DNA from: Streptomyces sp. DvalAA-14
Lineage (GTDB): Bacteria; Actinomycetota; Actinomycetes; Streptomycetales; Streptomycetaceae
Direction: 5' to 3'
NCBI RefSeq assembly: GCF_900091855.1
Contig: NZ_FMCH01000636.1
Coordinates: 1 to 40,087 of the forward strand
Length of the DNA: 40,087 nucleotides
A program made the position numbers and the translations under genes. The notes under the pieces were generated by a model. That model worked only from the letters and a program-made list of their open reading frames with translations. It was not told where the DNA came from and did not search any database. Below are positions 1 through 40,087 of the stretch, in pieces. Numbering within the stretch: the first letter of the stretch is position 1; each line of letters begins with the position of its first letter.

Positions 1-406
1 GGACGCGGCGGTCGTCGTGGTGAGTCCCGAGCCGGTGACGGTCGTGGCCCCCGAGGCGTCGGCCGAGCCGCTGGAGCAGCCCGAGTCCGCGCCCGAGGTC
101 TCCACCGAGCCCCCGGCCCGCACCCGGCGGCGTGCCACCCGCAAGGCGACCGCCCCGGCCGGTTCGGCGGGTTCGGCCGATGCGGCGCAGGACGCGGCGG
201 CGACCCCGGCCACCGCCGAGGCGCCGGCCGACGGTTCGGCGGACGGTTCGGCCGACGCCGAGGAGGCGGAGCCCAAGAAGCGGGCGCCGCGCAAGGCGGC
301 GGCGAAGAAGACCGCGAAGAAGGTGGCCACCAAGAAGGCCGCGGCCAAGAAGACGACGACGGCAAAGAAGACCGCGTCGAAGAAGGCGTCTTCCGGCGCG
401 GAGTAG
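1..406 (+). CDS. rne: Ribonuclease E/G, C-terminal tail (5' end outside window)
   Basis: The frame is open from base 2 to a TAG at 404-406, giving 134 visible residues. They form a low-complexity tail: a Pro/Glu/Ala/Val stretch, an Arg-rich patch (ARTRRRATRK), an Ala/Asp/Glu acidic stretch, then Lys-Ala-Thr repeats (KKAAAKK, KKTTTAKK) to the end. No catalytic domain lies in the window. In Streptomyces the gene directly upstream of rplU-rpmA-obgE encodes the RNase E/G family endoribonuclease, which matures rRNA and turns over mRNA, and its ends are long, charged and disordered. The call rests on that position and tail composition. The Lys-rich end could bind RNA or the membrane (inference). 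A histone-like Lys/Ala protein would look similar, but none is expected here. Confidence 0.75.
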   Translation, partial: DAAVVVVSPEPVTVVAPEASAEPLEQPESAPEVSTEPPARTRRRATRKATAPAGSAGSADAAQDAAATPATAEAPADGSADGSADAEEAEPKKRAPRKAAAKKTAKKVATKKAAAKKTTTAKKTASKKASSGAE

Positions 407-496
407 CGCAGCAGCGCGAGGGCGCGATGCCCCTGCGGTAGGGGCGGGAGCGGGCGGGTGGGGGAGCGGACAGCCCCCGCCCGTCCGCTGCTTGAC

Positions 497-541
497 CCGG
501 TCCTGGGACCGGCCCCGCGCCAGCCCGGCGCCCAGGACCGG
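497..541 (+). terminator. Large GC-rich hairpin after rne
   Basis: Bases 497-507 pair with 531-541 in an 11-bp stem around a 23-nt loop. There is no U-tract. It lies 90 nt past the rne stop and just before the rplU promoter, so it may end rne transcription. U-less hairpins are common terminators in Streptomyces. Confidence 0.5.
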
Positions 542-553
542 TCCCGGGACCGG
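538..553. repeat. Perfect 16-bp palindrome before the rplU -35
   Basis: CCGGTCCCGGGACCGG reads the same on both strands and ends 6 bp before the -35 hexamer. It overlaps the right arm of the preceding hairpin. It could be part of the terminator or a protein-binding site over the promoter; the sequence does not decide. Confidence 0.55.
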
Positions 554-559
554 GTGAAT

Positions 560-588
560 TTGACCCTGCCGAAGGCACTCCGTAGTCT
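560..588 (+). promoter_or_regulatory. Housekeeping-type promoter of rplU-rpmA
   Basis: TTGACC (560-565), a 17-bp spacer and TAGTCT (583-588) fit the HrdB/sigma-70 consensus closely. This is the best promoter match in the window. Transcription would start near 595, leaving a leader of about 130 nt before rplU. Confidence 0.75.
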
Positions 589-726
589 TGACCTTCGGCG
601 TTTGTGCGCCTATCTCCTGAGCACATTCCTCCTGGTGGCCCTCGCGGGCAGCCGGGAGAGGCCCCCCGCGCGGTATCGGGACGGCTGGCATCAGGGGCCC
701 GAACCGAGCGAGAGAGTGAGTTCCGC

Positions 727-1050
727 GTGTACGCGATCGTGCGTAGTGGTGGCCGCCAGCACAAGGTGGCCATCGGTGACATCGTCGAGGTCGACAAGAT
801 TCCCACCGGCAAGGTGGGGGACGCGGTCGAGCTCTCCACTCTGCTCGTGGTCGACGGCGACGCCGTCACCAGCGACCCGTGGGTGCTGGCCGGGATCAAG
901 GTCGAGGCCGAGATTGTGGACCACCACAAGGGCGTGAAGATCGACATCCTGCGCTACAAGAACAAGACCGGCTACCGGCGCCGCCAGGGTCACCGCCAGC
1001 AGTACACGGCGCTGAAGATCACCGGCATCCCCGCCGCCGCTGCGAAGTAA
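727..1050 (+). CDS. rplU: 50S ribosomal protein L21
   Basis: A 107-residue protein starting [20 protein letters not shown] and ending in a [17 protein letters not shown]-type basic segment, the L21 signature. L21 binds 23S rRNA in the large subunit. GTG at 727 is chosen because the protein then has the usual L21 length (about 105) and starts at the conserved beta strand; the frame is open further upstream, but the extra residues match nothing in the family. The ribosome-binding site is a modest GAGAGAGTGAG. rpmA follows after 14 nt and is surely cotranscribed from the promoter at 560-588. Confidence 0.97.
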
Positions 1051-1064
1051 GGGACTGAGGAGAG

Positions 1065-1319
1065 ATGGCACACAAGAAGGGCGCATCGTCCACTCGGAAC
1101 GGTCGCGACTCCAACGCTCAGATGCTCGGCGTGAAGCGCTTCGGCGGTCAGGTCGTCAACGCAGGTGAGATCATCGTCCGCCAGCGCGGTACCCACTTCC
1201 ACCCGGGCTCCGGCGTCGGCATCGGCAAGGACGACACGCTGTTCGCCCTTGCCGCCGGCGCGGTCGAGTTCGGCACGAAGCGCGGTCGCCGCGTCGTGAA
1301 CATCGTTCCGGCCGCCTGA
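1065..1319 (+). CDS. rpmA: 50S ribosomal protein L27
   Basis: An 84-residue protein beginning [19 protein letters not shown], the invariant L27 start, with the [10 protein letters not shown] and [11 protein letters not shown] blocks. Its flexible N-terminus reaches the peptidyl-transferase centre. The start is already at the mature-like A-H-K-K end, with no cleavable extension of the Firmicutes type. GAGGAGA lies 7 nt before the ATG. It is the second gene of the rplU-rpmA operon and is followed by a strong terminator. Confidence 0.98.
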
Positions 1320-1351
1320 TCAAGGCGCCGTAGAGCGACAGAGCACCACCT

Positions 1352-1400
1352 CCGAGGGCGGACCCCGCTTCCTGGCAACGGGAAGCGGGGCCGCCCTCGG
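1352..1400 (+). terminator. rpmA terminator hairpin
   Basis: CCGAGGGCGG (1352-1361) pairs with CCGCCCTCGG (1391-1400). Inside it CCCCGCTTCC pairs with GGAAGCGGGG, giving about 20 bp with one bulge and a short TGGCAAC loop. It separates rplU-rpmA from obgE. Confidence 0.85.
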
Positions 1401-1467
1401 CGTGTTACACCGCGTGTGAGCGCGGTACGTTCCGGCACGATCCCGTATGTATCTGGAGGAAGCACCC

Positions 1468-2910
1468 ATGACCACCTTCGTGGACCGCGTCGAGCTGCAT
1501 GTCGCCGCGGGTAGCGGGGGCCACGGCTGTGCCTCCGTTCACCGGGAGAAGTTCAAGCCGCTCGGCGGCCCGGACGGCGGCAACGGCGGCCGGGGCGGCG
1601 ATGTGATCCTGGTGGTCGACCAGGCCGTCACCACCCTGCTCGACTACCACCACAGCCCGCACCGCAAGGCCACCAACGGCAAGCCCGGCGAGGGCGGCAA
1701 CCGCTCCGGCAAGGACGGCACGGACCTGGTGCTGCCGGTGCCCGACGGCACAGTCGTGCTGGACGCGCAGGGCCGTGTGCTGGCCGACCTGGTCGGCCAG
1801 GGCACCACATATGTCGCCGGCCAGGGCGGGCGCGGCGGCCTCGGCAACGCGGCGCTGGCCTCGGCGCGGCGCAAGGCGCCCGGCTTCGCGCTGCTCGGCG
1901 TGCCGGGCCAGGCGCAGGACGTGGTGCTGGAGCTGAAGACGGTCGCCGACGTGGCGCTGGTCGGCTACCCGAGCGCCGGCAAGTCCTCGCTGATCTCGGT
2001 GCTGTCCGCGGCCAAGCCGAAGATCGCCGACTACCCCTTCACCACGCTGGTCCCCAACCTCGGTGTGGTCAACGCCGGTTCGACCGTCTACACCATCGCG
2101 GACGTCCCCGGTCTGATCCCGGGCGCGAGTGAGGGCCGGGGCCTGGGGCTGGAGTTCCTGCGGCATGTCGAGCGCTGCTCGGTGCTGGTGCACGTGCTGG
2201 ACACCGCGACCCTGGAGTCCGAGCGCGACCCGCTGACCGACCTCGATGTCATCGAAGCGGAGCTGCGGGCGTACGGCGCCGGGCTGGAGGACCGGCCGCG
2301 GCTGATCGTGCTCAACAAGGTCGATGTGCCCGACGGCCTGGACCTGGCCGAGATGATCAAGCCGGATCTGGAGGCCCGCGGCTACGACGTCTACGAGGTC
2401 TCCGCGGTCTCGCACGCGGGGCTGAAGGAGCTGTCCTACGCGCTGGCCCGGATCGTCGCCGAGACGCGCGCGGCCCAGCCCGCCCAGGAGTCCACCCGTG
2501 TGGTCATCCGCCCGCAGGCCGTGGACGACGCCGGCTTCACCGTGGAGCACGAGGGCGACAACCTCTACCGGGTCCGCGGCGAGAAGCCCGAGCGCTGGAT
2601 CCGCCAGACCGACTTCGCCAACGACGAGGCCGTCGGCTACCTCGCCGACCGCCTGGCCCGGCTCGGTGTCGAGGACGCCCTGCTGAAGGCGGGCGCCCGG
2701 GCCGGCGACGGCGTGGCCATCGGCCCGGACGAGGACGCGGTCGTCTTCGACTGGGAGCCGTCGCTGGCCGCGGGCGCGGAGATGCTCGGCCGCCGCGGCG
2801 AGGACCACCGCTTCGACGCGCCGCGTGCGGCGGTCACCCGCCGCCGCGACAAGCAGGCCGAACGCGACGAGTCGGACGAGGAGTTCCGCGGGTTCGACCC
2901 GTTCAAGTAG
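1468..2910 (+). CDS. obgE: GTPase Obg (CgtA)
   Basis: A 480-residue protein with the three Obg parts. The Gly-rich Obg fold covers about residues 1-160 (repeated GGxGG segments). The P-loop GTPase follows, with GYPSAGKSS at 166-174, DVPG at 212-215 and NKVD at 283-286. An actinobacterial OCT domain lies at about 345-420, ending in a charged tail. Obg GTPases act in 50S assembly and link GTP level to growth; in Streptomyces Obg also affects the onset of aerial growth (known of the family). ATG 1468 is preferred over ATG 1447 because GGAGGA sits 8 nt before it and residue 2 onward is the family N-terminus. It stands after the rpmA terminator, so it probably has its own promoter. Confidence 0.97.
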
Positions 2911-3168
2911 CCCCGGGCCGGCGGTGCGCCTCGTCCGGGCCGCGGCCGGGCGAGGGCACCGGGGGCGCGGACCCGTTGACGCGGCGCACTCTCTTCCGTC
3001 AGCGTGGGGCGGCCCGGTGCGCGCCGTGGCGGCGTCCACCGGGGCACCGGCGAAAGTTCAGGCAACGGTGCCGGGACGCGCCAGGAGAGTTCACCCCGGT
3101 GTGAGCGACCGAAACCGGCAAATACTACGCTGGGACGTCTGAAAGCCGATCAGAAGCGAGGGTCCTTG

Positions 3169-4752
3169 ATGGCACGCGTCAGCGTCGTCGTGATCACCTA
3201 CAACGACGCCGAACATGTCACCGCGGCCGTGGAATCAGCCCTCGCCCAGGGCAGTTCGGTCGGCGAGGTCCTCGTGGTCGACGACTGCTCGACCGACAAC
3301 ACCGTCGAGGTACTGGCCCCGCTGCTGGCCGGCGAATCCCTGGTGCGGCTGCTGCCGCGCACCACCAACAGCGGCGGCTGCGGCACCCCGCGCAACGACG
3401 GGATCGGCGCCGCCGCCTTCCCGTACCTGCTCTTCCTCGACAGCGACGACATCATGCCGCCCGGCACCGTGGACGCCCTGCTGCCGCTGGCCGAGCGGCA
3501 CCGCGCCGATGTGACGGCCGGCAAGGCGGTCCGCCGTGAGCTGCCCGGCGGCCGGGAGACGGTCTGGGCGCCGGAGATCTACGACAAGACGGCCGGCGCC
3601 ACCCTGCCCGGCAGCGTTCTCGAGGGCATCGTGGACCACCCGGAGCTGCTCTGGGACACCTTGTCGGTCAACAAGCTCTACCGCACCGCCTTCCTGCGCG
3701 ACCGCCGGCTGACCTTCCCCGACGGCGCTTTCCACTACGAGGACTTCGTCTTCGTCGCCCGCCTCTACGCCGCCCGGCCGCGGATCGTCTTCACCGACGC
3801 GCCGGTCTACATCTGGAACGTCAGACGGCAGGCGCCGCGGCTGTCCATCTCGCTGCGCCGGGCCGACATCACCAACTGGCGGCACCGGGTGGCGGCCCAC
3901 CGCGGCGTGGTCGACACCTTGCGGGACGCCGGCGCCTACGGGCTGGCCGAGGCGGCCCAGGCGAAATTCCTCGACTACGACCTGCCCATGTACATCCGGG
4001 AGCTGCCGCAGCGCTCCGCGGCCTATGTGCGCGACTGGTGGCGGGCCACCCGGGACTACGTGGGCGGGTTCGACCGGGAGGGCGTGGCGCTGGCCTCGGT
4101 GCCGGCCCGCTGGACGGTCCGCGCGCTGACCGCGCCGGGCGCCGACGAGCCGGAGCCGGGGGTGGCCGGGATCGGCCGGCTGGTGGAGCTGGCCGCCCGC
4201 CCGCCGCGGCTGATCCCGCCGTACGGCACGCTGGCGCCGCCGGAGCTGGCCGAGCTGGACACGGACGAGCTGCCGGTCGCGGTGGACGCCCGGGTGCACA
4301 CCGGGACCCACACCCGGCTGGACCTGCGGGTGCACGAGCTGTACGGACGGCTCGCCGCGCTGCACCCGGTGGCGCTGCGGGTGGAGCTGACCGAGCGCGG
4401 CAGCCTGAAGCCCGCGATCAGCGTGGAGGGCCCGCTGGTGGGGGAGGGCGACGGCTGGACGGCCGCGCTGCGGCTGAACACCGCCGACCTGGCCCGCGGC
4501 GGCCGGCTCGCCGTCTGGCACGTCCGCGCCGAGATCCGCTACGCGGGCACCGACCGGCGCACCCCGGTCGAAGTGCGGGCCGCCGACGGCCAGGAGGCTC
4601 GGCGCGGCGCGGTGGTCCGGCCCACCGGCCAGGTGCTGCTGGTGCAGACGCACATCACGGCCGGCCGCGCGCTGATCCTGCGGGTCGCCGACGGGATGCA
4701 GGGCGCCAAGCGGGTGGCCAGCGGTCGGCTGCGCCGGATGCTGGGCCACTGA
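3169..4752 (+). CDS. Family 2 glycosyltransferase (wall polymer type)
   Basis: A 527-residue GT-A fold transferase. It begins with the GT2 strand VSVVVITYNDAEHV, then a VVDDCSTDNT nucleotide-sugar loop and the metal-binding DSDD at residues 91-94; an HYEDFVFVARLY segment follows near 190. About 200 C-terminal residues look like beta-rich repeats of the kind seen after GT2 domains in teichoic-acid glycosyltransferases. No signal peptide or membrane helix is visible, so it should be cytoplasmic. ATG 3169 has GAGGG upstream and begins at the first GT2 strand. The first domain of the minus-strand protein at 7303-10200 has the same organisation (YNDxxxL/V, DDCSTD, GGCGxPRN, DSDD), so the two are likely paralogues in one polymer pathway. 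The sugar and acceptor cannot be told. Confidence 0.88.
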   Translation: MARVSVVVITYNDAEHVTAAVESALAQGSSVGEVLVVDDCSTDNTVEVLAPLLAGESLVRLLPRTTNSGGCGTPRNDGIGAAAFPYLLFLDSDDIMPPGTVDALLPLAERHRADVTAGKAVRRELPGGRETVWAPEIYDKTAGATLPGSVLEGIVDHPELLWDTLSVNKLYRTAFLRDRRLTFPDGAFHYEDFVFVARLYAARPRIVFTDAPVYIWNVRRQAPRLSISLRRADITNWRHRVAAHRGVVDTLRDAGAYGLAEAAQAKFLDYDLPMYIRELPQRSAAYVRDWWRATRDYVGGFDREGVALASVPARWTVRALTAPGADEPEPGVAGIGRLVELAARPPRLIPPYGTLAPPELAELDTDELPVAVDARVHTGTHTRLDLRVHELYGRLAALHPVALRVELTERGSLKPAISVEGPLVGEGDGWTAALRLNTADLARGGRLAVWHVRAEIRYAGTDRRTPVEVRAADGQEARRGAVVRPTGQVLLVQTHITAGRALILRVADGMQGAKRVASGRLRRMLGH

Positions 4753-4895
4753 TCTTCATGATTTTCTGATCATCTTCACAGGCGACGGACAGAAAATAGT
4801 CCCAATCTGGACCGTTGGGGCCGCCTTGGCCTACCGTTCACCGAACGATTGCACGGCGCTGACCGGCACGCTGCGAAAAGGTTGACCGCTTAACC

Positions 4896-6119
4896 ATGGC
4901 GATACGAGGCATACGGACAGACGTGAGTTCCCTGCCCCTGCCCAAGCGCCTGGACTCGCTGACGAGCCTGCGCTTCTTCGCCGCCTTCGCGGTGTTCACC
5001 TTCCACTTCACCGGCACCGGTGGGGAGACCGGCTTCGGGCGGGTGCCGGTCCTCTTCCCCTACTCGATGATCGGCGGGCAGGGGGTCACCTTCTTCTTCG
5101 TGCTCTCCGGCTTCCTGATGATGTGGGTCTTCAAGCCGCACGAGCACCCGGGCGTCTTCTACTGGCGCCGGGTCGGCCGCATCTGGCCCGCCCACCTCGT
5201 CAGCCTGCTGCTGGCGATCTACGCGTACTACATCATGGCCCACCTGACGATCGACTGGCCGAGCCTGATCCTGTCGGTGTTCCTCGTGCAGACCTGGCCA
5301 CCGCACGTCTACCCGACGCTGCCCGGCAACGAGGTCACCTGGACGCTCAGCGTCGAGCTGCTCTTCTACCTGCTCTTCCCGCTGCTGGGCCGGCTCGCCG
5401 ACCGCTGCCGCACCCGCTGGCTGGTGGTGGCCACCGCGCTCGGCCTGGCCGGGATGTGGCTGACCAACTGGATCGCCGCGGTCAACGCGACCCCGGCCAC
5501 CGCCGGCTGGATCATGCGCCTGCCGGTGGTCTACCTGCCGGAGTTCCTGCTCGGCATGACGGTGGCCACAGCCGTCCGGCGCGGCTGGCGGCTGCCGCTG
5601 CGGCCGGTGGTCCCGGTCCTGCTGCTGGCGGCCTACGTCGGCTTCTACTACAAGGGCCGGCCGCAGCTGACCCTGGGCGCGATCCAGCAGGTGGACTACA
5701 CCGAGCGGCAGGCCGTCGCGATCTTCTCGGTCCTGATCATCCTGGCCTTCGTGCAGCGCGAGATCCGCGGGCTGCGCGGCGTGCTCAACACCCGGCCGCT
5801 GGTGCTGCTCGGCGCCTGGTCGTACTGCTTCTACCTCGTCCACCACTCGCTGAGCCGGATCGCCACCTACATCTGGGGCCGGCTGCCCGACAACAACTGG
5901 GCGCTGCTCGGCGTGCTCGCCGTGGGCGTGGTCGGCAACGTGCTGGCCTGGCTGCTGTTCCGCTACGTCGAGGAGCCGGCCGAGCGCTGGATGCGCCGGC
6001 ACACCCCCAAGCGGTGGCTGCCGCCGCCCGTCCCGGAGCAGGCGAGCCCGCGGCTCCCCGCGCCCCGCCCCGAACCCGAGCCGTCACCTGAGCCGGCACC
6101 CCAGCCGGCGAACCGCTAG
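4896..6119 (+). CDS. Acyltransferase-3 family integral membrane protein
   Basis: A 407-residue polytopic protein with the acyltransferase-3 (OafA/YrhL) hallmarks. RLDSLTSLRFFAAFAVFTFH opens the first helix, FFFVLSGFLMMW and the RRVGRIWPAHL loop follow, and roughly ten hydrophobic segments run to FRYVEEPAERW. A Pro-rich cytoplasmic tail ends it. The family moves acetyl or longer acyl groups from CoA to extracytoplasmic sugars; here the neighbours suggest modification of a wall polymer (inference). The ATG at 4896 has only a weak, distant AAAGG; GTG at 4923, in frame and behind an ACGAGGC, is the alternative. The 143 nt before it is unusually AT-rich for this region. It converges on the GT4 gene with 20 bp between the stops. 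Confidence 0.85.
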   Translation: MAIRGIRTDVSSLPLPKRLDSLTSLRFFAAFAVFTFHFTGTGGETGFGRVPVLFPYSMIGGQGVTFFFVLSGFLMMWVFKPHEHPGVFYWRRVGRIWPAHLVSLLLAIYAYYIMAHLTIDWPSLILSVFLVQTWPPHVYPTLPGNEVTWTLSVELLFYLLFPLLGRLADRCRTRWLVVATALGLAGMWLTNWIAAVNATPATAGWIMRLPVVYLPEFLLGMTVATAVRRGWRLPLRPVVPVLLLAAYVGFYYKGRPQLTLGAIQQVDYTERQAVAIFSVLIILAFVQREIRGLRGVLNTRPLVLLGAWSYCFYLVHHSLSRIATYIWGRLPDNNWALLGVLAVGVVGNVLAWLLFRYVEEPAERWMRRHTPKRWLPPPVPEQASPRLPAPRPEPEPSPEPAPQPANR

Positions 6120-6139
6120 CGGTCCGCCGGCGGCCGTCC

Positions 6140-7306
6140 TCAGCGCTCCAGGAAGGCGAACAGCTCCTCCCAGCGGCGGGTGATGGACTCCGGGGTGTAG
6201 CGCTGCACATTGCGCCGGGCCAGCTCGCCCATCCGGTCCCGCTCGTCGCCGTCGTTCATCAGCCGGACCAGCTGGCGGGCCAGCTCCGAGGTGTTGCCCG
6301 GGCGGGCCAGCAGCCCGTCCACGCCGTCCTCGATGATCTCGTGCACGCCGGGGGCGCAGTCGAAGGCTGCGCACGGCAGCCCGCAGGCCATCGCCTCCAG
6401 CAGCGCCAGCGGGAAACCCTCGCCGCGCGAGGACTGCACGAACACCGAAGCGGCCCGCAGCGCCCCCGGCACGTCGTTCGTCTGCCCGGCCCACTCGACC
6501 GAGTCGTCCAGGCCCAGCTCGGTGCACTGCCGCTTCAGCGACCCCTCCAGCTCACCGGCGCCGGTGATCCGCAACCGCCAGCCGGGCACCCGCGGCGCCG
6601 CCTCCGCCCAGGCGTCGAGCAGCATGTCGATGCCCTTTTGATGGCTCAGCCGGCCCACGCTCGCCACCACCTTCTCGGTGCGCGGCGACGGCACCTCGGG
6701 CATCATCGGCAGCGGGTTCGGCATGAAGCCGACGTTGTTCAGCCCCCGGCCCGCCCACAGGTCGGCGTCCTCCTGGGTGAGCAGCACCAGCCGGTCCACG
6801 TCCCGGTAGTACTTCTCCACCCGCTGGAAGCGCGAGGACTGCCGCGAGTACTCGTACGACTCGTGGCTCATGCCGATCACCGGGTGGCCCGCGGTGTCCG
6901 CCAGCTCCACCCACTCCATCGCCCACACCTGGGTGACGATGATCATCGCGCCGGGGCCGGCCGCCCGGAACAGCGCCGACAGCTTCTCCGTGCTCCGCCG
7001 GACGCCCCTGTCGCGGGCCGACTCCTGGCGGCGGGCGCCCAGATTGGCCCGGCCCAGCAGCGACCTGGGCCGCCACCGGGCCGGCGGCCGCACGTCGTAG
7101 AGGGTCACCGCGTCGAACGGCGGGTTGGCGCCGAGGTCCATCGGGACCTCGGGCGGCGCGATGCCGATCACGGTCACCCGGTGGCCGCGGGCCGCGAACA
7201 GCCCGGCCATCTGGGCCTGCCAGCGGGCCACTCCGCCGAGCTCGTTGACCTCGTTGGCGACGAACAGGATGTCGCGCGGGGCGGGGTCGACTGCGGGCTG
7301 TGTCAT
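6140..7306 (-). CDS. Family 4 glycosyltransferase
   Basis: A 388-residue GT-B fold protein. The N-terminus (ILFVANEVNELGGVARWQAQ) is the acceptor-domain Gly loop. SVGRLSHQKGIDMLLDAW opens the second Rossmann domain, and GEGFPLALLEAMACGLPCAA carries the E-x7-E motif of retaining GT4 enzymes. It is cytoplasmic, with no membrane helix. The ATG at 7306 overlaps the TGA of the upstream GT2-glycerophosphotransferase gene (ATGA, 4 bp), so the two are translationally coupled and very likely act on one polymer. The frame is open far upstream of the ATG, but that is antisense coding space of the neighbour. Confidence 0.92.
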   Translation of the reverse strand: MTQPAVDPAPRDILFVANEVNELGGVARWQAQMAGLFAARGHRVTVIGIAPPEVPMDLGANPPFDAVTLYDVRPPARWRPRSLLGRANLGARRQESARDRGVRRSTEKLSALFRAAGPGAMIIVTQVWAMEWVELADTAGHPVIGMSHESYEYSRQSSRFQRVEKYYRDVDRLVLLTQEDADLWAGRGLNNVGFMPNPLPMMPEVPSPRTEKVVASVGRLSHQKGIDMLLDAWAEAAPRVPGWRLRITGAGELEGSLKRQCTELGLDDSVEWAGQTNDVPGALRAASVFVQSSRGEGFPLALLEAMACGLPCAAFDCAPGVHEIIEDGVDGLLARPGNTSELARQLVRLMNDGDERDRMGELARRNVQRYTPESITRRWEELFAFLER

Positions 7307-10200
7307 CGGGTGGTCCCCCCTGCCGGGCCGAAGAAACGGTCCGCGATGCGGGCCGCCGCGTCGCCGCGGTCGAACTCCCCGTAACGGGCCACGAAATCCC
7401 TCACCTGGTCGCCGTACTTGGCCCGCACCGCATCGAGGTCGGACAACGTCGAGAAAAGCTCCTCCTGGGTGCGCGCCACCGGACCGGGCGCCTCTTCCAG
7501 CAGGTTGAAGTACGTGCCGCGGATGTCGTGCGCGTACTCCTCCCAGTCGTAGGCGTAAAAGACGATCGGCCGCCCCAGCAGCGCGTAGTCGAACATCACC
7601 GAGGAATAGTCGGTGATCAGCGCGTCGGAGAGCAGCAGCAGCGGGGTGATGTCCGGAACGGCGGTGACATCGATCAGCCGGCCGGCCACCGACGGCGGCA
7701 AGGTCACCTTGTTCAGATAGTGCGAGCGCACCAGCAAGGTGACGTCGTCCCCGAGCCGGTCGGCGAACGCCTCGACGTCGAAAGGCGATTCGAAGGCCTG
7801 CACCTTGCCGTCGGCCGCCGCCCGGAAGGTGGGCGCGTAGAGCAGCACCGGCTTGCCCGGCCGCAGCTTCAGCTCCTTGGCCAGCGCCCGCACCTCGGGG
7901 GCCGGCTCGGCCGCGTCCTTGCCGCGCACCAGCGCGTCGTTGCGCGGGTAGCCGGTGCGCAGCAGCTTCTCGGCCGGCAGCCGGTAGGCGCGGGCCAGGG
8001 TGCGCACATCGTGCTCGGACCGCACCACGAAGTGGTCGAAGCGGTCCAGCGCCCGCTGGTAGTCGTGCTGGTCGCCCTCGGACATGATCCGGTACTTCGG
8101 CTCGTCGAAGCCCATCCGCTTCAGCGCCGAGCCGTGCCAGGTCTGGATGTAGGTGGTCTCCGGCCGCTTGGTGAGCTTCAGCGGGTAGCCCTGGTTGTCG
8201 ATCCAGAACTCGGCCTGGGCCAGCGCCCGCAGGTACTTCCACGACCAGCGCTCCACCAGCTCGACGCCCTCGGGAAAGGCGGACGTGGGCGTCTTGCCGT
8301 CGTAGGACCAGATGGCGTGGATCGGGGCTCCCCGGCGGCGCAGCTCCTCGTAGAGGGCGCGGGGGCTGTCGCTGTACTGCTTGCCGAGGTGGCTCTCGAA
8401 GACGACGGTGCCCTTGCGGACCGGCAGCACCCGGAGCATCCGGTGGTAGCCCTGGATCTTGGCCGGCCCGGAGTCCAGGCGGCGGCGGGCACCGCGCGCC
8501 GTGCGCAGCACCGACTTGGCGGCGCGGGCCGGCGGGCCCTGCAGATTGCGGTCCAGCAGGGCGCGCCCGACCTGGGCGGTCCGGCTGTGCTGGGCCAGCA
8601 CGAAGGCCAGGTGGCCCTTGGCGGACACCTCGGGCTTGAGCCGGTCGGCGGTGGCCCGGGTGAGCAGCGGGCGCACCACGATCGCGCCGGCGTGCTCCAG
8701 GTCGGTGTTGCCCGCGGTGATCTTGCCGGTGGTGGTCTTCCCGTCGGCGGTCAGCCGCAGCCGTACGTCCCACACCTCGTCGAGGATGCCCAGCGGCCGC
8801 AGCATCCTGCGCACCGGCACCTCGGCGTGCCAGCTGATGAACTCGCCGTCGTGGTGGACGGCCGGCACCGGCACCCGGTAGGTGCGCAGGCTGCGGCGGC
8901 GGGCCTTGAACTCCAGCTCGGCGGTGATCGCCGCGGTCGGCGGGACGATGCCGAGCGGGTTGACCACCCGGCCGTCCAGCACCACCCCGGAGGCGTCCTC
9001 GCGGTAGCCGGTCAGTTCGTCCCGCAGCGACAGCGCGTTGATCGGCACGCTGTGGTAGCCGCGGTCGGTGACGTCCAGCAGCGCGCGGGCCGCCGGATCG
9101 TCCAGGTGGTCGGCGCACCAGTAGACCCGGCCGTCCCGCTCGGCCAGCGGCGAGGACACCTTCCGGCGGTTGATCAGGGTGTCGATGGCCGGCATGAGAT
9201 TCGGCCAGTCCTCCTGGAGCAGCAGATAGCCGCAGATCGCGTGGATCGGGTCCAGCGCGTCGAACGCCTGCTGCGGGAAGTCCCGGGTGTAGCCGTTGGC
9301 CATCTCGGCGAAGCGGTGCCGGTAGTCGTCGTCCAGGAACGGCAGATCACGCAGATAGAGGACCAGGTCGTGCTTGAGGAACTTGATGTCCTTGTGCAGC
9401 CGCAGCGCGTCCAGACCGCGGCGCTGCAAGATCGCGTCCACCCGGCGGTGGATCTCCAGCCGGTCGGCGAAGTTGTTGATCTCATGGCGCCGGTTGCTGA
9501 TCGATTTCGCCTCGGTCTTCTCCACCACATTCCAGTAGTAGACCGTCTGCGGAATCAGCGTGATGCGTTCGGCGGCCAGGTATGCCTGCGCGGAGAAGAG
9601 CAGGTCTTCGTAGTGAATTCCACTGGGAAAGGTGAGCCCCTTGTCGAGCAGGAATTCACGGCGGTAGCACTTGTTGGTGGAAAGGGTGTCGAAGACGAAG
9701 AGGTCCGGCAGTTCGGCGATGCTGTCGATCGTCCGGGTACTGCGGTAGAGCCACGGATACCACTCGACGCGCTTGTTGTTGCGATGGTCCACATGGACCC
9801 GCACGCACTTGCCGGACACCAGGTCCGATCCGGTCCGGTCGGCCGCGTCCAGCATGTTGCGGCAGGCGTGCCGGTCCAGGATGTCGTCGCTGTCCAGGAA
9901 CATCACATAACGGCCCCGCGCCACCTGGATGCCCTGGTTGCGGGGTTCGCCGCAGCCGCCGCTGTTCTGCGGCAGCCGGATGGCCCGGACCCGGTCCGGG
10001 TCGGCCGCCTGCAGTCGCTGGGCGACCTGGAAGGAGTCGTCCGTCGAGCAGTCGTCGGCGATGATGACCTCGACATTGCGCAGCGACTGATCGAGAACGG
10101 ACTGCACAGCCGTCGGCAGCCGTGCGGAGTCGTTGTAGACGATAACGACAACGCTGATGTCCGGTGTGGTGCCGGTCATCTCCTCAGCCGCGTTGGTCAT
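7303..10200 (-). CDS. GT2 glycosyltransferase / CDP-glycerol glycerophosphotransferase fusion
   Basis: A 965-residue two-domain protein. Residues 1 to about 230 are a GT2 domain (ISVVVIVYNDSARL, ADDCSTDD, GGCGEPRNQG, DSDD). A middle section of about 350 residues has beta-sandwich character. From about residue 599 a TagF/TagB-like glycerophosphotransferase domain runs to the end, with FESHLGKQYSDSP, IDNQGYP, QTWHGSALKRMG (His near 688), YPRND, LYAPTFR, VRSHY and ITDYSSVMFDY. Such enzymes use CDP-glycerol (or a related CDP-polyol) to extend teichoic-acid chains at the membrane's inner face; the fused GT2 would glycosylate the same chain. ATG 10200 is preferred to GTG 10215 because AGAGGTGG lies 11 nt before it. 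It is coupled to the GT4 by ATGA and faces galE divergently. The polyol is unknown. Confidence 0.9.
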   Translation of the reverse strand: MTNAAEEMTGTTPDISVVVIVYNDSARLPTAVQSVLDQSLRNVEVIIADDCSTDDSFQVAQRLQAADPDRVRAIRLPQNSGGCGEPRNQGIQVARGRYVMFLDSDDILDRHACRNMLDAADRTGSDLVSGKCVRVHVDHRNNKRVEWYPWLYRSTRTIDSIAELPDLFVFDTLSTNKCYRREFLLDKGLTFPSGIHYEDLLFSAQAYLAAERITLIPQTVYYWNVVEKTEAKSISNRRHEINNFADRLEIHRRVDAILQRRGLDALRLHKDIKFLKHDLVLYLRDLPFLDDDYRHRFAEMANGYTRDFPQQAFDALDPIHAICGYLLLQEDWPNLMPAIDTLINRRKVSSPLAERDGRVYWCADHLDDPAARALLDVTDRGYHSVPINALSLRDELTGYREDASGVVLDGRVVNPLGIVPPTAAITAELEFKARRRSLRTYRVPVPAVHHDGEFISWHAEVPVRRMLRPLGILDEVWDVRLRLTADGKTTTGKITAGNTDLEHAGAIVVRPLLTRATADRLKPEVSAKGHLAFVLAQHSRTAQVGRALLDRNLQGPPARAAKSVLRTARGARRRLDSGPAKIQGYHRMLRVLPVRKGTVVFESHLGKQYSDSPRALYEELRRRGAPIHAIWSYDGKTPTSAFPEGVELVERWSWKYLRALAQAEFWIDNQGYPLKLTKRPETTYIQTWHGSALKRMGFDEPKYRIMSEGDQHDYQRALDRFDHFVVRSEHDVRTLARAYRLPAEKLLRTGYPRNDALVRGKDAAEPAPEVRALAKELKLRPGKPVLLYAPTFRAAADGKVQAFESPFDVEAFADRLGDDVTLLVRSHYLNKVTLPPSVAGRLIDVTAVPDITPLLLLSDALITDYSSVMFDYALLGRPIVFYAYDWEEYAHDIRGTYFNLLEEAPGPVARTQEELFSTLSDLDAVRAKYGDQVRDFVARYGEFDRGDAAARIADRFFGPAGGTTR

Positions 10201-10360
10201 TCTTGGCACAGCCACCTCTGGTCGGAATTACGGTCTTCGACAGATTCCTAGCGTATCCCACGCAAGTCACCGGCTGTTCAGCGTCCCGTCACGGATCGTT
10301 CAAGGGTTCGGACCTGCGCGAGGCGAAGCGCGGGTCAATGAACACCGTCCGGGCCTTGGG

Positions 10361-10366
10361 TACGAT
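10361..10366 (+). promoter_or_regulatory. -10 hexamer for leaderless galE
   Basis: TACGAT ends 7 nt before the ATG at 10374, the spacing seen for leaderless actinobacterial transcripts. No Shine-Dalgarno sequence lies before that ATG and no good -35 is visible. Confidence 0.5.
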
Positions 10367-10373
10367 GACGGGC

Positions 10374-11339
10374 ATGACGTGGTTGATCACCGGCGGTGCG
10401 GGATACATCGGCTCACATGTGGCGAAAGAACTGGCCGCGGCCGCCGAGCAGGTCGTCGTGCTCGACGACCTGTCCACCGGCGATCCGGGGCGGCTGCCCG
10501 ACGGCGTGCCGCTGGAACGGGGCACGGTGCTCGACCTGCCGTTCGTCACCGAGGTGATGGAGCGGCACGCGATCACCGGGGTGCTGCACATCGCCGCGAA
10601 GAAGCAGGTCGGCGAGTCGGTGCAGCGCCCGCTGCACTACTACCGGGAGAACGTCGAGGGCCTGCGGACCGTGCTGGAGGCGTCGGTGGGCGCCGGAGTC
10701 GAGCGCTTCCTGTTCTCCTCCTCCGCCTCGGTCTACGGCATGCCGGACGTGGAGCTGGTCACCGAGCAGACCCCCTGCCTGCCGATGAGCCCCTACGGCG
10801 AGACCAAGCTGGCCGGCGAGTGGCTGGTCGACGCGGCCGGGCGGGCGCACGGCATGGCCACCGCCGCGCTGCGCTACTTCAACGTGGCCGGCGCCGCCGC
10901 CCCCGAACTGGGCGACCCGGGTGTGTTCAACCTGATCCCGATGGTCTTCGAGCGCATCGAGGCCGGGCAGCCGCCGTTGGTCTTCGGCGACGACTACCCG
11001 ACGCCGGACGGCACCTGCGTGCGCGACTACATCCACATCGCCGACGTGGCCTCCGCGCACCTGGCCGCCGCCCGCCGGCTGGTGGTCGACTCCTCCGCCC
11101 GCCTCACCTTGAACATCGGCCGCGGCGAGGGCGTTTCGGTCGCCGAGGTGATCGAGATGATCCGCAAGGTCACCGGCCGCCTCGACATCACCCCCGAGGT
11201 CGTCGCCCGCCGCCCCGGCGACCCGGCCCGGGTGGTCGCCTCCGCCGAGCTGATCGGCGACGAGCTGGGCTGGACCGCCCGCTACGACCTGGAGGAGATG
11301 GTGGCTTCGGCGTGGGCCAGCTGGCGCCAGCGGCACTAG
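10374..11339 (+). CDS. galE: UDP-glucose 4-epimerase
   Basis: A 321-residue extended SDR-fold epimerase. It begins MTWLITGGAGYIGSH (NAD Gly loop), has SSSASVYG, and carries the catalytic YGETK with Tyr141 and Lys145. It interconverts UDP-glucose and UDP-galactose, feeding galactosyl units to envelope glycans. ATG 10374 is chosen because the family starts there and a TACGAT -10 sits 7 nt ahead; in-frame ATGs at 10338 and 10365 add residues unlike the family. Its TAG stop lies inside the left terminal repeat of the MITE-like element at 11336. With galU just beyond, it supplies activated hexose to the neighbouring glycosyltransferases. Another NDP-sugar epimerase specificity cannot be excluded. 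Confidence 0.9.
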   Translation: MTWLITGGAGYIGSHVAKELAAAAEQVVVLDDLSTGDPGRLPDGVPLERGTVLDLPFVTEVMERHAITGVLHIAAKKQVGESVQRPLHYYRENVEGLRTVLEASVGAGVERFLFSSSASVYGMPDVELVTEQTPCLPMSPYGETKLAGEWLVDAAGRAHGMATAALRYFNVAGAAAPELGDPGVFNLIPMVFERIEAGQPPLVFGDDYPTPDGTCVRDYIHIADVASAHLAAARRLVVDSSARLTLNIGRGEGVSVAEVIEMIRKVTGRLDITPEVVARRPGDPARVVASAELIGDELGWTARYDLEEMVASAWASWRQRH

Positions 11340-11544
11340 GCCGTGTCTGACAGATAGCGCCGTCCGCCCGCAGGGCGGGGCCCCGCGGCGTCTGGTGCGT
11401 GCGATCGCAAGGCGGTGGGGGCACCTCCCAGCGATAGCTGGGGGAGGGTGTCCTCGTAGTGGGCTACTCGGACGACCCCGACAACGCAGCGAGCGCGCGT
11501 GCCAGACGCCGCGGGGCAGGCGGGATTTGTCAGACACGGCCTAG
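11336..11544. mobile_element. MITE-like element, 209 bp, non-coding
   Basis: Perfect 17-bp terminal inverted repeats: CTAGGCCGTGTCTGACA at 11336-11352 and its complement at 11528-11544. A second perfect 15-bp inverted pair lies inside (11381-11395 with 11502-11516), and the centre holds a further small hairpin. There is no transposase gene. The CTAG at each end is a palindrome, so it may be the target duplication or part of the repeat. Very similar short elements occur widely in Streptomyces intergenic DNA (recalled, not searched); the ends suggest mobilisation by an IS5-like or IS630-like transposase (inference). The left end overlaps the galE stop codon. Confidence 0.75.
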
Positions 11545-11582
11545 CCGTTGCGCCGGGCCGCGTTGGGCTCGGCCGGGGCCGC

Positions 11583-11626
11583 GCCACCGGGCCGGGGCAC
11601 GTGCGGTGCCGGCCGGCCCCGGTGGC
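11583..11626 (-). terminator. galU terminator hairpin
   Basis: GCCACCGGG (11583-11591) pairs with CCCGGTGGC (11618-11626), and the interior folds again through GGCAC/GTGCC. It lies 9 bp beyond the galU stop and would also stop readthrough from galE and the MITE. Confidence 0.6.
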
Positions 11627-11634
11627 GGCCTGCC

Positions 11635-12543
11635 TCAGTCCTGCATCTCCTCGGTGACGTAGCCGCGCAGCCAGTCGCGGAAGTCCGGGCCGAGATCCTC
11701 GCGTTCGCACGCCAGCCGGACGATCGCCCGCAGATAGTCCGCCCGGTCCCCGGTGTCGTAGCGGCGGCCGGTGAAGACCACGCCGTGCACCGGGCCGCCC
11801 TCGTCGTCGCGCTCGGCGAGCACCCGCAGCGCGTCGGTCAGCTGGATCTCGCCGCCGCGCCCGGGCGCGGTCTTGCGCAGCACCTCGAACACCGCCGGGT
11901 CCAGGACGTACCGGCCGATCACCGCGTACGACGACGGCGCCTGCGCCGCCTCCGGCTTCTCCACCAGGCCGGTCACCCGCACCACGTCGTCGTCCGAGGT
12001 GGGGACGATCGCCGCCGACCCGTACAGGTGAATCTGCTCCGGGTCCACCGCCATCAGCGCGACCACGCTGCCGCCGTACTGCCCCTGGACCGCGATCATC
12101 CGGGCCAGCAGCGGGTCGCGCGGGTCTATCAGGTCGTCGCCCAGCAGGACGGCGAACGGCTGCTCCCCGACGTGCGGTTCGGCGCAGAGCACCGCGTGGC
12201 CCAGACCCTGCGGGGCGCCCTGCCGCACGTAGTGCATCGTGGCCAGGTCGTTGGACTCCCGGACCTTGGCCAGCCGGGAGGCGTCGCCCTTGCGGGTCAG
12301 CGCCTCCTCCAGCTCGTAGTTGCGGTCGAAGTGGTCCTCCAGCGGCCGCTTGTTCCGCCCGGTGATCATCAAGACGTCCGACAGGCCGGCCGCGACCGCT
12401 TCCTCCACCACATACTGGATGGCCGGTTTGTCCACCACCGGCAGCATTTCCTTCGGTGTCGCCTTGGTCGCCGGCAGGAATCGGGTGCCCAGGCCCGCCG
12501 CGGGGATGACGGCCTTGGTGACGGGGTGGGGATGTGGCGACAT
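11635..12543 (-). CDS. galU: UTP-glucose-1-phosphate uridylyltransferase
   Basis: A 302-residue nucleotidyltransferase. The N-terminal signature is AVIPAAGLGTRFLPATKA followed by PKEMLPVVDKPAIQYVVEEA, which bind UTP. GDDLI (metal site) and GLVEKPEAA follow, and GEIQLTDALR closes the core. It makes UDP-glucose, the substrate of GalE and many envelope glycosyltransferases. ATG 12543 is taken because GAGGA lies about 7 nt ahead and the family core starts a few residues on; the open frame further upstream runs into GC-rich repeat DNA. It is divergent from proB across a 639-bp repeat-rich spacer. Confidence 0.95.
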   Translation of the reverse strand: MSPHPHPVTKAVIPAAGLGTRFLPATKATPKEMLPVVDKPAIQYVVEEAVAAGLSDVLMITGRNKRPLEDHFDRNYELEEALTRKGDASRLAKVRESNDLATMHYVRQGAPQGLGHAVLCAEPHVGEQPFAVLLGDDLIDPRDPLLARMIAVQGQYGGSVVALMAVDPEQIHLYGSAAIVPTSDDDVVRVTGLVEKPEAAQAPSSYAVIGRYVLDPAVFEVLRKTAPGRGGEIQLTDALRVLAERDDEGGPVHGVVFTGRRYDTGDRADYLRAIVRLACEREDLGPDFRDWLRGYVTEEMQD

Positions 12544-12686
12544 GGGAATCCTCGCGGGGCGGAAGAACGGGCCGGTGTGCGGTCGCCTGGACGCTACCGT
12601 GCGGTGGGCTCCGCCGCCGCCCCGGGTCGCCCCCGCCCCCGCCCGACCCCGCCCCCCACCGGCCACCCGGCCCGCCCGGCCCCGCG

Positions 12687-12824
12687 AGCGCCGTCGTGTC
12701 TCGCCGCGCAGTTCCCCGCGCCCCTTTGGGGCGCGTTTTTGTGCGGTGGGGGGTGGCAGGGTTCGTCCGGGTGCTGAGCGCCGTCGTGGCTCGTCGCGCA
12801 GTTCCCCGCGCCCCTTTGGGGCGG
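12687..12824. repeat. Two ~90-bp-spaced copies of a hairpin repeat (inverted orientation)
   Basis: Copies at 12705-12735 and 12795-12824 share GAGCGCCGTCGTG about 18 bp upstream, then a GCGCAGTTCCCCGCG core and a CCCC-TTT-GGGG hairpin. They lie 90 bp apart, in opposite orientation to the three copies at 12852-13061. They sit in the upstream region of galU. Confidence 0.8.
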
Positions 12825-12851
12825 GCTCTTCCTCCGCCCGAGCCCGGCCGT

Positions 12852-13061
12852 GCCCCGCAGGGGCGCGGGGAACTGCGCGGGCGACGGGTCACCGGCCTGT
12901 GGTCCGGCGGCGACGGGGACGCCCCCGCCCCTGCGGGTCGGTGCCCCGCAGGGGCGCGGGGAACTGCGCGGGCAATCGGTCACCGGCCTGTGGTCCGGCG
13001 GCGACGGGGACGCCCCCGCCCGTGCGGGTCGGTGCCCCGCAGGGGCGCGGGGAACTGCGCG
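12852..13061. repeat. 91-bp tandem repeat, about 2.3 units
   Basis: The unit starts with a hairpin (CCCCGCAGGGG) and GCGGGGAACTGCGCG, then TCACCGGCCTGTGGTCCGGC and a GACGGGGACG stretch. Cores begin at 12852, 12943 and 13034, a period of exactly 91 bp, with very few differences between units. The core is the reverse complement of that in the two copies at 12705 and 12795. The array occupies the proB upstream region. The core resembles a short repeat widespread between Streptomyces genes (recalled). No open frame here looks like protein. Confidence 0.88.
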
Positions 13062-13182
13062 GGCCGGGTGGGTGCGGGGGGCGGACCGCGGGGGTGGGGG
13101 CCGGTGGGACCGGGCGGCGAGAGCCGCTGGCGTTCGCGTAGATTGAGCGCCGGGTCTTCCCAACGGCTTTGAGGAACAGGTA

Positions 13183-14310
13183 GTGACAGCGGCGGCGGCA
13201 CGGCAGGACGTGGTGGAGGCCCGCAGGGTCGTGGTCAAGGTCGGCTCCTCCTCGCTGACCACCGCGGCCGGCGGCCTGGACGCGGACCGGGTCGACGCCC
13301 TGGTGGACGTCCTCGCCAAGGCCCGCGCGCAGCGCGAAGTCGTGCTGGTGTCCTCCGGCGCCATCGCCGCCGGCCTCGCCCCGCTCGGCCTGGCCGAGCG
13401 CCCCCGCGACCTCGCCCGGCAGCAGGCCGCCGCCAGCGTCGGCCAGGGCCTGCTGGTCGCCCGCTACACCGCTTCGTTCGCCCGCTACGGCATCCGCGTC
13501 GGCCAGGTGCTGCTCACCTCCGACGACGTCGCCCGCCGCGCCCACTACCGCAACGCCTACCGCACGCTGGACCAGTTGCTGGCCATGGGCGCGCTGCCCG
13601 TCGTCAACGAGAACGACACGGTGGCCACCGACGAGATCCGGTTCGGCGACAACGACCGGCTCGCCGCCCTGGTCGCCCACCTCGTGCACGCCGACCTGCT
13701 GGTGCTGCTCTCCGACGTCGACGGCCTGTACGACGGCGATCCGCGCGCCCCCGGCAGCAGCCGGATCGACGAGGTGACCGGACCCGGCGACCTCGAAGGG
13801 GTCTCCATCGGCAGCGCCGGCAAAGCCGGCGTCGGCACTGGCGGGATGGTCACCAAGGTCGAGGCGGCCGCGATCGCGACCGGCGCCGGCGTGCCCGTCG
13901 TACTCACCTCCGCGGTGCACGCCGCCGACGCGCTGGCCGGCCGGCCCACCGGCACCTTCTTCCACCGCACCGGCAAGCGCTCCGCGGACCGGCTGCTGTG
14001 GCTGGCGCACGCCTCCACCCCGCGCGGGGCGCTGCGGCTGGACGCCGGAGCGGTCCGCGCGGTCACCGAGCGCGGCGGCTCACTGCTGCCGGCCGGTCTC
14101 ACCTCGGTCGACGGCGAGTTCGTGGCCGGCGACCCGGTGGACCTGCTGGACGAGTCGGGCCGGGCGGTCGCCCGCGGCCTGGTCAACTTCGACGCCCGCG
14201 AGCTGCCCCGGCTGCTCGGCCGCTCCACCCGGGACCTGGCCAAGGAACTCGGTCCCGCCTACGAGCGCGAGGTCGTGCACCGCGACGATCTCGTGCTGCT
14301 GCGTCCGTGA
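13183..14310 (+). CDS. proB: Glutamate 5-kinase
   Basis: A 375-residue enzyme for the first step of proline synthesis, phosphorylating glutamate with ATP. The amino-acid-kinase domain (about 1-265) shows VVVKVGSSSLT, VLVSSGAIAAG, PVVNENDTVATDE and LLSDVDGLYDGDP. A C-terminal PUA domain begins with RGALRLDAGAVRAV. GTG 13183 has GAGG 8-11 nt ahead and begins a short extra N-terminus before the kinase strand. A TAGATT at 13139-13144 is a possible -10. It leads the proB-hypothetical-proA run. Confidence 0.96.
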   Translation: MTAAAARQDVVEARRVVVKVGSSSLTTAAGGLDADRVDALVDVLAKARAQREVVLVSSGAIAAGLAPLGLAERPRDLARQQAAASVGQGLLVARYTASFARYGIRVGQVLLTSDDVARRAHYRNAYRTLDQLLAMGALPVVNENDTVATDEIRFGDNDRLAALVAHLVHADLLVLLSDVDGLYDGDPRAPGSSRIDEVTGPGDLEGVSIGSAGKAGVGTGGMVTKVEAAAIATGAGVPVVLTSAVHAADALAGRPTGTFFHRTGKRSADRLLWLAHASTPRGALRLDAGAVRAVTERGGSLLPAGLTSVDGEFVAGDPVDLLDESGRAVARGLVNFDARELPRLLGRSTRDLAKELGPAYEREVVHRDDLVLLRP

Positions 14311-14465
14311 ACGCGCTCCCCGCGCCCTCCTGACGTGCTTCTTGTCCAAAACGGCCCCGCCGCCTGCCGGAGCCTGCTCAACTTGATGAAGACCCGATGC
14401 CCAGGAACGGCCGCACCGGCAGTCGCGGACGGAGCCCGGGAACATCACCCACAGGGAGGCCGCCG

Positions 14466-14957
14466 GTGAAACGAGGGCGCCCAGGGCCGTTGTCCAGGGG
14501 TTCGGCGGAGCGCGCTCTGGTCAGTGTCGACAGCCCCGCGACCGACGGCGAGGTCGGCGAGATCACCGACACCGACGACGACGGCACGCAGGCCCGGCCG
14601 CAGGAGGAGCGCCCGGCCACCCGGCTGTGGCACATCACCTTGAACGTCTCGGGGCCGCGCACCCCGCTCCCCGAGGTCAGACGCGGCCTGGAACAGCTCG
14701 CCAACGACCACCCCTTCCTGCTGACCAGCCGCTACGCCACCGACCACGCCGAGATCCGCTACTGGGAGGAGGCTCGCGACCTGCACGACGCGGCGGCCAT
14801 CGCGCTGCGGCTGTGGGGCGAGCACCGGGCCACCGCCGGACTGCCGCCGTGGGAGACGGTCGGCCTGGAGGTCATCGACCGCGGCACCTACCACCAGCGC
14901 CTCGCCGAGGGCTACGGCCCGCCGCCCGCGGTCCCGGTCGGCGTGCACCCCTTCTGA
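14466..14957 (+). CDS. Conserved hypothetical protein between proB and proA
   Basis: A 163-residue soluble protein with no family I can name. The first 55 residues are charged and probably disordered (TDTDDDGTQARPQEE). A compact region follows: TRLWHITLNVSGPRTPLPEV, a helix RRGLEQLANDHPFL, then LTSRYATDHAEIRYWEEARDLHDAAAIALRLW, ending GVHPF. The W-H-I-T-L-N-V start and R-Y-W-E-E could belong to an alpha/beta fold. GTG 14466 is chosen for a GGGAGG ending 6 nt ahead; an in-frame ATG at 14397 lacks a site. I recall a homologue here in other Streptomyces, which supports a real gene. Its position suggests coexpression with proline genes, not a role in the pathway. Confidence 0.85.
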   Translation: MKRGRPGPLSRGSAERALVSVDSPATDGEVGEITDTDDDGTQARPQEERPATRLWHITLNVSGPRTPLPEVRRGLEQLANDHPFLLTSRYATDHAEIRYWEEARDLHDAAAIALRLWGEHRATAGLPPWETVGLEVIDRGTYHQRLAEGYGPPPAVPVGVHPF

Positions 14958-15044
14958 CCAGCCGGACCTGCGACCCCGCGCAGGCGCTGTTTCCGGCCTT
15001 TCCCGGCCGCGCCGGTCCGGGCCCCCGGCCCCGCGCTGGCCCAC

Positions 15045-15050
15045 TAGGCT
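15045..15050 (+). promoter_or_regulatory. -10 hexamer for leaderless proA
   Basis: TAGGCT ends 6 nt before the proA ATG, and there is no Shine-Dalgarno sequence. If used, proA can be transcribed apart from proB. No -35 match is visible. Confidence 0.45.
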
Positions 15051-15056
15051 GCACCC

Positions 15057-16343
15057 ATGACGCTGCCCTCGCCGCTGCCCAAGTCGCCCGTGATGCTCGC
15101 GGCCTACCGGGCCCGCGCCGCCGCCGCGGACCTCGGACCGCTGCCGCGGGCGCCGAAGGACGACGCGCTGCTGGCCATCGCCGACGCCCTGGTCGTACGC
15201 ACCCAGGAGGTCCTCGCCGCCAACGCCGAGGACGTGGCCCGGGCCCGCGCGGCCGGCACCGGCGAGGCGATCATCGACCGGCTCACCCTCACCCGGGAGC
15301 GCATCGCCGCCATCGCCGCCGACGTACGCCATGTGGCGTCGCTGCCCGACCCGGTCGGCGAAGTGCTGCGCGGCTCAACCCTGCCGAACGGCCTGGACCT
15401 GCGGCAGGTCCGGGTGCCGCTCGGCGTCGTCGGCATCATCTACGAGGCCCGCCCCAATGTGACCGTGGACGCCGCCGCGCTGTGCCTGAAATCCGGCAAC
15501 GCGGTGCTGCTGCGCGGCTCCTCCTCCGCCTACGCCTCCAACACCGCGCTGATCACGGTGCTGCGTGACGCGGTGGGCGGCGCCGGACTGCCCGCCGACG
15601 CCGTCCAGTTGGTCCCCGGTGAGAGCCGGGAGTCGGTCACCGAGCTGATGCGCGCCCGCGGCATGGTGGACGTGCTGATCCCGCGCGGCGGCGCCGCCCT
15701 GATCCGTACCGTGGTCGAGGGCTCCACCGTGCCGGTGATCGAGACCGGCACCGGGAACTGCCATGTGTACGTGGACGCCGACGCCGATCTCGACATGGCC
15801 GTGGACATCCTGGTCAACTCCAAGGCGCAGCGGCCGAGTGTCTGCAACGCGGCGGAGACCCTGCTCGTGCACCGCGCCGTCGCCGACCGTTTCCTGCCCC
15901 GCGCGCTGAACGCGCTCGCCGAGGCCGGCGTCACCGTGCACGGCGACCCGCGGGTGCTCGCCGTCGCCGAGTCCTCCGGCAGCAAGGCCACCGTCGTCCC
16001 GGTCACCGCCGAGGACTGGGAGACCGAGTACCTGTCGTACGACATCGCGGCCGGCGTGGTGGACTCCCTGGAGGCCGCGGTCGAGCACATCCGGCTGTGG
16101 TCGTCCGGGCACACCGAGGCCATCGTGACCGGCTCGCAGCCCGCCGCCCGCCGCTTCACCCAGCTGGTCGACGCGGCCGCGGTGATGGTGAACGCCTCCA
16201 CCCGCTTCACCGACGGCGGCCAGTTCGGCTTCGGCGCGGAGATCGGCATCTCCACCCAGAAGCTGCACGCGCGCGGACCGATGGGACTGCCGGAACTGAC
16301 CTCGACCAAGTTCATCGTCACCGGCGACGGTCACACCCGCTGA
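15057..16343 (+). CDS. proA: Gamma-glutamyl phosphate reductase
   Basis: A 428-residue NADPH-dependent aldehyde-dehydrogenase-fold enzyme that reduces ProB's product to glutamate semialdehyde in proline synthesis. Visible signatures include [36 protein letters not shown], the [16 protein letters not shown] block, the catalytic Cys in [14 protein letters not shown], and [20 protein letters not shown] near the end. Length is normal. The ATG at 15057 opens the protein, with TAGGCT 6 nt before it, so a leaderless start is likely. A 99-nt spacer separates it from the preceding hypothetical. Confidence 0.97.
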
Positions 16344-16427
16344 CCGGCGTCACACCCGTATCCAGGCGCCGCACAGCCGGTCCAGGGACCGCACGGATTC
16401 CCCTGCCCAAAGGGACGACTCGCGCAT

Positions 16428-16433
16428 TACTCT
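16428..16433 (+). promoter_or_regulatory. -10 hexamer for leaderless small membrane protein
   Basis: TACTCT ends 6 nt before the ATG at 16440, with no ribosome-binding site between. Confidence 0.45.
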
Positions 16434-16439
16434 GAACAG

Positions 16440-16859
16440 ATGCCGGACGATGACGAGTTCGCCTCCCTGGTCCTCGACGAAGATTTCGTACGGTCCGCAC
16501 TGTTCCATGAGCCCACCGCCCGGGAACGTATGCTGGCCGTCGCCGAACGTCCCACGCCACCGCCCGGCAGGCCAGGGCGGCACCGCAGCGCGCCCGCCGC
16601 CCGCGCCGACGACGGCGCGGCCCTGTCCCCCGACGAGCTGTACGCGGCCGGGCACCCGTACCGCGGCAGCAGCACGCGCTGGCACCGTCCGGTCGCCTGG
16701 GCACTGGCGGTGGTGATGGGCATCGGGGTGGTCGCCCTCGCCTTCGCCGCCGTCTACCGCGGCGCGGGCAATGCCCGGCAGCCCACCGCGCCCCCGCCCT
16801 CCAGCGGTCCGGTCGACACGCAGCGGCTGCAGCCGGTCCTCACCACCCCTTCGCCCTGA
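16440..16859 (+). CDS. Small single-pass membrane protein, unknown function
   Basis: A 139-residue protein. The N-terminal 80 residues are acidic then Arg/Pro-rich and should be cytoplasmic. They include the segment LVLDEDFVRSALFHEPTARE (10-29). One hydrophobic helix, AWALAVVMGIGVVALAFAAV, spans about 86-105, and a short Pro/Ser/Thr-rich tail lies outside. No enzyme motif is visible. The next gene encodes a larger protein with a matching VVFDESFVRAA...SAQERL segment and one membrane helix, so the two are probably related and may act as a pair. There is no Shine-Dalgarno; TACTCT sits 6 nt ahead of the ATG. I recall proteins of this type at the same place in other Streptomyces, but no assigned function. 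Confidence 0.85.
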   Translation: MPDDDEFASLVLDEDFVRSALFHEPTARERMLAVAERPTPPPGRPGRHRSAPAARADDGAALSPDELYAAGHPYRGSSTRWHRPVAWALAVVMGIGVVALAFAAVYRGAGNARQPTAPPPSSGPVDTQRLQPVLTTPSP

Positions 16860-16911
16860 GCCGGTGTCAAGTTGACCGGCACCGGAGAGGTTCTTCCCCT
16901 GCTCACCGACT

Positions 16912-16917
16912 TAACCT
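16912..16917 (+). promoter_or_regulatory. -10 hexamer for leaderless membrane protein gene
   Basis: TAACCT ends 6 nt before the ATG at 16924. A TTGACC at 16872-16877 is too far upstream to pair with it. Confidence 0.45.
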
Positions 16918-16923
16918 GGTGAT

Positions 16924-18087
16924 ATGAGCGGGTCTGCAGACCCTCCCGAGGGCACCCCGGAGGGCGCCTCGGGAGGCGGCGAGGACGAGTACCGGTCCGT
17001 CGTCTTCGACGAATCGTTTGTGCGGGCTGCCCGGATCCAGGAATTCTCCGCCCAGGAACGCCTGGACGGGGCGCCGCGGGCAGTCCGTATCCGGCATGTG
17101 CTGCCGCGCGGCCTGGCCCGGCAGGCGATGGTGCTGATCCTGCTGATCACGCTGGCTTTCGGCTTCGCCGTCTACATGGGCGTACGCCACCCCTACCGGG
17201 CCGCGGCCCCCGGCATCGGCGAGCAGCTGCGGGTGACGCTGATCCCGCTGGTGCCGCTCGGCCCGGTGCCCGCGGTGCCGGCCGCGGCGCCCTTCGCCGA
17301 CGGGACCGCCGCGAACTACAAGATCGGTGTCCAGGGCCTGGTCCTGCCGCCGCTGCACGCCGTCGGCGACTTCGCGCGGAGCGAGGTCCGGCAGGCCTAC
17401 GCCACCGCCACGACGTATCTGGCCGACTCGGGCATCGACCGGGACACGGTGATCGGCGACGACGTACGCAAGGTGCGCGACCTGCTGGCTCCCGGGCAGC
17501 TGGCGCAGTTCGACTCGAGCCTGACCAGGCCGTCCGACGACGGCCGGCACGCGGCCACCGGCTGGCTGGTGCGCTTCGACCCGGCGGCGCGGGTCACGCT
17601 GGTGGGGTCCGTCCGGGTGCAGGGCACCCTGGACGCCACCGAGACCAGCGACAACCAGCTGGAGGTCAGCAGCGACCACACCTTCGTCTACGCGCTGCGC
17701 GGCCCCGACACGGCGGCCGGTACCGCGTCGCTGTTCACCGTGCGGCGCCAGCTGCGCTTCCGCTTCGACCACCAGGACCTGGAGCATCACCAGGTCGAGG
17801 TGGTGGAGGCCGACGTGGCGGCCGGGCCGCTGCCGTGCAGCAACCCGGTGCAGGGATTCCGCCCGATCCTGGCCGGCGCCACCGCCCCCGGCCCGGTCGC
17901 CGGCGCCGACCCGTACGACCGCGGCCGGCCGGTGGGCGCGGTGTGCGCGCCGCTCAGCTCTCCGGTGGCCGGTCCGCCGGCGGCGCGTCCGGGGAGTCCG
18001 ACCCGTTCGACGAGCCTGACGACCCTGACGAACCCGATGAACCCGATGAACCCGATGAGCCCGGTGTCTGCGCGCCCGCCCCGGTGA
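16924..18087 (+). CDS. Membrane-anchored extracytoplasmic protein, unknown function
   Basis: A 387-residue protein. The cytoplasmic part carries YRSVVFDESFVRAARIQEFS (23-42), close to the same motif in the preceding gene. One helix, MVLILLITLAFGFAVYMGV, follows at about 64-82. The rest should lie outside: a region of about 230 residues (KIGVQGLVLPPLHAVGDFAR to FRFDHQDLEHHQVEVVEADV) with no hallmark I recognise, and GRPVGAVCAPLSSP. The last ~45 residues are low complexity (NPMNPMNPM) and lie over the 3' end of the opposite-strand M48 gene, 134 bp of true overlap. The family's natural end may be nearer the CAPLSSP; the overlapping tail could be an added readthrough. Confidence 0.8.
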   Translation: MSGSADPPEGTPEGASGGGEDEYRSVVFDESFVRAARIQEFSAQERLDGAPRAVRIRHVLPRGLARQAMVLILLITLAFGFAVYMGVRHPYRAAAPGIGEQLRVTLIPLVPLGPVPAVPAAAPFADGTAANYKIGVQGLVLPPLHAVGDFARSEVRQAYATATTYLADSGIDRDTVIGDDVRKVRDLLAPGQLAQFDSSLTRPSDDGRHAATGWLVRFDPAARVTLVGSVRVQGTLDATETSDNQLEVSSDHTFVYALRGPDTAAGTASLFTVRRQLRFRFDHQDLEHHQVEVVEADVAAGPLPCSNPVQGFRPILAGATAPGPVAGADPYDRGRPVGAVCAPLSSPVAGPPAARPGSPTRSTSLTTLTNPMNPMNPMSPVSARPPR

Positions 18088-19177
18088 ACCGGTCGCGCAG
18101 CTTGCCGCCCAGGTCGCCGGCCCCGCTGGACAGGTCCCGGATCAGGCCCATCAGCGGGTCCTTGCTCTGCTTCACCGTGTCGGCGTAATGCTGCGCCGAT
18201 TCCTTGAAGGAGTCGCTGACCGAGGTGTCCTTGTCCTCGGTGCGGCGCGGGTAGTGGCCGTCCATCAGCCGCTGGAAGTCCCGGGAGCCGGACCACTTGC
18301 GCAGCTCGGCGGCCCGGACGGTGGTGAAGGGGTGGCTGCGCGGCAGCACGTTCAGGATCTTCAGCACCGAGTCGCGCAGATCGCCGGACGCCTCGTACTC
18401 GTCGGCCTGCTTCAGGAAGGCCGCCACGTTCATCTCGTGCAGGTGATTGCCGCCGGCCAGCTTCATCAGGCCGCGCATCGACGCCTGGACGTCCTGGCCG
18501 ACCAGCAGCCCGGCCCGGTCCGCGGACAGCTCCGACTTGCGGAACCACTCACGCAGCGCCGTGACCAGCGCCAGCACCGCCAGATTGCCCAGCGGGATCC
18601 AGGCCACCCGCAGCGCCAGGGTGGTCAGGAACAGCAGGATGGTGCGGTAGACCGAGTGACCGGACAGCGCGTGGCCCACCTCGTGGCCGATGACCGCCCG
18701 CATCTCCTCCTCGTCCAGCAGCTCCACCAGACCCGTGGTGAGCACGATGATCGGCTCGTCCATGCCGATGCACATCGCGTTCGGCACCGGGTTCTGACTG
18801 ACGTACAGCAGCGGGGACTTCTCCAGGTCCAATATGTAACAGGCGTCCCGGAGCATCGCGTTGAGATGCGCGAACTGCTCGTCGCTGACCCGGACCGAGT
18901 CCGACAGGAACAGCAGCCGCAGGCTGCGCTCGGGCAGCAGCCCGCTCAACGCCTTGAAGACGGTGTCGAATCCGCTGAGCTTGCGCAGCGCGACCAGCGC
19001 CGACCGGTCGGCCGGGTGCTCGTAGGCCCGCGAGGAGATGTCCGGGAAGCGGCGGCGGTTGCGCGCGGGCAGCTTCTCGATATTCACCTGCTCGGTGGCC
19101 GGTGGGTCCTGCGGGCCGCCCTTCGATCCGTCGTTCGGTTCGTCCTGCGGTCCGTTCGATCCGTTCGGTTCGGACAT
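17954..19177 (-). CDS. M48 family membrane metallopeptidase
   Basis: A 407-residue HtpX/Ste24-like zinc protease. The active site VIGHEVGHALSGHS gives HExxH at residues 165-169, and the downstream ELSADRAG supplies the third zinc ligand. Two hydrophobic stretches after the HExxH (TILLFLTTLALRVAWIPLG and NLAVLALVTAL) should anchor it. VYVSQ/VPNAMCIG-like strands precede the site. Family members degrade misfolded membrane proteins. The N-terminal 35 residues are Gly/Asn/Asp-rich, and the C-terminus is a run of GSS triplets encoded by a 9-bp repeat, overlapping the end of the plus-strand gene. ATG 19177 is the first start; only a G-run serves as a ribosome-binding site. Confidence 0.9.
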   Translation of the reverse strand: MSEPNGSNGPQDEPNDGSKGGPQDPPATEQVNIEKLPARNRRRFPDISSRAYEHPADRSALVALRKLSGFDTVFKALSGLLPERSLRLLFLSDSVRVSDEQFAHLNAMLRDACYILDLEKSPLLYVSQNPVPNAMCIGMDEPIIVLTTGLVELLDEEEMRAVIGHEVGHALSGHSVYRTILLFLTTLALRVAWIPLGNLAVLALVTALREWFRKSELSADRAGLLVGQDVQASMRGLMKLAGGNHLHEMNVAAFLKQADEYEASGDLRDSVLKILNVLPRSHPFTTVRAAELRKWSGSRDFQRLMDGHYPRRTEDKDTSVSDSFKESAQHYADTVKQSKDPLMGLIRDLSSGAGDLGGKLRDRFTGAGAQTPGSSGSSGSSGSSGSSGSSNGSDSPDAPPADRPPES

Positions 19178-19316
19178 TCTGGCCCAACCCCCTGCTAGCC
19201 AACCGGTTCATAGTGCTGGACGCGCGGAGCCGACGCGAAGTTCCCCCGCGCCCGCCCGTACGATGTGCCCAGAGTCTCACCGCCCGTCCCCGAGTAAGCA
19301 AAGGGTCCCGCTGACC

Positions 19317-19466
19317 ATGTCGCCCCTCGCAGCTTCCGCCCTGACCACGCTCGCCGAGTCCGGCGGCGGCAATCACCCCAGTCTGAGCCCGTTCGCCACC
19401 GGTTTCGGCGCGCTCGGCGTCCTGCTGTTCCTGCTGTGGATCGTCACCCGCTTCAACCGGGACTAG
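19317..19466 (+). CDS. 49-residue membrane peptide upstream of nadD
   Basis: The sequence starts [18 protein letters not shown] and ends in one helix, [20 protein letters not shown], with a positive C-terminal end, so the N-terminus likely faces out. AAGGG lies 11 nt before the ATG. The TAG stop is one base from the nadD ATG, so the two are almost certainly cotranscribed and coupled. It is too small for enzyme function. I recall small proteins of this kind before nadD in Streptomyces; no role is known to me. The in-frame ORF that reaches upstream to 19038 is antisense to the protease gene and is ignored. Confidence 0.75.
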
Positions 19467-19467
19467 C

Positions 19468-20070
19468 ATGTCCGCCGGAAAGCAGCGCATCGGTGTGATG
19501 GGCGGTACGTTCGACCCCATCCACCACGGGCACCTGGTGGCCGCGAGCGAGGTGGCCAGCCTCTTCCACCTCGACGAGGTGGTGTTCGTACCCACCGGGC
19601 AGCCCTGGCAGAAGGAAGACCGCAAGGTCTCGGCTGCCGAGGACCGCTACCTGATGACGGTGATCGCCACCGCCTCCAATCCGCAGTTCTCGGTCAGCCG
19701 CAGCGACATCGACCGGGCGGGACGCACGTACACCATCGACACCCTGCGGGACCTGCGGGCGGAGCACCCGGCGGCGGACCTCTTCTTCATCACCGGCGCG
19801 GACGCCCTCTCGCAGATCTTCTCCTGGCGCGACGCCGAGGAACTGATCTCCCTGGCGCATTTCATCGGGGTGACACGTCCGGGGCATACGCTGTCCGACC
19901 CGGGCTTCCCCGAGGGTGGGGCGTCATTGGTGGAGGTCCCGGCACTGGCGATCTCGTCCACCGACTGCCGTCAGCGGGTGGCCAAGGGGGATCCGGTCTG
20001 GTACTTGGTTCCGGACGGTGTGGTGCGCTACATCGACAAACGCGCGCTGTACCGGGACGCGACCGGGTAG
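19468..20070 (+). CDS. nadD: Nicotinate-nucleotide adenylyltransferase
   Basis: A 200-residue Rossmann-fold nucleotidyltransferase that joins ATP and nicotinate mononucleotide to make deamido-NAD. The N-terminal [18 protein letters not shown] holds the HxGH motif. [23 protein letters not shown] and the C-terminal [10 protein letters not shown] (ISSTxxR motif) complete the set; Cys replaces the common Ile in that last motif. The ATG starts one base after the stop of the 49-residue peptide, and the LCP-like gene follows after 32 nt, so this is an operon core. Confidence 0.96.
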
Positions 20071-20102
20071 CGGCGTAAAAAAAAGACACGAAGGGGTTCC
20101 TC

Positions 20103-22073
20103 GTGAACGACGCAAACCCCCGTTGGCAGTATGCCGAGGGCGGTCCCGACAACGAGAGTGACCCTTACGCGCAGGAGCCTTACTACCAGCAGCAGCCCTA
20201 CGGTTACGACGCGTACGGCAGGCCCCTTCAGCCGCAGCAGACCCCGCCGCAGCAGCAGCCGGCCCAGCACCCCCAGCCTTCCCCGCATCCGCAGCCGGGA
20301 AGCTACCCGGATCCGTACTACCAGGACCCGGCACAGACCTACGGCGGCCAGCAGCAGGGCGGCCAGCCGGGCGGCCCGCCCCCGGGCTGGATCCCGCAGC
20401 AGCCGCAGCGGCCCCACTACGAGCAGCCGCAGCAGCAGCCCCAGGCGTACGACACGGGGCAGCAGCCGCCCGTCTACGACACCGGCCGGCAGCCGGGCTA
20501 CCAAACGGGCCAACAGCCCGTTTACGACACCGGTCAGCACCCGGTCTACGACACGGGCCAGCACGCCCCCGTGTACGACACCGGTCAGCACCCCGTCTAC
20601 GACACCGGCCGGCAACCGATATACGACACCGGCCGGCAGCCGGTTTACGACACGGGGCAGCAGCCCGCTTACGACACCGGCCAGCAGCCGGTCCACGACA
20701 CCGGCCAGCACGCCGTGTACGACACGGGCCGGCAGCAGCCGGTGTCCGAGGCCGGGCCCGGGTCCGGCCGCGAGGCCGAGGCGGAGGGCCGGCCGGGGCT
20801 GAATTACCACACCGAGCAATTCGCCTTCCTCGACGAGGAGTCGGAGGAGTCCGAAGAGGTCATCGACTGGCTGAAGTTCTCCGAGTCCCGCACCGAGCGG
20901 CGCGAGGAGGCCAAGCGGCGCAGCGGCAACCGCAAGCGCGGCCTGGTGCTGCTGGTGGTCCTCGCCCTGCTCGGCGCCGGCGGCTATCTGTGGCACGCCG
21001 GCAAGATCCCCGGCCTCAGCAAGGACAAGATCGCCCCGGTCGCCTCCGGCGGAGCCCAGAAGCGCGATGTGATCGTCGTCCACATGCTCCCGGTCAACGG
21101 CGGACCCAGCTCGACCGCGCTGATGGTCGACAACGCCACCAAGGGCCGCGGCACCACCGTGCTGATCCCCAACTCCCTCCAGGTCACCGCGGACGACGGC
21201 ACCACGACCACGCTGGACAAGTCCGTGGCCGACGGTGTCGGCCCCACCCGCGACTCGCTCAACACGCTGCTCGGCACCGACATCAAGGGCAGCTGGCGGC
21301 TCGACTCGCCCTACCTGGAACTGCTGGTCGACTCCCTCGGCGATGTCCTGGTGGACACCAACACCGCGATCAAGGGCACCGGCAAGGCCAGCGGCACCAC
21401 GCTGGTGCCCAAGGGCCAGCAGGAGGACCTGACCGGCCAGAACGCCGTGCTGTACGCCACCTACAAGGCCCCCGGCGAATCGCAGACCGACCAGCTCGCC
21501 CGCTTCGGCCAGGTCATGCAGGCGGTGCTGAAGAAGATGCCCAGCGACGCCGGCGACGCCACCAGGACCGTCCAGGGGCTCAGCCAGATCCTCGACCCCT
21601 CGCTGAACGACAAACAGCTCGGCGCCTCGCTGGCCGGCCTCGCCGAACTGGCCAAGACCGGCGCCTACGACACCGCGATGCTGGCCGTGCAGAAGGACGG
21701 CACGCTCAGCGCCCAGTCCACCGACAACGTGGTCAAGGACGTGCTCGGCGGCAACGTCAAGCAGTCCGCCGGCGGTACCGGCCAGGCCCGCGTCGAGATC
21801 CAGGACGCCACCGGGAACGCCAAGGCGGCCAATATCGCCCAGGCCGCGATCGTCAACGGCGGCACGTACGTGTACGTGTCCGGCGGCAAGGCGGCGAGCA
21901 CCCGGACCCTGTCCGAAGTGCTCTACAGCGACCCGGCCCGACTGGCCGCGGCCAAGGACGTGGCCGCCACCCTGGGGCTGCCGGTCAGCGAGGTGAAGAA
22001 GGGCACGGTGCCGTCCAACGCGGACATCACGGTGGTCCTCGGCAAGGACTACAAGCTGCCGCCGTCCAACTGA
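20103..22073 (+). CDS. LCP-like protein with LytR_C domain and YDTG repeat linker; canonical LCP arginines absent
   Basis: A 656-residue protein. Residues 1-115 are Gln/Pro/Tyr-rich and 116-214 form twelve YDTGxxP-type units. A charged stretch and one helix (RGLVLLVVLALLGAGGYLW, about 280-298) follow, so the repeats are cytoplasmic. From about 321 to 500 an LCP fold outside the cell is recognisable (STALMV, TTVLIP, LELLVDSLGDVLVD, LTGQNAVLYATY). LytR_C spans about 563-655. LCP enzymes attach wall polymers to peptidoglycan, but this copy has PSST for RSDT, IPNS for IPRD and YATYK for VRxR, losing the phosphate-binding arginines. By position it may be the orthologue of S. coelicolor PdtA, an LCP ligase (recall, not checked). 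GTG 20103 has AAGGGG ahead. Confidence 0.85.
   Translation: MNDANPRWQYAEGGPDNESDPYAQEPYYQQQPYGYDAYGRPLQPQQTPPQQQPAQHPQPSPHPQPGSYPDPYYQDPAQTYGGQQQGGQPGGPPPGWIPQQPQRPHYEQPQQQPQAYDTGQQPPVYDTGRQPGYQTGQQPVYDTGQHPVYDTGQHAPVYDTGQHPVYDTGRQPIYDTGRQPVYDTGQQPAYDTGQQPVHDTGQHAVYDTGRQQPVSEAGPGSGREAEAEGRPGLNYHTEQFAFLDEESEESEEVIDWLKFSESRTERREEAKRRSGNRKRGLVLLVVLALLGAGGYLWHAGKIPGLSKDKIAPVASGGAQKRDVIVVHMLPVNGGPSSTALMVDNATKGRGTTVLIPNSLQVTADDGTTTTLDKSVADGVGPTRDSLNTLLGTDIKGSWRLDSPYLELLVDSLGDVLVDTNTAIKGTGKASGTTLVPKGQQEDLTGQNAVLYATYKAPGESQTDQLARFGQVMQAVLKKMPSDAGDATRTVQGLSQILDPSLNDKQLGASLAGLAELAKTGAYDTAMLAVQKDGTLSAQSTDNVVKDVLGGNVKQSAGGTGQARVEIQDATGNAKAANIAQAAIVNGGTYVYVSGGKAASTRTLSEVLYSDPARLAAAKDVAATLGLPVSEVKKGTVPSNADITVVLGKDYKLPPSN
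20448..20744 (+). repeat. Coding repeat: twelve YDTG-type octapeptide units
   Basis: Twelve 24- to 27-bp units encode YDTG followed by [QR][QH]P[VPAI] variants; ten have YDTG exactly, one YQTG and one HDTG. Codon use differs between units, so the protein pattern has been kept while the DNA drifted. It lies in the predicted cytoplasmic part of the LCP-like protein. Confidence 0.9.
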
Positions 22074-22137
22074 TCCGGCCGCGGAAGCACCCGGACGGGC
22101 CTGCCCGGACCCGTGCCGCCCCGACATGATCGGAAAC

Positions 22138-22189
22138 GGTCGGGGGCTGTCAGACGGTCATGAGACCCTTGACCGACGAGCCCCCGACC
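22138..22189 (+). promoter_or_regulatory. Nested hairpin in the rsfS leader
   Basis: GGTCGGGGGCT (22138-22148) pairs with AGCCCCCGACC (22179-22189), 11 bp perfect. Inside, CGGTCA (22155-22160) pairs with TGACCG (22170-22175). It lies after the LCP stop and ends 14 nt before the rsfS GTG. It may be a terminator for the LCP gene or a structured leader; no U-tract follows. Confidence 0.6.
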
Positions 22190-22203
22190 CGAAAGCCGCT
22201 TCT

Positions 22204-22635
22204 GTGACCGCCACTGACCGCTCCATCGAGCTGACCCGCGCCGCCGCCCAGGCGGCGGCCGACAAGCTCGCGCACGACATCATCGCCTACGACGTCAGCG
22301 ACGTGCTCTCCATCACCGACACCTTCCTGGTCGCCTCGGCGCCCAACGACCGGCAGGTCAAGGCCATCGTGGACGGCATCGAGGAGACCCTCCTCAAGGA
22401 GCTCGACGTCAAGCCGGTCCGGCGCGAGGGCGAGCGCGAAGGCCGCTGGGTGCTGCTCGACTACATCGACATCGTGGTCCATGTGCAGCACGCCGAGGAG
22501 CGGGTCTTCTACGCGCTGGAGCGGCTGTGGAAGGACTGCCCGGAGATCGAGCTGCCCGAGGAAGCGGCAGCCACCCGGGGCAAGGCCGCGGCCCACGAGC
22601 GTGCCAACGCCGCGGGCGAGGACGAGGGAGCCTGA
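22204..22635 (+). CDS. rsfS: Ribosomal silencing factor RsfS (Iojap family)
   Basis: A 143-residue protein. The core includes AADKLAHDIIAYDVSDVLSI, TDTFLVASAPNDRQVKAIVD, GRWVLLDYIDIVVHVQHAEE and RVFYALERLWKDCP, the RsfS signature. The factor binds ribosomal protein L14 and blocks subunit joining when nutrients are short. An Ala/Glu-rich tail of about 25 residues follows. GTG 22204 is preferred to ATG 22126, since the extra 26 residues would be encoded by the strong hairpin and match nothing in the family; its ribosome-binding site is weak. Its stop is one base from the next start. Confidence 0.94.
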   Translation: MTATDRSIELTRAAAQAAADKLAHDIIAYDVSDVLSITDTFLVASAPNDRQVKAIVDGIEETLLKELDVKPVRREGEREGRWVLLDYIDIVVHVQHAEERVFYALERLWKDCPEIELPEEAAATRGKAAAHERANAAGEDEGA

Positions 22636-22636
22636 G

Positions 22637-23290
22637 CTGAACGGCAGCAGGGGCGGCCGCGGCCGCCGGATCGTGCTCTGGCGGCACGGCCAGACCGCCT
22701 GGAATCTGGAAGACCGCTTCCAGGGCAACACCGACATCGAGCTGACCGAGACCGGCCTGGCGCAAGCGCGCCGCGCCGCCCGGGTGCTGGCCGCGATGAA
22801 GCCGGACGCGATCATCTCCTCCGACCTGCGGCGAGCCGCGGCCACCGCGGCCGAGCTGTCCGCGCTCACCGACCTGCCGGTCGAGCACTACGAGGGCCTG
22901 CGGGAGACGTACGCCGGTGTCTGGCAGGGCCTGACCCACTCCGAGATCGTCGGACGGTTCGGCGAGGAGTACGCCGCGTGGAAGCGCGGCGAGCCGGTGC
23001 GGCGCGGCGGCGGCGAGCTGGAGACCGAGGTCGCCGACCGGGCCGCGCCCGTGGTGCTGGGCGCGGCGGACAAGCTGCCCGACGGCGGCGTGCTGGTCGC
23101 CGTCTGCCACGGCGGCACCATCCGCACCACCATCGGCCGGCTGCTGGGCCTCGATCCGGTCAGCTGGGAATCGCTCGGCGGCCTGTCCAATTGCTGCTGG
23201 TCGGTGCTGGGTGAGGGCGTGCGGGGCTGGCGGCTCAACGAGCACAATGCCGGCAGCCTGCCGGAACCGGTGATCGGCGACGACACGTAG
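22637..23290 (+). CDS. Histidine phosphatase family protein (probable CTG start)
   Basis: A 217-residue phosphoglycerate-mutase-like phosphatase. RIVLWRHGQTAWN carries the phospho-accepting His17. LRETYAGVWQGLTHSEI gives the acid side, and VAVCHGGTIRT holds the second His (158). It lies in the rsfS operon one base after that stop. No ATG, GTG or TTG lies in frame between the rsfS stop and the core strand. A GAGGGAG sits 6 nt before CTG 22637, the point where I recall homologues beginning with N-G-S, so CTG initiation is inferred. A GTG near 22673 would cut the first beta strand. The substrate is unknown; members act on 3-phosphoglycerate, glucosyl-3-phosphoglycerate or other phosphates. Confidence 0.92.
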   Translation: MNGSRGGRGRRIVLWRHGQTAWNLEDRFQGNTDIELTETGLAQARRAARVLAAMKPDAIISSDLRRAAATAAELSALTDLPVEHYEGLRETYAGVWQGLTHSEIVGRFGEEYAAWKRGEPVRRGGGELETEVADRAAPVVLGAADKLPDGGVLVAVCHGGTIRTTIGRLLGLDPVSWESLGGLSNCCWSVLGEGVRGWRLNEHNAGSLPEPVIGDDT

Positions 23291-23497
23291 CGCTGCCGCG
23301 GGGCCGGCCCGGCCGGGCCGAGTTCAGAGGCGCTCCCGGGGGCCGGTGACCTCGCCGGTACCGGCCGGGTTCCGGCCTGGTCCGGGGGCGGTTCCGGCCC
23401 GGCCGCGGCGTGGTCCGGGGGCCACCGGAACGGATTTCGTTTCCGGTGCGCTCACCGGCTATGCTTCTTCTCGTCGCCGCGACAACCGGGCGGACGC

Positions 23498-23570
<73 letters not shown>

Positions 23571-23623
23571 CGAAGGCGATGGGCGAGGTGTGTCTGCGGA
23601 TTGCGCAGACCGTCTCGCCTTCG
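23571..23623 (+). terminator. tRNA-Ala copy 1 terminator
   Basis: CGAAGGCGA (23571-23579) pairs with TCGCCTTCG (23615-23623), with an inner GTCTGCG/CGCAGAC stem. It starts right after the tRNA discriminator base. Confidence 0.85.
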
Positions 23624-23682
23624 TCGTTTCTGCGCGGGCTCCGCCCGCGCGGGGCGGGGGCTTCGCCACCCGCACCCCCTCG

Positions 23683-23773
23683 GTCGGGCGGGGTGGGCCC
23701 GGGGGTTCGCGCACCCGGGGTCGGGCGGGGTGGGCCGGGAGGGCTGGGTGCCGCCTGGGTCGGGCGGGGTGGG
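23683..23773 (+). repeat. G-rich direct repeats, about 38-bp period
   Basis: GTCGGGCGGGGTGGG occurs at about 23683, 23720 and 23759, with GGGAGGGCTGGGTGCC after the last two. A related stretch follows tRNA-Ala copy 2 (near 27998-28060), so these repeats belong to the duplicated segment. Confidence 0.7.
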
Positions 23774-23799
23774 GCGGGAGGGCTGGGTGCCCCCTGGGG

Positions 23800-24732
23800 T
23801 CAGCGGGGGAGCGGGATCTTCGGGTGGGCGCGTTCGGCGCGCTCCGCGATCATCGCCGACAGCGGGCGGCCGTGCAGCGTGCAGCCGATGATCGGGTCCT
23901 GCATCGCCCGCATCCGCTCGATCTGCAGGCGGTCCTCCTCGGCCACCGGCGTGTACGTCACGATCCGGTGCTCGGTCATGCCGTCGATGCTCAGCGAGAT
24001 CGACGTCAGGTTCACGATGCCGATCACCGAGTGCCGGAAGACCTTCACCCGGCGGCCGGGCGCGGCCACGTCGCCGCTCGCCCACAGCCGCGCGAACCAC
24101 GGGCTCTCGCCGGTGAGCCGGGCGATGAACGACTCCCAGGCCGGTTCGCCGACGTGGCGGCCGTAGGTCCTGCGCAACTGCGCCACCATCCACGGCAGCT
24201 CCTCGTCACGGTTGACGAAGGTGGAGCAGCACTGCGGCACGGTGAACAGCTTGTACAGCACATTGCGCTCGTCGCGCTCCACCACCGAGGTCATCGGCCA
24301 CAGCGCCCGGTAGGTGGAGTTCGACGCCACCACGTCGTAGCGCGCGTTGTAGACCGCGGCCGGCAGCGGGTCCAGCGTCTCCAGCACCCGCAGCAGCTCC
24401 GCGCCGACGACCTGCTCGTCGGAGGCCGGTTCGCGCACGAACGGGATGCCGGCCAGCCGGTAGAGGTGCTCGCGCTCGGGGACGTCCAGCTGCAGCACCC
24501 GGGCCACCGCGTCCAGCACCTGCACACTGGCGTTGATCGGGCGTCCCTGCTCCAGCCAGGTGTACCAGGTGACGCCGACCCCGGCGAGCTGCGCGACCTC
24601 CTCGCGGCGCAGCCCAGGGGTGCGCCGCCGGAAGCCCGGGGCCACCCCGACATCCGCCGGAGTGAGGCGGGCGCGGCGGCTGCGGAGGAAGGCGGCGAGT
24701 TCGGTACGGCGGGCGGACGGGGACGGTGGCAT
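23800..24732 (-). CDS. XRE/MmyB-type transcriptional regulator
   Basis: A 310-residue protein. An N-terminal helix-turn-helix (FLRSRRARLTPADVGVAPG, then GLRREEVAQLAGVGVTWYTW, about 15-75) precedes the MmyB-like ligand-binding domain seen in actinobacterial XRE proteins (LPAAVYNARYDVVASNSTYR near 125, FARLWASGDVAAPG, IEHRIVTYTP-like end). Such regulators usually repress a divergent gene and respond to a small ligand, possibly a fatty acid. The divergent MFS exporter gene starts 102 bp away, with inverted repeats between. ATG 24732 has GAGGATGG upstream. Confidence 0.92.
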   Translation of the reverse strand: MPPSPSARRTELAAFLRSRRARLTPADVGVAPGFRRRTPGLRREEVAQLAGVGVTWYTWLEQGRPINASVQVLDAVARVLQLDVPEREHLYRLAGIPFVREPASDEQVVGAELLRVLETLDPLPAAVYNARYDVVASNSTYRALWPMTSVVERDERNVLYKLFTVPQCCSTFVNRDEELPWMVAQLRRTYGRHVGEPAWESFIARLTGESPWFARLWASGDVAAPGRRVKVFRHSVIGIVNLTSISLSIDGMTEHRIVTYTPVAEEDRLQIERMRAMQDPIIGCTLHGRPLSAMIAERAERAHPKIPLPR

Positions 24733-24764
24733 GCTTCCATCCTCACGGACACCGGCACCGGCTG

Positions 24765-24814
24765 CCTGGTGCTCTCAGTACCAGGATCACTGGACTCTCG
24801 TTACCGGTACTGAG
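24765..24814. promoter_or_regulatory. Probable operator between XRE regulator and MFS exporter
   Basis: CTCAGTACC (24774-24782) is the exact inverse of GGTACTGAG (24806-24814), with 23 bp between. Overlapping it, CCTGGT (24765-24770) is inverse to ACCAGG (24780-24785). Either could be the XRE binding site controlling both genes. Confidence 0.6.
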
Positions 24815-24833
24815 GTGGCCGCACGCTCATTGC

Positions 24834-26375
24834 ATGAGCGATCACGTACTGAGCGGCGGATCCCCCGCCGTGGCCGTCCCCACTCCTTCGGCTCCGTCGG
24901 CCCCTGCCCACCGGGGCGGGCGTCCCGAGTCCGGCAGCGAAAGCCCCGGAAGCAGCGGTCGGGCCGGACCACGGTCCGGGCTGCTGCTCGCCACGATCCT
25001 GATGGGCCAGTTCATGGCCCTGCTCGATGTCTTCATCGTCAACGTCGCGGCCCCGACCATCCGCACCGATCTGCACACCTCGGGCGCCGGGCTGCAGCTG
25101 GTGATCGCCGGGTACACCATCGCCTACGCGGTGCTGCTGATCACCGGCGCGCGGCTGGGTGACCTGCTGGGGCACCGGCGGCTGTTCCTGGCCGGGCTGG
25201 CGCTGTTCACCGTCTCCTCGTTGGCCTGCGGCCTGGCCCAGAACACCGGCGAGCTGATCGGCTTCCGCTTCGCCCAGGGCACCGGCTCGGCACTGATGAT
25301 CCCGCAGGTGCTGAGCCTGCTGCAGCTCAACTTCCGCGGCGAGGCCCGTACCCGGGCGATGAGCGTGTACTCGGCGGTGGTCGCGTCCGGCGCCGCGCTC
25401 GGCCAGTCGGTGGGCGGGGTGCTGGTCAGCGCCGACCTGTTCGGCTCCGGCTGGCGGCCGGTGTTCCTGGTCAATGTGCCGATCGGGCTGGTGCTGCTGC
25501 TGATCGCGCCGCGGGTGCTGCCCGCGGACGTGCGCAACGCGCCGGAGCGGCGGCGCGGCCTGGACCTGCCGGGGCTGACCTTGCTGGCCGGCGCCGTCAC
25601 GCTGTTCACGGTTCCGCTGGTGCTCGGCCAGGAGGAGGGCTGGCCGCTGTGGGGCTGGGTGTGCCTGGGCCTGAGCGCGGTGCTGTTCGGGCTGTTCGTC
25701 GCCGTCGAGTCGCGGGTCGCCCGTCGCGGCGGGGCGCCGCTGGTGTCCGCCCGGGTGCTGCGGGCACCGGGCATCGCGCAGGCGATCACGGTGATCATGC
25801 TGTCCATGGCGATCAACGCGGGCTTCCTGTTCGCGGTGGCGCTGCATCTGCAGTCCGGCCTCGGCTTCAGCGCCCTGCGCACCGGGCTGACCTTCGCCGT
25901 CTGCGCGGTCACCTTCGGCGGGATCGGCCTGACCTGGCGGCGGCTGCCGGTGGCCTGGCGCCCGTGGCTTGCGGTGTCCGGGCTGCTGATCGCCGCCGTC
26001 TCGCTGGCCGGCCTCGGACTGGCGCTGCGCGGCGGCGGTGACGGCGGCGGCTGGCTCTACGTGAATCTGCTCGCTCTCGGCCTCGGCCTCGGGCTGGCCT
26101 TCAGCCCGACGTTCACACTGGCGCTGTCCAAGGTCGCGCCGCAGGACGCGGCCGACGCGAGCGGACTGCTGGCGACGGTGACGCAGCTCGGGCAGCTGAT
26201 CGGTGTGGCGACGCTCGGCACGCTGTTCCTGAACCGGCTGGCGCTGCCGGGGGCGCACCCCTCGGTGCACGCGTTCAGCGTGACGTCGGTGGCGCTGGTG
26301 TGCGTCTCGGTCGCGGGCGCGCTGGCGGCGGGGGCCGCCGCGGTGGCGGGCGTCCGCCGGCGGGCCGCGCACTGA
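24834..26375 (+). CDS. MFS drug-efflux transporter, DHA2 type
   Basis: A 513-residue protein with about 14 hydrophobic segments, the DHA2 (EmrB/QacA) layout. MGQFMALLDVFIVNVAAPTI is helix 1 with the Asp common in this group. GARLGDLLGHRRLFLAG is motif A, and VVASGAALGQSVGG is motif C of drug/H+ antiporters. It exports small hydrophobic compounds with proton influx. The N-terminal 50 residues are Pro/Ser/Gly-rich and cytoplasmic. ATG 24834 is used; the ribosome-binding site is poor (GAGG is 20 nt away). It is divergent from the XRE gene, which likely represses it. Confidence 0.92.
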   Translation: MSDHVLSGGSPAVAVPTPSAPSAPAHRGGRPESGSESPGSSGRAGPRSGLLLATILMGQFMALLDVFIVNVAAPTIRTDLHTSGAGLQLVIAGYTIAYAVLLITGARLGDLLGHRRLFLAGLALFTVSSLACGLAQNTGELIGFRFAQGTGSALMIPQVLSLLQLNFRGEARTRAMSVYSAVVASGAALGQSVGGVLVSADLFGSGWRPVFLVNVPIGLVLLLIAPRVLPADVRNAPERRRGLDLPGLTLLAGAVTLFTVPLVLGQEEGWPLWGWVCLGLSAVLFGLFVAVESRVARRGGAPLVSARVLRAPGIAQAITVIMLSMAINAGFLFAVALHLQSGLGFSALRTGLTFAVCAVTFGGIGLTWRRLPVAWRPWLAVSGLLIAAVSLAGLGLALRGGGDGGGWLYVNLLALGLGLGLAFSPTFTLALSKVAPQDAADASGLLATVTQLGQLIGVATLGTLFLNRLALPGAHPSVHAFSVTSVALVCVSVAGALAAGAAAVAGVRRRAAH

Positions 26376-26433
26376 TCTTCTCCGGGGCGGGCCGGGCCGG
26401 GCCGGGCGGGGGCGGGTGAGGCGGTGTGAGGCG

Positions 26434-26463
26434 GGGTGGCCGGACGCCGGAGCCCGGCCACCC
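26434..26463. terminator. Bidirectional terminator between MFS and OYE genes
   Basis: GGGTGGCCGG (26434-26443) pairs with CCGGCCACCC (26454-26463), 10 bp, 10-nt loop. It ends 7 bp from the stop codon of the convergent reductase gene. Confidence 0.7.
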
Positions 26464-26469
26464 CCGGGC

Positions 26470-27540
26470 TCACCCGTCCAGCGCCGGGTAGTCGGTGTAG
26501 CCCCGCTCGTCGCCGCCGTAGAAGGTGGCCCGGTCCGGGGTGTTGAAGGGGCCGCCCGCCCGGAGCCGGCGGGGCAGGTCGGGGTTGGCGAGGAAGAGGG
26601 CACCGTAGGACAGCATGTCGGCGGTGCCGTCCTCGATCAGCGTCAGCTCCTCGGGCCCGGAAGGGCGGCCCACGGTCCGGGCGTTGAGGATCAGCACCCC
26701 GCTGAACCGCTTGCGCAGCTCCAGGGTCAGCGCGCGGTCCGCGCTCTCGGTGAGGTGCAGATAGGCCGGGCCGATCTCCTCCAGGGCGCGTACCAGGGCG
26801 AGGTAGGTCGGGTCCGGGTCGGGCTCGTCGATGTCGCCGAGCGGATTGCCGGGGGAGATGCGCAGACCGGTACGGTCCGCGCCGATCGCGTCGGCCACCG
26901 CCCGGACCAGCTCGACCGCGAACCGGCCCCGGCCCTCGTGGTCGCCGCCCCAGGCGTCGGTGCGGAGGTTGGAGTTGGGCGCCAGGAACTGGTGGACGAG
27001 GTAGCCGTTGGCGCCGTGCACCTCGACCCCGTCGAACCCGGCCCGGATCGCGTTGCGCGCGGCGGCCACGTGGTCGGCGATGGTCCGGCGGATACCGTCC
27101 TCGTCCAGCGCGACCGGGACCACGTACTCCCGCGGGCCGTCGGCGGTGTAGATCCGGCCCTGGGGGGCGACCGGGGAGGCGCTGACCGGCACCAGCCCGT
27201 GCGGTGACACGGACGGGTGGCCGATCCGCCCGGTGTGCATCAGCTGGGCGAAGATCCGGCCGCCGGCGGTGTGCACGGCGTCGGTGACCTTGCGCCAGGC
27301 GGCGACCTGCTCCGCGCTGTGCAGCCCGGGGGTGTCCGGGTAGCCCTGCCCGGCGGGCGACGGTTGGGTGCCCTCGGTGATGATCAGCCCGGCGGACGCG
27401 CGCTGCCCGTAGTACGCCACGGCCGCCTCGGTCGGGCTGAGCCCCGGCCCGTACGCCCGGCTGCGGGTCATCGGCGCCATGACGATCCGGTTGGCCAGGC
27501 GCAGGCCCGCCAGGTCGATGGGGTCGAACGCGGTGGTCAC
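26470..27540 (-). CDS. Old Yellow Enzyme family alkene reductase (NemA-like)
   Basis: A 356-residue FMN-binding TIM barrel. It begins FDPIDLAGLRLANRIVMAPM, with TRSRA after it. QLMHTGRIGHPS is the Q-L-x-H-x-G strand, and the active-site GVEVHGANGYLVHQFLAP holds His and Asn. RISPGNP and YGALFLANPDLPRRL bind the FMN phosphate. Such enzymes reduce activated C=C bonds, nitroesters or quinones with NADPH, a detoxification role. GTG 27540 is chosen because GGAGG sits 6 nt ahead and the family starts there; the frame continues upstream into the tRNA region. It runs convergent to the MFS gene. Confidence 0.94.
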   Translation of the reverse strand: MTTAFDPIDLAGLRLANRIVMAPMTRSRAYGPGLSPTEAAVAYYGQRASAGLIITEGTQPSPAGQGYPDTPGLHSAEQVAAWRKVTDAVHTAGGRIFAQLMHTGRIGHPSVSPHGLVPVSASPVAPQGRIYTADGPREYVVPVALDEDGIRRTIADHVAAARNAIRAGFDGVEVHGANGYLVHQFLAPNSNLRTDAWGGDHEGRGRFAVELVRAVADAIGADRTGLRISPGNPLGDIDEPDPDPTYLALVRALEEIGPAYLHLTESADRALTLELRKRFSGVLILNARTVGRPSGPEELTLIEDGTADMLSYGALFLANPDLPRRLRAGGPFNTPDRATFYGGDERGYTDYPALDG

Positions 27541-27747
27541 AGCGCCCTCCAGGCTCGGCGTCCGGCCGGCCCCGAGCGGTCGGCCGCGCCCACCGTAACC
27601 CGGCAACCGCCCCTGGATTGTTGACGGTTCATGAACTCCGCCGCAGCGGGAAAACCCGCCCGGGCCCCACCCGGTCCTCGCCGGCCCGGCCCTGGCCCGT
27701 CCTCCTGGAACCCCGAGGTCGCGGCCCCCCGCGCCCGCGAATCGGAT

Positions 27748-27776
27748 TTGCAGGACCACCCCGGCAGCCGTGTAAA
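27748..27776 (+). promoter_or_regulatory. Possible promoter of tRNA-Ala copy 2
   Basis: TTGCAG (27748-27753), 17 bp, then TGTAAA (27771-27776), or TAAAGT at 27773-27778. The start would lie about 30 nt before the tRNA. The copy-1 upstream region is different beyond the last few bases. Confidence 0.45.
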
Positions 27777-27812
27777 GTACCCCAAGTCGCCGGGCCACGG
27801 CCCGACGGACGC

Positions 27813-27885
<73 letters not shown>

Positions 27886-27938
27886 CGAAGGCGATGGGCG
27901 AGGTGTGTCTGCGGATCGCGCAGACCGCCTCGCCTTCG
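27886..27938 (+). terminator. tRNA-Ala copy 2 terminator
   Basis: CGAAGGCGA (27886-27894) pairs with TCGCCTTCG (27930-27938) with the inner GTCTGCG/CGCAGAC stem. It differs from the copy-1 terminator at only two bases, in the loop and inner segment. Confidence 0.85.
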
Positions 27939-28160
27939 TCGTTTCTGCGCGGGCTCCGCCGGCGCAGAGCGAGGGCTTCGCCACCCGCACCCCCCGGGGG
28001 TCGGGCAGGGTGGGCCCGGGGGTTCGCGCACCCCTCGGTCGGGCGGGGCGGGCCCCGGGTGGGGGCGGCGGGCATGCGCGGGGGGACGGACGCTGGTTTC
28101 ATGGGGCTCGGCGTGCCTGGACCCGTCTGCCGCGAGCAGCCCGAGCAGGGAGTACGAACC

Positions 28161-29003
28161 GTGAGTACACCGTCGAGCACCCTCATTCGCCCGCAGTTCA
28201 GGACCATCGACGGCTTGTCCGTCCGGTTCGCCGAGGGCGGGCAGGGCCGCCAGGACGCCATTTTGCTGAGCCCGTGGCCGGAGAGCGTGCTGGCGTTCGA
28301 ACAGGTGTGGGCCCAGTTGGGTGATCAGGCGCACCTGATCGCCGTCGACCCGCCCGGCTTCGGGCAGTCGGAGCGGCGCGACGAGCTGATGAATCCGCAG
28401 GCGATGGGTGACTTCATCATCCGGGTCGCCGATGCCTTCGGGCTGGAGAACCCGCACCTCGTCGGCCCCGACATCGGCACTTCCTCGACCCTGTTCGCCG
28501 CGGCCGCGCAGCCGGGCCGCTTCCGCAGCCTGTTCATCGGCAGTGGCGGCGCCGCGGTCCCGCTCCAGCTGGCCGGAGTGCTGAAGGAGTGGGTCGAGGC
28601 CCCGGACGTGGAGCCGTACCGGCGGATGGACGGGCGCGACATCGTCAGCGCGGCGCTCAGCACCATCGAGGGCTACACGCCGTCGCCGGAGATCCGCGAG
28701 GACTACCTCTCCTCCTACGAGGGCGACCGCTTCCTGCACACGTTGCCCTACGCCCGTGCCTACCCCGACCAGCTGCCGGTGCTGGCCGAGCTGCTCCCGG
28801 GCATCGAGACCCCGGTGAGCATCGTCCAGGGCCGCGGCGACCAGGTCGTGCCGTCGGCGAACGCCGAATTCCTGCACTCGCGGCTGCCGCACAGCCGGGT
28901 CGACCTCATCGACGGCGCGGGCCACTTCTGCTGGGAGGAGAAGCCGGACGCCTACGCGGCGCTTGTCACGGCCTGGTGGAACCAGGGTTACACCGAGGTG
29001 TGA
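28161..29003 (+). CDS. Alpha/beta hydrolase with Asp nucleophile (epoxide hydrolase / dehalogenase-like)
   Basis: A 280-residue alpha/beta hydrolase. LIAVDPPGFGQSERRDEL is the strand-loop before the nucleophile elbow. The elbow reads VGPDIGTSS, so the nucleophile is Asp104 rather than Ser, as in epoxide hydrolases and haloalkane dehalogenases. IVQGRGDQVVPSANAEF carries the acid and GAGHFCWEEKPDAY the His255. No signal peptide. GTG 28161 has AGGGAG ahead and begins just before the core; the frame is open far upstream through the tRNA. It lies on the opposite strand to the MarR gene, which converges on it. The substrate is unknown. Confidence 0.9.
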   Translation: MSTPSSTLIRPQFRTIDGLSVRFAEGGQGRQDAILLSPWPESVLAFEQVWAQLGDQAHLIAVDPPGFGQSERRDELMNPQAMGDFIIRVADAFGLENPHLVGPDIGTSSTLFAAAAQPGRFRSLFIGSGGAAVPLQLAGVLKEWVEAPDVEPYRRMDGRDIVSAALSTIEGYTPSPEIREDYLSSYEGDRFLHTLPYARAYPDQLPVLAELLPGIETPVSIVQGRGDQVVPSANAEFLHSRLPHSRVDLIDGAGHFCWEEKPDAYAALVTAWWNQGYTEV

Positions 29004-29093
29004 CAGCCCGGCCCGCTCCGGCGCCGGCCCGGCCCAGCGGCCCCAGCGGCCCCAGCGGCCCCAGCGGCCCGAGCGGAACTCCCGGCGGGACTT

Positions 29094-29555
29094 TCAGCAG
29101 GACTCCTCCGCGCGGCACGCCTCGCCGTTGAGGGCCTGCTGCAGCATGCCGTGCAGCGCCTCGCGCTGCTCCGGCCCGAGAGCCGCCAGTACCTCGTTCT
29201 CCGCCGCGGCGATGGCGAATTCCGCCCTGGCGAGTCGCTCGATGCCCGCTTCGGTCAGCTCCACGATGTGCCGTCGGCGGTCCTCGGGGGAGCGCCGGCG
29301 CTCGATCAGGCCGTCGGCCTCCAGATCGTTGAGCAGACCGACGACATTCGTCCCGTCCATGTCCAGCGTCTTGGCCAGGACCTGTTGAGCGCTGCCGCCG
29401 CGCTCCCGCAGCACCGTCATGGCGACGAAGTGCCGGGTCCGCAGTCCCAGGGGGGCCAGCAGGGACTCCGAGCGCAGCCGGATGCGGCGTGCCAGGAACT
29501 CCAGCAGCGCGCCGGAGAGGTGAACCGGCTGGTTGAGGACGGGCAAGGGGTCCAT
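29094..29555 (-). CDS. MarR family transcriptional regulator
   Basis: A 153-residue winged-helix protein. PLGLRTRHFVAMTVLRERGG, then QQVLAKTLDMDGTNVVGLLN (recognition helix) and the wing GLIERRRSPEDRRRHIVELT are classic MarR. It is divergent from the azoreductase gene (86 bp apart) and likely represses it and itself, releasing DNA on binding quinones or phenolics (known for related pairs). The ATG at 29555 has no Shine-Dalgarno; TAGACT lies 6 nt ahead, so a leaderless start is probable. The C-terminus has two Cys-containing segments (GEACRAEESC), so redox sensing is possible. Confidence 0.93.
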   Translation of the reverse strand: MDPLPVLNQPVHLSGALLEFLARRIRLRSESLLAPLGLRTRHFVAMTVLRERGGSAQQVLAKTLDMDGTNVVGLLNDLEADGLIERRRSPEDRRRHIVELTEAGIERLARAEFAIAAAENEVLAALGPEQREALHGMLQQALNGEACRAEESC

Positions 29556-29561
29556 ACCGGC

Positions 29562-29567
29562 AGTCTA
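29562..29567 (-). promoter_or_regulatory. -10 hexamer for leaderless marR-type gene
   Basis: On the minus strand TAGACT ends 6 nt before the ATG at 29555. Confidence 0.45.
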
Positions 29568-29578
29568 CCCACGCGGGT

Positions 29579-29620
29579 CCTATTTATAGGTGTGCTATAT
29601 ATGGTTTGCGTTGCACAAAC
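29579..29620. promoter_or_regulatory. Probable MarR operator region before azoR
   Basis: GTTTGCGTTGCACAAAC (29604-29620) has 5-bp inverted arms, 22 bp before the azoR ATG. An imperfect palindrome CCTATTTATAGG (29579-29590) lies further up. The stretch is markedly AT-rich (GTGCTATATATGG), unlike its surroundings. Confidence 0.6.
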
Positions 29621-29641
29621 TAATAGCGAAGGGTTAACGAC

Positions 29642-30289
29642 ATGTCCCATCTGCTGCACATCGACTCGAGCATTCAGGGCGACCGCTCCGTCAGCCGCCG
29701 GCTCACCGCCCGCGCCGCCGAGGTCTGGCGCGCCGCGCATCCCGGCGGCACCGTGACGTACCGCGACCTCGGGCAGCACCCGCTGCCGCACCTGGACGCC
29801 GACGGCGGCCTGGCCAGGGTCACGCCGCGTGACCAGCACACTCCCGCGCAAGCTGCGTCCTGGGCGCTGACCGAGGAGCTGGTCGGCGAGATCAAGGAGG
29901 CCGATGTCGTGCTGCTGGGCCTGCCGCTCTACAACTACGGCGCCCCCAGCAGCATCAAGACCTGGATCGACCACCTCATGGCGCCGGGCCTCGCCTACGA
30001 CCGGGAGAACCAGACGGGGCTGCTGGCCGGTCGCGATCTGGTGGTCATCGCCACCCGGGGCGGCGGTTATGGCGCCGGCACGCCGCGTGAGGGCTGGGAC
30101 CACGCGGAGGCGTGGCTGCCGCACGGCTTGTCCATCACCGGCCTGGAGCCGCGCTTCATCACCGCCGAGCTGACCCTTGCCAAGGTGACTCCCGCCATGG
30201 CCGGCCTTATCCCGCTGGCCGAGCAGAGCCTGGCCCAGGCCGAGGTCGCCGTGGACGCCCTCTGGCCGGCCGCGGCCCCGGCGGTCTGA
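29642..30289 (+). CDS. azoR: FMN-dependent NADH-azoreductase / quinone reductase
   Basis: A 215-residue flavodoxin-fold protein. HLLHIDSSIQGDRSVSRRLT is the FMN-phosphate loop. VVLLGLPLYNYGAPSSIKTW binds the isoalloxazine (P-x-YNxxxPxxLKxW type), and VVIATRGGGYGAG follows. AzoR enzymes reduce quinones and azo dyes with NADH as protection from thiol-reactive stress. AAGGG lies before ATG 29642. The divergent MarR gene and the AT-rich palindrome region between them form an inducible detoxification module. A strong terminator follows. Confidence 0.92.
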   Translation: MSHLLHIDSSIQGDRSVSRRLTARAAEVWRAAHPGGTVTYRDLGQHPLPHLDADGGLARVTPRDQHTPAQAASWALTEELVGEIKEADVVLLGLPLYNYGAPSSIKTWIDHLMAPGLAYDRENQTGLLAGRDLVVIATRGGGYGAGTPREGWDHAEAWLPHGLSITGLEPRFITAELTLAKVTPAMAGLIPLAEQSLAQAEVAVDALWPAAAPAV

Positions 30290-30308
30290 CGCTTCCTTCC
30301 CGACGTCC

Positions 30309-30336
30309 GGGGCCCGCGGTGAACGCCGCGGGCCCC
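30309..30336 (+). terminator. azoR terminator
   Basis: GGGGCCCGCGG (30309-30319) pairs perfectly with CCGCGGGCCCC (30326-30336), loop TGAACG, 20 nt after the azoR stop. Confidence 0.85.
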
Positions 30337-30505
30337 GCGTACGTATGGTGTACGGCCTTGTCCGCGCAGCCTGTTGGCGTGGGCGGAGCGCTGCTAGCGT
30401 CGATCGCGATGGACGGGAAGCGGAACGTTGGAGTCCGCAAGGGACTTGAAACGTCAGGGGGTTGGGGATGCGAGGCGGGGCGGTGCGGCATGCCCGGAAA
30501 TGTGC

Positions 30506-30526
30506 GGAACTGACAGTTCCTTGACC
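30506..30526. promoter_or_regulatory. Inverted repeat and -35-like box before the S53 peptidase gene
   Basis: GGAACTGACAGTTCC (30506-30520) has perfect 6-bp arms, followed at once by TTGACC (30521-30526). No clear -10 lies 17 nt on. The rest of 30337-30659 holds no convincing gene; a TAGCGT at 30395-30400 is another possible -10. Confidence 0.45.
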
Positions 30527-30659
30527 TGCTCTTGGGGAAAACATGCCCCTGACATGAACTGATCAGCGAAAGAGTATCGCTCTGCGGTACCAGCCGTACG
30601 CATAGCGGCAATCGCGGCGACACCGCATCATGCTGCAACTCGCTTCGCATGGGGGTTTC

Positions 30660-32624
30660 ATGAGATTTGAGCGCAAGAGAGCCCGCGCAGGACTGGTGGC
30701 AACGGCGGTGCTGCCATTGGTCGCCGGCGCCCTCGTCCTGGGTGCGCAGTCCGCCACGGCCGATCAGCCGCAAGGACGCCAACTCCTCAACGGCACCAAG
30801 CCCCAGTGGGCAACCGCCAAGGCCGACAAGGGTTCCACCGCCGACGCCAGCAAGGTGACCGTCCGGGTCTACCTCGCCGGCAAGGACGCGAAGGGGCTGG
30901 CCGCGTACGCGCAGGCGGTCTCGGACCCGACCTCCGCCTCCTACGGGCACTACTTGACGCCGGCTCAGACCGACCAGCGTTTCGGTGCCACCAAGGCCCA
31001 GATATCCGGGGTCACCAGCTGGCTGACCTCCAACGGCCTGAAGGTGACCGGCACCAACAAGCGCTACCTCACCGCCACGGGTGATGTGTCGGCCGCCGAG
31101 AAGGCGTTCGGCACGCAGCTGCACAACTACACCAAGGCCGGGCACACCTACCGCGCCCCGACCGGCACCGCGTCCGCGCCCACCTCGCTCCAGGGCGCCG
31201 TCCTGACCGTCACCGGCCTGGACAACGCACCCAAGCGGGCCTCGCACGACGACACGCTGCCTCCCCCGGAGCCGGCCTTCGTCAACTCGGGCCCGTTCTC
31301 CTCGTACTACGGCTCCAACACCGACAAGAAGCTTCCCTCCGCGTACGGCAGCAAGGCCCCGTACACGATCAAGGGATACACCGGTGAGCAGCTGCGCGCC
31401 GCCTACGGCGCCGGCAAGTACACCGGAAAGGGCGTCACCGTCGCGATCACCGACGCGTACGCCTCGCCGAACATCGCCAGCGACAGCGCGAAGCTGGCGA
31501 AGGACACCGGCGGCCAGAAGTACCGCAAGGGCCAGCTCAGCCAGGTGGTGCCGACCGACGACGGCTACAACAGCGTCGAGGACTGCGACGCGTCCGGCTG
31601 GTACGGCGAGGAGTCGCTCGACGTCGAGTCCGTGCACGCGGTCGCGCCGGACGCGGACATCGTCTACGTGGGCGCAGCTTCCTGCAACGACGACGACCTG
31701 CTCGGCTCGCTGGCCACCGTGGTGGACGGCCGGCTGGCCACCATCGTCACCAACTCGTGGGGTGACGTGGAGGCCAACGAGACCTCCGACGTAGCCGCCG
31801 CCTACGACCAGGTCTTCGAACAGGGCGCGGTCGAGGGCATCGGCTTCTACTTCTCCTCCGGTGACGACGGCGACGACGTCATCGACGAGGGCGTGACGGA
31901 CATCAACACCCCGGCGAACTCGCCGTGGGTCACCTCCGTCGGCGGTACCTCGCTCGCCGTGGGCAAGAACGACAAGTACCTGTGGGAGACCGGGTGGGGC
32001 ACCGAGCGGGCCCCGCTGTCCGCGGACGGCAAGACCTGGACCGGCTTCCCCGGCCCGTTCACCTCGGGCGCGGGCGGCGGCACCAGCCGGGCGTACGCGC
32101 AGCCCTTCTACCAGAAGGGCGTGGTGCCGGACTCGCTGGCGCTGGCCAACGGCGGCACCACCAAGATGCGGGTCGAGCCGGACATCGCGGCGGTCGCCGA
32201 CCCGAACACCGGCTTCCTCGTCGGTGAGACGATGACCTTCCCGGACGGAACCGTGAAGTACAACGAGTACCGCCTCGGCGGCACGTCGCTGGCCTCCCCG
32301 GTCACCGCCGGCGTCCAGGCCCTCGCCGAGCAGGCCCGCGGCGGCGTCCCGATCGGGTTCGCCAACCCGGGTATCTACGACAAGTACGGCACGGCGGCCT
32401 ACCACGACGTGACCGACCACCCGCTGGGCCAGGGCCAGGGCATCGCGAACGTCCGGGTGGACTTCGCCAACGCCACCGACGCCTCGGACGGCCTGATCAC
32501 CTCGCTGCGTACCTTCGGGGTGGACAGCACGCTGCACGCCACCGTCGGCTACGACAACGTGACCGGCGTCGGCTCGCCGGGCAAGGACTATGTCTCGTCC
32601 TACAAGCCGAAGAAGTCGCACTGA
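30660..32624 (+). CDS. Secreted S53 family peptidase (sedolisin/kumamolisin-like)
   Basis: A 654-residue exported serine-carboxyl protease. A signal peptide opens it (FERKRARAGLVATAVLPLVA to SATA, about 1-34). An activation prodomain at about 50-200 (GLAAYAQAVSDPTSASYGHY, LTPAQTDQRFGAT) is removed by self-cleavage. The catalytic domain begins near 240. Glu317 and Asp321 lie in YGEESLDVE, the oxyanion Asp402 in FSSGDDGDD, and Ser543 in GGTSLASPVTAG. The C-terminus GVGSPGKDY belongs to the Ca2+ site. The family cuts proteins at acidic pH outside the cell. ATG 30660 is used because GGGGG sits before it and the signal peptide follows directly; an in-frame ATG at 30630 would add 10 residues. Confidence 0.95.
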   Translation: MRFERKRARAGLVATAVLPLVAGALVLGAQSATADQPQGRQLLNGTKPQWATAKADKGSTADASKVTVRVYLAGKDAKGLAAYAQAVSDPTSASYGHYLTPAQTDQRFGATKAQISGVTSWLTSNGLKVTGTNKRYLTATGDVSAAEKAFGTQLHNYTKAGHTYRAPTGTASAPTSLQGAVLTVTGLDNAPKRASHDDTLPPPEPAFVNSGPFSSYYGSNTDKKLPSAYGSKAPYTIKGYTGEQLRAAYGAGKYTGKGVTVAITDAYASPNIASDSAKLAKDTGGQKYRKGQLSQVVPTDDGYNSVEDCDASGWYGEESLDVESVHAVAPDADIVYVGAASCNDDDLLGSLATVVDGRLATIVTNSWGDVEANETSDVAAAYDQVFEQGAVEGIGFYFSSGDDGDDVIDEGVTDINTPANSPWVTSVGGTSLAVGKNDKYLWETGWGTERAPLSADGKTWTGFPGPFTSGAGGGTSRAYAQPFYQKGVVPDSLALANGGTTKMRVEPDIAAVADPNTGFLVGETMTFPDGTVKYNEYRLGGTSLASPVTAGVQALAEQARGGVPIGFANPGIYDKYGTAAYHDVTDHPLGQGQGIANVRVDFANATDASDGLITSLRTFGVDSTLHATVGYDNVTGVGSPGKDYVSSYKPKKSH

Positions 32625-32675
32625 CCATCGGCGCGGCACCTCGCGGGCGGCCGGCCGGCCGCACCTGAGGAATCA

Positions 32676-32711
32676 CGAGTCCGGCCACCGGGACACCGGT
32701 GGCCGGACTCG
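32676..32711. terminator. Terminator between S53 peptidase and HTH regulator genes
   Basis: CGAGTCCGGCCACC (32676-32689) pairs perfectly with GGTGGCCGGACTCG (32698-32711), 14 bp and an 8-nt loop. It lies between convergent genes and can serve both. Confidence 0.85.
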
Positions 32712-32739
32712 GCCCTTCCCCGCCCGGGCCTGCCCCGGT

Positions 32740-33105
32740 TCACATCCGCAGCAGCGCCCGCAAGGCCGCGATCTCGGCGGCGAGGCCCGCTTCGCCCTCC
32801 TCGGTGATCCGCACCCAGGTGCGCGGCCTGCGGCCCTCGTGCCCCTTGCGTACGGTGACCAGTCCGTGCCGGGCGAGGATCTCGATGTGCTGCCCGAGAT
32901 TGCCGTCGGTGAGTTTCAACGTCGCTTTGAGATAGGGGAAGTCGGCCTCCCGGACCTCGGCGAGGACGGCCAGGACGCTGAGCCGGGTCCGTTGGTGGAC
33001 GACCTCGTCCAAGGCGGTGTCCGCCGGATCGGCCGCGGCTTTCTCCTCGGCCCGGACCTCCTGGACCTCCCGGACCTCCCCGATCTTCTGGACCTCCGGC
33101 TTCAC
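32740..33105 (-). CDS. Winged-helix regulator (HTH_34/ArsR-like)
   Basis: A 121-residue protein. A Glu/Val-rich N-terminus encoded by a GGAGGTCC-like repeat (EVREVQEVRAEEK) leads into ALDEVVHQRTRLSVLAVLAE. DFPYLKATLKLTDGNLGQHI is the recognition helix, and GLVTVRKGHEGRRPRTWVRI the wing. This is the winged-helix type that often sits beside small membrane proteins in actinomycetes. GTG 33105 overlaps the TGA of the upstream membrane-protein gene (GTGA, 4 bp), so the two are coupled and it may autoregulate the operon through the repeat at 33739-33755. Confidence 0.9.
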   Translation of the reverse strand: MKPEVQKIGEVREVQEVRAEEKAAADPADTALDEVVHQRTRLSVLAVLAEVREADFPYLKATLKLTDGNLGQHIEILARHGLVTVRKGHEGRRPRTWVRITEEGEAGLAAEIAALRALLRM

Positions 33106-33701
33106 GCCGCGGCCCGCTTCTCCCGCCGCAGCGCGACCAGGCCGCCCACGAGCAGCAGCAGCCCCTCCAGGCCGGTGACGATCTTCGAGGCGCCGTCGAA
33201 GTACCCGGACTGCTGCTGGAACCAGCCCAGGGCGTTCGCCGCGCGGTACATCAGGTTGTCGAAGACGGCGAACGCCTCCAGTCCGCCGATCACCCCGAAG
33301 GCGACGGCGAAGGCACCCAGATACAGATTGCGCTGCCGGACGGCCAGGGCGACCAGGACCAGGCAGATGGTCGGCAACTGCACCGCCATCAGCGGCAGTA
33401 CGAGCGCGAAGGCGGCCAGGACCGCCAGTGCCGCCCGCGCGTACGGCGAGTGTCCGCTGCCCACCCCGACCCTGAGCCGGCGCTGCCGGTACCACCAGGC
33501 GGCCAGCAGGAAGCCGACCGGCCCGGCGATCGACCAGTAGAGCAGGCTCACCAGCGAGAGGTCGCCGGCGAAGGGCGCGCTCCCCAGCGCCAGGGCGCCG
33601 AAGACGAGGAGCGGAACGGAGGACAGCCGCAGGTCACCGCGGGCCGCGGTGCGTATCCGGGCCAGCGCCGTCAAGGCGTCGTTCGATTCAGCGAATGCCA
33701 T
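33102..33701 (-). CDS. Polytopic membrane protein, unknown function
   Basis: A 199-residue protein with about five hydrophobic segments (VPLLVFGALALGSAPFA, LLYWSIAGPVGFLLAAWW, ALAVLAAFALVLPLMAV, LGAFAVAFGVIGGLEAFAVF, GLEGLLLLVGGLVAL) and an Arg/Lys-rich end. No family motif that I recognise. ATG 33701 is preferred to GTG 33707 because GAGG ends 6 nt ahead of it. It is coupled to the winged-helix regulator by a GTGA overlap. A regulated membrane module for ion or stress handling is possible, but nothing shows the substrate. Confidence 0.88.
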   Translation of the reverse strand: MAFAESNDALTALARIRTAARGDLRLSSVPLLVFGALALGSAPFAGDLSLVSLLYWSIAGPVGFLLAAWWYRQRRLRVGVGSGHSPYARAALAVLAAFALVLPLMAVQLPTICLVLVALAVRQRNLYLGAFAVAFGVIGGLEAFAVFDNLMYRAANALGWFQQQSGYFDGASKIVTGLEGLLLLVGGLVALRREKRAAA

Positions 33702-33728
33702 GGGCACCTCATCGGATCGGGTCTCTGC

Positions 33729-33757
33729 ATCGTAGAGTGCTCTGTGTTGCAGAGCAA
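33729..33757 (-). promoter_or_regulatory. Promoter with overlapping operator for membrane protein-regulator operon
   Basis: Minus strand: TTGCTC (33752-33757), 17-bp spacer, TACGAT (33729-33734). Across the spacer and -35 lies GCTCTGTGTTGCAGAGC (33739-33755), 6-bp perfect arms. A repressor bound there would block polymerase. Start to gene is about 25 nt. Confidence 0.65.
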
Positions 33758-33872
33758 AGAGGCCGGCCTTCCTCGGTCGTCCGGCGGTGCGCCGCGGGCG
33801 ACCCGCCGGACGACCTCGCCGCTGCCCCCCGCCGCCACGGGATCCTCCGTGCGGGGCCCGTGCCCGCTGCGG

Positions 33873-33878
33873 TAGCCT
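33873..33878 (+). promoter_or_regulatory. -10 hexamer of the leuS leader transcript
   Basis: TAGCCT ends 6 nt before the leader-peptide ATG, so transcription should start at or beside that ATG. The -35 region is poor. Confidence 0.5.
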
Positions 33879-33884
33879 GACACC

Positions 33885-33923
33885 ATGCGAGCCGTGAGCC
33901 TCCTGCTTAGCGAGCCGCGCTGA
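33885..33923 (+). CDS. leuS leader peptide (three consecutive Leu codons)
   Basis: A 12-residue reading frame, [12 protein letters not shown], with Leu codons CTC, CTG and the rare CTT in a row at 33900-33908. It is followed by a hairpin overlapping its stop and by an intrinsic terminator, then leuS. This is the layout of ribosome-mediated attenuation: scarce charged tRNA-Leu should stall the ribosome on the Leu run. There is no Shine-Dalgarno; TAGCCT 6 nt upstream points to leaderless translation. Confidence 0.75.
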
Positions 33924-33945
33924 CCGCGAACGACGTCAGTGCGGC
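33914..33945 (+). promoter_or_regulatory. Leader hairpin overlapping the leuS leader-peptide stop
   Basis: GCCGCGCTGAC (33914-33924) pairs with GTCAGTGCGGC (33935-33945), 11 bp with one G-U, around a 10-nt loop. Its left arm covers the leader stop codon, so a translating or stalled ribosome would affect it. It does not overlap the terminator stem, so the exact switching partner is unclear. Confidence 0.65.
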
Positions 33946-33946
33946 A

Positions 33947-33971
33947 CCCCTCCTGCGCGAGGGGCTTTTTT
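33947..33971 (+). terminator. Intrinsic terminator (attenuator) before leuS
   Basis: CCCCTC (33947-33952) pairs with GAGGGG (33959-33964), followed by C and six Ts (33966-33971). A U-tract terminator is rare in this GC-rich genome and stands 61 nt before the leuS start. Confidence 0.85.
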
Positions 33972-34032
33972 GTTTCTCCGGACGGCCCACCGGCGGCGCT
34001 GCCGTCACGACATCGATGGAGTACCGAGGACG

Positions 34033-36942
<2,910 letters not shown>

Positions 36943-36987
36943 CACCCGGGCGCACGATGATCCGCCGGCCGGGCGGGCGGCCCATCA

Positions 36988-37011
36988 GGCGGGCAGGCGG
37001 GCAGGCGGGCA
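36988..37011. repeat. 8-bp tandem repeat GGCGGGCA x3
   Basis: Three perfect copies followed by GGTGGGCGGGCGGGG. It lies in the 251-bp spacer between leuS and the next gene; that spacer holds no other convincing feature. Confidence 0.8.
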
Positions 37012-37193
37012 GGTGGGCGGGCGGGGCTGCGGCGAGCGGCGTCGGCACGGGGTTCGACGGCCGGATCGTGCCGTCGTGGCCCCCTAGGGGCAGGTTCGGG
37101 GACCGCACAGGTCCGCGGGTCTGCCCCGTGCGGTTACCGTGGAGACAAGGCCCCGGCCCGGGCCCGCTGCCGTGCCCGTAGTGGAGGTTGCCC

Positions 37194-37838
37194 GTGGAGA
37201 CCGCCGGTGTCGTCGTGCTCGTGCTCTTCCTGGTGTTCATGACGCTGGCCGTGGTGGCGACCGTGTCGGCCGTCCGGGCGGTCAAGCGCGGGGTCAGGCG
37301 GGGCACCGCCCAGGCCCGCCGGGTCATGGAGGACAGCAGACTGAAGGCCCGCCGGTACACGGTGCCCGGGCCGGCCGGCGAGCTGGCACGGCTCCGGCTC
37401 GCGCTGCGCGCCTCCATCGACAGCACCTACCACGCCCTGGCGACCGACCGCGGCGAGGACGCCTCGCTGACCGAGGCCGCCGCCCTGCTGGACCGGCTCA
37501 ACGATCACGCGGGCGCGCTCGACCACGAACTGAAACTGCTGGAGCAGGAGCCCGACCGGGCCAGGATCGCCGCGCGCCTCCCGGACCTCGGCGAGCGGGC
37601 CGGCCGCATCACCCACGCGGCCGACGCCCTCCGCTGGGCCGCCCAGGACCGGGCGCGGCGCTTCGCGGACGACGACCTGGCGGCCCTGACCCGCGATGTC
37701 GACCTGGAGGCGGGCGCGCTGCGCCACTGGGCGCCGGTGGATCCGGCGGCGGAACCCGGGACGCAGCGGCTCGGTCGGCCCGGGCGACCGGGCGACGGCG
37801 GGGGACGGACGATGAAATGGGGGCCGGCGGGGGAGTAG
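37194..37838 (+). CDS. Single-pass membrane protein with helical cytoplasmic domain, unknown function
   Basis: A 214-residue protein. An N-terminal anchor, GVVVLVLFLVFMTLAVVATV, is followed by a basic segment (RAVKRGVRRGTAQARR), so the rest is cytoplasmic. Residues about 55-175 are helical and charged (LARLRLALRASIDSTYHALA, LLDRLNDHAGALDHELKLLE), consistent with coiled coil. A Gly/Arg-rich tail ends it. GTG 37194 is chosen since GTGGAGG ends 6 nt before it, rather than TTG 37188 inside that site. I do not recognise the family; similar proteins lie between leuS and degV in Streptomyces as I recall. Confidence 0.85.
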   Translation: METAGVVVLVLFLVFMTLAVVATVSAVRAVKRGVRRGTAQARRVMEDSRLKARRYTVPGPAGELARLRLALRASIDSTYHALATDRGEDASLTEAAALLDRLNDHAGALDHELKLLEQEPDRARIAARLPDLGERAGRITHAADALRWAAQDRARRFADDDLAALTRDVDLEAGALRHWAPVDPAAEPGTQRLGRPGRPGDGGGRTMKWGPAGE

Positions 37839-37989
37839 GTCTCCGGCGCGGACACCGGCCGGTCGGTCGGCGAGGCGGTCCGTTCCGGCCGGGGGCGCGG
37901 CCTGTCCCGGCCGGTGCGAAATGGGGCAAGACCGGCGGTCAGGGGCACGCGAACGCCGAGCTCAACTGTCACCTCGACCCGCGCCCGGG

Positions 37990-37995
37990 TAACCT
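37990..37995 (+). promoter_or_regulatory. -10 hexamer for leaderless degV
   Basis: TAACCT ends 7 nt before the degV ATG; a TGTCAC at 37967-37972 with 17-bp spacing is a weak -35 candidate. Confidence 0.45.
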
Positions 37996-38002
37996 CCCGC
38001 TC

Positions 38003-38848
38003 ATGTCCCCGCTTGTCGCCATCGTCACGGATTCCACGGCCTACCTGGCACCGGAGGCGCTGGCCCGGCACGGCATCGCGGTCGTGCCCCTCACGGTGGT
38101 GATCGGAGACGAAGCCCTCGAGGAGGGCACCGAGATCTCGGCGCCGGCCGTGGCGCACGCCCTGCGGCGGCGCCACCCGGTCACCACTTCGCGCCCGAGC
38201 CCGGCCGAATTCTCCGCCGCCTACCAGGCCGCCGCCGCGGCCGGCGCGGACGCGATCGTCTCGCTGCACCTGTCGGCGGACTTCTCCGGTACCTACGACG
38301 CCGCACTGGTGGCCGCGAAGCAGGCGCCGGTACCGGTCCGGGTGGTGGACACCGGCATGGTCGCGATGGCGCTGGGCTTCACGGTGCTGGCGGCGGCGCG
38401 CGCGGCCGAAGCGGGCGGCGCGGCCGACGAGGTGGTGGCGGCGGCCGAAAAACGGGCGGCGGACACCTCCGCGTACTTCTACGTCGACACACTCGACTAC
38501 CTGCGGCGGGGCGGACGGATCGGCGCGGCCCAGGCGCTGTTCGGCTCGGCGCTGGCGGTGAAGCCGCTGCTGCGGCTGGCCGACGGGCGGATCGAGCTGC
38601 TGGAGAAGGTGCGTACGGCGTCCCGGGCGATCACCCGGCTGGAGGAGATCGTCGTCGGCCAGGCGGGGACCCGGCAGGTGGACCTCGCGGTGCACCACCT
38701 GGCGGCGGGAGAGCGGGCGGCGCTGCTGGCGGACCGGCTGCGGGAACGGGTGCCGGGGCTGGGTGAGCTGGTGGTGAGCGAGGTGGGCGCGGTGATCGGG
38801 GCGCATGCGGGGCCGGGGTTGCTGGGAGTAGTGGTCTCCCCGCACTGA
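38003..38848 (+). CDS. DegV family fatty-acid-binding protein
   Basis: A 281-residue two-domain protein. VAIVTDSTAYLAPEALARHG and VVPLTVVIGDEA open the first domain. TTSRPSPAEFSAAY and SLHLSADFSGTYDAALVA hold the Thr-Ser and Ser residues that bind a fatty-acid carboxylate. TLDYLRRGGRIGAAQALFGS and AVKPLLRL follow, and HAGPGLLGVVV ends it. DegV proteins carry fatty acids, some as FakB partners of the kinase FakA; no fakA is in view. ATG 38003 with TAACCT 7 nt ahead suggests a leaderless start. comEA lies 244 nt downstream. Confidence 0.94.
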   Translation: MSPLVAIVTDSTAYLAPEALARHGIAVVPLTVVIGDEALEEGTEISAPAVAHALRRRHPVTTSRPSPAEFSAAYQAAAAAGADAIVSLHLSADFSGTYDAALVAAKQAPVPVRVVDTGMVAMALGFTVLAAARAAEAGGAADEVVAAAEKRAADTSAYFYVDTLDYLRRGGRIGAAQALFGSALAVKPLLRLADGRIELLEKVRTASRAITRLEEIVVGQAGTRQVDLAVHHLAAGERAALLADRLRERVPGLGELVVSEVGAVIGAHAGPGLLGVVVSPH

Positions 38849-38877
38849 GCCGGGTGCGGTCGGCGGCTGCACTGACC

Positions 38878-38954
38878 GGACTGGCCGCCTTGGGGGGACT
38901 GGCCGGACTGGCCGCCTTGGCCGGATTGGCCGGATTGGCCGGATCGGCCGGACT
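38878..38954. repeat. Tandem GGCCGGA(n)2 repeats
   Basis: Irregular GGACTGGCC units turn into four 9-bp copies of GGCCGGA plus two variable bases (38919-38954). Related GGACTGAGC units recur inside the start of comEA. No gene is visible in the strip. Confidence 0.75.
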
Positions 38955-38995
38955 GAGCGCACACGGCTCGCGGGGCGCGTCGACTTCGCACCGTT

Positions 38996-39009
38996 CACTC
39001 GCACGAGTG
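38996..39009. repeat. 14-bp palindrome before the DnaA boxes
   Basis: CACTCGCACGAGTG has 6-bp perfect arms around CA, 6 bp before the first DnaA box. Possible binding site. Confidence 0.5.
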
Positions 39010-39015
39010 AGCGAG

Positions 39016-39042
39016 TTATCCACAAAGGGGCGGTTGTCCACA
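39016..39042 (+). promoter_or_regulatory. Two DnaA-box sequences before comEA
   Basis: TTATCCACA (39016-39024, the E. coli consensus) and TTGTCCACA (39034-39042, the Streptomyces consensus) lie in the same orientation, 9 bp apart, 51 bp before the comEA ATG. Both are perfect 9-mers. They may bind DnaA for gene control; two boxes alone do not make an origin. Confidence 0.65.
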
Positions 39043-39092
39043 GATTTCAGCGGTGATCGTTTTTGGCCGGGCGCGCGGTCCAGCATCGAGAC

Positions 39093-40087
39093 ATGGACTC
39101 GATGAGCAGGGTGGACCGGCCGGGCGGGCCGGGGTGGTCGGACGCGCCGAGCGGACTGAGCGGACTGAGCGGTCCGTGCGAGCCGGGTCGGTCCAGCGCG
39201 CTGAAGGGGCTGCACGGGCTCCGGCCGGTGCGGGCCGTCGGCAAGGCCGAAGCGGCGGCGCGCCTGCGGGAGCGGGCGGGCGCGCTATTCGGCGAGGCGC
39301 AGCGGGACGGCGAGGACGAGGCGGAGGGTGCGGGGGAGGGGGAGGCCCCGGCGGGGCCCGGGGCAGCCGTGTCGGCGGGCCCGGCGGTGCCCGGGGTGCG
39401 GGTTTTCCCGGGTGGGCGCGTCGGGCGGCTGCGCGAGTGGCTGTTCGTGCGGTGCGGGCTGGAATTCAAGACGGTGCTGGCGCTGGCCGTGGTCCTCGCG
39501 GTGGCGGCCGGCCTGGCCGTCCATCACTACTGGGTGGGCCGCCCGCGCACGGTGACCGTCCCGCCGCCGGCGGCTGTGTCCCTGTCCACCGCGTCCACCG
39601 CGTCGACCTCGTCCGCCTTTTCCACTCCGGCCGTGAAGCCGGCGGCGTCCCCGAAGCTCACCGTCGACGTCGCGGGACGGGTCGCCCGGCCCGGCTTACG
39701 CCGACTCCCCAAGGGCTCCCGCGTCGCTGACGCCCTGTCGGCGGCGGGCGGTGCCCTGCCGGGCACCGACACCACCCCGCTCAACCTCGCCCGCCCGCTG
39801 ACCGACGGCGAACAGATCCTCGTTGGTGTCACTCCGGCGCCGGCCGCCGCGGCCCCTGCGGGTCCGGCCGATTCGGCCGACCTGGCCCCGGCCGCCCCGC
39901 TCAGCCTCAACTCCGCCACCGCCGCCCAACTCGACGCCCTGCCGGGAGTCGGTCCCGTCCTCGCCCAGCACATCCTCGCCTTCCGCACCCAGCACGGCGG
40001 CTTCACCTCCCCACAGCAGCTCCGCCAGATCCCCGGCATCGGACCCCGCAAGTACGCCACCCTCCAGCCGCTGGTCCACCCATCGAA
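39093..40087 (+). CDS. comEA: ComEA family DNA-binding membrane protein (3' end outside window)
   Basis: 331 codons are visible with no stop. The first 125 residues are Gly/Arg/Pro-rich and cytoplasmic. One helix lies near 130-150 (TVLALAVVLAVAAGLAVHHY), then a Ser/Thr-rich linker. An SLBB-like domain follows (LTVDVAGRVARPGLRRLPKG, ADALSAAGGALPGTD), and the end carries two helix-hairpin-helix motifs (LNSATAAQLDALPGVGPVLA and QQLRQIPGIGPRK). In competent bacteria ComEA binds incoming DNA and passes it to ComEC; in Streptomyces the role is unproven. The visible part already holds both HhH motifs, so only a few residues should be missing. ATG 39093 or ATG 39102 may be the start. Confidence 0.92.
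   Translation, partial: MDSMSRVDRPGGPGWSDAPSGLSGLSGPCEPGRSSALKGLHGLRPVRAVGKAEAAARLRERAGALFGEAQRDGEDEAEGAGEGEAPAGPGAAVSAGPAVPGVRVFPGGRVGRLREWLFVRCGLEFKTVLALAVVLAVAAGLAVHHYWVGRPRTVTVPPPAAVSLSTASTASTSSAFSTPAVKPAASPKLTVDVAGRVARPGLRRLPKGSRVADALSAAGGALPGTDTTPLNLARPLTDGEQILVGVTPAPAAAAPAGPADSADLAPAAPLSLNSATAAQLDALPGVGPVLAQHILAFRTQHGGFTSPQQLRQIPGIGPRKYATLQPLVHPS

Follow-up and report, generated by a model that had tools for sequence, protein, structure and literature searches.

An old LCP-fold lineage at the nadD–rsfS locus of Streptomyces and other actinobacteria that appears to have lost its phosphotransferase site

Does the LCP–LytR_C protein encoded between nadD and rsfS in Streptomyces sp. DvalAA-14 join polymers to the cell wall, or does it serve another purpose there? 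In the 40,087-bp stretch of DNA that we analysed (the window), the gene (20103..22073, + strand) starts with GTG and encodes a membrane protein of 656 residues, which we class as a pseudo-LCP/LytR_C protein of the PdtA type. It is preceded by nadD (19468..20070, + strand; PF01467, in agreement with the TIGR00482 places of 15 genomes) and followed by rsfS (22204..22635, + strand; PF02410, with the GTG at 22204 taken as the start of an open reading frame listed from 22126). All three genes read in the same direction in that order, and the position in the nadD–rsfS interval is the one expected of the PdtA group. After rsfS come a histidine phosphatase gene (PF00300, 22481-23290) and two copies, 95% alike and 4315 bp apart from start to start, of a 201-bp sequence that carries a tRNA-Ala (GGC) gene (23479-23679 and 27794-27994).

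PdtA of S. coelicolor (SCO2578) is published, on the basis of genetics, as a polydiglycosylphosphate (PDP) transferase. According to the accessible text of a review, PDP is lower in the deletion mutant, the protein emerged from a screen for proteins that interact with the spore wall complex, and the ten other LCPs were unable to replace it. The available parts of PMC11481543 name PdtA and Vnz_11555 of S. venezuelae as orthologues, report no detectable developmental effect of deleting Vnz_11555, and state in one sentence that this protein "may have lost enzymatic activity"; PMC11985553, in its accessible text, only cites PdtA. We liken the window protein to PdtA and Vnz_11555 through locus and domain order rather than through the SCO2578 sequence itself. 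Whereas PdtA is an enzyme in the literature, the lineage to which the window protein belongs appears to lack the site for such a reaction.

From the N terminus, the window protein consists of a repeat-rich cytoplasmic tail, a single putative membrane helix, an LCP-like domain and LytR_C. The tail is encoded in part by 24-bp tandem repeats (20448..20736, + strand; 12 units by pattern), which give a Y-D-T-G-Q/R repeat. A conserved motif next to the membrane on the cytoplasmic side, VIDWLKFSESRTERR (residues 253-267; 20859..20903, + strand), precedes the helix (residues 279-297; 20937..20993, + strand), which we placed by eye from the sequence. The LCP-fold domain (residues 318-556; 21054..21770, + strand) was delimited by Pfam, profile and model, and LytR_C (residues 561-650; 21783..22052, + strand) by Pfam. 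Pfam LytR_cpsA_psr (PF03816) matched residues 352-479 with 28.1 bits (cut-off 24.6) and LytR_C (PF13399) matched with 41.8 bits (cut-off 22.2), whereas the NCBI model for LCP transferases, TIGR00350, scored 18.8 bits, below its cut-off of 62.3. Several distant family members also score under the PF03816 cut-off. A first-pass annotation of the window, made from the sequence alone, had described an LCP domain stripped of its catalytic residues that kept its LytR_C and membrane helix; the two retained parts are borne out, the helix by eye.

Sequence profiles and a predicted model both indicate that the LCP fold of the window protein is real. A family profile (alignment A2, 16 rows taken from inside and outside the window's family) matched the solved chain of Bacillus subtilis TagT (3mej) with an E value of 3.1e-18, and also matched TagV, TagU and Cps2A. 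Compared profile to profile, canonical LCPs encoded in the same genome gave probabilities of 97.5 and 98.4%. As a single sequence, the LCP part found no LCP in the PDB, just two MotA chains with E values of 0.83 and 0.85. The LCP part alone, modelled with AlphaFold from an alignment that included one canonical LCP, reached a pLDDT of 71.7 and a pTM of 0.72; an earlier model of the whole extracytoplasmic part, made from 15 sequences without a canonical LCP, had a pLDDT of 50.7 and was discarded. In a Foldseek search with the LCP-part model, 33 rows with E ≤0.001 were LCP proteins (by name, most older entries being otherwise identified). VIA-align placed TagT with a wall teichoic acid precursor at the top (Z 17.9, 3.3 Å over 217 residues), a rank that it shares with other TagT entries. 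The LytR_C part of the profile gave a weak match (E 0.0078) to chain 2m5y, which we take to be VirR.

Within this fold, the active site was judged by alignment. The four motifs lie where the first-pass annotation had put them: PSST stands in place of R-S/T-D, IPNS in place of I-P-R-D, YATYK in place of V-R-x-R and QTDQLARFGQ in place of D-x-x-R-x-x-x-Q. We scored seven positions in joint alignments, namely the Asp of R-S/T-D, the Arg of IPRD, both Arg of VRxR, and three residues of DxxRxxxQ (Asp, Arg and Gln). One joint alignment had put the R-S/T-D strand in the wrong place, and this strand was read from the others. The window protein has S337 for the first Asp (21111..21113, + strand), N357 for the IPRD Arg (21171..21173, + strand), T453 and K455 for the two VRxR Arg (21459..21467, + strand), and Q461, Q464 and F468 for the Asp, Arg and Gln of the last motif (21483..21506, + strand). 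It therefore keeps none of the seven residues, whereas all 38 canonical LCP rows keep all seven, a uniformity that is in part due to choice because these rows are strong Pfam hits. Three weaker canonical rows, L010, L011 and L211, which keep one, two and six of the seven residues, respectively, were excluded from the canonical set. Apart from the loss of these seven residues, the window protein, which shares its fold with TagT, TagU and TagV of B. subtilis, Cps2A and Staphylococcus aureus LcpA, differs from these proteins in a short loop between strands 1 and 2 and in having LytR_C and a long cytoplasmic tail.

The loss extends to the aligned rows of the family. Among 50 family rows, none of the seven residues is kept in 19, one in 22, two in eight and three in a single row. 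A search for orthologues with the canonical set, whose existence would have spoken against the first-pass reading, found none above three of seven in these rows. In the window's family, which comprises 97 distinct sequences from 106 loci, neither the IPRD Arg nor the first VRxR Arg occurs in any of the 97 sequences. The Arg of DxxR is found in three, its Asp in four and the Asp of R-S/T-D in 11 of the 97. The second VRxR position is Arg in 48 and Lys, as in the window protein, in 15 (63/97 together). Columns in which canonical LCPs conserve D, E, K, R, H, N or Q were retained less in the family than columns conserved for other residues (median 0.06 for 11 columns versus 0.46 for 15 others, p = 0.018); one more column, a Gly, stood outside this comparison because it had too few family letters. 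In alignment A3, one row that was out of frame by hand count had been dropped. The loss of the pyrophosphate-contact residues described in the first-pass annotation is supported, with two refinements: the second VRxR position is basic in 63 sequences, and R467 is kept in all 97, so that some basic residues of this stretch remain.

R467 lies three residues past the lost DxxR Arg (Q464) and corresponds to the second Arg of the canonical RxxRQ. It raises the question of whether a transferase site has been re-built from other residues, with R399 (in GSWRLD), K/R455, E459 and R467 taking over the phosphate and metal contacts, as the name PdtA implies. Several observations fit such an active enzyme: the loss of PDP in the S. 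coelicolor pdtA mutant given in the review, the family-wide conservation of R467 (all 47 rows that have a residue in this column) and E459 (41/48), and R399 in 84 of the 97 sequences of the window's family. GSWRLD (W398-R399; 21294..21299, + strand) is, however, a motif of the window's family, with W398 in 97/97, and R399 is unconserved outside that family. Moreover, R467 is matched by the +3 Arg of 28 of the 38 canonical rows, which is absent from the Cps2A contacts named in the available text of the review, as far as residue numbers can be matched to motifs from their spacing. Family-wide, only two D/E/K/R/H/N/Q columns, one acid and one base, are conserved in at least 85% of rows (E459 and R467), compared with 11 in canonical LCPs; Tyr451 is conserved as well. 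As just two such columns stand against 11, we see no re-built active site shared across the family in the alignments, and beyond E459 and R467 no conserved replacement set of acids and bases was found there; such a set would have spoken against the first-pass reading. The option of another chemistry raised in that reading is disfavoured, and we regard an active, re-built transferase as improbable. Given the sequences and the known chemistry of LCP proteins as set out in the accessible text of the review, that the window protein is non-catalytic is well supported.

Two further LCP-like proteins of the same genome depart from the canonical pattern. L011 (G000:C175:379-690), an LCP–LytR_C protein with L004 on the same contig (3060-3623), keeps two of the seven residues and is without IPRD and VRxR. 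As its neighbour in the tree is the active-looking paralogue L007, L011 looks like a separate loss. L010 (G000:C481:38459-38734) keeps PRD, has lost the stretch containing VRxR and DxxR, retains one of the seven residues and groups with L001.

We then considered how old the loss at the nadD–rsfS locus is. Matches were present in all 35 genomes of the genus and in all 150 sampled genomes of the family (which include those 35). In a sample of 296 genomes of the class, 82 from 24 families had strong matches (E ≤1e-40, hand count) and 18 had no match at all; the remaining matches in this sample are unsorted and may include many canonical LCPs. The class and family names of the sampled genomes are those that we take the titled loci to indicate. 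In 40 chosen distant loci, the gene has nadD beside it in 37 cases and rsfS in 38; at each of the five gaps the contig ends. A canonical LCP at the locus was sought in 15 chosen genomes that come from other families and have no strong match: nadD was found in all 15 and rsfS in 14, and no open frame in the ∼3.5 kb read there matched an LCP. In two other families, L227 (after nadD) and L228 (in the nadD–rsfS interval) are long open reading frames with a hydrophobic end that overlap or follow nadD at the place expected for the pseudo-LCP and are non-LCP by profile. Twelve genomes with the family all have two to nine strong LCPs elsewhere (Pfam, 74-181 bits), and their nadD-linked gene scores 23.5-46.7 bits in 11 and is unlisted by Pfam in the twelfth.

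A tree was built from 50 rows of the family and 41 canonical ones, after the fragment L173 and the canonical L009 had been dropped. One branch splits the two sets with an SH-aLRT support of 100; no root was set, and part of this dividing branch is due to the lost residues themselves. Because nadD and rsfS flank the gene in distant loci and a single, fully supported branch holds the family, the loss of the site is old, and the proteins that share it at this locus form a single lineage that spans many actinobacterial families. Synteny and tree together rule out recent decay, in line with the first-pass expectation that a gene in this conserved place had not decayed recently.

An old loss could nonetheless have left a relic without present function in this lineage. 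The S. venezuelae deletion without a developmental phenotype (PMC11481543, available parts) fits such a relic, as does G050, a 90% complete genome that has no match though its family has the gene; it is one of five among 61 relatives without a match. The gene is, however, carried throughout the genus and family samples, the S. coelicolor mutant has a strong phenotype according to the review, and each of the 97 distinct sequences reads without interruption, in a single frame, from its first strand to the end of LytR_C. Stops were flagged in some family rows, in the six checked just past the end of LytR_C. We therefore consider a relic highly improbable. The ratio of dN to dS (counting method) in the LCP part was 0.08-0.77 in the 25 closest pairs, with a median of 0.84 over 4637 pairs in which synonymous sites are saturated at high GC; owing to this saturation, we do not use it to say how strong selection has been.

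If the protein is in use, LytR_C and the tail might do the work, with the LCP fold as a drifting spacer. Extracytoplasmic identity does fall to 27-36% in the majority of the distant relatives in alignment A2, and VirR, a LytR_C protein without an LCP domain, contacts LCPs according to the accessible part of its description. Against a spacer, the LCP part is conserved like LytR_C in the window's family (mean conservation 0.65 versus 0.61) and has invariant W398, R467 and G469. Pfam LytR_C is found in four of seven distant members, and the remaining three lack it yet match the LCP model, in two cases with a score under the cut-off. This makes a mere spacer unlikely. The cytoplasmic side also carries a conserved element: the IDWLKFxESR segment is present in all 97 sequences of the window's family (88 by pattern, nine by eye) and in some related families, being confined to part of the families rather than class-wide, and a search of the genome found one occurrence.

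We therefore favour a model in which the window protein belongs to an old, single, non-catalytic LCP lineage and probably acts as a membrane adaptor for working ligases. The LCP fold has been kept, together with LytR_C in most members looked at, and the phosphotransferase site has been lost; the protein would by itself join no polymer to peptidoglycan. LytR_C would contact canonical LCP ligases, the IDWLKFxESR segment may contact the wall-building machinery inside the cell, and the pseudo-LCP fold might be where a partner, or else a lipid-linked polymer, is held. On this model, S. coelicolor lacking pdtA would have less PDP because its ligases are misplaced or less active. An adaptor role is suggested by the origin of PdtA in a partner screen and its non-replacement by ten LCPs, as given in the review, and by the presence of the cytoplasmic segment in 97 of 97 sequences and once in the genome. 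It is also suggested by two proteins known from the accessible parts of the literature. In CglA (Vnz_13690), the cytoplasmic part, the LCP part, the coiled coil and LytR_C each aid function or stability (PMC11481543). VirR contacts LCPs via LytR_C and is a proposed scaffold; in the split-GFP test, the signal came only from C-terminal parts of LCPs, and none was seen with full-length LCPs. As S. venezuelae showed no detectable developmental effect when its orthologue was deleted (PMC11481543), any such role is not universal. Several further points weigh against this model: the publication of PdtA as a transferase, the one to three site residues retained in 31 of the 50 family rows, the R-S/T-D Asp retained in 11 of the 97 sequences, the limited spread of the cytoplasmic segment and of Pfam LytR_C, and the silence of full-length LCPs in the VirR test.

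Both proteins resemble the window protein in part. CglA has the same cytoplasmic part, membrane helix, LCP domain and LytR_C; unlike the window protein, it keeps the essential residues according to its authors' alignment, with K220 four positions off (PMC11481543, available text). VirR, like the window protein, is a non-catalytic LytR_C protein, but it is without an LCP domain, and its LCP contact comes from experiment, whereas such contact by the window protein is predicted. Suspected inactivity of the S. venezuelae orthologue is already published: in the accessible texts, loss of activity is mentioned in PMC11481543 alone, for one species, and in none of PMC7831098, PMC11832169 and PMC11985553. 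New here are the depth of the loss, its locus and the single lineage that shares it; a search of the open-licence literature found no prior description of the lineage, its locus or its age.

A broader reading, which we offer tentatively, is that much of the class has one dedicated pseudo-LCP at nadD–rsfS that is older than the family splits and is an obligate non-catalytic partner of canonical ligases, its emptied fold receiving or presenting lipid-linked polymer and its LytR_C recruiting the ligase. If this broader reading were true, PdtA would be no transferase, and wall polymers would be attached by pairs of catalytic and non-catalytic proteins. As a published transferase appears to sit in a lineage that has long been without a transferase site, the S. 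coelicolor pdtA phenotype is to be re-read, and the difference between the S. coelicolor and S. venezuelae mutants becomes a question about partners. For annotation, caution is advised: in this class, an LCP–LytR_C gene flanked by nadD and rsfS is best not named a transferase before its site has been checked. A natural non-catalytic LCP would also provide a handle on whether ligation is done by complexes.
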